From an uncultured SAR116 cluster alpha proteobacterium (lineage in GTDB: Bacteria > Pseudomonadota > Alphaproteobacteria > Puniceispirillales > Marisalimonadaceae), in assembly GCA_902539895.1 (NCBI GenBank), contig CACBMD010000005.1, positions 1 through 64,000 on the forward strand: a stretch of 64,000 nucleotides of DNA, in the 5' to 3' direction. The notes under the pieces are model-generated. The model was given only the letters and a program-made list of their open reading frames with translations, was not told the origin of the DNA and ran no database searches. This document shows, in pieces, positions 1 to 64,000 of this stretch (the first letter of the stretch is position 1; every line of letters begins with the position of its first letter). A program made the translations under genes and the position numbers.

Positions 1-1592
1 TGTCTGAACATAATGCCTTGATAGGACGAGGAAAATTAAATCATTCATATCCACATAGTTGGAGATCAAAAGCACCTCTTGTTTTTAGAACAACACCTCA
101 ATGGTTCATTTCGATGACAACTAATAACTTGAGAGATACTTCTCTAAAAGCCTTGTCACAAACAACTTTTTATCCTCCTCAGGGTCAAAATCGTTTAACT
201 AAAATGATAGAAGAAAGGCCTGACTGGTGTATATCTCGGCAAAGAGCATGGGGCGTACCTCTTGCAATTTTTGTAAATAAAAAAACTCAAGAGCCTCTTA
301 GAGATCAAGAAGTAATAGACAGAATCGTTGAAGCTTTTAAAACTGATGGAGCAGATGCTTGGTTTGAAAAACCTTCTACCTTTTTTCTAGGTTCAAAATA
401 TAATCCAGACGATTATGAAGCAGTAACAGATATTGCAGATGTTTGGTTTGACTCTGGCTCCACTCATTCATTTGTATTAGATATGAGGGATGATTTATTC
501 TGGCCTGCTTCGTTGTATCTTGAAGGAACAGATCAACATAGGGGATGGTTTCACTCTTCTTTACTAGAAAGTTGTGGGACAAGGGGGCGTGCTCCGTATG
601 ATGCAGTTTTAACTCATGGTTTTGTATTAGACCAACAAGGTAGGAAGATGTCAAAATCTCTTGGCAATATTACCGCACCCCAAAAAGTAATTAATGAGTT
701 TGGCGCCGATATTCTTCGTTTATGGGTGGTAGGCTCTGATTACTATGATGATCTTAGAATTGGAAAAGAAATTTTAATAAGACACTCTGATCATTACAGA
801 AGACTTAGAAATACCCTTAGATATTTACTAGGTGCATTGAATGACTTTAGTGAAAATGAAAAAATAAATTACACTGAAATGCCTGAATTAGAACAATGGG
901 TTCTCCATAGGGTTTCTGAACTAAGTGAAAAAATAAAAGAGAACACAGAAAAGTTTAACCTTCATGATATTTACCTAGATATTCATAATTTTTGTACTAT
1001 TGATTTGTCAGCTTTTTACTTTGATATAAGAAAAGATACTTTGTACTGCGAAAATCCAAGTAGTGCTGAGAGAAAATCTTGTAGAACCGTCATGGATATT
1101 TTATTTCAATCGTTAACTACGTGGCTAGCTCCAATTATTTGCTTTACTGCGGAAGAGGCGTGGCAAAGTAGATATGGAGATCAAGAAAATTCAGTCCATT
1201 TGCAAACTTATTTTCAAGCTAAAAAAGAATGGAAAAACTCTCAAATTGGTAAAAAATGGTCTGAAGTTAGAGAATTAAGATCAGTAGTTACATCATCTAT
1301 TGAAGAGAAAAGAAAAGAAGGAGTGTTAGGCTCTAGTCTTCAAGCCAAGGTTTTAATAGAAGCAAATGAAGATTCTTATAATGTGCTCCAAGACTTAAAT
1401 CTGCCAGAGATTTTTATTTGTTCAGATGTTCAAATGGATTTAAATAAAAATTTATCTGAAACAAAAATTAAGGTAAAGGTAGATTTGGCACCTGGAGGAA
1501 AATGTATGAGATGCTGGAAGATAGTTTCAGAAGTAAAAGATAAAATTGAAATTTGTAACAGGTGTGCAAAAGTGCTTAATTTAATTAAATGA
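1..1592 (+). CDS. ileS: Isoleucine--tRNA ligase, 3' part (cut by window edge)
   Basis: Class I aminoacyl-tRNA synthetase that charges tRNA-Ile in the cytoplasm. The reading frame is open from base 3, so the 5' part, including the HIGH motif, lies outside the window. Visible are the PQWF segment, the RPDWCISRQRAWG block, the GTDQHRGWF block, and the KMSKS catalytic loop (GRKMSKSLGN, near base 647). An anticodon-binding region follows, then a C-terminal zinc ribbon with CMRCWK and CNRC cysteine pairs (bases 1503-1565). The stop codon overlaps the lspA start by 4 bp, so the two are translationally coupled, a common bacterial arrangement. Confidence 0.97.
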   Translation, partial: SEHNALIGRGKLNHSYPHSWRSKAPLVFRTTPQWFISMTTNNLRDTSLKALSQTTFYPPQGQNRLTKMIEERPDWCISRQRAWGVPLAIFVNKKTQEPLRDQEVIDRIVEAFKTDGADAWFEKPSTFFLGSKYNPDDYEAVTDIADVWFDSGSTHSFVLDMRDDLFWPASLYLEGTDQHRGWFHSSLLESCGTRGRAPYDAVLTHGFVLDQQGRKMSKSLGNITAPQKVINEFGADILRLWVVGSDYYDDLRIGKEILIRHSDHYRRLRNTLRYLLGALNDFSENEKINYTEMPELEQWVLHRVSELSEKIKENTEKFNLHDIYLDIHNFCTIDLSAFYFDIRKDTLYCENPSSAERKSCRTVMDILFQSLTTWLAPIICFTAEEAWQSRYGDQENSVHLQTYFQAKKEWKNSQIGKKWSEVRELRSVVTSSIEEKRKEGVLGSSLQAKVLIEANEDSYNVLQDLNLPEIFICSDVQMDLNKNLSETKIKVKVDLAPGGKCMRCWKIVSEVKDKIEICNRCAKVLNLIK

Positions 1593-2077
1593 AAAAAAAC
1601 TTTGGAATTTTTAATCTTATTTTGATTTTTTTGGTTTTTATATATTTTGACTATGTATCAAAATTATGGGCAATCGAAAATCTATTTATTAAATATCAGT
1701 CTATTAAACTGACATCTTTTTTATCAATGACACCAGTATGGAATAGTGGAATTTCTTTTGGTTTTTTTCAAGATTCTGGTGAAATAGGTCGATATGGTTT
1801 CACTATTTTTGCTTTTATAGTGAGTAGTTGGTTAATTTACTCTTCATTTAAATTGCCTAGATATTCATCCCTCGGATTTATTTTTATCGCGAGTGGGGCA
1901 ATTGGTAACGCGATTGATAGAATTATTTATGGAAAGGTAGTAGATTTCATAGATCTTCACATTGAAGATTTACACTGGCCAGCATTTAATCTTGCTGATA
2001 CAGTAATTTTTATAGGTGCAATTTTGTTTCTTTATAATCAATTTTTTACTATTGAGAGAACTTACTATGAAAATTAA
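1589..2077 (+). CDS. lspA: Lipoprotein signal peptidase (signal peptidase II)
   Basis: Inner-membrane aspartyl protease that cleaves the signal peptide of diacylglyceryl-modified prolipoproteins. At 162 residues it has the usual family length with four hydrophobic segments. Family motifs are in order: WNSGISFG near residue 50, GNAIDR near 106, then the catalytic aspartates in VVDF (D119) and FNLAD (D137). The ATG sits in an ATGA overlap with the ileS stop. The next gene encodes a lipoprotein that is itself a likely substrate. Confidence 0.97.
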   Translation: MKKNFGIFNLILIFLVFIYFDYVSKLWAIENLFIKYQSIKLTSFLSMTPVWNSGISFGFFQDSGEIGRYGFTIFAFIVSSWLIYSSFKLPRYSSLGFIFIASGAIGNAIDRIIYGKVVDFIDLHIEDLHWPAFNLADTVIFIGAILFLYNQFFTIERTYYEN

Positions 2078-2585
2078 ATTTCTTTTAATATTTATTTTTT
2101 TGATATCCACAGGAATGTTATCAAGTTGCTCAGATTTTAGAAAAGCTGTTGGCAAAGAAGTAGTTGTACCTGATGAATTTTCTGTAGCAGTAACACCTTC
2201 TCTTATAATTCCTCCAGGTTACGATATAGACCCTAAGGTTCTTAAAAATAATGATCTGGAGAAAACTAATGATAATTTTAATCTAAATGAAGAAATTAAT
2301 ATTAAAGATAAAAAAGATGCTAACAGTTTTAGTGAATTATTTGATACAAAAAATTTTCCACAAGATATAAGAAAATTAGTTGACGAAGAAACTCTTGGTA
2401 TTTCTTTAGGCGAAAGAAGAGGAATAGACATCTTATTTGGAAACATACCTAAAACAGGTGTAGTAATTGATCCAAAAAAAGAAGCTATAAGAATTAAAAA
2501 AAATAAGTTATCAAAAAAAAATATTAATTCAAATCCTTCTCCAGCGATTGATATAAACTCAGGAAAGCCTTTACTAATAAAATAA
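2067..2585 (+). CDS. DUF3035-type outer-membrane lipoprotein
   Basis: About 172 residues, starting with a lipoprotein signal peptide (two lysines, hydrophobic core) that ends in a lipobox, LSSC, near residue 20. The mature part begins with a short acidic stretch and PDEF, then a Pro-rich PPGYD segment typical of the alphaproteobacterial DUF3035 family. The rest is hydrophilic, Asn/Lys-rich and low in complexity. The internal ATG is chosen over an upstream in-frame one because only this start gives a proper signal peptide; it overlaps the lspA end by 11 bp. Function is unknown; the position between lspA and mutL fits alphaproteobacterial gene order. Confidence 0.8.
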   Translation: MKIKFLLIFIFLISTGMLSSCSDFRKAVGKEVVVPDEFSVAVTPSLIIPPGYDIDPKVLKNNDLEKTNDNFNLNEEINIKDKKDANSFSELFDTKNFPQDIRKLVDEETLGISLGERRGIDILFGNIPKTGVVIDPKKEAIRIKKNKLSKKNINSNPSPAIDINSGKPLLIK

Positions 2586-2598
2586 TTAGGTATAACGC

Positions 2599-4395
2599 AT
2601 GGAAATAAGAAGGCTGCCACAAAATCTTATTAATCAGATAGCAGCTGGAGAAGTTGTAGAAAGACCTTCATCTGCTTTAAAAGAATTAATTGAAAATTCC
2701 TTAGATGCAAACGCTAACCAAATAGATGTTATTTTAGAAAATGGTGGAAAAAATCTAATTTCGGTAACTGACAATGGTATTGGGATTCAGAAAGACCATA
2801 TTCCCTTAGCCATTGAGAGGCACGCAACATCAAAATTGCCTGACAACACTCTTAATAAGATTGAATATTTAGGTTTTAGAGGGGAAGCACTTCCCTCAAT
2901 TGCTGCAGTAAGTGAATTAAACCTGCAGTCAAAATATATTGACTCAAATCAAGCCTGGTCACTAGATATTATTGCAGGAAATTTTAAGGAGGTTTACCCA
3001 TCCTCACTAGAAATAGGAACAAGGGTGTCTATAAAAAAACTTTTTTTAGCTACCCCTGCAAGGTTGAAATTTTTAAAATCTTCTCAAGTTGAGAAAAGCT
3101 ATTGTCATCAGCTCATGCTAAAGATGGCTCTAGTAAATCCAGCTGTTGGTTTTAGTTTTAAAGCTGACGGACGTGAATTACTAAACATTAAACCTGAAAA
3201 TAAATCAGATGGGTTGTATTTAAATAGGATTAGAAACTTAATGGGGACAAGTTTTTCTAATGAAGCTATAAAAATTGAAAATTCAAAACAAATAACAGAT
3301 ACAAAATTTGCAAAAATTCATGGATTTATAGGTCTTCCAACATTAAATAAATCAAATTATAGCCAACAACATTTATTCATAAACGGAAGATCTATACAAG
3401 ATAGAAATCTTTCAGGTGCAATAAGATCAGCTTATAGAGACACAATTCCAAAGGGAAGATTTCCGGTTTTTTGTTTGTTTATTGACGTTCCAACTGATTT
3501 TATTGACGTTAATGTTCACCCTGGGAAAACAGAGGTAAGATTTCAAGATAGTGCTTTAATTAGGAGTTTATTAGTAGGTTCAATAAGCCGGGAGTTGAAT
3601 TCTAGTTTTTTTCAAACGACAAGTGAAATTTCTAAAGAAGCAATTGAAAAATTCACTATGAATGAAAATGTGAACCCTAGTAAAGTTTATGGGTCTAATA
3701 ATAATCAAAACCAAAAGCAATCATTTTTTAATAATATCGAAGTTAAACCTCTAAAAAAAGCTTTAAAACAAGATGAGTTTAAAAATGACTCATTGCATTC
3801 TAGAGAGAATGAGAGTTTCCCCTTAGGTGCTGCACTAGGGCAATTTAATAAAAATTATATCATATCTCAAAATTCTAATGGAATTGTGATAATTGACCAA
3901 CATGCTGCACATGAAAGATTAACGTTAGAAAAAATGAAATTTGCAAGACAGAATAAATCAATAGAAAAACAAATTTTGTTACTTCCTGAAGTTATAAATC
4001 TTGAGCCAGTTCCACTGGAAATTATAAAAGAAAATATTAAGTTGTTAGCAGATATAGGTTTTGTTATAGAACTTTTCGGTGAGGGTGCTGTTGTTGTGAG
4101 AGAAATTCCAGCTTTGTTAGGAGATGCTGATATTAAACAAATTATTATTGATTTAGGGGATGATTTGTCAGAAACTGGACTTCCATCATCTTATCTTGCA
4201 AAAATTGATCTTATATTAGGTAATATTGCATGTCATAGATCAGTGAGATCAGGACGTAATTTAAATGAATTTGAAATGAACCAATTACTAAGAGAAATGG
4301 AAAAAACACCAAATTCAGGACAATGTAATCATGGAAGACCTACCTCTATTAGTCTATCACTCAAGGATATTGAGAGACTATTCAATAGAACTTGA
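2599..4395 (+). CDS. mutL: DNA mismatch repair protein MutL
   Basis: GHKL ATPase that links MutS mismatch recognition to strand removal. N-terminal ATPase motifs are clear: ELIENSLDA (catalytic E29, Mg-binding N33), DNGIGI, and GFRGEALPSIAAVS. The C-terminal domain keeps the metal-binding endonuclease motif DQHAxxExxxxE near residue 433 and the CNHGRP box near the end, so this is the nicking type of MutL, as expected where MutH is absent. Length 598 is normal. Its 3' end overlaps the convergent rsmD by 18 bp. Confidence 0.96.
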   Translation: MEIRRLPQNLINQIAAGEVVERPSSALKELIENSLDANANQIDVILENGGKNLISVTDNGIGIQKDHIPLAIERHATSKLPDNTLNKIEYLGFRGEALPSIAAVSELNLQSKYIDSNQAWSLDIIAGNFKEVYPSSLEIGTRVSIKKLFLATPARLKFLKSSQVEKSYCHQLMLKMALVNPAVGFSFKADGRELLNIKPENKSDGLYLNRIRNLMGTSFSNEAIKIENSKQITDTKFAKIHGFIGLPTLNKSNYSQQHLFINGRSIQDRNLSGAIRSAYRDTIPKGRFPVFCLFIDVPTDFIDVNVHPGKTEVRFQDSALIRSLLVGSISRELNSSFFQTTSEISKEAIEKFTMNENVNPSKVYGSNNNQNQKQSFFNNIEVKPLKKALKQDEFKNDSLHSRENESFPLGAALGQFNKNYIISQNSNGIVIIDQHAAHERLTLEKMKFARQNKSIEKQILLLPEVINLEPVPLEIIKENIKLLADIGFVIELFGEGAVVVREIPALLGDADIKQIIIDLGDDLSETGLPSSYLAKIDLILGNIACHRSVRSGRNLNEFEMNQLLREMEKTPNSGQCNHGRPTSISLSLKDIERLFNRT

Positions 4396-4959
4396 ATTTA
4401 ACAACCTTAGGATAGTTAATTTTGAATTTCCGTACAATTTTATATCCACAATCTGATAACCATCATAATTGAAGTCTTCTGCTTTACTACTCTCAGCAAA
4501 AATATAACTATCTTGATTTATTAAATTTAATTCTTTTAATTTAAATAAACATTTCTCAGTTATATTTGTATTGTATGGTGGATCTATTAAAACTATTTGA
4601 AAAATTTTACCTATATTTTTAAGCGCTTTTGTTGCATCATCTTTAATAATCTTAATTTTATTTTCAAATTTTTTATCAATGTTTAATTTTGAAATATTTT
4701 TATAAATTAAATTTATAGATCTATGATCTTTATCTATAAAATAAACTGAAATAGCTCCCCTAGAGAGGGATTCAATCCCTAATGATCCAGTTCCACTACA
4801 AATATCAAGCACGTTACAACTATCAATATTTATCTTATATTTATTTGATGAAATAATTGCAAAAAGAGATTCTTTGAATCTATCAGATGTTGGTCTAATT
4901 TTAGTGCCATCTGGCGGTAGAAGCTTTAAACCTTTATATTTACCACCTATTACTCTCAT
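4378..4959 (-). CDS. rsmD: 16S rRNA (guanine(966)-N(2))-methyltransferase RsmD
   Basis: SAM-dependent methyltransferase that modifies G966 of 16S rRNA during small-subunit assembly. The 193-residue protein starts with the family signature MRVIGGKYKG and RPTSDRFKESLF. It then has the SAM-binding loop DICSGTGSLGIESLSRGA near residue 50 and the catalytic DPPY motif near 127. It follows the pseudouridine synthase gene on the same strand with a 22 bp gap, so both probably form one transcript. The C-terminus overlaps convergent mutL. Confidence 0.93.
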   Translation of the reverse strand: MRVIGGKYKGLKLLPPDGTKIRPTSDRFKESLFAIISSNKYKINIDSCNVLDICSGTGSLGIESLSRGAISVYFIDKDHRSINLIYKNISKLNIDKKFENKIKIIKDDATKALKNIGKIFQIVLIDPPYNTNITEKCLFKLKELNLINQDSYIFAESSKAEDFNYDGYQIVDIKLYGNSKLTILRLLNSSSIE

Positions 4960-4981
4960 AACATATTCTTAATTTTGAAAA

Positions 4982-5752
4982 CTATTTTTTATTTTTATTC
5001 TTAGGCTTTGAAAACCCTAATTGATCTTTAAGGATTTTGTTTTTTACTTCTTCTATCTCTCCAGAAGCAAGATTTTTAATTTGAAATGGCCCAAAGGATA
5101 TTCTTATTAAACGATTAACATTATATCCAAGATGGCTCATAACTTTTCTAACTTCTCTGTTTTTTCCTTCTCTTATACCCAAAGTGAGCCAAGCATTACT
5201 ACCTTGTTGTTTATCTAGTCTAGCATCTAATTTACCATATCTAATGCCATCTACAGTGATCCCATTTTTAAGTAATTCTAGATCTTTTTTAATTACATAA
5301 CCATGGACTCTAACTTTGTATTTTCGAAGCCAGCCAGTCGATGGTAATTCAAGTTTTCTTGCTAAATCACCGTCATTAGTAAGCAATAATAAACCTTCTG
5401 AGTCCATATCTAAACGACCAACAGAAATAAACCTAGTATCTAATTTTTCCTTTAAATGATCAAAAATTGTAGGTCTACCTTCTGGATCATTGTTTGTCAC
5501 TAAATATCCTCTTTGTTTATTGTAAAGCCACAATTTAGTTGCAATCTTTGTTGGTAAAGGCTGATTATTTACCTCGATTTTATCTGTGGAAGTCACATTT
5601 ACACCACATTCTAATAATATTTTATTATTAACTTTTACATTACCGCTTATAATTAAACGTTCAGCTTCTCTTCTAGAACATAAACCTGATCTAGCTATTA
5701 CCTTTGCTATCCTATTGGTCTTTGTATTAGATGATTCAATTTCTGGTTTCAT
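4982..5752 (-). CDS. rluB: 23S rRNA pseudouridine synthase, RluB/RsuA family
   Basis: Converts a specific rRNA uridine to pseudouridine. An N-terminal S4 RNA-binding domain (residues about 12-60, IARSGLCSRREAERLI) is followed by the catalytic domain with GRLDMDSEGLLLLTNDG, whose first Asp is the family nucleophile. The C-terminus is Lys-rich. At 256 residues it fits the RluB/RluE/RsuA group; which rRNA position it modifies cannot be told from sequence alone, so the symbol is provisional. It leads the rluB-rsmD unit, divergent from tadA. Confidence 0.85.
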   Translation of the reverse strand: MKPEIESSNTKTNRIAKVIARSGLCSRREAERLIISGNVKVNNKILLECGVNVTSTDKIEVNNQPLPTKIATKLWLYNKQRGYLVTNNDPEGRPTIFDHLKEKLDTRFISVGRLDMDSEGLLLLTNDGDLARKLELPSTGWLRKYKVRVHGYVIKKDLELLKNGITVDGIRYGKLDARLDKQQGSNAWLTLGIREGKNREVRKVMSHLGYNVNRLIRISFGPFQIKNLASGEIEEVKNKILKDQLGFSKPKNKNKK

Positions 5753-5858
5753 GTTTCAGATATTTTTGGAATATATTTTTTTATGAGACATTTTCATAGT
5801 TCTGTATTATAGGTTTTAATAAGTATTAGCAACAATACTAATAATACGGGCAAAGAAT

Positions 5859-6311
5859 TTGGTTCATCAAATTGATTATATGGAACTAGCAATAAATGAA
5901 GCTATTAAAGCAAAAAATAAACAAGAAGTTCCTGTTGGTGCAATTATAGTAGATAAAAAAGGTAAAGTTATAGCTAAGGCACATAACTTAGTAGAAACTA
6001 GAAATGATGCGACAAGCCACGCAGAAAAGCTAGTGATAGAAAAAGCTCTTAAAATTACAGGAAAAAGATATTTAAACAATTATGATATCTGGGTTACTTT
6101 AGAACCTTGCATAATGTGTGCAAGTATTATTGAGAAAACAAGAATAAGACGTTTATATTATGGTGCAGAAGATAAAAAAGGTGGTGCTATTGATAATGGA
6201 GTTAGAATTTTCACAAATTACACATCTAAAGCCAAATTAGAAGTTTACTCAGGATTTTCTGCAAAAAAGTCCGAAAAATTAATAAAAGAATTTTTTAAAG
6301 AAATAAGATAA
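5859..6311 (+). CDS. tadA: tRNA-specific adenosine deaminase
   Basis: Zinc enzyme that deaminates A34 of tRNA-Arg(ACG) to inosine. Cytidine-deaminase-type motifs are intact: HAE (Zn-binding His and proton-shuttling Glu) near residue 56, and EPCIMC (two Zn-binding Cys) near 83. The length given uses a TTG start; an ATG seven codons downstream (5880) is an alternative, and neither has a convincing ribosome-binding site. It ends 2 bp from the convergent purD stop. Confidence 0.93.
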   Translation: MVHQIDYMELAINEAIKAKNKQEVPVGAIIVDKKGKVIAKAHNLVETRNDATSHAEKLVIEKALKITGKRYLNNYDIWVTLEPCIMCASIIEKTRIRRLYYGAEDKKGGAIDNGVRIFTNYTSKAKLEVYSGFSAKKSEKLIKEFFKEIR

Positions 6312-6313
6312 TT

Positions 6314-7576
6314 TTAAAGTTTACCAATATCTTTCCTATAAAAACCTTTTTCCCAATTTATAGCTTCCACAACATCATATGCTTTTTTCCTGCAATCTTG
6401 AACATTGTCTCCAATAGATGTTATTGATAAAACTCTTCCGCCATTTGAAATAAGATTTTCATTTTTATCTTTGGAAGTTCCTGAATGGAACACAGATATT
6501 TCATTTCTGTCATTAAAATTTTTAAGCGATGGTAATAAAACTCCTTTTTCAAATTCATCAGGATATCCTTTACTTGCTATTACAATAGTAATTGCATTTT
6601 GCGGAATTAAATCAATAGTCATATTTTTAAGATTTTTCTTAATTGTTTTTTGAACAATACTTACCAAATCTGTATTTAAACGTGGGAGCACAACTTGTGT
6701 CTCAGGATCTCCAAATCTGCAATTAAATTCAATTACCTTGGGTCCCTTTTCTGTAATCATTACTCCAGCATATAAAATCCCCTCATAAGGATGTCCCTCT
6801 AGTTTCATACCATTAATTGTAGGTGAAATAATATTATTAAATATTTCTTTATTTAAATTTTGATTTAATGCAGGAGCAGGAGAAATAGCTCCCATGCCAC
6901 CAGTATTTGGTCCCTCATCATTATCATAGGCCCTTTTGTGATCTTGAGCTGTTCCAATTAAAACCGCATTATGCCCGTCTGAAACTGCAAAAACACTTGC
7001 TTCAATACCATTTATTCTTTCTTCTATTAAAATTGAATTTCCTGCATCACCAAACTTATTTTTTTCTAACATTTCTCTTGATGCAATTATTGCTTGATCC
7101 ACTGTGTCACAAACAACAACGCCTTTCCCAGCGGCAAGACCATCAGCTTTTACAACGCAATATCCATTTAAAAGCTCAATTTGCTTTTTTGCAGTATCTA
7201 CATCGGTACAATATTTAAATTCTGGTTGTGGAATATTATGTCTTTTACAAAAATTTCTAGAAAAAGTTTTTGAACCCTCTAATTGAGCTGCTTTTTTTGA
7301 AGGCCCAAAAGCACTTATTCCTAATTTTGATAATTCATCTTTTAAACCCAGGACTAACGGTATTTCGGGGCCTATAAAGACAATATCTGCCTTAACATCT
7401 TGTGCCAACTTGCATTGCCCAGGTATATCGTCAGCGGCTATTGGGTAGCATTCAGCAAATATTTCAATCCCAGGATTTCCTGGAGCAACAATTAGTCTTT
7501 TTGTTAAAGGTGACTTTGATAAAGTTGCAGCAATAGCATGTTCTCTACCACCTCCACCTACTACTAAAATATTCAT
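6314..7576 (-). CDS. purD: Phosphoribosylamine--glycine ligase
   Basis: ATP-grasp enzyme of purine synthesis: phosphoribosylamine plus glycine plus ATP gives GAR. The N-terminus MNILVVGGGGREHA is the family hallmark and fixes the start; an in-frame extension upstream is rejected. The ATP-grasp region contains VVKADGLAAGKGV near residue 135 and the metal site EFNCRFGDPETQ near 285. About 420 residues, full length. Divergent from xseA; the pathway's purH lies 45 kb away in this window. Confidence 0.96.
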   Translation of the reverse strand: MNILVVGGGGREHAIAATLSKSPLTKRLIVAPGNPGIEIFAECYPIAADDIPGQCKLAQDVKADIVFIGPEIPLVLGLKDELSKLGISAFGPSKKAAQLEGSKTFSRNFCKRHNIPQPEFKYCTDVDTAKKQIELLNGYCVVKADGLAAGKGVVVCDTVDQAIIASREMLEKNKFGDAGNSILIEERINGIEASVFAVSDGHNAVLIGTAQDHKRAYDNDEGPNTGGMGAISPAPALNQNLNKEIFNNIISPTINGMKLEGHPYEGILYAGVMITEKGPKVIEFNCRFGDPETQVVLPRLNTDLVSIVQKTIKKNLKNMTIDLIPQNAITIVIASKGYPDEFEKGVLLPSLKNFNDRNEISVFHSGTSKDKNENLISNGGRVLSITSIGDNVQDCRKKAYDVVEAINWEKGFYRKDIGKL

Positions 7577-7661
7577 GAATATATTACTCCAAAAGACTTT
7601 AGATTTTCTGAAATATGCCATACTATTAATTCATGATAAATAAAAATCTTAATGAAATCTT

Positions 7662-8999
7662 ATGAATACTAATACAAATAATCTTGTGTATTCTGTAAGT
7701 GAATTTTCACATGTAATCAAAAAATTAGTTGAAACAAACTTTAGTTATGTTCGTATTAGGGGTGAAATTTCTCGCCCTTCATTCCCAGGGTCAGGACATG
7801 TTTATTTTACCCTTAAAGATACAGAGGGTTCAATTGCCGCAATAATTTGGAAATATACTTTACCAAGGTTATCAATAAAGCCAGAAGAGGGTATGGAAGT
7901 GATTTGTACTGGGAAAGTAACCACTTTTGCAGGGCAATCTAAATATCAAATTATTGTAGAACGTATGGAAGTAGCAGGGGAAGGTGCGCTTCTAAAATTG
8001 CTTGAAGAGAGAAGAAAAAAACTTCTTAAAGAAGGATTGTTTGATCAAGAACTCAAAAAGCCAATACCTTATCTTCCAAAAATCATAGGTGTTATTACTA
8101 GTCCATCAGGTGCTGTAATAAAAGATATCCTTCACAGATTATCTGATCGATTTCCTTCTCATGTTTATTTGTGGCCAGTTGCTGTCCAAGGTGAAGATTC
8201 AGCACACCAAATTTCAAATGCAATTGATAAATTTAATCAATTAACAGAAAAAACAAGTATTAAAAAGCCTGACTTGCTTATAGTTGCTAGAGGTGGTGGT
8301 AGCTTAGAAGATTTATGGTCATTTAATGAGGAGATTGTAGTTAGATCAGTATATAAAAGTTCCATACCAGTAATATCTGCTGTAGGTCACGAAACTGATA
8401 CTACATTGATTGACTTTGTATCCGACTTAAGAGCTCCAACGCCTACAGCAGCTGCAGAAAAGGCAGTTCCAGTAAGAGTTGAATTAATATCAAGAATTGA
8501 CGAATTAAATTTAAGGATTAAGTCATCTTTTAATAATAAGTTGTATATTAATAAAGATCGTATTAATTACCTTATTAGGTTGTTAGGTAAGCCAGATCAA
8601 ATTTTTGAGAATAAAACACAAAAGTTAGATTTTACATACAAAGATTTTGAAAATTTATTTAAAGATATTTTTGTAGAGAAAAAAAACAAAATTACTCAAT
8701 TTGCACAATGTTTATTACCCCCCAAAATCTTGATAAGTAATTTAGTTTCAAAACAACAACTTCTTGAGACCAAATTTAAAAATTTTCTTGAAAACATAAT
8801 TAAAAGTAAAGAAACAAAATTAAATTCTTTAGTGCAGTTACTCGAGGCGTCAAGCTATAATAGAGTTCTTGAAAGAGGGTTTTCTCTTGTAATGAACAAT
8901 AAAGGTAAACCAATTAAACTTAGCAGTGAGGCTCCCAAAAATGCTAATGTTAAAATAAAGTTTTCAGATGAAATTAGATCAGCACAACTAGATAAATAA
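7662..8999 (+). CDS. xseA: Exodeoxyribonuclease VII large subunit
   Basis: Catalytic subunit of the processive single-strand exonuclease used in repair. An N-terminal OB-fold (residues about 8-100, VRIRGEISRPSFPGSGHVYFTL) precedes the nuclease core with GVITSPSGAVIKDI, RGGGSLEDLW, AVGHETD and RAPTPTAAAE motifs, then a long helical region and a C-terminal RGFSLV patch. Length 445 is normal. The small subunit xseB is not in the window. A 217 bp AT-rich gap follows before the tiny-gene cluster. Confidence 0.96.
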   Translation: MNTNTNNLVYSVSEFSHVIKKLVETNFSYVRIRGEISRPSFPGSGHVYFTLKDTEGSIAAIIWKYTLPRLSIKPEEGMEVICTGKVTTFAGQSKYQIIVERMEVAGEGALLKLLEERRKKLLKEGLFDQELKKPIPYLPKIIGVITSPSGAVIKDILHRLSDRFPSHVYLWPVAVQGEDSAHQISNAIDKFNQLTEKTSIKKPDLLIVARGGGSLEDLWSFNEEIVVRSVYKSSIPVISAVGHETDTTLIDFVSDLRAPTPTAAAEKAVPVRVELISRIDELNLRIKSSFNNKLYINKDRINYLIRLLGKPDQIFENKTQKLDFTYKDFENLFKDIFVEKKNKITQFAQCLLPPKILISNLVSKQQLLETKFKNFLENIIKSKETKLNSLVQLLEASSYNRVLERGFSLVMNNKGKPIKLSSEAPKNANVKIKFSDEIRSAQLDK

Positions 9000-9216
9000 G
9001 TTTGGATACAACCAAATTAGATGCGATCAGAGCTAACTATTTAATGTGATTTAGTCAACCTAAATGTCATAAAAAAGTATTTTTAATATGTGCCTGAGGG
9101 ACATACCAAATTGTAAAATATTGTAAACTTTTAATTTAATCAAATTTATATTTATATGAATATAAATAAATAATATAAAATATTTAATATAAAAACTAAA
9201 TGTGTTAAATTTTACT

Positions 9217-9348
9217 ATGAGAAAAGAACTAAAGCTATTTCTATTTGTAGCAATTTTTTTTATTTTGTTAAAAGGCTATATTTTTTTTTATATATCTCCT
9301 TCAATATTAACTAACCCTAATATGGGATATAATTTTATAGTTAAATGA
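9217..9348 (+). CDS. Small single-pass membrane protein (unknown), first of three
   Basis: A 43-codon frame starting MRKELKLFLF with a charged N-terminus and one membrane segment at about residues 7-28, then a short polar tail ending FIVK. It would be dismissed alone, but its TGA is separated by one base from the ATG of the next small membrane gene, and a third follows, which argues for a real operon. No family is recognised. The true start could be different, since no strong ribosome-binding site is visible upstream. Confidence 0.45.
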   Translation: MRKELKLFLFVAIFFILLKGYIFFYISPSILTNPNMGYNFIVK

Positions 9349-9349
9349 G

Positions 9350-9550
9350 ATGACAAAAAAAATCACAAATAATTTTGACCAATGGTGGAATGATGGAGAA
9401 AATAAATTTAAAAAGTTAATTTATCTTTTTACAAGTTGGTGGGATAATGGAAACAATAAATTATTTAAAGCAATCTTCATATCTTTAGCTTTTCATCTAA
9501 TTTTTGGTATTTTTTGGTTTTTTTTTAAGGGATTAAACTATATATTTTAA
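9350..9550 (+). CDS. Small Trp-rich membrane protein with internal duplication (unknown)
   Basis: Protein of 66 residues. Residues 12-26 (WWNDGENKFKKLIYL) and 30-44 (WWDNGNNKLFKAIFI) are copies of one unit with an 18-residue period; seven of 15 positions are identical. Each unit could form an amphipathic, interface-seeking helix led by a Trp pair. The second unit runs into a hydrophobic segment at about 40-60 that should span the membrane. Coupled to the upstream 43-residue gene by a one-base gap. Function unknown; the spacing, composition and coupling suggest a small membrane complex, which is inference. Confidence 0.6.
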   Translation: MTKKITNNFDQWWNDGENKFKKLIYLFTSWWDNGNNKLFKAIFISLAFHLIFGIFWFFFKGLNYIF

Positions 9551-9568
9551 AAAATAATAGGAAAAAAA

Positions 9569-9682
9569 TTGAAAAAAGACGGTAAACCACATTCTTATAT
9601 TTTTAAATGGTATCTTTGTGCATACGTAATTATAGCGGTTACAGTTATTTACTTAGAATATGATAACTGGTTTGGTGTGTAA
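9569..9682 (+). CDS. Small single-pass membrane protein (unknown), third of three
   Basis: A 37-codon frame starting at TTG with an AATAGGA ribosome-binding site eight bases upstream. The N-terminus is polar (KKDGKPHSYIFKWY), followed by one membrane segment at about residues 13-30 and a short tail ending DNWFGV. It lies 18 bp after the duplicated small gene and shares its size, topology and Trp content. No family is recognised. A downstream dyad (9739-9776) may end the transcript. Confidence 0.45.
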   Translation: MKKDGKPHSYIFKWYLCAYVIIAVTVIYLEYDNWFGV

Positions 9683-9738
9683 TTTATAATTTTTTATTTG
9701 GATAACGCTCCATCTGTTTAGCACATTTAATATAAATA

Positions 9739-9776
9739 TCTGGTCACACTCTCGTGCAAAGTGATACACTACCAGA
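9739..9776. other. Dyad / possible structured element between convergent genes
   Basis: TCTGGT at 9739-9744 pairs with ACCAGA at 9771-9776; inside, CACT (9747-9750) can pair with AGTG (9760-9763) around a nine-base loop. The patch is less AT-rich than surrounding spacers. It lies in the only roomy convergent gap of the window (third small gene to lpxL-like gene). No T-run follows on either strand, so it is not a canonical terminator. Confidence 0.3.
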
Positions 9777-9791
9777 GAAAGTAACCCCACT

Positions 9792-10679
9792 CTATTTGCC
9801 CCACCGTCTGTGTGCCCAAAGCCATTGTTCTGGCCTGTCTATTATCCATTCTTCAATCCTTTGAGAAATTAATCTAGTAATTTCATATATAGCTTTGTCT
9901 TTATCTAAGTTTTTTGGAAACTTAAGTTTATCCTCAATACTTAATTTGAACTTTAAATCCTTATAACGCTCCACCCTTACCATATAAATTGGCACATTCC
10001 ATTTTATAGCCATAACTGCAGCTGCCTGAGGTGTTGGTGTTTCAATTCCAAAAAAAGGAACCATAATACCCTCTCTTAAAAGTTGATCTCCTGTTAGTCC
10101 AACAACTCCACCTTTTTTAAGTTTGCCTGCCATGCCTATAGCTGCAAGACGACCTTTTCTATAAAAGTCAGCATTAGCATCTTTATTTCTGTAAATTTGT
10201 ATTTTATTTAATATCCAATTATTTATTGGTCTAAAGACATACCCAGCTCGTCTTCCTGCAAGATCTCCAACTCTTAAAAGGAATTCCCAATTACCCATAT
10301 GTGCTCCAACAAGAATGGCAGGACCTTTTTTAATTCTTTCTAAACCTTCAGTTTCCAAATTACCTAATTTAATCAAATTATTAATATGTGGCATCTCTCC
10401 AATTGTTTGTCCGAGCATAAACCAATGTTGTGATGTAATTTTATTTATCTCTTTTCTAGACTTATTAGGGAAAACAATTTTTAAATGTTTTTTTACACGT
10501 TTGTTATAAGAAGTAAGTGGAGCAATTAAATACATTAATGTTCCACATAAATAAGATGAAAATTTATGTGGTAAAAGCTTAAGTATTAAAAATAATGGAA
10601 TAGCTATTATTGCTGCTATTGGATCATGAACGTACCTATCAAATTGCTTTTTAATTCTAAAACTTAAGGGATCAGGCAT
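9792..10679 (-). CDS. Lipid A biosynthesis acyltransferase, LpxL/HtrB family
   Basis: Inner-membrane enzyme that adds a secondary acyl chain to Kdo-lipid A. About 295 residues with an N-terminal hydrophobic segment, the HxxxxE acyltransferase motif in GAHMGNWE near residue 127, and GDQLLREG with FFG further on. The start at MPDPLSF is chosen because a longer frame runs further into lpxK; it overlaps the lpxK end by 8 bp. It is the last gene of a DUF374-waaA-lpxK-lpxL run, which supports an outer-membrane lipid A role. Whether it is the lauroyl or another transferase is unresolved. Confidence 0.88.
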   Translation of the reverse strand: MPDPLSFRIKKQFDRYVHDPIAAIIAIPLFLILKLLPHKFSSYLCGTLMYLIAPLTSYNKRVKKHLKIVFPNKSRKEINKITSQHWFMLGQTIGEMPHINNLIKLGNLETEGLERIKKGPAILVGAHMGNWEFLLRVGDLAGRRAGYVFRPINNWILNKIQIYRNKDANADFYRKGRLAAIGMAGKLKKGGVVGLTGDQLLREGIMVPFFGIETPTPQAAAVMAIKWNVPIYMVRVERYKDLKFKLSIEDKLKFPKNLDKDKAIYEITRLISQRIEEWIIDRPEQWLWAHRRWGK

Positions 10680-11664
10680 TAAGTTTTTCCTGCAGAAATA
10701 ACTCAAAATTTAATTTATCTTTTATACTTAATTCCAATTCAATTGGTAAAAAATGTATTTGGTCTTTATTTTCTGAAATTTTAACATAATCCTTTTCAGT
10801 AGTAATGAGTTTTAGGTTTAGGTCATTTGCATCAAATATTAAATTATTAATATCATTATTTTTGTAAGCATAGTGATCAGGAAATTTTCTTGTGGATGAA
10901 ATCTCATATCCATTCTTTTTGAGAGTGTCAAAAAACTTATTAGGATTGGCTAGGCCACAAAAAGCTAGTAATTTTTCTTTTTTTATTTTTGGTAGATTAG
11001 TTGTCTTAATGTTTGATTTAATTACTGGGATATTAAAAGACTTAAATAAATCTTTTTCATTCTTGTCACTCTCTCCTGTTAATATTATTTTGTCAATATC
11101 ATTAAAACCACGTTCAATAGGCTGTCTTAAAGGTCCTGCAGGCAAACAATAACCATTGCCAAGCTTTAGTTTTTTATCAACTAGTAGAAATTTTATATCT
11201 TGTTTTAATTGATAATTTTGTAAACCATCATCCATTATTATTATATTGAATTTATCCTTATGTTTTTCAATAAATTTAGCCCCTAAGGATCTGTTTCTAG
11301 AAACAATTGTAGTACCAACTTTGCTTAATAATATAGATTCATCCCCAACATCTTGAAAATGGTGTGAATTATTAACTTCTATTGGTCCTTTTTTTAAACC
11401 ACCATAACCTCTGGTTAAAAAAACTGGATTATAACCTAAATTTTTTAAAAGTTTGTAAGTGTAAATTGAAAAAGGGGTTTTGCCTGTTCCTCCAACAGTT
11501 AGATTGCCTACGCAAACTACCTTTAATTTAGATTCATAAGTTTTTGAGAAGTATCTTTTAAAATCATCAATTAAAACCCAAAAAATAGAAAATGGATAAA
11601 GAAGTATAATTTGTAATTTTGATATAATATTTTTTTTATACCAAAATTCAGGTGTTCTAAACAT
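10672..11664 (-). CDS. lpxK: Tetraacyldisaccharide 4'-kinase
   Basis: Phosphorylates the 4' position of lipid A disaccharide to give lipid IVA. The Walker A motif GNLTVGGTGKTPF is near residue 55, followed by TRGYGG, VGDES and the DDGLQN motif with the catalytic Asp. An N-terminal hydrophobic helix anchors it to the inner membrane. The start at MFRTPEFWY is preferred on family grounds (one base after the waaA stop); an ATG four codons upstream is possible. Genes on both sides act on the same pathway. Confidence 0.94.
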   Translation of the reverse strand: MFRTPEFWYKKNIISKLQIILLYPFSIFWVLIDDFKRYFSKTYESKLKVVCVGNLTVGGTGKTPFSIYTYKLLKNLGYNPVFLTRGYGGLKKGPIEVNNSHHFQDVGDESILLSKVGTTIVSRNRSLGAKFIEKHKDKFNIIIMDDGLQNYQLKQDIKFLLVDKKLKLGNGYCLPAGPLRQPIERGFNDIDKIILTGESDKNEKDLFKSFNIPVIKSNIKTTNLPKIKKEKLLAFCGLANPNKFFDTLKKNGYEISSTRKFPDHYAYKNNDINNLIFDANDLNLKLITTEKDYVKISENKDQIHFLPIELELSIKDKLNFELFLQEKLNA

Positions 11665-11665
11665 T

Positions 11666-12985
11666 TTAAGCAACATTTATGTTTTTGTATGTTTTTAATA
11701 GTTCAATCAAATTTATACTAGCTTCATCTGCACGTTGTTGGGCATAACCAGAGGCAATTAAACTATTTCTTCCCATATCTTCTAAGCGTTCTGAGTTACT
11801 AAGTAACTCAACAACATTATTAAGAAAATTCTCATTCATTTTAGGGCCTTTTTCTATTTGTATAGCCCCTCCAGACCAAACAAGATCTTTAATCTGAGCG
11901 TCACATTTTTCAGAATGTGGTCCCATTATGACTGGCTTGCCAAATTGAGATGCTTCAGATGGGCTGTGACCTCCAACGGGCACCATAGATCCAGCTACAA
12001 AAACTAAATCTGATATTTCCATTAATGAGCCCATTTCTCCCATTGTATCTGAAAGATAAAAAACATCATTTTTTGATGGAAACTCACCTTTGCTCCTTGA
12101 TTTTATGTCGAATCCAGCAGCTTTTATTCTATTTTGAATTCCTAGGCTTCGATTAATATGTCTTGGTGCGATTATAATTAAAATATTATCACGAGATTTT
12201 TTTCTAAGGAGATCAGCTAACTTAATCATTAACTCTTCTTCTCCTGGATGAGTTGAGGCAGCGATTAATATTTTTTTTCTATGTATATTCTTTTTTAGGC
12301 GCATTACATAATTTTGATCTATAGGAAGTTTTTCAGCTATTGATTTAAGACTTGTTAAACTTTTAACATTTTTAGCTCCTAATTTCTTAAATAAAGCCTC
12401 TTGTTTAGGATCAACAGCTAAAACATGATCAACTTTACTAAAAATTTTTTTTGCCAAAAAGTAACCTAACCCTGTCCAAAAACGAGCAGATTTATCTGAC
12501 ATTTGTGAAGATGCTAAAATAGTTGGAATATTAGAATTTGCAGTTAAATATATTAGATTAGGCCAGAAATCTGATTCCATAAAAACAGCCATATTAGGTT
12601 TCCATTGATCTAAAAATTTTGAAACAAATTTAGGATGATCATAAGGATGGTATTGATGAATTGCAGGTAAACCTTTTTTTATTTTATCTTTTATTAATTT
12701 ACCAGCAGAAGTAGTGTTAGTTGTTAACAAAAAAAACTCATTTTTATTTTTACCAAAACCATTTTTTTTCATTGAATTAGCGAGCGCTAAGGCTGCAACA
12801 GACTCACCAACACTTGTTCCATGTAACCAAACAATGGTACCATCTGGTCGGAATTTTTTTGAAATTCCATACCTTTCACTAAGTCTATATTTATCTTCTT
12901 TTCCTTTTTTTTGACGTCTAAGTAAATAACTTGGCAAAAACAATTTTAATATTCCCCATAAAAAATTATATGTCGATAGTGTCAT
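11666..12985 (-). CDS. waaA: 3-deoxy-D-manno-octulosonic acid (Kdo) transferase
   Basis: GT30 glycosyltransferase that attaches Kdo to lipid IVA. The N-terminal half carries WLHGTSVGES near residue 53 (with the family's catalytic Glu); the C-terminal half has the nucleotide-sugar site GGHSPSEASQFGKPVIMGP near 340. Length 439 is normal. One copy only, so it may be mono- or bifunctional; this cannot be told here. It is followed directly by lpxK. Confidence 0.95.
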   Translation of the reverse strand: MTLSTYNFLWGILKLFLPSYLLRRQKKGKEDKYRLSERYGISKKFRPDGTIVWLHGTSVGESVAALALANSMKKNGFGKNKNEFFLLTTNTTSAGKLIKDKIKKGLPAIHQYHPYDHPKFVSKFLDQWKPNMAVFMESDFWPNLIYLTANSNIPTILASSQMSDKSARFWTGLGYFLAKKIFSKVDHVLAVDPKQEALFKKLGAKNVKSLTSLKSIAEKLPIDQNYVMRLKKNIHRKKILIAASTHPGEEELMIKLADLLRKKSRDNILIIIAPRHINRSLGIQNRIKAAGFDIKSRSKGEFPSKNDVFYLSDTMGEMGSLMEISDLVFVAGSMVPVGGHSPSEASQFGKPVIMGPHSEKCDAQIKDLVWSGGAIQIEKGPKMNENFLNNVVELLSNSERLEDMGRNSLIASGYAQQRADEASINLIELLKTYKNINVA

Positions 12986-13012
12986 TGTAAGTTCCCAAAT
13001 TCATTATGAAAT

Positions 13013-13684
13013 TCAATTTATTTTCCTCTCTAATATTTTAGTAAGTCTTTTGATCTCATTTTCAAGATTTTGTCTCTCAAGCTCAAATTTATTCATATTT
13101 ATTTTTTTTTCTATATAAATTGGTTTCCCAAAACTATATATTCCTTTTGAAAATGGATATGGTAAAACAAAATTATCCCAAGAATTAATTATTTTATATT
13201 TTCTAGTAGCCCACACCAAAGGGATAATAGGAGTATTTGTCATTTGTGCTAGTTTTATAATACCTTCCTTTACTTTTTCTTTAGGTCCTTTAGGACCATC
13301 TGGTGTAATCGCTATACTTTCGCCTAATTTTAAACATTTTACCATTTTCCTGAATGCCTGCATTCCTCCTTTTTTTGAGGAGCCCAGTATTACATTCATT
13401 CCAAGATATTGAAATGCTAGAGAGGTAATCATTCCATCAGAATGACTAGACTGAAGAGCATTAATCACTCTATTTCTTGGCAAAAGATGAGGGCCTAAAA
13501 ATAACTTATTATGCCAGCAACAAAAAATATATTTATTTTTATTATCAAAAATTTTTGATTTTTTGCTTTGCTCAAAATATTCCCATCTAATTGAATGTGA
13601 AATCAATTTTGTAATAAAATAAAAGATAAAACCAATTAGTTTTTGTCCGGTACCAGTCTTGCTAAAACGTTTTAAAATACGCAT
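13013..13684 (-). CDS. DUF374 lysophospholipid acyltransferase-like protein
   Basis: About 223 residues with the DUF374 features: CCWHNKLFLGPHLL near residue 56, SSHSDGMITSLAFQYLG near 80, and TPDGPKGPKEKVKEG near 127, matching LPLAT-fold acyltransferases. An N-terminal hydrophobic segment suggests membrane association. DUF374 genes sit beside waaA in many alphaproteobacteria, so a role in lipid A or envelope lipid acylation is plausible, but the substrate is unknown. First gene of the four-gene envelope run. Confidence 0.85.
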   Translation of the reverse strand: MRILKRFSKTGTGQKLIGFIFYFITKLISHSIRWEYFEQSKKSKIFDNKNKYIFCCWHNKLFLGPHLLPRNRVINALQSSHSDGMITSLAFQYLGMNVILGSSKKGGMQAFRKMVKCLKLGESIAITPDGPKGPKEKVKEGIIKLAQMTNTPIIPLVWATRKYKIINSWDNFVLPYPFSKGIYSFGKPIYIEKKINMNKFELERQNLENEIKRLTKILERKIN

Positions 13685-13812
13685 TTAAAAATCCAAATTA
13701 CTGCACAAATTTAAAATTGAGTATTAAATTAAATTTACACAAAACGAAATAACTATCTATACATATAATTATTATTATAGATTAAAATAAATGATATAGT
13801 AATTGGATTGAT

Positions 13813-15567
13813 ATGAACATAAACCTAATGATAACAAAAAAAAATAAAAGTTTAATTATAGAATTTTGGAATGATTTTGTATCCAATTATAAGATTGATA
13901 TAATTTTGGCTTTTATATTATTGGTTGTTGTTGCTGTTACTGCCTCAATCTATCCTTACTTAATACAATTGGTTTTTGATGGTTTGCTAGATGATAATAG
14001 TAACTGGATTATTTTTCCTTTTATTATTGCTTTTGTTGCAATTATTAGAGGTATTGCAATGTTTTTCCAAATACGTCAAGTTTCTAAAATCTCATTATCA
14101 ATCTCGGTAGACATACAAAAAATACTAACTAAGCAATTGATAACTGCTGACTTGGATGAATTAAATAAATTATCATCGGGCAATCATGTGTCTAGAATAA
14201 TGAATGATGTTATTTTAATTAGAGATGGTTTTGAGAGAACTATAAATAATTTAGTTAGGGATGCTCTTACAGTTATAGCATTATTGTTTTATCTAATTTG
14301 GTTAGATTGGCTTTTATCAATATTAGTTGTAGTGATTTACCCATTAGCATTGAGGCCTATTGTTAGGATTGGAAAAAAACAAAAGATCATAGCAACATCT
14401 CTTCAAGAACAAATGGAGACAGTCACTTCTACGCTTACTGAGATGCTTCAAGGCATAAGAATGGTAAAATCGTATAATCTAGAGAATATGGAAATTAATA
14501 GATCCAAAGGTGTGTTAAACTCGTTATTTAAAAAAATGTTTAGTTTGGTAATTGGTAGAGCAAAAGTTTTGCCTATATTGGAAATTTTAGGAGGAGTTGC
14601 AGCAGCTAGTGTAATTGGTTTTGCAAGCTACCGGGTATCAATAGGTGAATTATCTCCCGGAAGTGTTGTGGGTTATGTAACAGCATTGTTGATGATTGCA
14701 CAACCTGCTAGGGCATTGGGAACATTCAATACTGTTTTTCAAGAAGCTCTTTCTGCTTTAGGAAGGATATACACACAATTAAAAATCACACCAAAAGTTA
14801 TTAGTTTATCCTCTGCTCCTAATTTAAAAATAACAAAAAACAAGTCACCAAAAATAACTTTTAAGTCAGTCAGTTTTGCATATAATAAAAAGAATAAAGT
14901 ATTAGATGATATCAACTTTGTTGTTAATTCAGGCTCAAAAGTTGCACTGGTAGGGCAAAGTGGGTCTGGTAAATCAACAATCATCAATTTAATTTCAAGA
15001 TTTTATGACCCAATAAATGGTGAAATTTTAATTAATGAAGAAAACATTAAAAACATTAGTTTAAATTCACTTCGAAATAATATTTCATTGGTTAGTCAGG
15101 AAACTATAATTTATAATAAAAGTTTTATGGATAATATTAGATTTGGGAATTTAAATGCACCTGATCATAAAGTTAAAAAAGCAGCAATGAATGCAGACAT
15201 ACATGAATTTATAACTAATTCATTAGATGGTTATAACACGATTGTCGGAGAAGGTGGTAATACATTATCTGGAGGACAAAAACAACGTATCTCAATTGCT
15301 AGAGCTATCCTAAAAGATGCTCCTATCTTACTTCTAGATGAGGCAACAAGTTCCCTTGATGCTGAAACTGAGAACGAAATTAATAGGACACTTGATACAT
15401 TAACAAAGAATAAGACTACAATCACTATTGCACATAGACTTTCCACAATAATTAATTCAGATCAAATAATTTTATTTAATAAAGGTAAAATTTTAGATTC
15501 AGGTAATCACGAAGAGTTAATTAATAATTCTGATTATTACAAAAAACTTTATAATACAGTCACTTAA
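13813..15567 (+). CDS. ABC transporter, fused membrane and ATPase domains (MsbA-like)
   Basis: 584 residues: six membrane segments in about 25-310, then an ATPase domain with Walker A GQSGSGKST near 383, the signature LSGGQKQR near 486 and Walker B ILLLDEATSSLD near 508. This layout is typical of half-transporters of the MsbA/lipid-flippase group. It is divergent from the lipid A gene run, which makes lipid A or another envelope lipid a reasonable cargo, but drug or peptide export cannot be excluded. Its stop is 6 bp from the convergent phosphatase gene. Confidence 0.85.
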   Translation: MNINLMITKKNKSLIIEFWNDFVSNYKIDIILAFILLVVVAVTASIYPYLIQLVFDGLLDDNSNWIIFPFIIAFVAIIRGIAMFFQIRQVSKISLSISVDIQKILTKQLITADLDELNKLSSGNHVSRIMNDVILIRDGFERTINNLVRDALTVIALLFYLIWLDWLLSILVVVIYPLALRPIVRIGKKQKIIATSLQEQMETVTSTLTEMLQGIRMVKSYNLENMEINRSKGVLNSLFKKMFSLVIGRAKVLPILEILGGVAAASVIGFASYRVSIGELSPGSVVGYVTALLMIAQPARALGTFNTVFQEALSALGRIYTQLKITPKVISLSSAPNLKITKNKSPKITFKSVSFAYNKKNKVLDDINFVVNSGSKVALVGQSGSGKSTIINLISRFYDPINGEILINEENIKNISLNSLRNNISLVSQETIIYNKSFMDNIRFGNLNAPDHKVKKAAMNADIHEFITNSLDGYNTIVGEGGNTLSGGQKQRISIARAILKDAPILLLDEATSSLDAETENEINRTLDTLTKNKTTITIAHRLSTIINSDQIILFNKGKILDSGNHEELINNSDYYKKLYNTVT

Positions 15568-15573
15568 GAAAAG

Positions 15574-16215
15574 TTATTCTCTTTTCAAACAATCATCTAA
15601 TAATCTATTAACCCACCAAATAGATCGAAAATTACGCTCTAATTTTTCTGGATCATACTTTTCTTTTACCCAGTCAATAAACTTCATATCATTTTGTTTA
15701 TATTGTTTTGAATATTCTTCAACAAAACTATCTAACACTCCAGGTTTTGCCCATTTTACGTGAAGATATTTCCAAGATAATTGCTGTTTTGCAATTTTGG
15801 GATGTTCTTTTTTATAAGTCAGCAAATATAATGCGGACATTATACCAGCCCTGTCAGCACCTGATTTACAATGTATTAAAGCAGGGTATTTAATAGATTT
15901 AAAAAGTTTTTCAGCTTTAAAAATCATATCTTTTTCAGGAGCTGCGCGAGACCTTGCTCTAAAATCTATCAATTTTATGTTGTTTTTTTCACAAGCCTCG
16001 TTTTCTAATAACCAGCCACCATCCCTTCTTATTCCTCTAAGATTTATTATAGTTTTTATTCCAAGTTTACCGTAGCTCTTTATTCTGAGGGGTGTAGGCA
16101 TATTTGATCTATACAATTTTTCGTCAATTTGATGAAAATTGTGATAACAAAATCTTAAAAATCCGTGATCTTTAACAATCATGTCAAACCAAGCTAAAAA
16201 TCTGTTAAATTTCAT
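15574..16215 (-). CDS. Dual-specificity/tyrosine phosphatase-like protein
   Basis: About 213 residues with the Cys-phosphatase loop HCKSGADRAG near residue 114, preceded by LYRSNMPTP and KTIINLRG, the usual order for small bacterial DSP/PTP-like enzymes. Cys and Arg of the HCxxGxxR loop are both present. The ATG start at MKFNRF is preferred; a TTG seven codons earlier abuts the upstream tldE stop. Substrate unknown; the envelope-gene neighbourhood leaves phospholipid, inositol-phosphate or protein targets open. Confidence 0.75.
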   Translation of the reverse strand: MKFNRFLAWFDMIVKDHGFLRFCYHNFHQIDEKLYRSNMPTPLRIKSYGKLGIKTIINLRGIRRDGGWLLENEACEKNNIKLIDFRARSRAAPEKDMIFKAEKLFKSIKYPALIHCKSGADRAGIMSALYLLTYKKEHPKIAKQQLSWKYLHVKWAKPGVLDSFVEEYSKQYKQNDMKFIDWVKEKYDPEKLERNFRSIWWVNRLLDDCLKRE

Positions 16216-16236
16216 ATTTTTTGATCTTTCTATCAA

Positions 16237-17595
16237 TTAATTACCTGCTATTGTCATGCCTTCAATTAAAATGGTTGGACAATTTATAGAATGTGTATAA
16301 TCAAGATCATTAGCAGGTTTAAGTGTTTTAAACATATCCTTTAAATTACCTGCTATAGTTGCTTCTGTTATGGGGGTTGATAATTCTCCATTTTTAATCC
16401 AAAAACCACTAGCACCTCGACTATAATCACCGGTAACCATAGACACACTGCTGCCAATCATATCAGTGATATAAAAACCATTACTTACACTAGAAATAAT
16501 ACTTTCAGGTGAAGCTTCACCGGGTAATAAAGTCAGATTAGTTGTGCCCGGCACAGGAGGACCACTAATACCTCTTTTTGCATTTGCAGTTGGTAACATA
16601 TTTAATTGTCTTGCAGATGATAAATCTAATAACCAATTTTTGAGAACTCCATCCTCAATTAATACATGCTTGGAGGTACCTAGACCTTCTGCATCAAATA
16701 ATCTTGACCCTAAACCTCTTTCAAGAAAAGGATCATCAATTAAAGTAATTGATTCATTTGCAATTTTACTATTTAAGGAATCTTTTAGAAAACTGGTTTT
16801 GCGTGCTATTGATGATCCATTAATAGCTGATGCAAAGTGACTTGCTATTGACCTAGATACTCTTGGGTCGAAAATTACTGGATATTGTCCAGTTACTGGT
16901 TTTTTAGCACCAATCCTGGCCAGTGTTTTTTTTGCAGCTTCATGTCCGATTTTTTTACCGTCTTTTAGATCTTCACCATAAACTTTTGAAGAATAATCAT
17001 AGTCTCTCTCCATTTTTCCATTTTTTTCAGCAATAACAACCACTGATACGCTGTGGTTAGATTTTTTTGTCGACCCAAAAAAACCATTAGATGTCATCAA
17101 GAGTGTTTCTCCTTCACCCCATGATGAATCTGCACCATCACTATTAGTAATACCTTTTACACTTAAAGCTATATCTTCAACTTCTGATGCTCTATCTCTA
17201 ATTACATCAATACTTGGTTCTACAGAATCATAACTATCAATAAAAATACTGTCTTGTATTGGGGAGTTTTGAAGTATCTCTTTGCTTGCTATAAAGCTAT
17301 ATTTATCTTCTGGTGCTATTTTAGCCATTTCAACGGCTCTTTTTGCAACTTCTTTAAGAGCTTCTTCAGAATTTTCATTAGTTGAAATTGATGAAATTTT
17401 ATTATCAACAAATACTCTTAAACCAGTGTCAAAGTCTTCATATCTTTGAATGTTTTCATCTTTACCTAATCTTCTAGTAATCGACACACCTCTGCTTCTT
17501 GATAAAACACAGTCTGCACTAGTTGCGCCATTTGTAATAGCTGTATCAATAAGAAGGTTCATAATATCCTTATCATTAAGTTTTTTTGTAGACAT
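16237..17595 (-). CDS. pmbA: TldE/PmbA-family protein
   Basis: 452 residues, the partner of TldD in a heterodimeric protease that degrades unfolded peptides and matures some peptide antibiotics. TldE does not carry the HExxxH zinc site, and indeed none is seen at the matching place (SRSIASHFASAI). Family blocks present include FDPRVS, GISGPPVPGTTNL and the C-terminal TIAGN. The catalytic partner tldD is at 28.2-29.6 kb, so the two are unlinked here. Divergent from argC. Confidence 0.9.
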   Translation of the reverse strand: MSTKKLNDKDIMNLLIDTAITNGATSADCVLSRSRGVSITRRLGKDENIQRYEDFDTGLRVFVDNKISSISTNENSEEALKEVAKRAVEMAKIAPEDKYSFIASKEILQNSPIQDSIFIDSYDSVEPSIDVIRDRASEVEDIALSVKGITNSDGADSSWGEGETLLMTSNGFFGSTKKSNHSVSVVVIAEKNGKMERDYDYSSKVYGEDLKDGKKIGHEAAKKTLARIGAKKPVTGQYPVIFDPRVSRSIASHFASAINGSSIARKTSFLKDSLNSKIANESITLIDDPFLERGLGSRLFDAEGLGTSKHVLIEDGVLKNWLLDLSSARQLNMLPTANAKRGISGPPVPGTTNLTLLPGEASPESIISSVSNGFYITDMIGSSVSMVTGDYSRGASGFWIKNGELSTPITEATIAGNLKDMFKTLKPANDLDYTHSINCPTILIEGMTIAGN

Positions 17596-17701
17596 TTAAA
17601 TTTTGTTCCTATGAAAAAGAGAATTTACAAAAGATTTATATATGCTTTATTAATATACTGTCTTAATTGTTGCAACTTTATAAATATATAAATAGGTAAA
17701 T

Positions 17702-18646
17702 ATGAAAAAGGATATTTTTATTGATGGAGAAACTGGCACAACAGGTTTGCAAGTTCATGAAAAATTAAGTAAGCATCCAAATATTAATATAATGTCAGTT
17801 GATCAATCTAAAAGAAAAGATATTTCTTATAAAAAAGAAATGTTAGCAAAATCGGATGTAACATTTTTGTGCTTACCGGATGAAGTATCTATAGAAACAG
17901 TTCAAATAGCTGATGAACTTGGAGATAAATCTCCAATAATTATTGATGCTTCTACAGCTCACAGAACTAACCCAAATTGGTCATATGGACTTCCAGAGCT
18001 AGGAGAGAATTACAGAAAAAGTCTTAAAAATTCAAAACGCATTTCATCACCTGGATGTTATTCTACTGGGGCTAATGTAATTCTAAAACCACTTATATCA
18101 AATGGTATTTTGAGTAAAAATATTCCAATTGTCATAAATGCTGTCAGTGGTTATTCAGGTGGTGGAAAATCGATGATTAATTATTTTAAGGAAACAGATA
18201 ATGAACCTTTTTTTAATTATGGACTTAAATTAAATCACAAACATTTACCAGAAATAATTTATCATAACAAATTAGAGCGAACACCAATTTTTAGTCCATC
18301 GGTTGGTAATTTCATTCAAGGCATGATTGTTTCTATACCATTACATTTTTCTTGGTTTAATTATAAAATTGATACTGAAAAGATCCAATCCCTAATGGAA
18401 GAATTTTACTCAGGAGCTAACTTTATTAAAGTTTTAAAAAAAGATGAAGGTGTAAACGACAAAGGATATTTTAGGCCAGATAATTTAGTTGGAACAAACT
18501 GTCTAGATATTAGTGTTTTTGGGAATGATGACTATGACCAGTTAATTATTTCTTCTAGATTAGATAATTTAGGAAAAGGCGCTTCTGGCGCTGCTATACA
18601 GTCTATGAATATTGCTCTAGGATATAATGAAACTCTAGGTTTATAA
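17702..18646 (+). CDS. argC: N-acetyl-gamma-glutamyl-phosphate reductase (short form)
   Basis: NADPH-dependent reductase of arginine synthesis. The N-terminus has GETGTTGLQVHEKL, a Rossmann nucleotide-binding start. The catalytic Cys is in SSPGCYSTGAN near residue 117, followed by GYSGGGKS and a C-terminal dimer region. At 314 residues it belongs to the short (type 2) ArgC group common in alphaproteobacteria. An unknown gene follows after 14 bp on the same strand. Confidence 0.93.
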   Translation: MKKDIFIDGETGTTGLQVHEKLSKHPNINIMSVDQSKRKDISYKKEMLAKSDVTFLCLPDEVSIETVQIADELGDKSPIIIDASTAHRTNPNWSYGLPELGENYRKSLKNSKRISSPGCYSTGANVILKPLISNGILSKNIPIVINAVSGYSGGGKSMINYFKETDNEPFFNYGLKLNHKHLPEIIYHNKLERTPIFSPSVGNFIQGMIVSIPLHFSWFNYKIDTEKIQSLMEEFYSGANFIKVLKKDEGVNDKGYFRPDNLVGTNCLDISVFGNDDYDQLIISSRLDNLGKGASGAAIQSMNIALGYNETLGL

Positions 18647-18660
18647 AAAGATTATTTGAT

Positions 18661-19437
18661 ATGAGACATGATAATCAAAAAATCACTAAAGAATTATTTC
18701 CTAATTTTTCATCATTTGATAGGGCTATAAGTTATCCATATTTTGCACCTAATTATTCTTTTTCATTTTATAAGGGTAAATTTATCAAGGGTATATGCGA
18801 TGATTTAAATACTAGAATACCTATATTATCGGTAGGATCTAATAGATCACCATATCAATTAAAAAGAAAATTTTCATTAAATCAGGATATTTGTGTCACG
18901 CCTGCTATATTAATAGATTCTGATATAGTTTATGCAGCGTCTTTGTCAGCCTATGGATCAATGCCAGCTACCCAATGGCCAAGCGAAGGAACTGAAGTAG
19001 ATCTTAATGTATTATGGCTTAATGAAGAACAATTAGAAATTATGCATTTAAGTGAAGCGTTAGGAGTTGCATACAGTTTTGTGAAGTTAAAGTTAGGCAC
19101 TGTTAAAATAAAAGATTTTGAATATACAAAACAAGTATATGGATATATCTCAATTGCAGGTGTTTTCCCATTTAACGACAATAAACCTAAAAGGTTATCC
19201 GAAATTAGTGCTAAGAATATGACATTAAAAAGTACTAGTGAAAAAAAAGCATTATCATATTTAATTTATAGTTTAGGTATTGAAGAAAACAGGTTACCAG
19301 AGTGGATTGACAAGGTTGTTAAAGACAAAACTTACAGAATAAGTCTTCATGAAAAGCTAAAGAGTAAAGCAATACAACCAAAAAATCCTGAATGGGAAAT
19401 TGTAAAAAAAAGTGTTCGTGGTAACTTAATAATTTAA
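18661..19437 (+). CDS. Conserved hypothetical protein downstream of argC
   Basis: A 258-residue soluble protein with no signal peptide. Distinctive patches are ILSVGSNRSPYQLKRKF near residue 58, SLSAYGSMPATQWPSEGT near 98, and LSEALGVAYSFVKL near 126. The VGSNRSP patch recalls the glycine-rich turn (YGSN) of gamma-glutamylcyclotransferase-like folds, but this is only a resemblance. It probably shares a transcript with argC (14 bp gap) and is the last gene before the proteorhodopsin control region. Confidence 0.7.
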   Translation: MRHDNQKITKELFPNFSSFDRAISYPYFAPNYSFSFYKGKFIKGICDDLNTRIPILSVGSNRSPYQLKRKFSLNQDICVTPAILIDSDIVYAASLSAYGSMPATQWPSEGTEVDLNVLWLNEEQLEIMHLSEALGVAYSFVKLKLGTVKIKDFEYTKQVYGYISIAGVFPFNDNKPKRLSEISAKNMTLKSTSEKKALSYLIYSLGIEENRLPEWIDKVVKDKTYRISLHEKLKSKAIQPKNPEWEIVKKSVRGNLII

Positions 19438-19591
19438 TCTCAATTATTAGATATGGTTTTTTTGGTTAAAAAATCTTTTTGCTATTAAAAGTTATGTTTA
19501 TCTTAATTTTCGGGAACACAAAAAATACACAAAATTAGTAAAATTTGACCATTAAATCCCTTAAGACAGACAAATTTACTTAATTTTTTTT

Positions 19592-19611
19592 GAAAATGAT
19601 AATTGTTATCA
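19592..19611. promoter_or_regulatory. Fur-box-like palindrome upstream of proteorhodopsin
   Basis: The 19-mer at 19592-19610 matches the classical Fur consensus (GATAATGATAATCATTATC) at 16 of 19 positions, counted by eye. It also contains the perfect dyad TGATAA-TTG-TTATCA (19597-19611). It lies about 180 bp upstream of the opsin start. High AT content raises the chance level, and alphaproteobacterial iron regulators can use other motifs, so binding is unproven. Confidence 0.35.
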
Positions 19612-19742
19612 AAAAATAAACCTTTATAAAACAATAAGTTAACAAAAAACACCAAAAAAAAATGCATTTAAATTACTTTTATTTGTTGCCTAACCACAAA
19701 TTCCCTTTTATTGTTTTGGCTAAAGTGCTATTTTGCATTGAA

Positions 19743-19758
19743 TCTAGCAGTTGCTAGA
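19743..19758. promoter_or_regulatory. Seven-base dyad in the proteorhodopsin leader
   Basis: TCTAGCA-GT-TGCTAGA is a perfect inverted repeat with a two-base centre. It lies just after the likely -10 (19729-19734), at or near the expected transcription start. It could be a repressor operator; a hairpin in the mRNA is less likely with only a two-base loop unless the inner pair opens. Confidence 0.35.
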
Positions 19759-19792
19759 AATTAAACATGACAAGTATAAGGGGAGTTTATAA

Positions 19793-20557
19793 ATGTCTTT
19801 TTTAAAATATTTAATACCGGCTAGTTTTTTAGCCTTACTTCCAACACTTTCATTTGCAGGGTCACACGGTAATAATCTAGACCCAGGTGATGCTGTTGGT
19901 ATAAGTTTCTGGATAATATCTATTTCCATGGTTGCAGCAACTGTTTTTTTCTTAATGGAATCATTGAGAGTTAAAGGCAAGTGGAGAACATCTCTAGTTG
20001 TTGGTGCTCTTGTTACTTTAGTTGCTGGAGTTCACTATTTCTACATGAGAGAAATTTGGGCAGCCACAGGAGAATCACCAACTGTATTTAGATATGTAGA
20101 TTGGATAATTACAGTTCCACTTCAAATGATAGAATTCTACTTGATTTTAGCAGCATGTACAGCAGTTGCTGGTGGCGTGTTCTGGAGATTATTTCTTGGA
20201 TCTTTAGTAATGTTAATTGGTGGATATCTAGGTGAGGCTGGTTTTATAAATGCAACTATTGGTTTTGTAGTTGGAATGGCTGGATGGATATTCATTCTAT
20301 ATGAAATATTTGCTGGTGAAGCTAGTAAAGTTAGTGCAGAAAGTGCACCTGAATCCGTTCAATCAGCTTTTAACACAATGAAATGGATTGTGACAATTGG
20401 TTGGGCTATTTACCCAATTGGTTATTTCATGGGTTATATGGCTGGTGGTGCTGATGCAAACAGCTTAAATTTTATTTATAACATTGCAGATGTTATTAAC
20501 AAAATTGCTTTTTGTTTAGCGATATGGGCAGCAGCAACCACAGAATCCGATGCGTAA
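19793..20557 (+). CDS. Proteorhodopsin, blue-absorbing type (light-driven proton pump)
   Basis: Seven-helix retinal protein of 254 residues with a cleavable-looking signal peptide (about 1-22, ending SFAG). All pump residues are present: H81 (acceptor partner, GVHYFY), D103 (proton acceptor, YVDW), E114 (proton donor, MIEFYL) and K237 (retinal Schiff base, VINKIAF), each six higher than the reference green proteorhodopsin numbers (75, 97, 108, 231). The spectral tuning site, position 111 (105 in the reference), is Gln, which predicts blue absorption. It acts in the inner membrane, needs retinal, and is followed by the retinal pathway genes. Start fixed by the strong AAGGGGAG site. Confidence 0.97.
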   Translation: MSFLKYLIPASFLALLPTLSFAGSHGNNLDPGDAVGISFWIISISMVAATVFFLMESLRVKGKWRTSLVVGALVTLVAGVHYFYMREIWAATGESPTVFRYVDWIITVPLQMIEFYLILAACTAVAGGVFWRLFLGSLVMLIGGYLGEAGFINATIGFVVGMAGWIFILYEIFAGEASKVSAESAPESVQSAFNTMKWIVTIGWAIYPIGYFMGYMAGGADANSLNFIYNIADVINKIAFCLAIWAAATTESDA

Positions 20558-20576
20558 GCATAAAAAAAATTAAATC

Positions 20577-20612
20577 AAAAGCCTGTAGGCAAACCTACAG
20601 GCTTTTTTTTTA
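20577..20612 (+). terminator. Rho-independent terminator after proteorhodopsin
   Basis: GCCTGTAGG (20581-20589) and CCTACAGGC (20594-20602) form a perfect nine-base stem with a four-base loop, flanked by A's upstream and followed by a run of T's. It is the clearest terminator in the window and lies between the opsin and crtI, 27 bp before the crtI start. Confidence 0.9.
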
Positions 20613-20629
20613 TATGGTTAACAATTTAA

Positions 20630-22126
20630 ATGAATTTATCTGAAAAAAAACAAATTAATAAAAAACTTAGAAGTATTGTAATTGGCGGTGGTTTTGGTGG
20701 TATAGCAACTGCTCTTAGATTAAGAGCCCTGGGTCATCAAGTTACTTTGTTAGAAAGATTAGGTTCTTTAGGAGGAAGAGCGCAAGTTTTTAAAAAAAAT
20801 GGTTTCAAACACGATGCTGGTCCAACTGTAATAACAGCTCCTTTTTTATTTGATGAACTTTTTGAACTATTCAACGAGAAAAGAGAAGAATATATTAAGT
20901 TTAAACCTTTAGAACCTTGGTACAGGTTTCATTTTCATGATGGTCAAACTTTTGATTATTCAGAAAGTATAAAAAAAACTGAAAATGAAATGAAAAGATT
21001 TTCAATTGAAGATGCAAACAATTATTATAAATTATTAGAAGCTTCCAAAGCAATTTTTGATGTTGGTTTTACAAAATTATCAGATAAACCTTTTAACTCT
21101 TTTTTTTATATGATGAAACAAGTGCCGGCATTAATAAAGTTGAAAAGTTATTTAACAGTTTCCCAATTAGTAAATAAATATATCAAAAATCCAAATTTAA
21201 GAGCAGCTTTTTCTATACATCCATTGTTAGTTGGAGGAAATCCGTTTTCTACTACTTCCATTTATGCACTTATACATTTTTTAGAAAGAAATTGGGGAGT
21301 TTATTTTAGTATGGGTGGTACTGGAAAACTTGTTGAAGAGTTAACGAACTTATTACAGCGGACTGGTGTTGAAATTAAATACAATACAGACATAAAAAAT
21401 GCTTTTGAAATAAATGGTAAAATTGAAAAAATTGAATGCATGAATGGCAATACATTTCATGCTGATAATTTTGTTTTTAATGGTGATCCACCTACCTTCT
21501 ATAATGAAATCTTGAAATCAAAAAGAAAAAAAAGAAAAAAATTTCTACCAGAAAGATTTACCAGTTATTCTTTCGGAATGTTTGTTTTGTTCTTTGGAAC
21601 TAAAAAACAATATCTAAATATAGCTCATCATTCAATTTGGTTAAGTAAAAGATTTAAAGGGTTATTAACTGATATTTTTGATAACAAAATTTTAAGTGAA
21701 GATTTTTCATTATATATACATAGACCAACTGCAACTGATGAAAGTTTTGCACCAAAAGGTTGTGATAGCTTTTATGTTCTTTGTCCTGTTCCTAATTTAC
21801 AAGGAAATATTAATTGGACAATTGAAGGTGATAAACTTAAAGACAGAATTGTAAACGCATTAGATAGTACAATTTTACCAGAATTAAAAAATAATATTTG
21901 TGACGAATTTTATATGACTCCAGTTGATTTTAAAAATGATTACCGTTCTACTCATGGTGCGGGGTTTTCAATAGCACCAAATTTTTCACAATCTGCATGG
22001 TTTCGATATCATAATAAAGATCCTCATATTGATAATTTATTCTTTGCTGCAGCTGGAGCTCATCCTGGTGCTGGTATTCCGGGTGTATTATCATCTGCAA
22101 AAGTAGTCGAAAGTTTATTAAGATAA
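20630..22126 (+). CDS. crtI: Phytoene desaturase
   Basis: FAD-dependent desaturase converting phytoene to lycopene. The dinucleotide-binding motif GGGFGG is at residues 19-24, with LLERLGSLGGRA, the substrate-loop start HDAGPTVITAP, and the C-terminal FFAAAGAHPGAGIPGVL that closes the FAD site. 498 residues, normal. It leads the overlapping set crtI-crtB-crtY-blh; no clear promoter was found between it and the opsin terminator, so it depends on read-through or a weak promoter in the 20-30 bp gap. Confidence 0.95.
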   Translation: MNLSEKKQINKKLRSIVIGGGFGGIATALRLRALGHQVTLLERLGSLGGRAQVFKKNGFKHDAGPTVITAPFLFDELFELFNEKREEYIKFKPLEPWYRFHFHDGQTFDYSESIKKTENEMKRFSIEDANNYYKLLEASKAIFDVGFTKLSDKPFNSFFYMMKQVPALIKLKSYLTVSQLVNKYIKNPNLRAAFSIHPLLVGGNPFSTTSIYALIHFLERNWGVYFSMGGTGKLVEELTNLLQRTGVEIKYNTDIKNAFEINGKIEKIECMNGNTFHADNFVFNGDPPTFYNEILKSKRKKRKKFLPERFTSYSFGMFVLFFGTKKQYLNIAHHSIWLSKRFKGLLTDIFDNKILSEDFSLYIHRPTATDESFAPKGCDSFYVLCPVPNLQGNINWTIEGDKLKDRIVNALDSTILPELKNNICDEFYMTPVDFKNDYRSTHGAGFSIAPNFSQSAWFRYHNKDPHIDNLFFAAAGAHPGAGIPGVLSSAKVVESLLR

Positions 22127-22137
22127 AAGAGCTTTAT

Positions 22138-23058
22138 ATGGATTGCCATATTGATGATGACAAAATAGTGCTAAAAAAAAATGGCAAAAGTTTTCATTGG
22201 GCTGGTAAGTTCTTGAAAAAAGAATGCATTAATAGGGCGGCTGAGTTATATAGTTTTTGTAGAATTTTAGATGACATAGCAGATAGTGGTGAAGCTAATT
22301 CCCATAATCATCTCATTAATATTAAATCCATAATTAAAAAACATACAATTACAGAACTAGAAAATAATTATTCAATTAAGTATCCTAAATTTTTAAAATC
22401 ATCTTCTAGAAAAGTAGTAATAGATTTAATTGATGGACTTATTTTAGATCAAAAGGGTGTTTTATTTGAGCAGGAAGAAGAGTTAATTAGATATTCTTAT
22501 CATGTTGCTGGAACTGTTGGAATAATGATGTGTGATGCTTTAAAGTGTAATAATGGTCTTGCTAAATCATTTGCTATAGATCTCGGAATAGCTATGCAGC
22601 TTACAAATATTGCAAGAGATATTTTAGAAGACGCTAAAATGGGAAGACGATATTTACCTGGGAGCTGGGTTCAGAATATTTCACCTAAAGAAATAGTTTT
22701 AGCAGCTAAAACTAATGACTTAAAAAAAATTCATATGATTTCAAAAGGTATTAAAAAATTATTAATTCTAGCTGAACAATATTATTTGAGTGGAGAAAAA
22801 GGTTTCACCTTTCTGCCCTTTAATACAAGGGTTGCAATTTCTGTAGCATCAGGAGTTTATAGAGAGATTGGGGTGCAGTTAGAAAATGAAAATTACAATT
22901 GGCAAAATGGAAGGCAAATAACATCAATCTTCTCGAAAATAAAAATTACACTATTCAAGACTTTTAAAGAGATTTTTTATTTAAGAAACAAGAAAAAGCA
23001 TAATTCTGAACTACATATTTATTTAGAAAATTTAGTGAATGATAAAAAAGGAAATTAA
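22138..23058 (+). CDS. crtB: Phytoene synthase
   Basis: Condenses two geranylgeranyl diphosphates to phytoene. Both Asp-rich metal-binding motifs are present: DDIAD at 45-49 and RDILED at 160-165, followed by GRRYLPG. 306 residues, normal. It starts 11 bp after crtI and its last 20 bp overlap crtY. The precursor enzyme crtE is absent from the window. Confidence 0.94.
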   Translation: MDCHIDDDKIVLKKNGKSFHWAGKFLKKECINRAAELYSFCRILDDIADSGEANSHNHLINIKSIIKKHTITELENNYSIKYPKFLKSSSRKVVIDLIDGLILDQKGVLFEQEEELIRYSYHVAGTVGIMMCDALKCNNGLAKSFAIDLGIAMQLTNIARDILEDAKMGRRYLPGSWVQNISPKEIVLAAKTNDLKKIHMISKGIKKLLILAEQYYLSGEKGFTFLPFNTRVAISVASGVYREIGVQLENENYNWQNGRQITSIFSKIKITLFKTFKEIFYLRNKKKHNSELHIYLENLVNDKKGN

Positions 23059-24154
23059 CATTATTGGAGGTGGTTGCGCAGCATTATCATTGGCTAGATT
23101 AATTCGCAACTTACCTAACTACAAATTTAATTTATTTATAGGTAACAAAAATAAAACTAATAAAGATCATTTTTGGGGATTTTGGAAAGTAAAAATTAAT
23201 GATGATGCTTACAAAAAAGCAAATCATGTGTGGTCAAAATGGTCAATCAATACTAATGACTCTAAACATATTCTAACGTCAGTTAAACATCCTTATTGTG
23301 TGATAAAAAGGAAAAAATGGTTGGGTATATGTAAAAAACAACTTCCAAGTCAAAAATATACCATTTTAGAAAATGATGTACTTGAAAAAGATGGTCAATT
23401 ATTTGTTAAGAATAAGAAAATTAATGGTGATTTAGTATTTGATAGTAGACCACCTAAAATTCCGAGCAATATTTTGTTGCAGCACTTTGAAGGATTTGTA
23501 GTTACTTCTGAGAAAGATGTATTTGATCAAGATATAGTAACATTAATGGATTTCAGATGTGATCAGTCAAGAGGTATGCATTTTATTTACCTACTACCAT
23601 TTAGTAAACGGAAAGCATTGGTTGAATCTACAATGTTTTCAAAAACAGTTGAGAACAAAGAATTTTATTCAGCTGAAATTTCAATATATCTCAAAAAATA
23701 TTTTAACTTAGTCAAGTTCACAAAGAGTGATCATGAAAAAGGTATTATTCCCATGCATTATATTTCTTGTGTATCTAGAGAATTTTTTAATATTGGTACA
23801 AGAGGTGGGGCAGTAAGACCTTCTTCGGGATATGCTTTTACTTTTATTCAAAAACAGGCATTTCAAATAATTAGCCAAATAAAAAATAGAAAAAAAATTA
23901 ATACTCAAATTCATAATGCTATTGATTTATTTTTAGATGAAATATTTATAAATGTTATCAATGAGTATCCTATCTTAGCTTCCAAAATTTTTTCAAGTTT
24001 AGGCAGAATTTTAAATGGTGATGAAATGGCTAAATTTATGTCTGGAAATGCCTCACTATTAACAACTTGCAAAATAATTATTTCAATGCCTAAAATACCA
24101 TTTATTAAATCATTTTTTTATGTTGTGTATCGTAAATGGTTCAATTTACCTTAG
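23039..24154 (+). CDS. crtY: Lycopene beta-cyclase
   Basis: Flavoprotein that cyclises both ends of lycopene to make beta-carotene. The N-terminal nucleotide-binding signature IIGGGCAALSLA is at residues 8-19; FDSRPPK and MDFRCDQ follow in the family order. 371 residues. Overlaps crtB by 20 bp and blh by 19 bp, so translation of the three is probably coupled. Confidence 0.92.
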   Translation: MIKKEINIIGGGCAALSLARLIRNLPNYKFNLFIGNKNKTNKDHFWGFWKVKINDDAYKKANHVWSKWSINTNDSKHILTSVKHPYCVIKRKKWLGICKKQLPSQKYTILENDVLEKDGQLFVKNKKINGDLVFDSRPPKIPSNILLQHFEGFVVTSEKDVFDQDIVTLMDFRCDQSRGMHFIYLLPFSKRKALVESTMFSKTVENKEFYSAEISIYLKKYFNLVKFTKSDHEKGIIPMHYISCVSREFFNIGTRGGAVRPSSGYAFTFIQKQAFQIISQIKNRKKINTQIHNAIDLFLDEIFINVINEYPILASKIFSSLGRILNGDEMAKFMSGNASLLTTCKIIISMPKIPFIKSFFYVVYRKWFNLP

Positions 24155-24957
24155 ATTGGTTAGATTATATCTCATTATTTTTTATTATTTTTATGGGTAT
24201 TCCCCATGGAGCTCTTGATGGTGCCATCTCTGTTACATTAGGTTTTACGAAAAGTTTTTATTTACAGGTACGATTTATAATTACATATTTATTTGTCGGT
24301 ACATTAATTGTTGTTCTCTGGTATTTTTTACCAGTTTTTTCCCTCATTTTGTTCTTAATACTAAGTATTTTTCATTTTGGTTGTGGTGATTTAAATTGGA
24401 AAAATAATACTTTATATTATATCTGTGGTTATGCTCATGGGGGGGTGGTAGTATTGGGCATAATTTTTTTTAACAAAGATGAAGTTAATCATCTCTTTTC
24501 AATTTTATCTGGTAATCAATTGTATTTATTGTGGCAATTTCTTTACATGGCTCTTTTAGTATGGATTTTCTCATTAATTTTAATGTTATTTAATTATAAA
24601 AAAATTACTTTCTCTAAAAATTATATTAAATTATTTACTGTAATGGTTTTAGTGATATCACTTTTTCCCCCTTTGCCAGCTTTTGCAATATATTTTTGTC
24701 TTATTCACAGCATTCACCATTTTAAAAGAATTATACCAACATTACTTAACTTTATGGAAAAGAAAAAAATATTGTACCTAATGATTATTTTTTCTGTATT
24801 GAGTTGGTTAGGTGGCGGAACTGTATATTATATTTTACTAAATTTATATTCATATACAGATACAATTATAAAAGTAACTTTTATTGGTTTGGCAGCGTTA
24901 ACTTTCCCACATATGATTTTAGTAGACGGTGTGTTTAGGTTAAAGTATAAAGTTTAA
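24136..24957 (+). CDS. blh: Beta-carotene 15,15'-dioxygenase (retinal-forming, Brp/Blh family)
   Basis: Integral membrane iron enzyme that splits beta-carotene into two retinals for the opsin. 273 residues with about seven to eight hydrophobic segments. Conserved His clusters are visible: PHGALDG (H24), SIFHFG near 80, HSIHHF near 190, and a C-terminal FPHMILVDG. Last gene of the carotenoid set; its stop lies 11 bp from the convergent ubiA stop. Confidence 0.93.
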   Translation: MVQFTLDWLDYISLFFIIFMGIPHGALDGAISVTLGFTKSFYLQVRFIITYLFVGTLIVVLWYFLPVFSLILFLILSIFHFGCGDLNWKNNTLYYICGYAHGGVVVLGIIFFNKDEVNHLFSILSGNQLYLLWQFLYMALLVWIFSLILMLFNYKKITFSKNYIKLFTVMVLVISLFPPLPAFAIYFCLIHSIHHFKRIIPTLLNFMEKKKILYLMIIFSVLSWLGGGTVYYILLNLYSYTDTIIKVTFIGLAALTFPHMILVDGVFRLKYKV

Positions 24958-24968
24958 AACCTCTGTTA

Positions 24969-25883
24969 TTAGCTTATATGATTTCCTAGAGATGATAATG
25001 TTAAAAATAAACCAAGGACGATATTTGATTTAAATATTTGCAGTGGGTTGTTCTGTTCTATGTTTTTTATTTTTCTTACTTGATTAGCAAGATGAAATCC
25101 ACAAATCGATACACCAATGTACCAAAAGATATTATTGTTTAATAAATATCCACTAATAATTAATAAGCAAAACATAAAACTATAAGAACATCCTACAAAA
25201 AGAGTTAAGAAGTTTTTAGCTGAAACTGCTGAATTTTTAATACCAAAAATTTCATCTTCATTTTTATCCTGGCATCCATAAATTGTGTCATATCCAATGA
25301 TCCAGAACACAGTTGCCAAATACATAAAGAATATTCCTAAATTCCACTCTTCATTTGCAGCAGACCAAGCTGTTGGGACAGCCCAACTAAAGGTCAATCC
25401 TAATATAATTTGTGGCCATTTTGTAAACCTTTTAGCCAAGGGATATAGAATAACTAGAGGTATGGCTGAGACAGCTACAAACCAAGTCTTAATATTTAAT
25501 TGATATAGACAAATTAAACCAATTAGTAACATTGTAATTAAAAAATAGGTTGCATGTAAAATTGAAATTTCACCACTAGCAAGCGGTCTTTTTTTTGTTC
25601 TAGAAATTTTTTTATCAATATCTTTGTCCCACATATCATTAATAGTACATCCGGCAGCTCTCATTACAATTGACCCTATTAAGAAAACAAACATTAGTTT
25701 TATACAGTTTATCAAATCTAAATTTGTTAATGGAAGCACCCACCACCCAGGTAGAAGAAGAAGCCAAAAACCGACTGGTCTGTCAAATCTTCCCAATCTT
25801 ATCCATTTAATATAATGCTTAGGTAATATGTCCCACCAACCACTATCTAGCATGTCAGAATTATTTTGTTTGGGTATATTCAT
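24969..25883 (-). CDS. ubiA: 4-hydroxybenzoate polyprenyltransferase
   Basis: Inner-membrane prenyltransferase of ubiquinone synthesis that attaches the polyprenyl tail to 4-hydroxybenzoate. The first Asp-rich motif NDMWDKDID is near residue 84 and the second, YDTIYGCQDKNED, near 200, with about eight membrane segments. 304 residues. It uses isoprenoid diphosphates as the carotenoid genes do, but shares no transcript with them. Divergent from rsmE. Confidence 0.93.
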   Translation of the reverse strand: MNIPKQNNSDMLDSGWWDILPKHYIKWIRLGRFDRPVGFWLLLLPGWWVLPLTNLDLINCIKLMFVFLIGSIVMRAAGCTINDMWDKDIDKKISRTKKRPLASGEISILHATYFLITMLLIGLICLYQLNIKTWFVAVSAIPLVILYPLAKRFTKWPQIILGLTFSWAVPTAWSAANEEWNLGIFFMYLATVFWIIGYDTIYGCQDKNEDEIFGIKNSAVSAKNFLTLFVGCSYSFMFCLLIISGYLLNNNIFWYIGVSICGFHLANQVRKIKNIEQNNPLQIFKSNIVLGLFLTLSSLGNHIS

Positions 25884-25918
25884 AAATAATGCAATATCAT
25901 TATACTATATTGTAATCA

Positions 25919-26713
25919 ATGAGCAGTGAAATTAATTTACAGTTATACGGTTTTGTAATGTTAGACTTATCTTATAAAGCTAAAATCAGACTTTATTTTC
26001 CAGGAAAAATATCTTTAAAAAGTCCAGTTAAATTAGAAAATAAGCAAGTGCATTATTTAATAAATGTAATGAGAAAAAAAATTGATGATTCAATTTTAGT
26101 TTTCAATGGCGTTAATGGTGAGTTTTTGGCTAAAATTTCTGAAATTTATAAAAATACAATTATTATTGATATTATTAAAAAAACACGAGATGTCCAAATT
26201 GACAATGATATTTGGTTATTATTTGCACCAGTTAAAAAATCTCCAACTGAATATATAGTGCAAAAGGCAACTGAATTGGGAGTATCTAAAATTATCCCTG
26301 TAATTACAGAACGCACTATCACAAAAAATTTAAATCTAAAAAGAATGCAAGATATAGCTATTGAATCTTCTGAACAATGCGAACGCATAACTATCCCTGA
26401 AGTCTGTGCTGTAAAGAAACTTAAAGATTTAATTCCTAATTGGGATAATGATCGAATTATATTTTTTTGTGACGAAACGATTAGAAACAATGATGCCGTC
26501 AAAATAGATTTTCAAAATCTATCAACAAAGTCTTTTGGTGCTATTCTAGTGGGTCCTGAAGGTGGTTTCAGTGCAAATGAAACAAATTATTTGAGAGAAA
26601 AGAAGTTTATAAGACCAATTGATCTGGGACCTAGAATTTTGAGATCTGATACAGCAGTAATTACTGCTCTTTCTTTTTGGCACTTTTTATATGGAGATAT
26701 AAAAAATAATTAA
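25919..26713 (+). CDS. rsmE: 16S rRNA (uracil(1498)-N(3))-methyltransferase RsmE
   Basis: SPOUT-class methyltransferase acting on U1498 of 16S rRNA. An N-terminal PUA-like part (RLYFPGKI, HYLINVMRKK) precedes the knotted SAM site with ATELGVSKIIPVITERT, VGPEGGFS and the C-terminal LGPRILRSDTAVITAL. 264 residues from this ATG; an internal ATG 13 codons later (25958) would better match the usual family N-terminus, and neither has a clear ribosome-binding site. Confidence 0.92.
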   Translation: MSSEINLQLYGFVMLDLSYKAKIRLYFPGKISLKSPVKLENKQVHYLINVMRKKIDDSILVFNGVNGEFLAKISEIYKNTIIIDIIKKTRDVQIDNDIWLLFAPVKKSPTEYIVQKATELGVSKIIPVITERTITKNLNLKRMQDIAIESSEQCERITIPEVCAVKKLKDLIPNWDNDRIIFFCDETIRNNDAVKIDFQNLSTKSFGAILVGPEGGFSANETNYLREKKFIRPIDLGPRILRSDTAVITALSFWHFLYGDIKNN

Positions 26714-26809
26714 TAATCTTATAATTAAGTTCAATATAGGTTAGAAATACTATAAAATATTAAGTGTTAATATTTTCAATTTATACCATAATCTAAATAT
26801 GAGATCTAA

Positions 26810-28156
26810 ATGCCAAGATTAAAAAAAGAACACCTCATAAATTGGTTTAAAGAAGGTGAAAAAAAAAGAGAAGATTGGAAAATAGGTACGGAACATGAAA
26901 AATTTGTTTTTCATTTAAATAACTTAGAAAGAGTTGGTTATTTTGGTAAATCAGGTGTAAGTGAACTATTAAATAATCTTGCAAAAGAAAATAATTGGGA
27001 AAAAATTTTAGAAAAAAACAATACGATTGCTTTAAAAGATGAAACTGGTGCGTCAATTTCTCTTGAACCTGGTGGACAATTAGAATTATCGGGGTCTCCT
27101 CTTGATAACTTACATCAAACATGTAGAGAGACTGGAAGACACTTAAAAATCATGAAAAAAGCCATGAACAAACTTGGATTATCAATGATTGGTCTAGGTT
27201 ATGATCCTAAATGGTCTCGTTCAAAGCAAAATTGGATGCCAAAAGGTCGATATGAAATTATGAAAAATTTTATGCCTAAAGTTGGTCAACTCGGATTAGA
27301 TATGATGTTAAGGACATGTACTATTCAAGTTAATCTGGATTATTTTAATGAACAAGACATGGTCCAAAAGTTTCAAACATCCTTAGCATTACAATCCATT
27401 GCAACAGCTATTTTTGCTAATTCTCCATTTATTGAAGGTAAAGAAAGTGGATATTTATCTTCAAGAGCAATGGTCTGGACAGATACTGACCCTAATAGAA
27501 CAGGTGTACCAGAAATTGTTTTTAATGAATCTTTTGGCTATGAGGAATGGTTAGATTATGTCCTCAAGGTACCAATGTATTTTGTATACAGAGAAGGTGA
27601 ATATATCGATGTATCTGGAGGATCTTTTTTAGATTTTATGGATGGAAATTTAGAAGGTTTTGAGGGGCAATTTCCTTCTCTCAAAGACTGGGAGGACCAT
27701 GTAACAGTTCCATTCCCAGAAGTTAGACTTAAACAATATTTAGAAATGAGAGGTGCAGATGGTGGACCATGGAATATAATTTGTGCTCTCCCAGCATTAT
27801 GGGTGGGATTATTGTATGATAATGAGGCTCAATTAGAAGCCTATGATTTGGCAAAGCCATTTATGAATACTCAGCTTCTAGAAGAAGGAAGAATTTCGGC
27901 CGCAAAATACGGTTTAAATGGGAAACTAGGATCCAAAAGAATCATCGATATAGCAGAAGAAATGATAAGAATTTCTAGTTTAGGCCTTCAAAGACGTAAT
28001 AAATTAGATGAACGAGGTGTTGATGAAAGACAGTTTTTAGATCCACTTTACAATATCATTAGAAACAAAAAGACTGGATCTGAAATTCTTCTAGAAAAGT
28101 TTAATGGCATTTGGAAGAAAAACATAGATAAAATATTTATCGATAACGCTTTCTGA
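26810..28156 (+). CDS. gshA: Glutamate--cysteine ligase (plant/alphaproteobacterial type)
   Basis: First step of glutathione synthesis. 448 residues; the N-terminus has IGTEHEKFVF near residue 26, then LEPGGQLELSG near 87 and LRTCTIQVNLD near 168, typical of the GCS2-type enzyme shared by alphaproteobacteria and plants rather than the E. coli type. gshB is not in the window. Its stop is 4 bp from the convergent tldD stop. Confidence 0.94.
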   Translation: MPRLKKEHLINWFKEGEKKREDWKIGTEHEKFVFHLNNLERVGYFGKSGVSELLNNLAKENNWEKILEKNNTIALKDETGASISLEPGGQLELSGSPLDNLHQTCRETGRHLKIMKKAMNKLGLSMIGLGYDPKWSRSKQNWMPKGRYEIMKNFMPKVGQLGLDMMLRTCTIQVNLDYFNEQDMVQKFQTSLALQSIATAIFANSPFIEGKESGYLSSRAMVWTDTDPNRTGVPEIVFNESFGYEEWLDYVLKVPMYFVYREGEYIDVSGGSFLDFMDGNLEGFEGQFPSLKDWEDHVTVPFPEVRLKQYLEMRGADGGPWNIICALPALWVGLLYDNEAQLEAYDLAKPFMNTQLLEEGRISAAKYGLNGKLGSKRIIDIAEEMIRISSLGLQRRNKLDERGVDERQFLDPLYNIIRNKKTGSEILLEKFNGIWKKNIDKIFIDNAF

Positions 28157-28160
28157 CACT

Positions 28161-29609
28161 CTAGTTCGTATCAGTGCCTCCTACTGTGATACCTCCCATT
28201 AATAACGTAGGTTGTCCTACGCCCACAGGGACACCTTGACCTTCTTTTCCACATGTGCCAATTCCGTCATCTAAAGACATATCATTTCCAATAAGAGAAA
28301 TTTTCGACATTGCATCTGGGCCATTACCAATTAGGGTTGCTCCTTTAAGAGGCTGCTTAACTTTTCCATTTTCTACTAGATAGGCTTCTGAAGCAGAAAA
28401 AACAAATTTTCCATTTGTAATATCAACTTGTCCACCAGCAAAATTAACAGCATAAATGCCTTTTTTAACAGTACTTATAATCTCTTCTGGTTCAATTGTT
28501 CCATTATCCATGTAAGTGTTTGTCATTCTTGGCATAGGGTAATGAGAATAAGACTGTCTTCTCCCATTTCCAGTTGGTTCCATTTTCATTAATCTTGCAT
28601 TCTGTCGGTCTTGCATGTAATTTCTTAAAATTCCATTTTCTATTAAAATGTTCTTTGATGATTTTGTACCTTCGTCATCAATTGTTATTGATCCTCTTTT
28701 GTTTTCAATTGTACCGTCATCAATAACTGTAACCCCGTCGGCAGTAACTTTTTCGCCAATTTTCCCTGAGAATATTGAAGTACCTTTCCTATTAAAATCT
28801 CCTTCTAAGCCATGACCTACAGCTTCGTGTAACATAACACCTGGCCAGCCTGGACCTAAAATAACAGGCATCTCACCAGCAGGTGTAGGAATAGATTCAA
28901 GGTTGGTATTAGCAATTCTCAAAGCTTCTTTAACTTGACCCTTCCATCTATCAGAATTAATCCATTCTTCATATCTTCCTCTTCCACCACATCCGGAATT
29001 TCCAGTCTCTCTTCTTCCATTTTTTTCAACAACTAATGATACATTAAGTCTAATAAGAGGCCTAATGTCCGCGGTTCTCTTTCCATCAGCTCTTAATATT
29101 TGAATTGCTTGATAAGAGGCAGAAATAGATGCTGAAACTTGAACAACTTTTTTATCAATTGATCTTGCGTAAGCATCAATTTCTTGAAGTAAACTTGTTT
29201 TTATTTTAAATGAAGTTTCCTCAATTGGATTTAATGAAGTGTAAAGTGGTTTGTTAGTTCCATGTGATGGAGCTGGAGCCATTATTCCTGAATAGTTTTT
29301 TGATACGGACCTAACTGTTTCTGAGGCTCTTTTAAGAGAAGATTCTGTTATTTCGCCAGAATGAGCAAACCCTCTGGCTTCACCTGCTATTGCCCTTAAA
29401 CCAAATCCCTTAGTGCTATCGTAAGCAATATTTTTCATTCTTCCGTCGTCAAATGAAAACGATTCTGATTTTGTTGATTCAAGATACAATTCTCCGTCAT
29501 CAGCATCTTTTAGAGTGTCTGATACAATAGATTGAGCTTTATTAAGATCAAAATCATTATCCTCATAAAACAATTTATCAGTTATTTCTAATGGTGATTT
29601 ATTTTCCAT
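28161..29609 (-). CDS. tldD: Metalloprotease TldD
   Basis: Catalytic half of the TldD/TldE protease. The zinc motif HEAVGH is intact near residue 261 (LHEAVGHGLEGDF), and the C-terminal GTCGKEGQGVPVGVG block with its conserved Cys is present. 482 residues, normal. It is divergent from coxB across a 267 bp spacer, an arrangement seen in other alphaproteobacteria. Its partner pmbA is 11 kb away. Confidence 0.95.
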   Translation of the reverse strand: MENKSPLEITDKLFYEDNDFDLNKAQSIVSDTLKDADDGELYLESTKSESFSFDDGRMKNIAYDSTKGFGLRAIAGEARGFAHSGEITESSLKRASETVRSVSKNYSGIMAPAPSHGTNKPLYTSLNPIEETSFKIKTSLLQEIDAYARSIDKKVVQVSASISASYQAIQILRADGKRTADIRPLIRLNVSLVVEKNGRRETGNSGCGGRGRYEEWINSDRWKGQVKEALRIANTNLESIPTPAGEMPVILGPGWPGVMLHEAVGHGLEGDFNRKGTSIFSGKIGEKVTADGVTVIDDGTIENKRGSITIDDEGTKSSKNILIENGILRNYMQDRQNARLMKMEPTGNGRRQSYSHYPMPRMTNTYMDNGTIEPEEIISTVKKGIYAVNFAGGQVDITNGKFVFSASEAYLVENGKVKQPLKGATLIGNGPDAMSKISLIGNDMSLDDGIGTCGKEGQGVPVGVGQPTLLMGGITVGGTDTN

Positions 29610-29876
29610 TTTTGAGCCTATTAATTAAATTTTTTATATATACGACATGGCAATATAATTACTATTTTTCAAGTTTAACACTAAAAAATATAAATTTGAT
29701 AATTAAATAAAAAATTAACTAAAAAAAAATAATTTATTTGGATTTAGATCTAGTATTTTTCATAAAAAAGTTTTAAGTAATACATATTAAAACGTATTTT
29801 AGAATCATTTCAAATTAATCTAACATTAATCTATTATTTTAGATATGATTTGATTAAAGCTTGAGGAGCATAAATA
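29610..29876. promoter_or_regulatory. Divergent tldD/coxB spacer
   Basis: A very AT-rich 267-base spacer that must hold promoters for both directions. Near coxB a TATGAT (29844-29849) and a TATTAT (29832-29837) are possible -10 hexamers, without a good -35. The coxB ribosome-binding site GAGGAG (29863-29868) is eight bases before the ATG. No open frame or RNA gene was seen. Confidence 0.4.
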
Positions 29877-32371
<2,495 letters not shown>

Positions 32372-32391
32372 TATAGATCTTGAACTTTAAT

Positions 32392-33324
32392 ATGCCATCG
32401 ATAGTAGTTAACACTAAGGATATATTGCAAGAGACCAATAACTCAGGTTCTCCATATGATTATATTAATCTTATGAAGCCTAGAGTTATGTCGTTAGTAG
32501 TTTTTACAGCTTTCGTTGGATATTATAATGCGGCACCAGTTTTAGATAGTTCAATTAATCCGTTTTTAGCTATGATAGGAATATTTGCTATAGCCCTTGG
32601 AGCAGGTGCATCTGGGGTCCTAAATCAATGGTTTGATAAAGACATTGATGTATTAATGGATAGAACAAAAAACAGACCTATTCCATCTGGTAAGATTCAA
32701 CCTTCTGAAGCTCTGTCATTTGGAATAATTACATCCATTTTATCAATAATGATATTAGGTTTATCTATAAATTGGTTAGCAGCTAGTTTACTTGCTTTTA
32801 CAATATTTTTTTATGCAGTGGTTTATACCATTTGGCTTAAAAGACATACTGTTCAAAATATTGTAATAGGTGGTGCTGCCGGCGCATTCCCTCCAATTAT
32901 TGGGCATATTTGTGCTACAGGTTCTATTGGGCTAGAAGCATTAATCTTATTCCTTATAATATTTCTATGGACACCCCCACATTTTTGGGCTTTGGCTTTA
33001 GTTAATAAATCAGATTATGTAGCTGCGAAAATACCAATGCTACCAATTATTTATGGTGATATGACTACTCGAAAGAATATATTTATTTATTCACTTTTAC
33101 TCATGCCTTGCGCATACCTTCCTTGGATTTTAAATTACTCTGGTAACTTTTATTTGATAGTTGTTACATTACTTAATATTGAATTCATCAGAAGATCGTT
33201 TTATGTATTAAAAGAAAATAAAAATTCAGAAAAAGGTCTATTTGTTTACTCAATTTTTTATTTGAGTATTTTGTTTGCGAGTGTTTGTATTGATAAATTC
33301 GTAAATAATTTTATGATAGGTTAG
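32392..33324 (+). CDS. ctaB: Protoheme IX farnesyltransferase (heme O synthase)
   Basis: Membrane prenyltransferase that makes heme O, precursor of the heme A in the oxidase encoded beside it. Asp-rich motif NQWFDKDIDVLMDRTKNRP near residue 80 and about nine membrane segments. About 310 residues from this ATG; a TTG four codons upstream is possible. It sits between coxA and a coxF-like small gene. Confidence 0.93.
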   Translation: MPSIVVNTKDILQETNNSGSPYDYINLMKPRVMSLVVFTAFVGYYNAAPVLDSSINPFLAMIGIFAIALGAGASGVLNQWFDKDIDVLMDRTKNRPIPSGKIQPSEALSFGIITSILSIMILGLSINWLAASLLAFTIFFYAVVYTIWLKRHTVQNIVIGGAAGAFPPIIGHICATGSIGLEALILFLIIFLWTPPHFWALALVNKSDYVAAKIPMLPIIYGDMTTRKNIFIYSLLLMPCAYLPWILNYSGNFYLIVVTLLNIEFIRRSFYVLKENKNSEKGLFVYSIFYLSILFASVCIDKFVNNFMIG

Positions 33325-33326
33325 AT

Positions 33327-33470
33327 ATGAAATCTAATAAAAATGATGAATATATTAAAGCATTTTACGAAAATAGAAAATCTAAGAATTTTGCTATTTT
33401 AGGAATAATAATATTTATGGTTGTTCTTTTCTTTTTTATTACAATTTTAAGAATGGATGTCACTGCATAA
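33327..33470 (+). CDS. CoxF-like small membrane protein
   Basis: A 47-residue protein starting MKSNKNDEYIKAFYENRK with one membrane segment at about 22-41 and a short tail ending DVTA. Alphaproteobacterial cox clusters commonly carry a small coxF gene between ctaB and ctaG, and this matches in place, size and topology. It starts 2 bp after the ctaB stop and ends directly before the ctaG ATG. Its exact role in oxidase assembly is unknown. Confidence 0.7.
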   Translation: MKSNKNDEYIKAFYENRKSKNFAILGIIIFMVVLFFFITILRMDVTA

Positions 33471-34010
33471 ATGTCTTCAAGTTTATCCAAAAAAAATAAT
33501 AATTCTTTAAAGTGGGCATTCCTAATTGTTTTTTTCATGCTTGGTTTATCTTTTGCTTCTGTTCCATTGTATGATTTGTTTTGTAGAGTTACTGGATACG
33601 CAGGGACGGTTCAGAGGGCTTCGCTAGCCCCAGGATCAAATGGCCAATATAAAAACATTCAAATAAGATTTGATTCAAATATATCACAAGAACTTAATTG
33701 GGACTTTAAGGCACCTAAACAAGAAATAATTGTTCAGCCTGGTATACAACAAGTTATTTACTACACAGCAAAAAATTTATCGGATAAGCCAACAACAGGT
33801 ACAGCAGTATTTAATGTATCCCCTCCGAAAGCTGGAAGTATTTTTATGAAAGTTGATTGTTTTTGTTTTGTAAAACAAACACTCCAGCCGGGGGAAGAGG
33901 TTAAAATGCCTGTGTCATTTTATGTTGACCCAAGTATAAATGATGATGAAAACACAAAAAACTTGGAAGAGATAACTTTGTCGTATACATTTTTTAATGC
34001 AGAAACATAA
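33471..34010 (+). CDS. ctaG: Cytochrome c oxidase assembly protein CtaG/Cox11
   Basis: Membrane-anchored copper chaperone that delivers copper to the CuB site of subunit I. 179 residues: one N-terminal membrane helix (about 14-35), a Cys in YDLFCRVTGY, then an immunoglobulin-like periplasmic domain with the copper-binding CFCF pair near residue 128 and PVSFYVDP. Starts immediately after the small gene stop. Confidence 0.95.
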   Translation: MSSSLSKKNNNSLKWAFLIVFFMLGLSFASVPLYDLFCRVTGYAGTVQRASLAPGSNGQYKNIQIRFDSNISQELNWDFKAPKQEIIVQPGIQQVIYYTAKNLSDKPTTGTAVFNVSPPKAGSIFMKVDCFCFVKQTLQPGEEVKMPVSFYVDPSINDDENTKNLEEITLSYTFFNAET

Positions 34011-34077
34011 TCTATGAGTTAAAAATTTTTGGATTAAATTGAGTTAGGATACATAAAGGTTAATTAAGGAGAATTTA

Positions 34078-34863
34078 ATGAGCGGCGAACAAAAACATCA
34101 ATATCACTTAGTTGAACCAAGTCCATGGCCTGCCTTAGGATCTGCTGCTGGCTTTACCCTTTTTCTTGGGCTTACATTATATATGCATGAATATCCATAC
34201 TCGTTATGGGTATTAGGTGCAGGTCTGTTTATGGTGTTAGCTACCATGTTTTATTGGTGGAGGGACATTGTAAGAGAAGCTGAATATCAAGGTCATCACA
34301 CACCTATCGTCCAAATTGGTATGAGATATGGCATGATATTTTTTATTTGCTCTGAGGTTATGTTTTTTGTAGCTTTTTTCTGGGCCTTCTTTGATTCTAG
34401 TTTATATCCTGATACTGGTGTTTGGCCTCCCGAAGGAATTGAAGCTTTGGACCCCTTTGACTTACCATTAATTAACACTTTAATATTATTATTATCTGGT
34501 TGCACAGTAACTTGGTCTCATCACGCCCTTCAACATAACAACAGAAAAGATTTTATAACCGGGCTTGTTTTAACTATAATTTTAGGTGCCTTATTTACAG
34601 CTGTTCAAGCATACGAATATCAACATGCAACTTTTGCATTTACAGATGGAATCTATGCTTCTACCTTTTATATGGCTACAGGTTTCCACGGATTTCACGT
34701 TTTAGTAGGAACAATATTTTTAACAGTTTGTTTATTTAGAGGTCTCAAGGGCCATTTCTCTGCTGACCATCATTTTGGGTTTGAAGCTGCAGCTTGGTAT
34801 TGGCATTTTGTTGATGTAGTTTGGTTATTTTTATTTGTGTGTATATATTGGTGGGGTGGTTAA
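34078..34863 (+). CDS. ctaE: Cytochrome c oxidase subunit III
   Basis: Structural subunit of the oxidase, seven membrane helices, 261 residues. Family blocks are clear: HLVEPSPWPALGS at the start, WRDIVREAEYQGHHT, SEVMFFVAFFWAFF with the conserved Glu, GFHGFHVLVGT, and the C-terminal HFVDVVWLFLF. A strong AAGGAGA ribosome-binding site (34066-34072) precedes the ATG. It is followed by the SURF1 gene after 46 bp. Confidence 0.96.
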   Translation: MSGEQKHQYHLVEPSPWPALGSAAGFTLFLGLTLYMHEYPYSLWVLGAGLFMVLATMFYWWRDIVREAEYQGHHTPIVQIGMRYGMIFFICSEVMFFVAFFWAFFDSSLYPDTGVWPPEGIEALDPFDLPLINTLILLLSGCTVTWSHHALQHNNRKDFITGLVLTIILGALFTAVQAYEYQHATFAFTDGIYASTFYMATGFHGFHVLVGTIFLTVCLFRGLKGHFSADHHFGFEAAAWYWHFVDVVWLFLFVCIYWWGG

Positions 34864-34909
34864 TAGGTATTTATAATACTTATTAAAATTTAAGGTTTAT
34901 ATACTGACA

Positions 34910-35653
34910 ATGAAAATACAATTTAAGCCAATGTTATGGCCGTCAATATTCTCAATTTTAATTTTTGCTATCTTAGTTAGTTTTGGAACTTGGCAGGTAA
35001 AAAGGCTATTTTGGAAGGAATCTCTAATACAGGATTATCTAAAACAGAGTCAGTCTAATCCAATAACTGATCCTGCCGAGCTAGAGAAGTCCTCAATTAA
35101 TGAATTTAAGTCTGTTGTTATTTTTGGGCATTTTATGCATAATTATGAAATATACATTACTGGCAAAACCTATGAAGGTAATGCAGGATTTCATGTAGTA
35201 ACTCCATTTAAAATGGAAAACAATAAAATTGTTCTTATTAATAGAGGCTGGGTGTCTGAGAGTTACAAAAATCCTAATAAAAGAAAGTTTAGTCTTATTA
35301 AAGGCCTTGTGAAATTAAAAGGAATTATAAGATATCCACAAAAAAAAGGTTATTTCGTTCCAGAAAATGACGGAAAAAACGGTTTTTGGTTCACAATTGT
35401 ACCTAATCAGATTTTTGATTTTATAAATGTTATTTCTAATCCAATAATTAATGATTATTATATTGATGCTCTTCGTTTTGGAGAAAAGTTGACACTTCCA
35501 ATTGGAGTAGAGGGTAAACCTAAATTTCGCAATCAACATTTATCATATGCAATAACGTGGTATGGATTGGCTCTATCTTTGCTATTTGTGTACTTTTCGT
35601 ATCATGCTTCATCTGGAAGATTAATATTTAAAAAGATTAAACGAAATGGATGA
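34910..35653 (+). CDS. SURF1-family oxidase assembly protein
   Basis: Membrane protein that helps insert heme A into cytochrome oxidase. 247 residues with N-terminal (about 9-27) and C-terminal (about 208-228) membrane helices around a periplasmic domain. Family motifs: FGTWQVKRL, VLINRGWV near residue 106, and NQHLSYAITWYGLALS. Its end overlaps the thrC start by 8 bp. Confidence 0.93.
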   Translation: MKIQFKPMLWPSIFSILIFAILVSFGTWQVKRLFWKESLIQDYLKQSQSNPITDPAELEKSSINEFKSVVIFGHFMHNYEIYITGKTYEGNAGFHVVTPFKMENNKIVLINRGWVSESYKNPNKRKFSLIKGLVKLKGIIRYPQKKGYFVPENDGKNGFWFTIVPNQIFDFINVISNPIINDYYIDALRFGEKLTLPIGVEGKPKFRNQHLSYAITWYGLALSLLFVYFSYHASSGRLIFKKIKRNG

Positions 35654-37064
35654 TTATATTAAATATTCAAGTACTAGAGGAGGCGATGTTTCTCTTTCAT
35701 ATGAAGAGGTTCTATTAGCTGGCTTAGCAAGAGATGGTGGGTTGTTTATGCCAGAAAAATGGCCAAGATTTAGTCATAGTGACTTAAAAAATATGAAAGA
35801 ACTTACTTATTCAAAATTAGCCTCAAAAATATTAAAACCATTTATTCAACCTTTTTTGGATGAGGATGATATTTCAAATATATGTAAAGCCACATATTCA
35901 ACATTTGGTAATGAAGTAGCTCCTCTAAAAGAGCTTACGGATAATACATACATTCTTGAGCTTTTTCATGGTCCAACACTAGCATTTAAGGATTATGCTA
36001 TGCAATTTTTGTCAAGGGCATTTAACATAGCGCTAGAAAAAAAGGCTAAAAGAGCTGTGATTTTAGGGGCGACTAGTGGTGACACTGGTTCTGCTGCCCT
36101 AGAGGCATTTAAAGGCAAAGAAAATATCGATATTTTTATTCTTTTTCCGCACAAAAGGGTATCAGAAGTTCAACAAAAACAAATGACTTGGATAAATGAA
36201 GATGGAGCACATGCCTTATCTGTAAAAACCGATTTTGACGGGTGTCAGGCAATTGTTAAAGACTGTTTTGAAGATTTAAATTTTAAAGATCGTACATCAC
36301 TCTCAGCTATAAATTCAATTAATTGGGTAAGATTATTACCTCAAATTGTTTATTATTTCTACTCTGCATTAAGAGTAGGATGTCCAGAAAAAGAGGTTGT
36401 TTTTTCAGTTCCAACAGGTAATTTCGGAAATATTTTAGCAGGTTGGATGGCAAAAAAAATGGGACTTCCTATATCTAAGCTTATATGTGGTTCAAACCAA
36501 AATGATATACTTACTAGATTTTTTGAAAATGGTATTATGAAACGAAAAAATGTTTCTCCCTCTATTAGCCCAAGCATGGACATTCAAGTTTCTAGTAATT
36601 TTGAGAGATTATTATACGAAATAAATGATAGGGATACAAATTTAGTAAAAAAGCAAATGAATGAATTTAAAGTTGATGGAAATTTTCAAATTACTCAAGA
36701 ACAACTTAATAAAATAAATAATTTATTTGCCGCTTTTAGGATTAGTGATTTTGATACTCTTAATATAATTAAAAAAACCTACATTGATCACAAATATATG
36801 CTCGATCCTCATAGTGCGATAGGTTATGGCGCTGTAAAAAAAGCTATTGAACAAAAAATTATTTCTAATGATACTCCAATAATTTCTCTTGCTTGCGCAC
36901 ACCCTGCAAAATTTCCGCAAGTTATAAAAAAAAGTATTGGAATAATGCCTGAATTTCCTTTTCACTTAGATTACATTATGTGTCGAAAAGAAAATTTTAA
37001 AATAATTGAACCTAATTTAAAAGATGTCCAAGAATATATTATAAAATCAATGAGAATGTTGTGA
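35646..37064 (+). CDS. thrC: Threonine synthase
   Basis: PLP enzyme converting O-phosphohomoserine to threonine. 472 residues with the N-terminal KYSSTRGG, the PLP lysine in HGPTLAFKDYAMQFL near residue 112, GATSGDTGSAALEAF near 139 and SVPTGNFGN near 252. This is the long, yeast/enterobacterial type. Overlaps surf1 upstream and a GTG-started peptidase downstream by 4 bp. thrB is 5 kb away. Confidence 0.95.
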   Translation: MDDYIKYSSTRGGDVSLSYEEVLLAGLARDGGLFMPEKWPRFSHSDLKNMKELTYSKLASKILKPFIQPFLDEDDISNICKATYSTFGNEVAPLKELTDNTYILELFHGPTLAFKDYAMQFLSRAFNIALEKKAKRAVILGATSGDTGSAALEAFKGKENIDIFILFPHKRVSEVQQKQMTWINEDGAHALSVKTDFDGCQAIVKDCFEDLNFKDRTSLSAINSINWVRLLPQIVYYFYSALRVGCPEKEVVFSVPTGNFGNILAGWMAKKMGLPISKLICGSNQNDILTRFFENGIMKRKNVSPSISPSMDIQVSSNFERLLYEINDRDTNLVKKQMNEFKVDGNFQITQEQLNKINNLFAAFRISDFDTLNIIKKTYIDHKYMLDPHSAIGYGAVKKAIEQKIISNDTPIISLACAHPAKFPQVIKKSIGIMPEFPFHLDYIMCRKENFKIIEPNLKDVQEYIIKSMRML

Positions 37065-38317
37065 GTGTAGAATTTAAAACTCTTGATAATGGTATAACAA
37101 TTATTAATGATCAAATTGATGTTGAAAGTGCATCTATTGGAGTTTGGATAGGTGCAGGAAGTTCTAACGAAAATAATGATGAATGTGGAATTGCTCATAT
37201 GTTAGAACATATGGCTTTTAAAGGAACCAAAAATAGAAATGCCGAAACAATAGCACGAGAGATTGAAGATGTTGGAGGTGATATCAACGCTTATACTAGC
37301 AAAGAGATTACGGCTTATTTTCTTAAAGTGTTGAAAGAAAACGTAGAGTTAGGAGTTGATATACTATCAGATATTATAAAAAACTCGACTTTCCCTAAAG
37401 ATGAAATTGAGAGAGAAAGAGGGGTCATAATTTCTGAGATAGGACAATCTTATGATGCTCCAGACGATAGAGTATTTGAAAATTTCACTAAAACTGCTTT
37501 TAAAAATCAACCAATGGGAAGACCCATCCTTGGCACAAAAGAAACTGTAAGTAGTTTTAATCAGTCTAATTTAAATTTCTTCTTAGATTCAAATTACACT
37601 CCAGAAAATATGGTTGTCTCTATGTCTGGAAACTTAAATAAGGATAATTTGTTTAAAATTGTTGAAGAAAAATTTTCGGAAATCAAAAATGATACCAAAC
37701 CTAAAAAAGTTAATTCAGAATGGACTTCTGGATTTATAGCAGAAGACAGAGACCTAGAACAAACACAATTAGTATTTGGTGTTGAAGGTCTAAAAAATAC
37801 AGATATTGATCGTTTTTCTCTCAGAGCGTTATCAATTATATTAGGTGGTGGAATGTCTTCGAGATTGTTTCAAGAGATAAGAGAAAAAAGAGGTTTATGT
37901 TATTCCATTTTTAGTTTTACACAGATGCAAAATTCTTCTGGCGTATTTGGTTTTTATGCCGGAACTTCACCTAACGATCTTGATCAATTACTTGAAGCAA
38001 GTTTAATAGAATGGAAAAAAATAAAAAATTTCATATCTTCTGAAGAACTTGAAAGAGCAAAATCACAAATGAAATCTGGTTTTATAATGGGTCAAGAAAG
38101 TAACAGTACAAGGTCAGAATATTTTGCAAAAAATATGATTAGTTTTAGAAAATTGATAGAAACTAAAGAGGTTATAAGAAGCATAGAAAATATATCTATT
38201 TCTTCTATTTATGATTTATGTGATAAGTTATTAAATTCTACAAAGCCTGTATTATCTGTGATAGGGCCGAATGCTAGTTCTCTGAAAAAATTAGAAATTT
38301 CAACAATACTAAATTAA
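37061..38317 (+). CDS. M16-family zinc peptidase (mitochondrial processing peptidase-like)
   Basis: 418 residues. The inverted zinc motif HMLEHMAFKGT (HxxEH) is near residue 46, with the downstream Glu in EIERERGVIISEI near 120. This is the PqqL/MPP-beta group found beside thrC in alphaproteobacteria. It starts with GTG overlapping the thrC stop (GTGA). No signal peptide is seen, so a cytoplasmic location is likely. Substrates are unknown. Confidence 0.9.
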   Translation: MSVEFKTLDNGITIINDQIDVESASIGVWIGAGSSNENNDECGIAHMLEHMAFKGTKNRNAETIAREIEDVGGDINAYTSKEITAYFLKVLKENVELGVDILSDIIKNSTFPKDEIERERGVIISEIGQSYDAPDDRVFENFTKTAFKNQPMGRPILGTKETVSSFNQSNLNFFLDSNYTPENMVVSMSGNLNKDNLFKIVEEKFSEIKNDTKPKKVNSEWTSGFIAEDRDLEQTQLVFGVEGLKNTDIDRFSLRALSIILGGGMSSRLFQEIREKRGLCYSIFSFTQMQNSSGVFGFYAGTSPNDLDQLLEASLIEWKKIKNFISSEELERAKSQMKSGFIMGQESNSTRSEYFAKNMISFRKLIETKEVIRSIENISISSIYDLCDKLLNSTKPVLSVIGPNASSLKKLEISTILN

Positions 38318-38323
38318 AATAAC

Positions 38324-38884
38324 TTAAGCACTTCCTGAATATGATACTAACTTACTTGGGTCTACTCCCATGTTTTTTAAACATTTTTTCCATAACGAAA
38401 ATTCCAAGTGATTATGAAATATCAAATCTTTACTTGAGTTACTTATGATCCAAGAATTATCTAGTATTTCATTGTCAAGTTGTCCTTGATCCCAAACTGC
38501 ACATCCTAGAAAAATTTTTGCATATTCTGGTGATTTATCTTTTGAAATATCAATTAAGATTTCTTCAGAACTAGTTATCATTACACCATCTAAAATATCT
38601 TCAGATGTTTTATATTTTTTTTCATTAGAATGTATAATAAAACCTTGATTTAGATGTACAGGACCACCGAAAAAAGTAGGGCTGGATTTAAAATTAGTTT
38701 CGGAATTAATTTTCATTTTCTTTAAAAACTGGGATGTGTCAAAATTATAGAGAGGTTTATTTAGAATTAAACCCATTGTCGCATTTTTAGAATGTTCACA
38801 AATCAATATAACAGAATCCTGAAATCTTATGTCTTCAAGTCCTGGAGTGGCAATAAGCAGTTTACCTAACAATTCTTGATCCAT
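38324..38884 (-). CDS. YqgE/AlgH-family protein (DUF179)
   Basis: 186 residues, starting with the family signature GKLLIATPGLED, followed by RFQDSVILICEHSKNATMGLILNKP. YqgE-like proteins are widespread and still of unclear function; a role in gene regulation has been proposed for some. Convergent with the M16 peptidase (6 bp gap) and divergent from the ScsB-like gene. Confidence 0.9.
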   Translation of the reverse strand: MDQELLGKLLIATPGLEDIRFQDSVILICEHSKNATMGLILNKPLYNFDTSQFLKKMKINSETNFKSSPTFFGGPVHLNQGFIIHSNEKKYKTSEDILDGVMITSSEEILIDISKDKSPEYAKIFLGCAVWDQGQLDNEILDNSWIISNSSKDLIFHNHLEFSLWKKCLKNMGVDPSKLVSYSGSA

Positions 38885-38937
38885 AATTGTAATTCCAATA
38901 TATTACTGACAACTCTTATAATAACCAAAAAGAAATA

Positions 38938-40908
38938 ATGCACAATAAACTAGTTAATTTTAAATACTGTAAAGTTTTAATTTTGTTGTTATGTTTAACC
39001 TTAATTAGTTTGACTAAGGTAAACATATCATTCTCTAATATTTTAGTTTCTAATCAAAACACTGTGCCTAATGAAAATTATGATTTTGTTAAATTTGATA
39101 TTTTATTTGGTAAAATATTTGAAACTACACCAACAAAAATTCTTATAGGTTTAAAAGTTAATCTCTTACCAGAATGGAAAATTTATTGGAGAAATCCTGG
39201 TGATGCAGGACTGCCTCCAGAAATCAAATGGGAAAGAGGAAATAATATTAAATCAATGAATTTACTGTTTCCAAACCCTCAAAGATTTAAGTTTTTTGGT
39301 ATTGAGACATTTGGTTACGAAAATGAAGTAATTTTTCCAATAGTTATAGAACGGTTAAACAAAAACAAAAAAATATCAGGACCACTTCAATTTGAGGCAC
39401 AAGTATGTGCTGAAATATGTGTTCCAGTAAGTTTTAATTATGATTTAAGTAAATTATCTAAAAATTATAAAGGCAATTCTAAATTAAAAGAGATACTTAG
39501 ATATAAAAATGAGGTACCTAAGATTCTAGGAAGTAAAGATTTAGAACTTTTCTCATTTGATCAATCTGATGATAAACTAGAATTATCATTTATAAATAAA
39601 TTAAATATAAGCCCATATGATATAATTGTAGAAGATCATAAAGAACTAATTTTTGAAAAATCTTCGTATTCTAAATCTGGTGAACTTTTAAATTTAACTA
39701 TTAATTTTAAAGATAAAAAAGATTATGAATTTAAATTTTTAAAATTAACTTTTCTTAATAATGATCATAGTTATGAGAAAATTGTAACTAAATTGTCAAA
39801 TTTATCGAATAAAAATTATTTAAAATTTAATGAAAAAAAAATTTCAATTGGTTTTGAAATTTTCATAGTAGCTTTAATTGGTGGATTTATTTTAAATTTT
39901 ATGCCCTGTGTTCTCCCAGTATTATCTTTGAAATTGATTCAATTAGTAAACCTAAGAACGGAGAACAATGTAATATTTAGAAAGAAAATATCATTTAATA
40001 TACTGGGTATATTAACATCTTTTTTATTGTTAGCTGTTGGCACTTACATTGTTAAGTTTGCAGGTGAACTTGTTGGGTGGGGTGTGCAATTTCAAAATCC
40101 ATCTTTTCTAATTTTTATGATTTTACTTACAGCTTTTTTTGGTTTTAATCTCTTAGGGTTATTTAATTTATTTTTACCTCCAAAAGTTTTAAATATTCTG
40201 TCTTATAGGGGTGAGGGTTTTGTTGGAGATTTTATTACTGGTATCACATTAACTTTATTAGCGACTCCCTGTACAGCACCACTTGTGGGTACCGCAGTTG
40301 GTTTTGCTTTATCTGGAGGTGCTTTCGAAATTTTTTCCATTCTCTTAATTATGGGTCTAGGTTTGTCATTACCCCTTATTCTAATAATGTTATTCCCAAA
40401 AATTATATCAATAATACCAAAGCCTGGTAATTGGTTAGTAACTTTTAAAAAATTTATGGCTATTTTCCTTCTATTTACATCGTTATGGTTAATTAATTTA
40501 TTGATTAAATTAGAGACAAAAATTGAAACTAATCTAAATAACTATTCTAATTTCGAGATAGTTAATTGGGATATAAACAAAAATATTTTATTACCTAATC
40601 AGTTGGCAGCAAGAGGAGAAATAGTATTTGTCGATATTACTGCAGATTGGTGTATAACATGTCAGGTTAATAAAGCTTTAGTACTTGAAACTAATCAAGT
40701 ATCAGAAATTTTTAAAAAAAATAATGTAAAAGTTCTAGTCTTAGATTGGACTAAGCCGAACAAACATATTAAAAAGTTCCTAACTAAAAAACAACGTTAT
40801 GGAATACCGTATAATGAAATTTATGGTCCATTAATGTTAAATGGAAAAATTCTGTCTGAATTACTGACTATTAAAGAAATTCAGAAATATATTAAAAAAG
40901 CAAAATAA
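38938..40908 (+). CDS. ScsB/DsbD-like thiol:disulfide reductase
   Basis: 656 residues that move reducing power from the cytoplasm to periplasmic substrates. Order: signal peptide (about 1-33), an N-terminal periplasmic domain with CAEICVP near residue 160, an eight-helix membrane domain with the two redox cysteines in NFMPCVLP near 323 and ATPCTAPLVG near 444, and a C-terminal thioredoxin domain with DWCITCQ near 576. The domain order fits ScsB more than E. coli DsbD. A likely use is cytochrome c or copper-site cysteine upkeep for the oxidase, which is inference. Confidence 0.87.
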   Translation: MHNKLVNFKYCKVLILLLCLTLISLTKVNISFSNILVSNQNTVPNENYDFVKFDILFGKIFETTPTKILIGLKVNLLPEWKIYWRNPGDAGLPPEIKWERGNNIKSMNLLFPNPQRFKFFGIETFGYENEVIFPIVIERLNKNKKISGPLQFEAQVCAEICVPVSFNYDLSKLSKNYKGNSKLKEILRYKNEVPKILGSKDLELFSFDQSDDKLELSFINKLNISPYDIIVEDHKELIFEKSSYSKSGELLNLTINFKDKKDYEFKFLKLTFLNNDHSYEKIVTKLSNLSNKNYLKFNEKKISIGFEIFIVALIGGFILNFMPCVLPVLSLKLIQLVNLRTENNVIFRKKISFNILGILTSFLLLAVGTYIVKFAGELVGWGVQFQNPSFLIFMILLTAFFGFNLLGLFNLFLPPKVLNILSYRGEGFVGDFITGITLTLLATPCTAPLVGTAVGFALSGGAFEIFSILLIMGLGLSLPLILIMLFPKIISIIPKPGNWLVTFKKFMAIFLLFTSLWLINLLIKLETKIETNLNNYSNFEIVNWDINKNILLPNQLAARGEIVFVDITADWCITCQVNKALVLETNQVSEIFKKNNVKVLVLDWTKPNKHIKKFLTKKQRYGIPYNEIYGPLMLNGKILSELLTIKEIQKYIKKAK

Positions 40909-40966
40909 ATTTATTTTAAAATCTAGTGATATAGTTTAAGTATAATTAAGATTAAAAGGAGTTTGC

Positions 40967-41446
40967 ATGTCAACTGATGTAGGTAATAATTTCCCCTCTG
41001 GAATATTTCTTATAAAAGATAGTGAGGGAGTCAAAGAAATTAAAACTGATGATTATTTTAAATCGAATAAAGTTGTTCTGTTTGCTTTACCAGGAGCCTT
41101 TACACCGACATGTTCTGCTAAGCATTTACCAGGTTATATAAAATATTATCAACATATTATAGATAAAGGCGTAGATATAGTTGCATGTATGGCAGTGAAT
41201 GATCCACATGTAATGCGTGCATGGGGTTTAGCAAATGAAGTTGAAGGAAAAATTGACATGTTATCTGATTCTGATTGTTCAGTCTCAAAGTCTCTTGGTC
41301 TTGACATGAATTTTGGTAGAATAATGGGGCATAGATCAAGAAGATTTGCTATGATAGTTGAAGATAATGTTATCAGAAAATCTTTTGTAGAAAAAGTTGG
41401 AGCTTTTGAGGTTTCGACTGCAGAAAATATTTTAAAAAATCTATAG
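40967..41446 (+). CDS. Peroxiredoxin, Prx5 type
   Basis: Thiol peroxidase that removes hydrogen and organic peroxides. 159 residues; the peroxidatic Cys is in PGAFTPTCSAKHLPGY near residue 48. A clear AAAGGAG ribosome-binding site precedes the ATG. Members of this group often use glutathione/glutaredoxin, consistent with gshA in the window. Ends 10 bp from the convergent rnhA. Confidence 0.93.
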   Translation: MSTDVGNNFPSGIFLIKDSEGVKEIKTDDYFKSNKVVLFALPGAFTPTCSAKHLPGYIKYYQHIIDKGVDIVACMAVNDPHVMRAWGLANEVEGKIDMLSDSDCSVSKSLGLDMNFGRIMGHRSRRFAMIVEDNVIRKSFVEKVGAFEVSTAENILKNL

Positions 41447-41456
41447 TATTTTATTA

Positions 41457-41888
41457 TTACTCATCCATAGCATTTACAGCTAATTTATCTGCAATTTCAT
41501 TGTAATGGTTTCCAGAATGTCCTTTAACCCAAAACCATTCTACATCGTGAACATTTACATTTTTATCTAGTTCAATCCAAAGTTCTTTATTGGAGACCCT
41601 TTTTCTATTCGCAGTTTTCCATCCATTTTTTTTCCAATTGGTAATCCATACCGTTATTCCATTTTTTACATATTGTGAATCTGTATATAATTTTATTTTA
41701 CTTGGGTATTTTATTGCTTTTAAAGCCTCAATTGTTGCCTTAAGTTCCATTCTATTATTTGTAGTTAATTTTTCTGATCCAGATAAATGTTTTTCATTAT
41801 CCTGATAAAGCAAAACAGCTCCCCATCCGCCTCTTCCAGGGTTTCCAGAGCATGCACCATCTGTAAAAATAGTAATTTCTTTTTTCAT
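41457..41888 (-). CDS. rnhA: Ribonuclease HI
   Basis: Cuts RNA in RNA-DNA hybrids. 143 residues with all active-site residues: [10 protein letters not shown] (Asp), NRMELKA (Glu), YTDSQYV (Asp), and NEIADKLA (Asp), plus the WVKGHSGN loop. Last gene of the ispH-thrB-rnhA set, 2 bp after thrB. Confidence 0.96.
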
Positions 41889-41890
41889 GA

Positions 41891-42868
41891 TTAATTTTCT
41901 ACATATTTAATATTTTTAACTATTTGCTTAAAGTATTTGTGTTTTGTTACATATTCTTCTGGATTTTTAGGCACAACATTAGCTTCAATCGGTGTGTTTA
42001 CCCAATCAAATAATCTTGTTAATAAAAAACGTAAAGAAGCAGCCTGACACAATAGTGGTAAAAAGAATTCTTCATCTTTACTTAATTTTCTTTTAGAGTT
42101 GTATCCTTTTAGTATAGCTTGATATTTTTTATCTTGAAAATTGTCTTGTTTATCAAAACACCAAGCATTAATAGCAATTGCTAAATCATATAAAAGTATA
42201 TCAGTACATGAAAAATAAAAATCAATTACTCCTGTAATTTTATCATTAATAAAAAAAACATTATCAGGAAACAAATCTCCATGAATAAAACCTTTTGGTA
42301 AGCCATGTGGCCAAAATTTTACGATAAAATCAAAGGAATTTTGTATATCTTTCATCAAGTCAGGTTGAAGTTTATCTAATACGCTTGCTGGTACAACAGT
42401 ACTGCAATTTTTAATTAATGTTTCCCATCCTTTAATAGAAAGTGAGTTATCTCTTTGAATTTTGAAATCTTTACTGTAGAGGTGCATAAGACCCATACTT
42501 GAACCAACTTGATTACAATTTTCAATTGTTATGTCGTTTTTGGATTTGCCTTCAAGGAAATTAACAATTATTGTTGGTTTCCCTTTTAATTCTTGAAGAA
42601 ATTTGTCATTTTTATCACATATTGGCTTAGGACAATAATAACCATTTTTGTTTAAATGAAGCATAATTTTGATAAAAAAAGGAATATCCTTAATATCTAC
42701 CCTTTTTTCAAAAATAGTGAGTATAAAATTACCATTTGATGTTTTTAAATGAAAGTTACTATTTTCTATTCCTTCTGTAATGCCAGAAAATGAAATTAAC
42801 TCACCAATATCGTATAGCTTTAAAAATTCTATTATTTGACCTTCATTTAAATTTGTATAAACTGCCAA
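41891..42868 (-). CDS. thrB: Homoserine kinase (aminoglycoside-phosphotransferase fold)
   Basis: Phosphorylates homoserine for thrC. 325 residues of the ThrB type common in alphaproteobacteria, with the kinase loop [13 protein letters not shown] near residue 195 and the metal-binding VIDFYFS. It lies between ispH (16 bp upstream) and rnhA. The alternative GHMP-type kinase features are absent. Confidence 0.9.
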
Positions 42869-42884
42869 TACTAAATCCTAAAAC

Positions 42885-43838
42885 TTATCGTAAAATTTTT
42901 GGTAAATTAAATTTAACATCTTCTTTTGTTACTTCATGATCTATCAAATTAACTTCAAAATCTTTTTTAAGTTTAGATATTAACACTTGTACTAGGGTTT
43001 CAGGAGCTGATGCACCAGCTGTTAAACCAATATTAGGAGATTTTAAGGGATCAAATTTTTTTAAAAACAAATCGAGTTTATTTTCGTTGGGTATTAAAAT
43101 AGCTTTTTTTACACCGTGAGATAACGCTACTTCTACAAGACGAACAGAATTAGAAGAATTTTCAGCTCCAATAACTAAAATACAATCACATATTTTGGAC
43201 ATTGATTTTACCGCCATTTGTCTATTTGTGGTTGCATAACAAATATCTTCAGAACTCGGTCCTTTAATATCTGGAAATCTAGATTTTAAAATACTTAAAA
43301 TTTTACTTGTATCATCTATAGATAATGTCGTTTGAGTAGCAAAAGCTAAATTTTCTGGATTATCTACTTTAACTTTATAAGCATCTTCTTCTGTTTCGAT
43401 CAGAGTAATATTATTTTTTGGAACTTGTCCCATGGTTCCAATTACTTCTACATGGTTTCTATGTCCAATTAATAGAACGTGTCTTCCTAAATTATAATGA
43501 CGAATTGTTTCATTATGAACTTTAGTTACTAATGGACAAGTTGCATCTATAGAAATCATTTTTCTTTGTTTTGCTTCATCCATTACAGATTTAGCAACTC
43601 CGTGTGCTGAAAAAATAATTGGGCGATTAGTTGGTGCCTCACTAACTTCGTCAACAAAAACAGCACCAATTCTAGCTAAAGAATTAACGACGTCTTTATT
43701 ATGAACTATTTCATGTCTAACATAAACTGGGGATCCAAATCTTTTAATAGACTCTTCTACAATCTTTACAGCCCTATCAACACCTGCACAAAAACCTCTT
43801 GGTGATGCAAGATATAAATTAATTTTTTGTTTCTTCAT
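42885..43838 (-). CDS. ispH: 4-hydroxy-3-methylbut-2-enyl diphosphate reductase
   Basis: Last step of the MEP isoprenoid pathway, making IPP and DMAPP, the base of both carotenoid and ubiquinone synthesis in this window. An iron-sulfur enzyme; its three cluster cysteines are in SPRGFCAGVDRA (near 17), DATCPLVTKVH (near 101) and EDICYATTNRQ (near 201). 317 residues. First gene of the ispH-thrB-rnhA run, divergent from a lipoprotein gene. Confidence 0.96.
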   Translation of the reverse strand: MKKQKINLYLASPRGFCAGVDRAVKIVEESIKRFGSPVYVRHEIVHNKDVVNSLARIGAVFVDEVSEAPTNRPIIFSAHGVAKSVMDEAKQRKMISIDATCPLVTKVHNETIRHYNLGRHVLLIGHRNHVEVIGTMGQVPKNNITLIETEEDAYKVKVDNPENLAFATQTTLSIDDTSKILSILKSRFPDIKGPSSEDICYATTNRQMAVKSMSKICDCILVIGAENSSNSVRLVEVALSHGVKKAILIPNENKLDLFLKKFDPLKSPNIGLTAGASAPETLVQVLISKLKKDFEVNLIDHEVTKEDVKFNLPKILR

Positions 43839-43922
43839 AATTTATTTTTGATGTATTACAATCAATACGTCAATAAAGATTAGTCAAGTTACAAAGTTTT
43901 TTACGTTTTTAGGATATTATGT

Positions 43923-44351
43923 ATGATTAGATTTTTTATTATAATTTCATTTTTATTTTTTAACGGCTGTTCAACATTTAAAAAAGAAGTTGTTGAATGT
44001 CCGAAATTGATTTCACCTAAAAAAGCTGCTGAAATTGTTGTTAATTCAGAAAGCAACCTTCCTGTTTATTTAGGATTTAGAGGCGTACAGAAATTTTGCT
44101 TTAAAGATGGCAATGATATTCAAATGGAGCTCTCTGTGAATGTACGAGCAATTAGAAATGACACAACTAAGGATGATTATGTTCCTGTTAATATTAGTGT
44201 AGTATCAATAGATTTAAACGAAAAAGAATTTGATAGGGATAAATTTAACTACTCTCAATTTTTATTAAAAGGTAGTAAAAAAGTAGATAGAGCTACTACG
44301 TTTGAGTTGAAAGTTCCTGCTGGTGGGCTGGTTTTACTGGGTATGAGGTAG
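43923..44351 (+). CDS. Unknown lipoprotein
   Basis: 142 residues starting with a short signal peptide and a lipobox (FNGC, Cys near 16). The mature part has FRGVQKFCFKDG and ends with a hydrophobic glycine-rich run (AGGLVLLGMR), giving a beta-sandwich-like pattern by eye. No family is recognised. It lies divergent from ispH, and its stop codon abuts the convergent atpF stop with no spacer. Confidence 0.65.
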   Translation: MIRFFIIISFLFFNGCSTFKKEVVECPKLISPKKAAEIVVNSESNLPVYLGFRGVQKFCFKDGNDIQMELSVNVRAIRNDTTKDDYVPVNISVVSIDLNEKEFDRDKFNYSQFLLKGSKKVDRATTFELKVPAGGLVLLGMR

Positions 44352-44837
44352 TTATTTGAAAATAGAGGATCTAATCTCGTCTGAAGATTTTGAGATTAAA
44401 TTAATATTTTCTTTGTTATCCAACCTGTCTTTGAGATAAGTCTTGGATGATTCAATTACTATACTACTAGTAATTTCTTTAATGTTTTTTATAGCCTCTG
44501 TTTCTAACGACAAGATTTTTTGTTTAGCTTGCTCTTCTTTTCTTTTTATCATTTCTAGAGATTTTAAATTTGCTTCTTCTTTAATTTTCTTAGCAGTTTC
44601 TTTTGCATCTTTAATTAGATTCTCAGCTTCATCAGAAACATTTTTTTGGTTTTGTAAAGCAAGCCTTAGTTCTTCTAAAGCTTCTTCTTTGAGAGATTTA
44701 GCTTCATTAAGTTCTTTTTCAATTAATAATGATCTCTGATCTAATAAAGAGAGTATAGTTCTCTTTCCTTTTTTCCATACCAAAACAAAAAATAATATAA
44801 ATGCAATTGCTACCCACGCTGTTTCATCAAAGTACAT
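44352..44837 (-). CDS. atpF: ATP synthase Fo subunit b
   Basis: Peripheral-stalk subunit, 161 residues: one membrane helix at about 8-24 followed by a long charged coiled coil. Last of the five-gene Fo set and one base from the preceding b' gene. Together b and b' form the mixed stalk typical of alphaproteobacteria and cyanobacteria. Confidence 0.9.
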   Translation of the reverse strand: MYFDETAWVAIAFILFFVLVWKKGKRTILSLLDQRSLLIEKELNEAKSLKEEALEELRLALQNQKNVSDEAENLIKDAKETAKKIKEEANLKSLEMIKRKEEQAKQKILSLETEAIKNIKEITSSIVIESSKTYLKDRLDNKENINLISKSSDEIRSSIFK

Positions 44838-44838
44838 C

Positions 44839-45426
44839 CTATTTCTCCACCAATATATTTTTTGATGCTGTATTTATTACTTTCTTGCCTTCAACCTCAT
44901 CGTATTTTATATCAGTTAAATTTTGAATGACTTTTGCAGTGAGTACTTCGGCATTGCTTATAACTTCTTTTATAACTAATTTTTGTGTATCCATTATTTG
45001 TTTCTCAGCTTTGACAACTTTTTCATTTAATTTTTGGTTTATATCTTTTTCTTTTTTTTCGATGTCTTTTTTTACTTCTGAAAGAGCTTGATTTACAATT
45101 AATTGTGATCTTGATTTTAGTTCTATTTGAGAGTTAATAATGTTTTCTTTTATTTTTTCAGTCTCTTGACTTGAAGTTTTAGCTTTCACTAAGTCATTTT
45201 GAATATTAGTTTCCCTATTATTTAATATTGATTTTATATTTGGAGTTACCAAATATTTCATCAATATATAACCTATAATTAGGGATACAACAGACCAAAA
45301 AACAAGAGATGGATATGTATTAAAATCTAATTGTGGCAGACCAGCTTTACCTTCATCAGCTTGAGCAACATAAGAAGTATTAGTAAAGAGTAATATAACT
45401 AAGATAAATTTGTGATAGTATGACAT
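44839..45426 (-). CDS. ATP synthase Fo subunit b'
   Basis: 195 residues with an N-terminal hydrophobic stretch, a membrane helix at about 40-62 (PSLVFWSVVSLIIGYIL) and a long coiled coil. The PQLDFNTYPSLVFW region is the b' signature. It follows atpE after a 66 bp gap holding a strong stem-loop, and precedes atpF. Confidence 0.9.
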   Translation of the reverse strand: MSYYHKFILVILLFTNTSYVAQADEGKAGLPQLDFNTYPSLVFWSVVSLIIGYILMKYLVTPNIKSILNNRETNIQNDLVKAKTSSQETEKIKENIINSQIELKSRSQLIVNQALSEVKKDIEKKEKDINQKLNEKVVKAEKQIMDTQKLVIKEVISNAEVLTAKVIQNLTDIKYDEVEGKKVINTASKNILVEK

Positions 45427-45452
45427 TTTTTATTCTTATTTGAGTAAAAACC

Positions 45453-45478
45453 TGCCTATAGTAAAATTACTATAGGCA
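45453..45478 (-). terminator. Stem-loop between atpE and atpF'
   Basis: TGCCTATAGT and ACTATAGGCA form a perfect ten-base inverted repeat with a six-base loop. On the transcribed strand it is followed by GG and five T's. It lies just after the atpE stop, so it may act as a partial terminator or as a 3' stabiliser of the atpE part of the message. Confidence 0.65.
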
Positions 45479-45492
45479 AAATTAAATTTTTA

Positions 45493-45720
45493 TTAGAATG
45501 TGAATAATAGTAATAGCGCAATAACTAGTGCAAAAAGTGCAACTGCTTCTGTTAAAGCAAATCCTAAAATAGCTATTCCAAAAACTTCATTTTTTGCTGC
45601 CGGGTTTCTTCCAACAGCTGTAACTAATGAAGCAAAAATATTACCAATTCCAACTCCAACTCCAGCTAGAGCTATAACGGCTAAACCAGCTCCTATTAAT
45701 TTTGCGGCATCCATTTCCAT
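45493..45720 (-). CDS. atpE: ATP synthase Fo subunit c
   Basis: Proteolipid of the rotor ring, 75 residues, two membrane helices. The first helix has the glycine run AGVGVGIG, and the second has the proton-binding Glu in [10 protein letters not shown] near residue 58. The loop RNPAAKNE is the F1-facing turn. The ion site looks proton-type rather than sodium-type. Preceded by a GAAAGGA ribosome-binding site. Confidence 0.96.
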
Positions 45721-45761
45721 ATTTTTTTCCTTTCTTAAGTAATTTTAAATTTAGTAATGAA

Positions 45762-46505
45762 TTAGTGTAAATGTATTGCGTCATGAAGGTACATACATGT
45801 TAAAATACTGAAAACATAGGCTTGAAGTGCTGCTACTAAAAATTCCAGTCCAGTTAAACCAATTACTGCCAGAAGAGGCAATACGGCTCCTGCTTTTAAA
45901 ATACCACCTGCTGATCCCATCATTATTATAAGTCCAGCAAATACCTTCATCATAGTGTGTCCGGCTAACATATTGGCAAATAATCTGACAGACAAACTAA
46001 TTGGACGGATAAAATAAGAGATAATCTCAATTGGTATCAGAAGAGGTGCTAGACCAATTGGCACACCAGATGGAAAAAAGTATGTAAAAAATTTAAAGCC
46101 ATGTTTTAAAATTGCAATAATTGTAACTCCTGCGAATATAATAGCAGCCAATGTAAAGGTAACTGCTATTTGTGACGTAAAAGTGTAACTATAGGGTATC
46201 ATTCCAAGCAGATTTCCAAATAGAATAAACATAAATAAGGTGAATATAAATGGAAAGTAAGCTTGACTACCTTTTCCTGCATTTTCTTTAACCATATTTG
46301 CAACAAACTCATATGACATTTCTACTAGGGATTGAAATCTTCCAGGTATAAGTGCTTGCTTCCTTGATCCAAAATATAAAAAACAAACTGACCCAAGAAT
46401 GGACAACATCATAAATAAAGAAGCGTTAGTGAATGATACATCAATACCCATAAAGTTAAGTTCGTATAAAGTTTTAATTGTAAATTGTTCTACAGGTGAA
46501 TTCAT
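45762..46505 (-). CDS. atpB: ATP synthase Fo subunit a
   Basis: Stator subunit with the proton half-channels, 247 residues. The essential Arg lies in SLSVRLFANMLAGH near residue 172, and the C-terminal FLVAALQAYVFSIL is typical. Four to six membrane helices are visible. It starts one base after the atpI stop and is followed by atpE after 41 bp. Confidence 0.96.
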   Translation of the reverse strand: MNSPVEQFTIKTLYELNFMGIDVSFTNASLFMMLSILGSVCFLYFGSRKQALIPGRFQSLVEMSYEFVANMVKENAGKGSQAYFPFIFTLFMFILFGNLLGMIPYSYTFTSQIAVTFTLAAIIFAGVTIIAILKHGFKFFTYFFPSGVPIGLAPLLIPIEIISYFIRPISLSVRLFANMLAGHTMMKVFAGLIIMMGSAGGILKAGAVLPLLAVIGLTGLEFLVAALQAYVFSILTCMYLHDAIHLH

Positions 46506-46506
46506 A

Positions 46507-46815
46507 TTATTTTTCTTCTTTATTAAAAAATCCCAATTTTAGGCCCTTGCCAGTCAAAACTCTCCAAAGGTTATATATTCCAGCTACACCACCTAATATA
46601 AAGAATATTATCAGAAATAAGGGCGTGGTATTAAACCACTGATCTACTGTCCATCCTATGCCCGCACCAATTATTAACCCTGCGAGTAATTCAGTTCCAA
46701 CTCTGTAGTAAATATTAAGCGAGTCTGTTTTTTTAAATGTTTGTTTATAATCCTTCTTAGCTAGTGCAACGTCTATTCTTTTTGATAAATTTTTTTCTTT
46801 ATTTAAAGTGCTCAT
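46507..46815 (-). CDS. atpI: ATP synthase AtpI/AtpZ-family protein
   Basis: 102 residues with a charged N-terminal third and two membrane helices at about 51-68 and 73-90. AtpI-like proteins help assemble the c-ring in some bacteria. First gene of the Fo set; a good promoter lies upstream. Confidence 0.88.
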   Translation of the reverse strand: MSTLNKEKNLSKRIDVALAKKDYKQTFKKTDSLNIYYRVGTELLAGLIIGAGIGWTVDQWFNTTPLFLIIFFILGGVAGIYNLWRVLTGKGLKLGFFNKEEK

Positions 46816-46849
46816 ACTATACTTTCAAATGAAATCTATAAGCGTGCTT

Positions 46850-46878
46850 AAATTATTTTGAGCTAACAAATAAGTCAA
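46850..46878 (-). promoter_or_regulatory. Predicted sigma-70-type promoter of the atp operon
   Basis: On the minus strand TTGACT (46878-46873) and TAATTT (46855-46850) are spaced by 17 bases, close to the vegetative consensus. It lies about 35 bp before the atpI start and is the best hexamer pair noticed in the window. Confidence 0.5.
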
Positions 46879-46900
46879 GAGTTTACTTCAAAAACTTTAA

Positions 46901-49900
46901 TTAGGCTATATCCTTTATTTTATTTGCTTGTTCTAAATCAACAGAAACCAGTCTACTAATGCCTTTTTGTTCCATTGTAACACCGAAAAGCCTATTCATT
47001 TTAGCCATTGTTAATCTATGATGCGTTACAACTAAAAAATAAGTTTCTGTTTCATCTACTATTTTATCCAACAAGTTACAGAATTTGCTAACATTACTAT
47101 CATCTAAAGCAGCATCTACTTCATCTAAAATACATATTGGAGCAGGATTACATAAGAAAACAGAAAAAATCAGGGAGATAGCTGTTAATGCTTGTTCTCC
47201 ACCAGATAACAAGGAGAGTAATTGCATTTTTTTACCAGGCGGACTTGCTAATATCTCCAATCCAGCTTTTAGAGGATCATCATTTCCTACTAATTTCAAT
47301 TCAGCGTCACCACCCCCAAAAAGCTTTTTAAAGAGATTCTTAAAGTTTTTATTTACAAGCTCAAAACTATTTGTAAGACGCTGTCTACCTTCTTTATTTA
47401 ATTCAAAAATTCCGCTTTGTAGTTTTTCAATTGCTAATTCTAAGTCAACTCTTTCCTTAGACATTGATTCAATTTTTTGTCTCATTTCGTTCATTTCTTC
47501 TTCAGCACGTAAATTTACTGCGCCTATAGATTCTCTTTCATTTAATAATCTTTGAACTGTTTTTTCCAGAGTTTCGATTGATGTATTTAATTCTTCGTTG
47601 TCACTTAAATTGACAATTTCTTTAAGTTGATTCGTCTTTACCCTCAGTTTTTCATGAACTCTATCCTCAATATTTTCTATTTGTCTTTTAGCAAGATTCA
47701 ATGAGGCTTCTACCTTTATCATGTCTTCACGAAAAGATGCTAGATTTTGTTCTGATAATTTTTCTAATTTTTCTGCTTCATTAAGTAAAGTTTCAGTTTG
47801 TACTAATTTATCTGTAGCAAGGTTTCTGTTTTTTTCTGCTATCTCAATCTTGATATTTAATTCATTCGTTTTACCCATAAATTTATCTGGTAGCTTTTGA
47901 AGTCTTGATTTATCTTCTTTCAAGTTTTCTAGTCTTACTTCCAAAGATTTAATTCTTGTTTCTGCCTCTTCTTTTCTGTTTTCCCAGTCATTTTTTTGAT
48001 TGTTAATTTGAATTAGGATTCTTTGTTGATAATTTTCTTGATTTTTAATTTGTTGTTCAGCTGCCATTGCTTCTGTTAATTCGTTTCTACATTGATCAGC
48101 TTCATTTCTGATTTTTAATTCATCTGCTAGTAAAGATGGCAAGTTTATTGATTTTTCAGACAGCTTTTCTAAATCTATTAATTCTTTTTGAGATGTGTCT
48201 AAAATATTTTGATGTTCTTTTAGTAAGATACTGTTTGAGTCAATCTTTGATTCAAATCTTGAAATTGATAATTGTGTATCATTTAATTCATTAATTAATA
48301 AAGTAATCTTAGATTCTAATTCCTTCGTTGTTTCAAAAATATTCTTTAATTCCAACTCATTTTTATTCATTTTATTAATAATAGTAACTTCTTCTTTTTC
48401 TTTAGATGGTAATTCATCTTGTAAATTTCTTAATTTTGTAATTTGTTGTAATCTTTCTGAATAACTATTTTGAACACCTAAAGGTTGAACATATCCATCC
48501 CATCTCCATAAGCCTCCTTTCAGCGTTGTCAACGCCTGTCCAAAGGATAATTCTTTTTGAAGTCTAAGGGCAGTTTTTTCATTTTCGACAATGCCTATTC
48601 CTATTAACGCAATATCTAGAATCGAATTTTTTTTAATTTTTGAAATTATGGGAGTTACGCCTTTGGGTAATTTTTCTTGGAATTTAGCTCTGACACCATC
48701 CTTCCAATAAGATATGTTACGTTCGTTTGAACTATCTGATTTTATAGGGGCTAATATTGTTTCTCCTAGAACTGATCCAATTGCATCTTGAAGGTTCCCT
48801 ATATCATCTATTGTTGCTTCTAGAGTGTTATTTTTGAATTCGTCATAGCCTAATAATGAAGATAAAGAATTTAAATCAGCTCTCATTACATTGAGGTCAT
48901 AATCTATTTTACTCTTCTTTTCTTTGAGGTTTATATTTAAACTCTTTTCATTTTCTAATTGTTTTTTTACTAATTCTAGCTTGTTATTTTTCTCTTTAAT
49001 TAACTTTTCAATATTAATTTTTTTCCTATTGTGTTCATCTAGTAAGTTTTTATAATTAGTAATATTGAACTGTGATTTTTGATCTACCGAGTTATTTATT
49101 TTTTCTTTCAAATTATTTATACGTTTTTCTAGATCTGATTTGTCAGATTTAATTGAAAAAATTTCGGAATTAACAGATGAAAGTTTTGCGTCTGCATCTT
49201 CAGATATTATTTTAAGTTCATTTACTCTTTTTGCAGCATCATCTTTCTTAGTTGTAAAATCTTTTGTATCTAATAGTAGCTTTTCTTTTTCCAAAAGAAG
49301 ATTTGAAATTGTTTTACTTGCGTCATCTTTTATTTCAATCTCTCTTTTAATGTCAATTTCTATTTGTGTTATTTGGTTTAAAACATTATTAAACGTAATT
49401 TTGGAAGTTGCTTCTTCTTCTTCTAATCTTATTTTGGAAATATTTAATGATTGTAAAGTAGCAGCTTTTTCTGTTTCAATTGTTCTTAGTTCGGGTAATT
49501 TATTAAAAATTTCTAGCTTTGATTTTGTGTTTTTAGATAAGTCTATTTGAGCCTCTTTAACGTTATTTTGTGATTTCTCAAATTTTTTTACTAGTTCTTC
49601 AAAATCCTGTTCAGCTGTGTTAAGTAGTGATAAAAAAAGCGAAGCTTCTGCTTTTCTTAATCTATCTCCTACTGATCTGTAACGAGCTGCCTTCCTACCT
49701 TGTTTTTCTAATTCTACTAGTTGTTCATTGTATGTATTCTCTATATCCAACAACCTACTTAAGTTATCAGTAGCTCCGTTTAATTTTAATTCTGCTTCAT
49801 GCCTCCTATTATGTAACCCTTTAATGTTTGCAGCTTCTTCAAGAATTATTTTTCTGTCTTCAAGGCTGGACTCAATTATTTGTGAAATCCTTCCTTGACT

Positions 49901-50332
49901 TACAATTCCTGATGATCGAGACCCACTAGCGTTATCTGTAAAAATTAACTGTACATCTCTCGCTCTAACTTGTTTAGAATTAACTCTGTAAGTAGAACCT
50001 TTTTCTCGTTCAATTTTTCTTGAAATTTCAATTTCATCAAATTGATTAAAATTAGCAGGAGCTTTTTTTTCAGTATTATCTAATTTAATTGTAACTTCTG
50101 CGAAATTTCTTGCTGGACGTTCATTTGATCCAGAAAAAATAACATCATCCATACCTTCGCCACGCATTTGTCTTGCAGAGTTTTCACCCATCACCCATTT
50201 CATAGCTTCTACAATGTTTGATTTTCCACAGCCATTTGGACCTACTATGCCAGTAAGACCTTCATTAAGATCTATTTCTGTTGGCTCTAAAAAAGATTTA
50301 AACCCAGAAATTCTTATTGATTTGAATTTCAT
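46901..50332 (-). CDS. smc: Chromosome partition protein SMC
   Basis: 1143 residues, the chromosome-condensing ATPase. Walker A GPNGCGKS is at 31-38, then a long coiled coil, a hinge at about 500-640, a second coiled coil, and a C-terminal head with the signature LLSGGEQAL and Walker B ICILDEVDAALDD. Partners scpA/scpB are not in the window. Upstream on the same strand are the dsbA-like and DUF721 genes, the usual alphaproteobacterial order. Confidence 0.96.
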   Translation of the reverse strand: MKFKSIRISGFKSFLEPTEIDLNEGLTGIVGPNGCGKSNIVEAMKWVMGENSARQMRGEGMDDVIFSGSNERPARNFAEVTIKLDNTEKKAPANFNQFDEIEISRKIEREKGSTYRVNSKQVRARDVQLIFTDNASGSRSSGIVSQGRISQIIESSLEDRKIILEEAANIKGLHNRRHEAELKLNGATDNLSRLLDIENTYNEQLVELEKQGRKAARYRSVGDRLRKAEASLFLSLLNTAEQDFEELVKKFEKSQNNVKEAQIDLSKNTKSKLEIFNKLPELRTIETEKAATLQSLNISKIRLEEEEATSKITFNNVLNQITQIEIDIKREIEIKDDASKTISNLLLEKEKLLLDTKDFTTKKDDAAKRVNELKIISEDADAKLSSVNSEIFSIKSDKSDLEKRINNLKEKINNSVDQKSQFNITNYKNLLDEHNRKKINIEKLIKEKNNKLELVKKQLENEKSLNINLKEKKSKIDYDLNVMRADLNSLSSLLGYDEFKNNTLEATIDDIGNLQDAIGSVLGETILAPIKSDSSNERNISYWKDGVRAKFQEKLPKGVTPIISKIKKNSILDIALIGIGIVENEKTALRLQKELSFGQALTTLKGGLWRWDGYVQPLGVQNSYSERLQQITKLRNLQDELPSKEKEEVTIINKMNKNELELKNIFETTKELESKITLLINELNDTQLSISRFESKIDSNSILLKEHQNILDTSQKELIDLEKLSEKSINLPSLLADELKIRNEADQCRNELTEAMAAEQQIKNQENYQQRILIQINNQKNDWENRKEEAETRIKSLEVRLENLKEDKSRLQKLPDKFMGKTNELNIKIEIAEKNRNLATDKLVQTETLLNEAEKLEKLSEQNLASFREDMIKVEASLNLAKRQIENIEDRVHEKLRVKTNQLKEIVNLSDNEELNTSIETLEKTVQRLLNERESIGAVNLRAEEEMNEMRQKIESMSKERVDLELAIEKLQSGIFELNKEGRQRLTNSFELVNKNFKNLFKKLFGGGDAELKLVGNDDPLKAGLEILASPPGKKMQLLSLLSGGEQALTAISLIFSVFLCNPAPICILDEVDAALDDSNVSKFCNLLDKIVDETETYFLVVTHHRLTMAKMNRLFGVTMEQKGISRLVSVDLEQANKIKDIA

Positions 50333-50350
50333 ATGTTTTCCAATTTTACC

Positions 50351-50977
50351 TTAAGACTTTTTTGCGTTAATTGACTTCAAAAGCTCTTTTTCAAAGTCTT
50401 TGAAAGATAGAGCTCCAGAAATTTTATATTTCTCATTTACAATGAAAGTTGGAGTGGAGTTTATATCAAAGTTTTTAGACTCTTCCTCCATTTTTGTAAC
50501 AATTTCCTGCATAAGAGGAATGTTTTGAGAAATTTCATTAAATTTTTTTGATGATATGCCAAATAATTTTGCGATTGATTGTAATTCATTCAAAGGATTT
50601 TTTGAATATGCCCATTGTTTCTGCTTTTTTAATAAAATGCTAACAGCTTCTATATATCCATCCTCTGTTGGTATTGATCTAGCTAATGTAGCTGCTATAA
50701 CGGCAAGTCTGTCAAGAGGGTAATCAATAAATTCTAATTGAACTTTGCCCGTATCAATGTATTTTTTTTTGAGTTGAGGTAATGTTTTTATATGAAAGTT
50801 AGAACAGTGACCACAGGTTAATGAAAAGAATTCTTTTATTTTAATAGGTGCATTATTAGAACCCAAAAATTGTTTTCGCATCAACTCGTTTAATGAGGTT
50901 TGATTTGAAAAACTTTTTTTTGAAAATAAGAAAAAAGTACCAATACCAAGCAAAAATTTTCTTCTATTTAAAAACAT
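50351..50977 (-). CDS. DsbA-like thiol:disulfide oxidoreductase
   Basis: About 208 residues with an N-terminal signal peptide that resembles a Tat signal (NRRKFLLGIG, Arg pair followed by a hydrophobic run). The thioredoxin-fold redox site is CGHC (SLTCGHCSNFH near residue 55), and STPTFIV with the cis-Pro lies near 175. The ATG is chosen because GGGGAA lies six bases before it; an upstream TTG is rejected. It probably acts in the periplasm and may pair with the ScsB-like reductase. Confidence 0.85.
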   Translation of the reverse strand: MFLNRRKFLLGIGTFFLFSKKSFSNQTSLNELMRKQFLGSNNAPIKIKEFFSLTCGHCSNFHIKTLPQLKKKYIDTGKVQLEFIDYPLDRLAVIAATLARSIPTEDGYIEAVSILLKKQKQWAYSKNPLNELQSIAKLFGISSKKFNEISQNIPLMQEIVTKMEEESKNFDINSTPTFIVNEKYKISGALSFKDFEKELLKSINAKKS

Positions 50978-51075
50978 ATTTTTCCCCAAATTTTTTTACT
51001 CATTTAAAATTTCAAATAATAATAATCTTATATACTAAGATTAATGTACAAAGAACAAGATTTTATAAAATGCAA

Positions 51076-51513
51076 CTATTTTTTTCTAGAAATCTCAAAT
51101 TCTTGCATTGCTAATTTCAGTTCGCTGTCTGGAAGTATATTAGACTCCAAATTTTCTAGAGTATTTTCCAAAGTACGTTTAATAGGTTCTTTTTTAATTT
51201 CAAAGTTGTTCTGAATGTCAGCTTGAATAATTTTTATTTTTGATATTGCTTTAAACCCGAATCGAGCATTAATTTGATCCAATAGAAGTGGAATTGCGTA
51301 TTGAACTTCAAGTCCGAAACCATTTTGGACTTTGATTGTTATTTGGCCATCGATATTTTTTTTTTTACCAAATTTTATTTTATGTGGAATTGTTATATCT
51401 GCATATTGACCTGCAATATGTGCCCAATTGAAAAATATATGATTTTGAATAGATCCTAATCTACTCAGATTTTTCTCAACAATGTTTTCTGTGATTTTTA
51501 ATAAAGACTTCAT
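51076..51513 (-). CDS. DUF721 protein (DciA-like)
   Basis: 145 residues of the DUF721 family. The N-terminus has NIVEKNLSRLG and the middle VQNGFGLEVQYAIPLLLDQINARFGF. DciA proteins of this family load the replicative helicase in many bacteria that lack DnaC; whether this one does is inference. It sits between dsbA-like/smc and divergent mutY, a conserved alphaproteobacterial order. Confidence 0.75.
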   Translation of the reverse strand: MKSLLKITENIVEKNLSRLGSIQNHIFFNWAHIAGQYADITIPHKIKFGKKKNIDGQITIKVQNGFGLEVQYAIPLLLDQINARFGFKAISKIKIIQADIQNNFEIKKEPIKRTLENTLENLESNILPDSELKLAMQEFEISRKK

Positions 51514-51569
51514 ATGTTAACAATTATTTTAAATTAAATTTTTTTGATTTTATTATATAATAAAATTCT

Positions 51570-52685
51570 ATGACACAGTTAAAAAAAAATAACTACAATA
51601 CTTTTTCTAATTCATTGTTATCTTGGTATGACTTTAATAGAAGAATTTTACCCTGGAGAGCGCCACAAGGTAAGATTTCAAATCCTTATTTTGTTTATTT
51701 ATCAGAAATTATGTTGCAACAAACTGTAGTAAAAACAGTAATACCATATTTTTTAAAGTTTGTTAGAAAATGGCCTGATATTAATGCCCTTGCAAAAGCA
51801 GAATTACATGAGATTAATTCATACTGGGCAGGACTTGGCTATTATAGTAGAGCTAGAAATTTGCACGAAACAGCAAAAATAATTTCTAATAAATATGATG
51901 GATTTTTTCCTAAAGATAAAAATTCTTTAATGGCCCTTCCTGGAATAGGCGAATATACATCATCAGCCATTATGGCTATAGCATTTGATAGAAAATCAAA
52001 TGTTATAGATGGAAATGTTGAAAGAGTTTTTTCAAGATTTTATGCGGTTGAAAAACCCATAAAGGAATCAAAGATTTTTATCAAAAACATTGCTGAGAAA
52101 CACCTTCCTGATAGCAGGCATGGAGATTATGCACAAGCCTTAATGGATTTAGGTTCATTAATTTGCATTCCTAAGTCACCAAGATGTAAAATGTGTCCTT
52201 TATTAGCTATTTGTGACGTCGGTGGCACAACTAGTGCTAAGCAATATCCAATAAAACTTCCAAAAAAAGAAAAAGAAGAGCGGTATGGATTATTCTTCTA
52301 TTTACAGAATAAAGATGGTGCTGTTTTGTTTGAAACCAATAAGAGCAGTGGACTTTTAGCCAACATGGATGTGTTGCCCTCGATAGGCTGGTATGAAGAA
52401 AGTAATAGATTTAAAAAATCTCCAAAATTTAATAAAAAAAAACCTAATTTTTTAGGTATGAAATGGAAAATATTAGACCATAATTTAAATCACATTTTCA
52501 GTCATTTCAAACTTAATTGCTCTGTGGCAATTGCTACAATAAATGACGAAAATGCATTGATTAATGACTTAAGCAAAAGCTCTTACAGATTTGTACAAAA
52601 AACAAATATAAATGATTTAGCTCTCCCAAGTTTAATTAAAAAAATTTTGAATGCTTTAAAAAATAATGAGATTCTTGATTTTTAA
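51570..52685 (+). CDS. mutY: Adenine DNA glycosylase MutY
   Basis: Removes adenine mispaired with 8-oxoguanine. 371 residues. Helix-hairpin-helix LPGIGEYTSSAI near residue 125, catalytic Asp in VIDGNVERV near 145, and the iron-sulfur cluster ligands C-x6-C-x2-C-x5-C near 200-216. The EIMLQQT motif is also present. The C-terminal NUDIX-like domain is degenerate but visible. Overlaps the convergent purH stop by 4 bp. Confidence 0.96.
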   Translation: MTQLKKNNYNTFSNSLLSWYDFNRRILPWRAPQGKISNPYFVYLSEIMLQQTVVKTVIPYFLKFVRKWPDINALAKAELHEINSYWAGLGYYSRARNLHETAKIISNKYDGFFPKDKNSLMALPGIGEYTSSAIMAIAFDRKSNVIDGNVERVFSRFYAVEKPIKESKIFIKNIAEKHLPDSRHGDYAQALMDLGSLICIPKSPRCKMCPLLAICDVGGTTSAKQYPIKLPKKEKEERYGLFFYLQNKDGAVLFETNKSSGLLANMDVLPSIGWYEESNRFKKSPKFNKKKPNFLGMKWKILDHNLNHIFSHFKLNCSVAIATINDENALINDLSKSSYRFVQKTNINDLALPSLIKKILNALKNNEILDF

Positions 52686-54289
52686 TGCCTAAAATGTCTA
52701 ATTGATGTAAAAATCATCGCAATATTTCTTTCATCAGCTGCTTCAATCACCTCTTCATCACGAATGGATCCACCTGGCTGAATAACAGCTGTTACACCTG
52801 CGTTTGCTGCAGCAATCAACCCATCAGCAAACGGAAAAAAAGCATCACTAGCTACAACGGATTTATAAGCCATTGACGTTTCCAATTTAGCAAAATTAGA
52901 CGCCTTTTTTGCTTTTTCGTGAGCTATTGAAGTGGAATCAATTCTACTCATTTGACCTGCTCCAATACCTACAGTTTGTAAATTTTTTGCATAAATAATA
53001 GCATTTGATTTTGTATGTTTTGCAACTTTCCATGCAAACAACAAATCATCAATTTCTTTATTTGTTGGTTTCCTTTTTGTTACTATTTTAATGTTGTTAC
53101 CGTTTAAAACTTTATAGTCACGCGATTGCACTAACATTCCACCAGAAATAGATTTAAATAATAAACCTGTATCTTCTGGTGATGCTAGTGAGCCAGTTGT
53201 CAATATTCTAACATTAGGCTTGTCAGCGAAAATTTCTAAAGCTTCTCTGTCAACACTTGGAGCAATAATGACTTCTAAAAAAAGTGACTTCATTTTGAGA
53301 GCTAAATCTTTTGTTAATTCTCTATTTATAGATACTATGCCACCAAAAGCACTTACAGGGTCAGTTTGAAGTGCCTTTTCCCAAGCAGAAATAAGATCAT
53401 CGTTTTCTGCTACTCCGCATGGATTGGCATGCTTAATTATGGCAACAGCAGGTTTTTTGAATTCACAGATTAGCTCAAATGCAGCGTCCGCGTCATTTAC
53501 ATTATTATAAGAAAGTTCTTTACCTTGAAGTTTTTTACTGTTTGTAATTCCTTTTCTTTTATCAGATGTTTTATAAAGTGCTGCTTTTTGATGTGGGTTT
53601 TCACCGTATCGCATTTCATATGACTTATTTAAATTAATTGACAAATTTTCAGGAAAAGTTGATGAGACAATCTCTTTATCTTCTAACCAATCTGAAATGG
53701 CGTTATCGTATTCGTTAGTTAATCTAAATGCCTTTGCGGCAAGATATTTTCTGTATGAGTACTTAATTTTTCCATTGTTATCAATTTGTGAAATAAATTC
53801 TGGATAGTCATTGGGATCTGTAACAACTGTTACAAATTCATGATTTTTTGCTCCAGCTCTAATCATTGCTGGTCCGCCAATATCAATATTTTCTATTATA
53901 TCTCTGTTTTTAGATGTTTTTTGTAACGTTTCTCTAAATTTGTATAAATTAATAATCAAGAGATTTATTTCGTAAATATCATGTTTCTGAATTTGTTCTA
54001 AGTGTGAAGGATCGTCTCTTCTAAAAAGAATCCCACCATGTATTATAGGATTTAAGGTTTTAACTCTTCCATCTAAAATTTCAGGAAAGTTTGTTTGATC
54101 TGATACTTCTTTTACAGGAATAGAATTTTGTTTTAAATATTTAGCAGTTCCTCCTGTAGAGAGAATTTCTATTTTATTTTTTACCAAAACTTTAGCTATT
54201 TTTTCAAGATCACGTTTATTTGTTACTGAAATTAGAGCTCTTTTGATTTTGATATCTTTTGTAAAAAAAATTTCTTTATTATTATTCAT
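52682..54289 (-). CDS. purH: Bifunctional AICAR transformylase/IMP cyclohydrolase
   Basis: Last two steps of purine synthesis. 535 residues. The N-terminal cyclohydrolase half has STGGTAKYL and ILDGRVKTLNP; the C-terminal transformylase half has AIIKHANPCGVA and FGGIVSINRE, and ends IRHFRH. Last gene of the rsmB-heparinase-purH run. Confidence 0.96.
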   Translation of the reverse strand: MNNNKEIFFTKDIKIKRALISVTNKRDLEKIAKVLVKNKIEILSTGGTAKYLKQNSIPVKEVSDQTNFPEILDGRVKTLNPIIHGGILFRRDDPSHLEQIQKHDIYEINLLIINLYKFRETLQKTSKNRDIIENIDIGGPAMIRAGAKNHEFVTVVTDPNDYPEFISQIDNNGKIKYSYRKYLAAKAFRLTNEYDNAISDWLEDKEIVSSTFPENLSINLNKSYEMRYGENPHQKAALYKTSDKRKGITNSKKLQGKELSYNNVNDADAAFELICEFKKPAVAIIKHANPCGVAENDDLISAWEKALQTDPVSAFGGIVSINRELTKDLALKMKSLFLEVIIAPSVDREALEIFADKPNVRILTTGSLASPEDTGLLFKSISGGMLVQSRDYKVLNGNNIKIVTKRKPTNKEIDDLLFAWKVAKHTKSNAIIYAKNLQTVGIGAGQMSRIDSTSIAHEKAKKASNFAKLETSMAYKSVVASDAFFPFADGLIAAANAGVTAVIQPGGSIRDEEVIEAADERNIAMIFTSIRHFRH

Positions 54290-54358
54290 GTATAAACTTT
54301 TTAAATTTGTTGAATGACTTTCAAATAATTTCTTTTCATGAAATAAGTCAACTAAAAA

Positions 54359-55903
54359 TTATTTTTGAAGTTCAAATGCCCAATTACAAGAAATACTTTT
54401 GTAAGCTCTTATTTTTTCTAAGTTTAAAATAATACTGAGCTCTTTACATGGCTTTGGGCCATTAGGAGTAAACATTACTGAATTTTCTATGTTTATATTT
54501 TTATTGTTAGAGCTCATTTTCCAGACATAACCCTTTTGATGATTTAATAGTATTGAACCACTTCTTGTTTTTATGAGTTCAATCCCTGGATATAAATGAA
54601 AACGAATATATGCGTTTTTGGGAATTGAACCAATATTGCCAATATTTAAAATTTCATCTCTTCCTCTAATTTCATTTTTTTTATTAGAAAGGTATATTTG
54701 TCTTTTGTGGTGAACGCCAAAAATTGTTTCGTACCCTGAATGAGTTACATCTAATAAATTACCATCTTTAGTTTTTCCAAATTGGATATTTGATATTCTT
54801 GTAATTCTTCTCCCACTGAGATCTATATTATTTCTATCATCTATATTCAGGCTAGAATGAGCCGCTGTAGAAGAAAGAGAATTTTTCATATTTTTATATT
54901 TTGAGTTATTAATTTCTCCAAGGTTGGAAATTATCTTTTCTTTTTTATAAAAAAATTCAAAACCAAATAGGCTAGCTTTTTTATTATGAATTGTTTTTTT
55001 ATTTAGTCCTATATCCACAAATAAAACAGAATTCATATTTGACAACCTACAAAACCCAGTTTCTTCAGCAAGGCTAAAAATCCTATTTTTATATCCAATT
55101 CTATTTAAAGTTTGCTTTATAATTTCTTTTCGTATTAAGGAACCACCATGAAACCATGAAAAATATTCATCAGGCATTTGAAAACTTCTACAAAATTCTC
55201 CCATTTTTATTGTTTTTTGATGCAACCCATCAGCATCTACATTTTTTAAAATCGCAATTATAGATCTTATCTCAATTAAATGTCTCAATAAATTTAATTG
55301 CTTAACAGGACTTCTGCTTATGTGCCCACCATCAGTATTAGTCAAGATTTCGAGATTTTCATTAATAACAGTTAACAATTGATTAATATTATCTATCGTT
55401 TCGTATAAAATAGACTTAGATACTAAAATCCCTTTAATAATAATTATCTTTTCAAGGTTGTCGTTTGATAGATCGAGTTTTAATTCAAGAAATTTAGATT
55501 GTAAGGCAATAGAATTTAAAATTTTTTTTTGAAAATCTAATCCACCACTCTCTGCAAACCAAGAATAATTAAAGCTCCAACATGAAATTCTTTCTGCCAT
55601 TATTACAGAATTATACTCATGAGATCGGAGGTTATAATCTTCGTTGATCCAGTTTTCCACTAATGATCGTGCAGTCGACCTTGCTTTTATGCTTCCTTCT
55701 GATTTTAAATCTCTTATGAAATTGAATTTATTAAAATCCTGAATAGTTTTTGTATTAACTGGGTTACTTAATATTCTTTTTCCACTTTTAGTTGAGCCTT
55801 GCCAGTTATCAGTCAGTCTTCTTACTGGTGTTTTAGGAATTGTCACTTTAAGTTTTTGTTTAAGAAAATAATTATTTGTAATTATATCTATTAAATTAAG
55901 CAT
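54359..55903 (-). CDS. Heparinase II/III-family protein
   Basis: 514 residues. An alpha-helical N-terminal region (with WSFNYSWFAESGG) is followed by a beta-rich C-terminal part containing SSTAAHSSLNIDDRN, the place where the family keeps a catalytic Tyr/His pair. No signal peptide is clear. Such genes are found between rsmB and purH across alphaproteobacteria, so the gene is old in this lineage rather than a recently gained polysaccharide degrader. Its real substrate is unknown. Confidence 0.82.
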   Translation of the reverse strand: MLNLIDIITNNYFLKQKLKVTIPKTPVRRLTDNWQGSTKSGKRILSNPVNTKTIQDFNKFNFIRDLKSEGSIKARSTARSLVENWINEDYNLRSHEYNSVIMAERISCWSFNYSWFAESGGLDFQKKILNSIALQSKFLELKLDLSNDNLEKIIIIKGILVSKSILYETIDNINQLLTVINENLEILTNTDGGHISRSPVKQLNLLRHLIEIRSIIAILKNVDADGLHQKTIKMGEFCRSFQMPDEYFSWFHGGSLIRKEIIKQTLNRIGYKNRIFSLAEETGFCRLSNMNSVLFVDIGLNKKTIHNKKASLFGFEFFYKKEKIISNLGEINNSKYKNMKNSLSSTAAHSSLNIDDRNNIDLSGRRITRISNIQFGKTKDGNLLDVTHSGYETIFGVHHKRQIYLSNKKNEIRGRDEILNIGNIGSIPKNAYIRFHLYPGIELIKTRSGSILLNHQKGYVWKMSSNNKNINIENSVMFTPNGPKPCKELSIILNLEKIRAYKSISCNWAFELQK

Positions 55904-55907
55904 TAAA

Positions 55908-57284
55908 TTATTTTTCCTTTTTCAATAATGCTATAAAAAATCCGTCAGATCCATTACTAACATTTTCAAAATTAAAATTAAAATGATTAGGTAGAATTCT
56001 AATAAATCCTTCTTTTGTAATACTATCACTTATTTTAGGAAAATCTTCAGAGTTAAAACTTACTATTGAAAATTGTTTATGACTTTTTAAAAAATCTTCT
56101 ATTCTTCTTTCTCCTTCGATTTTTTGAAGAGAGCAAGTCACGTACATGATAAGGCCATTTTTCTTTAGGATTTTTGCTGAATTATTTAATATTTTATTTT
56201 GTATTGATACAAAGTTATCTAAGTTATTTGGAGCATTTCTTATAAAAATATCGGGATTTTTTCTAATTGTACCAGTTCCTGAACATGGTGCATCTATTAA
56301 AATAACATCAGCCTTATATTCTGGATTAAAGTCTTCTGCATTCACATTAATTAAATTTGGATTAAAATTAAGTCGAGCCATGTTTTTTTCAAAAATTCTG
56401 GATCTATTCTTATTTTTTTCAATACACTCTAAGTCCAAATCATTATCCAACAGTTGTGCAGTTTTACCTCCAGGAGCGCAACACATATCAATTATTTTAA
56501 GAGATTGTATTGATTTTAAAAAATTTGTTTTTATTTTTGTTAATAATATAGTGCAAGGTATTTGAGATGCTGCGTCCTGTATCCACCATATACCATCTTT
56601 AAATCTAGGTAGATCTTCCACATTCCCATTAAATGGGCACCTTAGGACATTAGGAAATATCTCTACGCCATTTAACTCTGATTTAATTATTTCTTTTTCT
56701 TTTTTAGTTATTTTTGTTGATATAACAATATCAAGTGGAGGAGGATCCATTGCTAATTTAACAATCTCGTTAACATTTTTTTTCCCGTATAAGGATTTCC
56801 AACTATTAAAAAGCCATTCTGGTAAGTTAGAAGCTTCATTTGAAATAATATGAGAAAATTCTATTTTATTTTGACTAATTTTTCTAAGAATTGCATTTAC
56901 TAGCCTAGATTGCTTCTCACTAATGAATAATTTTGCTTGGTACACGGCTTCATTTATGACTGCATAAGGTGCTATTTTTAGCCAAATTAGTTGAACAGTT
57001 GCAATCAACAAAATACTATTCAAGTATCTGTTCCTTGGATCAATACCTTGCTTTGCGTATTTAGTATAAATTCTTTGTGCTTGTTTATGTCTCCTCATAG
57101 ATGAATTAATCAGAAGATATACAAAGGATTTGTCCCTTTTATCTAATTTATTAAAATCAAAGGAGTTATCTATTGTTTTTTCAAAATTTTTGTTTTTATA
57201 AAAAATTAAAATCCAAATTTCCAAAGCAATTAACCTCGTGTTTTTTGCTATCTTTTGAAATTTAAGTGATTTTTGTTCAATCAA
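55908..57284 (-). CDS. rsmB: 16S rRNA (cytosine(967)-C(5))-methyltransferase RsmB
   Basis: Modifies C967 of 16S rRNA. The 458-residue protein has an N-terminal NusB-like RNA-binding domain and a C-terminal SAM methyltransferase domain with CCAPGGKTAQLL near residue 268, DAPCSGTGTIRKNPD near 333 (catalytic Cys) and CSLQKIEGE with the second Cys. First gene of the run, divergent from sdhAF4. Confidence 0.92.
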   Translation of the reverse strand: MIEQKSLKFQKIAKNTRLIALEIWILIFYKNKNFEKTIDNSFDFNKLDKRDKSFVYLLINSSMRRHKQAQRIYTKYAKQGIDPRNRYLNSILLIATVQLIWLKIAPYAVINEAVYQAKLFISEKQSRLVNAILRKISQNKIEFSHIISNEASNLPEWLFNSWKSLYGKKNVNEIVKLAMDPPPLDIVISTKITKKEKEIIKSELNGVEIFPNVLRCPFNGNVEDLPRFKDGIWWIQDAASQIPCTILLTKIKTNFLKSIQSLKIIDMCCAPGGKTAQLLDNDLDLECIEKNKNRSRIFEKNMARLNFNPNLINVNAEDFNPEYKADVILIDAPCSGTGTIRKNPDIFIRNAPNNLDNFVSIQNKILNNSAKILKKNGLIMYVTCSLQKIEGERRIEDFLKSHKQFSIVSFNSEDFPKISDSITKEGFIRILPNHFNFNFENVSNGSDGFFIALLKKEK

Positions 57285-57363
57285 AACTACTACCTTGTAT
57301 TTATAACAAAAATTAATATTATACTGTGATTTGCTAAATGAGATTTATAGAAAGTAAATTATT

Positions 57364-57528
57364 ATGATTAATAAAACTACAAAATTAAACGAAGAAAAAG
57401 AACAAAATAATACTAAAGATAAATTAAATGAAAATGTAAATATTCCAAAAGAGCAGGGTGGCCCAAAGGGCCCAGAACCTACAAGATACGGAGATTGGGA
57501 AAAAGCCGGCAGGTGCTCGGATTTTTAA
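57364..57528 (+). CDS. Succinate dehydrogenase assembly factor 4-like (DUF1674)
   Basis: A 54-residue protein. Its C-terminal GGPKGPEPTRYGDWEKAGRCSDF (read as GPEPTRYGDWEKAGRC at its core) is the DUF1674/SdhAF4 signature; the N-terminus is Lys/Glu/Asn-rich. In mitochondria the relative helps FAD-loaded SDHA join the complex. It reads in one frame, distinct from the downstream DUF1491 frame, and starts 16 bp before it ends up-front of that gene. Confidence 0.85.
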   Translation: MINKTTKLNEEKEQNNTKDKLNENVNIPKEQGGPKGPEPTRYGDWEKAGRCSDF

Positions 57529-57544
57529 TATTCAAATAAAGAAT

Positions 57545-57892
57545 ATGAATGAATTAAAAGCAGAAACAATAATTAATGCAGGCATTAGAATTGCAGAGAA
57601 AAATTTAACAAGTGCTTATATCGTTAAAAGAGGAGATGAGCAGGCTGGTGCTATATTTGTTAAAATTGACACTCTAGACGGTTTTGCCAAACTTTTTTCA
57701 CGAAATATCAAATATGATTTAAATAATGATAAAGAAATTATTGAGTTTATAGATTTATATCCTCTAAAAAAAATAACTTCTCAAGATATTGATAAGAGAA
57801 TTTCTAAAGAAATAGAAATAGATAGAGATTGTTGGGTCGTAGAAATTGAGGATAAAAAAGGTTTTAATGCATTTGAAAATTTAGATTGTTAA
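57545..57892 (+). CDS. DUF1491-family protein
   Basis: About 115 residues with LKAETIINAGIRIAEKN and YIVKRGDEQAGAIFVKID, matching the alphaproteobacterial DUF1491 family. The ATG here is chosen: a longer frame starts at 57458 but would overlap the DUF1674 gene in another frame. Function unknown. It follows the sdhAF4-like gene by 16 bp and overlaps the convergent PanE-like gene by 12 bp. Confidence 0.78.
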   Translation: MNELKAETIINAGIRIAEKNLTSAYIVKRGDEQAGAIFVKIDTLDGFAKLFSRNIKYDLNNDKEIIEFIDLYPLKKITSQDIDKRISKEIEIDRDCWVVEIEDKKGFNAFENLDC

Positions 57893-58894
57893 TTTTTCTA
57901 TAAGATCGTTTCTTTTATACAAACCTAAATAATTTGCCTTTAGTTTTAAAATACTGTTTATGTGCTTTAACATGGGTGTGGCAATATTGAGTTTATTTCC
58001 TATTTCTATTATTGCACTCATTATAGGATCTATTTCAAGAGGCCTTTTCATTTCAATATCTTGTCTAGTTGATGGTTTATGTCCAATTATTGAAGAAGCT
58101 CCATCAATTCTTTTGTCAATTGAAACGCCAAAATTAACACCAACTGCCTCTCCAACCTTTTGACACTCTAGCATCATTTGTTTGATTAAGTTTCTTGAAC
58201 TTGGATCGTTTCCAATTATATCCAAGCTAGCTCCTGTAATTGCGCTTATAGGATTAAATGAACAATTCCCCCATAATTTAATCCAAATTTCATCTCTTAG
58301 ATTTTTCTTTTGTGGAGCTTTTAGTCCACCTTTAATAAAAAGATCAGATAATATTTTTAATCTATCTGTATTTATGCCACTAGGTTCTCCAAGGCTAAAT
58401 CTATTTCCCTCTATATGTTTTATAACACCTGGCTTTTCTATTTCGCAAGCTGGATAAACAACGCAACCTAGTGCTCGTTCTGGATTTATATTTTTCCAGA
58501 TAATACCGTCAGGATCAACAGAATTTATATGAGTGTTTTCTAAAATTGTATTTGAGTTTGCTTTGTAAAAATACCACCAAGGTATTCCATTAACTGCTGA
58601 TAAAATAGATGTATTTTTATTTAAAAGTGGTTTTAAATTTTCAACAATACCAGCTATAGCATGCGCTTTAACACCAATTATTATATAATCTTGAGTTTCT
58701 AACTCTTTTGGATTTTCTGTTACTTTCAAATTAAAAGTATCTGAACTATTTCCAGTGATTAAGGTTAACCCATTTTTTTCTATAGCTTCTTTATGGGGTC
58801 CCCTAGCAATCAATGAAACATTAGCTCCAGCTTTACTTAAGCTGCATCCAATATATCCTCCAATAGCTCCTGCACCAAATACACAAATATTCAT
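57881..58894 (-). CDS. 2-dehydropantoate 2-reductase-like (PanE/ApbA family)
   Basis: 337 residues. The N-terminal Rossmann motif GAGAIGGYIG is at 7-16, followed by IIGVKAHA and the conserved Lys region (LRDEIWIKLWGNCSFN near 203). True PanE makes pantoate for CoA synthesis, but the family is broad. The neighbour is an acyl-CoA synthetase, so a catabolic hydroxyacid or ketoacid role is also possible. The start lies 12 bp from the synthetase stop. Confidence 0.82.
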   Translation of the reverse strand: MNICVFGAGAIGGYIGCSLSKAGANVSLIARGPHKEAIEKNGLTLITGNSSDTFNLKVTENPKELETQDYIIIGVKAHAIAGIVENLKPLLNKNTSILSAVNGIPWWYFYKANSNTILENTHINSVDPDGIIWKNINPERALGCVVYPACEIEKPGVIKHIEGNRFSLGEPSGINTDRLKILSDLFIKGGLKAPQKKNLRDEIWIKLWGNCSFNPISAITGASLDIIGNDPSSRNLIKQMMLECQKVGEAVGVNFGVSIDKRIDGASSIIGHKPSTRQDIEMKRPLEIDPIMSAIIEIGNKLNIATPMLKHINSILKLKANYLGLYKRNDLIEKLTI

Positions 58895-58906
58895 TTCAAA
58901 ATTTCT

Positions 58907-60409
58907 CTATTCTAAACCAAGTTTTTCTGCAAGTCCGATTCTTTGCAATTTACCTGTGGCTCCTTTAGGTATTTCTTCTAAAAAACGTATATATTTTGGG
59001 ATTTTAAAATCAGCAAGATGTTTTCGGGCATAATTTTTAATATCTGTTTCATTACAATCAACTCCACTCTTTAATACAATTGCAACGCCTATCGCCTCTC
59101 CAAGTAAATTATCTTTAACTGCAAAAGTTACAACTTGTTCAACAGCCTTGTGTTCCATTAAGGTATTATCTACTTCTAAAGGTGATACTTTTTCTCCACC
59201 TCTATTTATAATTTCCTTTAATCTTCCAGAAATTTTTAAATATCCCTCATCATCAAAATGACCTTGATCTCCTGTCCTAAACCATCCATTTATAAAAGCA
59301 GTTTTATTAGCCTCTTCATTATTTTCATAGCCATTTGTCACGTTATCTCCGCGGATACATACTTCTCCATCCACACCACTATCAAGTTTGTTACCTTGTG
59401 CGTCCATTATACAAACTTCAGGTCCTGCTGGTTTACCAACAAAGCCAGCTTTTTGTTTTTCTGGAGGCATAGGATTTGATGTCATTTGATGAGTAGCTTC
59501 GGTCATTCCGTAAGCTTCAATGACGGTTGTCTTAAATATCTTATTTAGTTCATCAAAAACAGCTGGAGGTAATGAGGCAGATGAAGATCTGATAAATCTT
59601 AGAGAAAGTTCTTCGGCAAGTTTTGGGTTCTTTTTTGCACGCATTAAAATAGCTTGATGCATTGTTGGAACACCAGAATACCATGTGATTGATTCTTTAT
59701 CTGCTGTTTCTAAAAATTTAAGTGCATTAAAACCACTGCTCGCATAAACAGAAGCTCCAGCATTAATCGAAGAACTTAATACTGCAATTAATCCATGAAT
59801 ATGAAAAAGAGGCATAATGTTATAACAATGATCTTTTGAGCTTAGTTGAAGAGAATTTGCAATATTAGTTGCTGATGAAAAAATATTTTTATTTGTTAAT
59901 GGTACAACTTTTGGTCTTGAGGTTGTTCCAGATGTATGCAAAACCAAGGCTTCATTATTTTCAGTAGCAAGTTCGAAATTTGTAGTTTTGTTGTATAAAT
60001 TGAATATTCCAGCTGGTGCATTATCTATCTTTTTGATTTCACATATTTCTATAGCCAGATTTTTTGCAGCTTCAACTGCTGGATTCTGACTATCTTTTTC
60101 TACAATAACTATTTTAGGCATAAGATCTTGAAGGTAAAATTCATATTCTTTTAATTTATATGAAGGGTTTAAAGGAGCAGCTGACATATAACTAGAAATT
60201 GACAAAAAAGCAGTTGCCATTTCTGGACCATTTGGTAGGACTATCGCCGCTCTATTGGATGGTGTAATTCCTTGGCTAGCTAATTGACCAGAAATATTAA
60301 AGATGTGTTTTTTTAAATCTGAATATTTAATTACATTATTATTTTCAGATGTGATTGCAATATTTTCATCTTTGTTGTTATTAATTAAATCTCTTATCGT
60401 ATAACTCAT
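58907..60409 (-). CDS. AMP-dependent acyl-CoA synthetase (oxalate--CoA ligase-like)
   Basis: 500 residues of the adenylate-forming family. The ATP-binding loop is TSGTTSRPKVVPLT near residue 162, then IEAYGMTEATHQM, WFRTGDQG and the hinge/lysine motifs ISGRLKEIINRGGEK and GKLQR (catalytic Lys). The pattern APLNPSYKLKEYEFYL resembles the Pcs60/AAE3 oxalyl-CoA synthetases, but this rests on recall, not alignment. It precedes the PanE-like gene on the same strand. Confidence 0.82.
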   Translation of the reverse strand: MSYTIRDLINNNKDENIAITSENNNVIKYSDLKKHIFNISGQLASQGITPSNRAAIVLPNGPEMATAFLSISSYMSAAPLNPSYKLKEYEFYLQDLMPKIVIVEKDSQNPAVEAAKNLAIEICEIKKIDNAPAGIFNLYNKTTNFELATENNEALVLHTSGTTSRPKVVPLTNKNIFSSATNIANSLQLSSKDHCYNIMPLFHIHGLIAVLSSSINAGASVYASSGFNALKFLETADKESITWYSGVPTMHQAILMRAKKNPKLAEELSLRFIRSSSASLPPAVFDELNKIFKTTVIEAYGMTEATHQMTSNPMPPEKQKAGFVGKPAGPEVCIMDAQGNKLDSGVDGEVCIRGDNVTNGYENNEEANKTAFINGWFRTGDQGHFDDEGYLKISGRLKEIINRGGEKVSPLEVDNTLMEHKAVEQVVTFAVKDNLLGEAIGVAIVLKSGVDCNETDIKNYARKHLADFKIPKYIRFLEEIPKGATGKLQRIGLAEKLGLE

Positions 60410-60509
60410 TTATAAAACACCATTTTTTCTTTTATTTTTACAATTTTAGTTATTAAAGGCAATCTAAATTCAAAAATGACAAATAAGCTTAATATAAACT
60501 TATTTATAA

Positions 60510-62012
60510 TTATTTTTGATTTAAAAATTTTTTGGCTGCTGGTGTTAAATCTTTATCATTTTTATCATTGGAGATTTTGTTAGCAATAGTTTTTCCAAGT
60601 TCCACTCCCCATTGATCAAAGCTATTAATATTCCAAAGGAAGCCAGATGCAATTGTAATATTTTCATATAGAGCTATTAACATTCCAATAGAAAATGGTG
60701 TGTTTTCTTCCCAACTTATTATTGTTGAAGGCCTGCCTCCTAAAAAATTTTTATTTTGATTAACTAAATCGACTGAACCTCTTGCTAGAGCTTCAGCCTG
60801 TGCAATTGCATTTATTAATAAATATTCGTGATTTTTCTCAGAACCTTTAAAGTCAACTGTACTCAAAGGTTTACGAGGTACTAAAATATCTGTTGGGCTT
60901 ACTTCTAACCCTTGATGCAAAAATTGAAAGAAACTATGTTGTGCATTAGTACCTACTTCTCCCCAAATTATTGGACTTGCTGGCATTTTTAGAGTAGCGC
61001 CGTTAATATCAACACCTTTCCCATTGCTTTCCATTTCTAATTGTTGCGCCCAAGCAGGCAATTTAGAAAGATTGTCAGTGTAAGGAACTATGCAATGATT
61101 ATTTCTATTTAAAAAATTTCGGTTCCATATTCTCACTAAAGCAAGGATAATCGGAATATTATTTTCAACTTCTTCATTTATAAAATGCTCATCCATTGTC
61201 CTCGCCCCAAGAAGAAAATTTTTATAATTATCTTCTCCTAAACCAATAAATATTGACATACCTACTGATGACCAAAGAGAGTAGCGTCCTCCAACATTTT
61301 CTGATATTTCAAAGATGTTTGAATCGTTAAATCCCCAATCTAATGCTTTTTTTTTCACGGATGTAACCGCAACCATAGAATCATTTAAAGAAACTTTATG
61401 TTTGGACAACCATTCTGCCACAATCTTTGCGTTTTCAAGAGTTTCAAGTGTACTGAAGCTTTTAGATGTAACTATAAATAGAGTTTCTTTGGGATTACAT
61501 TTTATAAATATTTCAGAGATTTTGGTTGGGTCGATATTGGATACATATAAGATATCAGGAAATTTATAAAAACTTTTCAACGCTTTGTTAACCATTAAAG
61601 GTCCTAAGTCAGATCCACCAATGCCAATGTTCACAATATATTTGAAATTATTTTTGCTTGAAATATTTTGAACAAAATTTCTAAGTTTCTTCCATTCTTT
61701 TGTTTTGAAACGTTCTTCTTTTCTTAGATTAAAATGATCAACAGAACGATTTTCAGATAAATTTACTTTTGCACCTGAAATAAGTTCACTTATTTTTGTT
61801 TTTATTTTAGTTTCTTTAGCAAGATCTATCAAATCTTCCTTTATCTCTTTGTCAAGGGATTGCCTTGTAATATCAATTTTTAAATCTTGAAGTTCATATT
61901 GGAATTCAGAAGGCCTTTTTTCATCAAAAATAAGATGATTTAAGTTTCGAAAATCTTTGTGTTTCAACTTTTCTAATATAATTTTTGTGATTGGGTTATC
62001 AGCTAATTGCAT
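60510..62012 (-). CDS. pgi: Glucose-6-phosphate isomerase
   Basis: Interconverts glucose-6- and fructose-6-phosphate. 500 residues, a little shorter than the E. coli enzyme. Motifs: VNIGIGGSDLGPLM near residue 128, TSKSFSTLET near 184, GGRYSLWSSVG near 247, and MESNGKGVD near 327 with the catalytic Glu in WGEVGTNAQHS. Divergent from the copper chaperone gene. Confidence 0.95.
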   Translation of the reverse strand: MQLADNPITKIILEKLKHKDFRNLNHLIFDEKRPSEFQYELQDLKIDITRQSLDKEIKEDLIDLAKETKIKTKISELISGAKVNLSENRSVDHFNLRKEERFKTKEWKKLRNFVQNISSKNNFKYIVNIGIGGSDLGPLMVNKALKSFYKFPDILYVSNIDPTKISEIFIKCNPKETLFIVTSKSFSTLETLENAKIVAEWLSKHKVSLNDSMVAVTSVKKKALDWGFNDSNIFEISENVGGRYSLWSSVGMSIFIGLGEDNYKNFLLGARTMDEHFINEEVENNIPIILALVRIWNRNFLNRNNHCIVPYTDNLSKLPAWAQQLEMESNGKGVDINGATLKMPASPIIWGEVGTNAQHSFFQFLHQGLEVSPTDILVPRKPLSTVDFKGSEKNHEYLLINAIAQAEALARGSVDLVNQNKNFLGGRPSTIISWEENTPFSIGMLIALYENITIASGFLWNINSFDQWGVELGKTIANKISNDKNDKDLTPAAKKFLNQK

Positions 62013-62097
62013 AAATCTTGATTGTTACCTTTCTATTTATTTGATACTAACCGTAATAAGTTATACAGCATGATTTAATAAATTAGGATAAAAATTA

Positions 62098-62592
62098 ATG
62101 GTTTTACCTAAGTGTGTATTAAAGTTCTTATATTTATTTACTTTTATTTTATTATCTTCACAAAGCTTTTCTGAAACAATTACTTTTAAAGGTTTGGTTT
62201 TATCAGATTTTTGGATAAAAAAAGTAATTGCTAATAATGATATAACTACAGGTTATATTAAAATTGAAAATAAAAATGAGAAGAATGAACGTTTGATTTC
62301 TGTGGAATCAGTTTTTTCAAAAAGGATAGAACTTCATGATATGTATATTAAAAACAACATAATGATAATGAAACATTTAGAAGAAGGAGTGTTAATTAAA
62401 TCTAAATCACAATTAGATTTTAAACCTGGAAGCCTTCATATTATGTTTCTTGATTTAACAAAATCTCTAAAAAAAACAAAATTACAAAAAGTTAAATTTA
62501 ATTTTAAAAACGCAGGGTCAATAGTTGTGAATATGCCGATTATGGATATAAGAAAAAAATCAAACGAAAAGAAAAAGCACCATCATCATTGA
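62098..62592 (+). CDS. Periplasmic copper chaperone, PCu(A)C family
   Basis: 164 residues with a signal peptide (about 1-27). The copper-binding pattern H-x10-M ... H-x-M is visible (ELHDMYI ... SLHIMF), and the protein ends in a Lys-rich run plus four His, which could hold additional metal. PCu(A)C proteins deliver copper to the CuA site of cytochrome c oxidase. The oxidase genes are 28 kb away here. The GTG/ATG choice is clear: ATG at the start of a signal peptide. Confidence 0.88.
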   Translation: MVLPKCVLKFLYLFTFILLSSQSFSETITFKGLVLSDFWIKKVIANNDITTGYIKIENKNEKNERLISVESVFSKRIELHDMYIKNNIMIMKHLEEGVLIKSKSQLDFKPGSLHIMFLDLTKSLKKTKLQKVKFNFKNAGSIVVNMPIMDIRKKSNEKKKHHHH

Positions 62593-62752
62593 CATCTATT
62601 ATTTCATAATTTTATTTCTTTTAAAAAATAACTTTTAAGAAAATTTTTCTAATTTTCATTGTAAATAAAAAAATATTAAAAAATATTTCCTTTTTTATTT
62701 ATTTTTAGAAAATTTCATTCTAAATACTTTATTTTTTACAAGGAATATATAA

Positions 62753-64000
62753 ATGAGTAATTTTTTAAATACAGAAACCCTTAGTCTTCATGCTGGATGG
62801 AGAGCAGACGTAACAACAGGTTCAGTTGCGGTGCCAATTCATCAAACCACAAGTTATCAGTTTGCTAATACTGAGCAGGCAGCGAATTTATTTTCTTTAT
62901 CAGAATTGGGTAATATTTACACAAGAATTATGAACCCAACCAATGATATATTGGAAAAGAGATTAGCAGCTCTAGAGGGGGGCGTTGCTGCATTAGCATT
63001 ATCTTCTGGTCAAACAGCATCTGCATTTGCTATTCAAAATCTTGCTAAGGCTGGAGATAATATTGTTAGTTCAACTGACTTATATGGTGGTACTTGGAAT
63101 TTATTTGCAAACACCTTAAAGGATATGGGTATCGAAGTTAGATTTGTTGATCCATCAGATCCACAAGCATTTGAAAATGCAACTGATGATAAAACAAGAG
63201 CTTATTATGCTGAAACTTTACCTAACCCAAAATTAAAAGTCTTTCCTATCTCTGAAGTGAGTGCAATCGGAAAGAAGTATGGAATACCGCTGATTATAGA
63301 TAACACAGCATCTCCAGTTATTTGTAGGCCTTTTGACCATGGGGCAGCAATTGTTGTTTATTCACTGACTAAATATATAGGTGGTCATGGGAATTCAATT
63401 GGAGGTTTAATTATTGATAGTGGTAATTTTGATTGGGAAGGAGCTGGGAAAGTAAGACAACCAGCTTTAAACACACCTGATCCCTCATATAGCGGAGCTG
63501 TATGGGTTGATGCTGTAAAACCATTAGGTCCTATTGCTTACATTATAAAAGCTAGAGTTACTTTATTGCGTGACCTAGGAGGAGCATTAAGCCCATTTAA
63601 CGCTTTTTTAATCTTACAAGGACTTGAAACTATTAGTTTAAGAATGAAAACACATTGTGAAAATGCCTCAAAAGTTGCTCATTTTTTAGAAAACCACAAA
63701 TCAGTGGATCATGTAATTTACCCAGAGTTACAAACAGGAATTTCTAAAGAAAATGCAGTTAAGTATTTAAATAAGGGATTTGGAGGTCTAGTTGGATTTG
63801 AATTGAAAGGTGGTGCAGAAGCAGGTAAAAAGTTTATAGATAACTTAAAATTATTTTACCACGTGGCAAATATTGGTGACTCAAGAAGTCTTGCTATACA
63901 TCCAGCAACTACAACACATAGTCAATTGTCATCTGAAGATAAATTAAAATCTGGTGTATCAGATTCATATGTAAGATTATCAGTTGGTATTGAACATATA
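62753..64000 (+). CDS. metY: O-acetylhomoserine sulfhydrylase, 5' part (cut by window edge)
   Basis: PLP enzyme forming homocysteine from O-acetylhomoserine and sulfide. The first 416 codons are present. Family motifs: HAGWRADVTTGSVAVPIHQT at the start, YTRIMNPTNDILE, SSGQTASAF and the PLP lysine in YSLTKYIGGHG (K207). The C-terminal end lies beyond the window. An AAGGAA ribosome-binding site precedes the ATG. No SAM riboswitch was recognised in the 160 bp upstream. Confidence 0.93.
   Translation, partial: MSNFLNTETLSLHAGWRADVTTGSVAVPIHQTTSYQFANTEQAANLFSLSELGNIYTRIMNPTNDILEKRLAALEGGVAALALSSGQTASAFAIQNLAKAGDNIVSSTDLYGGTWNLFANTLKDMGIEVRFVDPSDPQAFENATDDKTRAYYAETLPNPKLKVFPISEVSAIGKKYGIPLIIDNTASPVICRPFDHGAAIVVYSLTKYIGGHGNSIGGLIIDSGNFDWEGAGKVRQPALNTPDPSYSGAVWVDAVKPLGPIAYIIKARVTLLRDLGGALSPFNAFLILQGLETISLRMKTHCENASKVAHFLENHKSVDHVIYPELQTGISKENAVKYLNKGFGGLVGFELKGGAEAGKKFIDNLKLFYHVANIGDSRSLAIHPATTTHSQLSSEDKLKSGVSDSYVRLSVGIEHI

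Follow-up and report, generated by a model that had tools for sequence, protein, structure and literature searches.

The window, the whole stretch of 64,000 nt analysed here, is contig C5 of a SAR116 cluster genome of 1.44 Mb, which is 69% complete and consists of 71 contigs. Between the stop codon of xseA and the end of an lpxL-type acyltransferase gene, a block of about 800 bp carries three tiny genes on one strand, here called A, B and C. The features of this locus are:

7662–8999, plus strand: xseA (Pfam Exonuc_VII_L), upstream flank of A-B-C
9000–9791, plus strand: inserted block of about 800 bp with A-B-C, from the xseA stop (8999) to the lpxL end (9792)
9217–9348, plus strand: gene A, 43 codons, membrane segment at about residues 8–26 (17-row alignment, dN/dS, hydropathy)
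9350–9550, plus strand: gene B, 66 codons, two WW units followed by one membrane helix
9383–9436, plus strand: repeat unit 1 of B, 18 codons, WWNDGENK..., direct repeat with a spacing of 54 nt
9437–9490, plus strand: repeat unit 2 of B, 18 codons, WWDNGNNK..., continuing into the membrane helix
9559–9562, plus strand: Shine-Dalgarno-like AGGA of gene C, read directly, in a region kept in the alignment of relatives
9569–9682, plus strand: gene C, 37 codons, TTG start, one membrane helix
9792–10706, minus strand: lpxL-type acyltransferase gene (Pfam Lip_A_acyltrans), downstream flank of A-B-C

The three frames of 43, 66 and 37 codons are found exactly as the original prediction had described them, on the same strand and with gaps of 1 bp (from the A stop to the ATG of B) and 18 bp (from B to C). 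The one ribosome-binding site mentioned there is the AGGA at 9559–9562. It lies six bases 5' of the TTG of C and is the only Shine-Dalgarno-like site of the trio; B has none. The TTG start of C is supported by an ATG at the equivalent position of the alignment in two relatives (L009 and L012). Since B begins 1 nt past the stop of A and is not preceded by a Shine-Dalgarno-like site of its own, its translation is probably coupled to that of A. Each of the three proteins contains one strongly hydrophobic 19-residue window, with Kyte-Doolittle means of 2.38 (A), 2.29 (B) and 1.98 (C) in the best window, which agrees with the single membrane segment expected for each, and the paired tryptophans of B at residues 12–13 and 30–31 give the 18-residue period claimed for it. 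Elsewhere in the window, judged by eye, a frame of 254 aa at 19793–20557 reads like proteorhodopsin and is followed at 20630–24957 by frames resembling carotenoid/retinal biosynthesis genes.

None of the three had been recognised at first sight, and database searches led to the same result, as Pfam, NCBIfam, PHROGs, PADLOC and the PDB yielded nothing significant. No Pfam model came near its cut-off for A, B or C (the toxin-type model Lysis_col gave E = 2.9), nor for 16 B and 19 C relatives. The best match to a toxin family was Fst in NCBIfam, for B, with E = 1 and 9.3 bits against a cut-off of 26, PHROGs gave nothing significant and PADLOC no model above chance. A sequence search of the PDB returned eight weak matches (E 0.25–2.7), all of them T4-lysozyme fusion proteins, and further PDB sequence searches gave only E values of 0.47 and above. 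For the predicted fold of B no neighbour was found in the PDB at E up to 10, and among viral models there were two at E = 7.8. A known family was thus rejected for all three, and so was a structured RNA, for which the only candidate was rteR (E = 4.3, 19.2 bits against a cut-off of 72).

We searched 101 genomes for relatives. B was found at E < 1e-13 in 34 of them and the matched stretch is free of stops in all 34; four more genomes gave weak matches, two of which (G041, G044) are a genuine shorter form. The A profile matched in 39 genomes, many of them by the A' paralogues treated below, and the C profile in 34. Median pairwise dN/dS, counted without broken copies of A and copies cut by contig ends, is 0.14 for A in subclade a (11 intact copies) and about 0.04 in subclade b (8), 0.23 and 0.18 for B (16 and 8 copies), and 0.24 and 0.035 for C (16 and 10 copies). 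In the two wrong frames pN/pS ranges from 0.57 to 4.3, the minimum of 0.57 belonging to frame +1 of C. Thus, the frames are conserved among the marine alphaproteobacterial relatives that belong to SAR116, the comparison of synonymous with nonsynonymous change indicates purifying selection on A, B and C, and neither a lack of conservation nor nonsense changes in most relatives were seen for B and C. By these measures A, B and C are real coding genes under purifying selection, as the original prediction had argued against random frames, and conservation together with dN/dS excludes chance frames.

Named relatives with B (33 loci) come from SAR116 cluster genomes, plus three records titled alpha proteobacterium or Pseudomonadota. 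In genus g1 (below, the genus) B is present in 28 of 40 genomes at E < 1e-13 and the identical 28 also have C. The other 12, among them G014 (99% complete) and G030 (100% complete), lack both; weak B matches with stops in G006 and G018 were scored as absent. A search of 289 genomes sampled across the class for B and C found only the window's own genome. When the protein from genus g3 was used to search 136 genomes of the order, matches were obtained in 31, all in the same family. A single SAR116 family accounts for all the B and C genes found in these searches.

The original prediction expected a conserved triplet in one operon, and this holds in part. The genes are tightly packed on the same strand, their order is kept in the genus, and C directly follows B in all 28 loci (one C is cut by a contig end). 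A or a remnant of it lies upstream of B in all 25 loci with upstream DNA on the contig. What did not hold is the integrity of the whole triplet, as A is broken in 6 of these 25 loci, the gap between A and B widens to about 75–165 bp in subclade b, and in the two genomes outside the genus which have both genes (G048, G052) B and C are on different contigs. In genus g2, B occurs in 5 of 13 genomes and C in 5 of 13, with both in 2, among the matches listed, so that their co-occurrence there does not exceed chance expectation; outside the genus each also occurs singly, in incomplete genomes. Because A decays, the A-B gap widens and B and C are unlinked outside the genus, the comparison points to A-B-C as a genus-level arrangement with B-C as its stable core.

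The position of the module was followed in 30 xseA loci, in 25 of which the distance between xseA and lpxL could be measured. In the remaining five, the contig of G028 ends inside C, three have no lpxL in reach and one contig is too short. With the module at this site the gap is 719–808 bp (9 genomes of the genus). Without it, 13 of 14 genomes of the genus have a gap of 23–156 bp, and the remaining one has 554 bp filled with different sequence; two genomes outside the family have 111 and 265 bp. The module follows xseA also in G028. Several other genomes, for example G004 and G015, have no insert between xseA and lpxL and carry the module elsewhere. Among its neighbours there are small unannotated genes and a tautomerase gene, which lies upstream of it in L088, L089 and L092 (Pfam PF01361 in L089). 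Convincing terminal repeats of the insert were not found, the best inverted arms being 23 nt long and 78% complementary in AT-rich DNA. At the end of one contig (L085:3–573) an lpxL fragment is inverted directly against an xseA fragment, an arrangement that looks like a chimera from single-cell genome amplification.

Nine of the ten carriers of the module at this site cluster together in trees of PurD and XseA from 27 genomes of the genus. Nested in this cluster is G004, which lacks the insert and has a more divergent B (75% identity) elsewhere. The tenth genome, G028, groups with G030 and G027, both without B and C. Its similarity to G009 is 60–85% through xseA and 87–97% from the 3' end of xseA onward, and this change of affinity (L133) falls at oriented position about 2750–2800, next to the module. 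This fits a transfer of the module into G028 by recombination; as the contig ends about 700 bp beyond the breakpoint, an assembly chimera is a possible alternative. Judged from its absence from near-complete genomes of the genus and from its having moved or been transferred, the A-B-C unit is accessory and not essential.

The two units of B, WWNDGENKFKKLIYLFTS and WWDNGNNKLFKAIFISLA, are spaced by 54 nt. At the DNA level the direct repeat covers 26 nt with 85% identity at the same spacing. The window protein alone does not prove a repeat: self-comparison gives 12 identities in 48 positions at offset 18 and 8 in 47 at the next best of the offsets listed, and shuffled B sequences reach 15 identities (mean of the maxima 8.2). 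It is the relatives that establish it, because both units are conserved in the aligned sequences and because a single-unit form exists in a sister genus. This is genus g3 (L159, L160), in which the B homologue has 45 residues and only one unit, reading MDKESQERLRTWWNDGDGKLKKSLYIFLCLQMLLGIIWFIEYIFI in L159. The simplest account of this distribution would be that 18 codons were duplicated in tandem in an ancestor shared by the other genera; the alternative is that one unit was lost in g3.

An AlphaFold model of B, based on 22 sequences, has a mean pLDDT of 87.7 and a pTM of 0.54. It predicts helices at residues 2–13, 19–31 and 37–65, separated by the turns NDGEN and DNGNN, and places each WW at the end of a helix before a turn. 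Helix 2–13 is amphipathic with a hydrophobic moment of 0.59, a value reached by 0.7% of shuffled sequences; for helix 19–31 the amphipathicity is not significant in the same kind of comparison (p = 0.07). For C, the model (mean pLDDT 79.9) has one helix, at residues 9–36. According to the positive-inside rule, the flank rich in lysine and arginine lies on the cytoplasmic side. The charges before the membrane segment (K/R against D/E) are +3/-1 in A, +7/-4 in B and +3/-1 in C, and since K/R exceed D/E in all three window proteins, this suggests an N-in/C-out topology for A, B and C. With such a predicted topology the WW units of B would be located at the cytoplasmic face of the membrane.

The start codon of B deserves separate consideration. 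Six B loci from genera g2 and g4 (L099–L104) were examined, and none has an ATG, GTG or TTG ahead of its first WW unit; L101 and L103 lack these codons throughout the 72-codon frame, and L099, L100, L102 and L104 have one only further inside. A Shine-Dalgarno-like stretch precedes an ATT in each, in the form AGGAGAC-ATT-ATC/ATT in L100, L101, L103 and L104, GGAGAATTTT-ATT in L099 and AAGGTGTTAAC-ATT in L102, and in L099 and L102 the codons ATT ACA/ACC align with the ATG ACA (M-T) of genus g1. In the four rows from g2, variable columns counted by codon position are 9, 7 and 19 from this ATT onward, with the third position favoured, and 3, 5 and 5 in the 21 nt before it. AUU or AUC is therefore the probable start of B in g2 and g4, and a gene started in this way would be missed by gene callers limited to ATG, GTG and TTG. 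The E. coli genes infC and pcnB are described as starting at AUU (PMC9410913), and so is the conserved cvfC1 of 61 residues in S. aureus (PMC13009471). In common with these, B has its putative AUU behind a Shine-Dalgarno-like motif, and cvfC1 is likewise a small protein; unlike them, B is alphaproteobacterial, is a membrane protein and uses ATG in one genus where two others probably use ATT/ATC.

Of the three genes, A is the least robust: 6 of 25 loci have a broken copy, and its family is multicopy and also occurs in a second array. It has its full length in 19 of 28 loci and is frameshifted or deleted in L006, L007, L012, L015, L017 and L028; in L018, L021 and L030 contig ends are too near for A to be in view. 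In subclade b all eight copies are intact. Over 34 residues A is 59% identical to a protein, A', encoded on another contig of the window's genome, and the A' family has up to about four copies per genome in the genus. Its members take part in another array, in which a Cys-rich frame of 73 aa, a 48-aa protein B' with WW and a helix, A' (37 aa) and D' (39 aa) share one strand; often E' (30 aa), on the opposite strand, and a further Cys-rich frame come next:

L058, L061, L056, L138–L148 and L034:400–713 (own genome, contig C39): second tiny-gene array (Zn-B'-A'-D')

Among the second-array proteins scanned against Pfam none scored above the cut-off. The two arrays resemble each other in that A and A' are homologous and that both hold a small protein with WW and a helix. 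They differ in that B' has no detectable homology to B and in that the second array has the Cys-rich 73-aa protein and is without C. These comparisons suggest that A is interchangeable, in line with its decay in some copies of the module. On the same contig of the window's genome, a 46-codon frame (L034:784–924, minus strand) reads VAQLDRALDYESRGQEFESSRAHH, which we take to be the typical pattern of a mistranslated tRNA gene. Furthermore, a 459-aa protein without a Pfam match (L150:476–1855; L152:321–1700, minus strand) has an N-terminus about 30% like B' over 42 residues, and short frames in many genomes of the genus likewise resemble B'; perhaps a shared membrane-anchor motif lies behind this resemblance.

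A, B and C are new families of a known kind, that of small bitopic membrane proteins. Two features are uncommon for such a set: the WW unit is duplicated, and B probably starts at AUU/AUC in two genera. CydX, KdpF, AcrZ and MgrB are described as small bitopic modulators of membrane complexes (PMC11539335, PMC4325964, PMC7267776), and the well-studied bacterial small membrane proteins are said to act mostly on larger complexes (PMC11539335). A, B and C are similar to these in size (CydX has 37 aa), in the single membrane helix and in having no enzyme-like domain. They differ in sequence, to which none of the four gives a match, and in arrangement: A-B-C are three in a row, are found in one SAR116 family, include a B with a duplicated WW unit and, other than genes of the CydX, KdpF or AcrZ type, are not beside a large membrane complex, their neighbours being xseA, lpxL and, elsewhere, other genes. 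In the global small-protein catalogue GMSC most conserved families are reported to have no Pfam domain (PMC11364881); A, B and C are likewise conserved, membrane-located and unannotated, with the difference that an AUU-initiated B would escape a gene caller that relies on ATG, GTG and TTG. Literature searches found nothing on small (membrane) proteins of SAR116 and nothing joining small membrane proteins, marine bacteria and small open reading frames, and a search for Pelagibacter with small membrane protein yielded only unrelated work.

Most likely, the products of A-B-C are small membrane modulators that make up an accessory set able to move. In its fuller form, to which we give about an even chance, this reading takes them as a single-span accessory unit of the inner membrane, the members of which bind each other or a larger membrane protein and modulate it. 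All three would insert N-in/C-out. In B, the paired tryptophans would hold the two WW units, as short amphipathic helices, against the membrane on its cytoplasmic side, ahead of the membrane helix. B and C would then bind each other and/or a larger membrane protein, A being a partner that can be spared; this is the likeliest mode of action because no enzyme-like domain is present, and the binding may change the activity or stability of that protein, as KdpF, AcrZ and MgrB do. In favour of this reading are the conservation and dN/dS, the joint presence and absence of B and C and their adjacency in the genus, the insert at an otherwise near-empty site, the hydropathy and charge pattern, the amphipathic helix 2–13 and the confident three-helix model of B. 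Against such a role speak the co-occurrence of B and C, which is not beyond chance outside the genus, the decay of A, the lack of significant amphipathicity in helix 19–31 and the pTM of only 0.54.

Another explanation, which we consider possible but clearly less probable, is that the three are independent small membrane proteins with roles of their own, clustered only because flexible regions collect tiny genes. The membership of A in a multicopy family with its own second array and the separation of B and C outside the genus are in its favour, whereas the adjacency of B and C in 28 of 28 loci of the genus, in several neighbourhoods, argues against it. B and C are also gained and lost together, but physical linkage alone gives joint loss as well. 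We regard it as improbable that the proteins, and A in particular, resemble type I toxins or depolarise the membrane and are kept silent by an antisense RNA. All three are small and hydrophobic with one membrane segment, as one looks for in such toxins, and A is tiny, multicopy and decayed by frameshift in several lineages; yet no toxin model scored above chance (Fst, E = 1 for B), there was no match to an RNA family, and in subclade b A has a dN/dS of 0.036 and its full length in 8 of 8 copies. More doubtful still are phage-derived or phage-exclusion proteins on a mobile island. An accessory, transferable module that changes sites would suit this, but B matched no phage record, A and C have no relative on viral contigs, the only viral-contig match of B is a weak one over 25 residues (L106, E = 3e-6, among pre-selected candidates), PADLOC has no model above chance and no integrase or phage gene lies beside the window copy. 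Random open frames or non-coding sequence, which AT-rich DNA, short frames and weak start signals might suggest, are hardly credible and refuted by a dN/dS well below 1 solely in the frame that is read and by the 34 stop-free B orthologues.

SAR116 is counted among the most abundant groups of heterotrophs in the surface ocean (PMC8547437), and its conserved tiny genes are largely unannotated; a B without an ATG, GTG or TTG start would be absent from every standard gene list. With three proteins of 37–66 residues, natural presence and absence within one genus, a single-repeat evolutionary intermediate and a documented near-empty site, the module offers a tractable test case. Extending the modulator reading, we tentatively propose a SAR116-specific, transferable micro-complex of three proteins, in which B was formed when an 18-residue WW-helix unit was doubled and in which its AUU/AUC start in two genera might mean a low, IF3-sensitive output. 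This is rather less probable than the modulator role itself. If true, it would mean, together with the Zn-B'-A'-D' array, that this marine lineage has a stock of tiny membrane modules which can be exchanged and which gene callers do not see.
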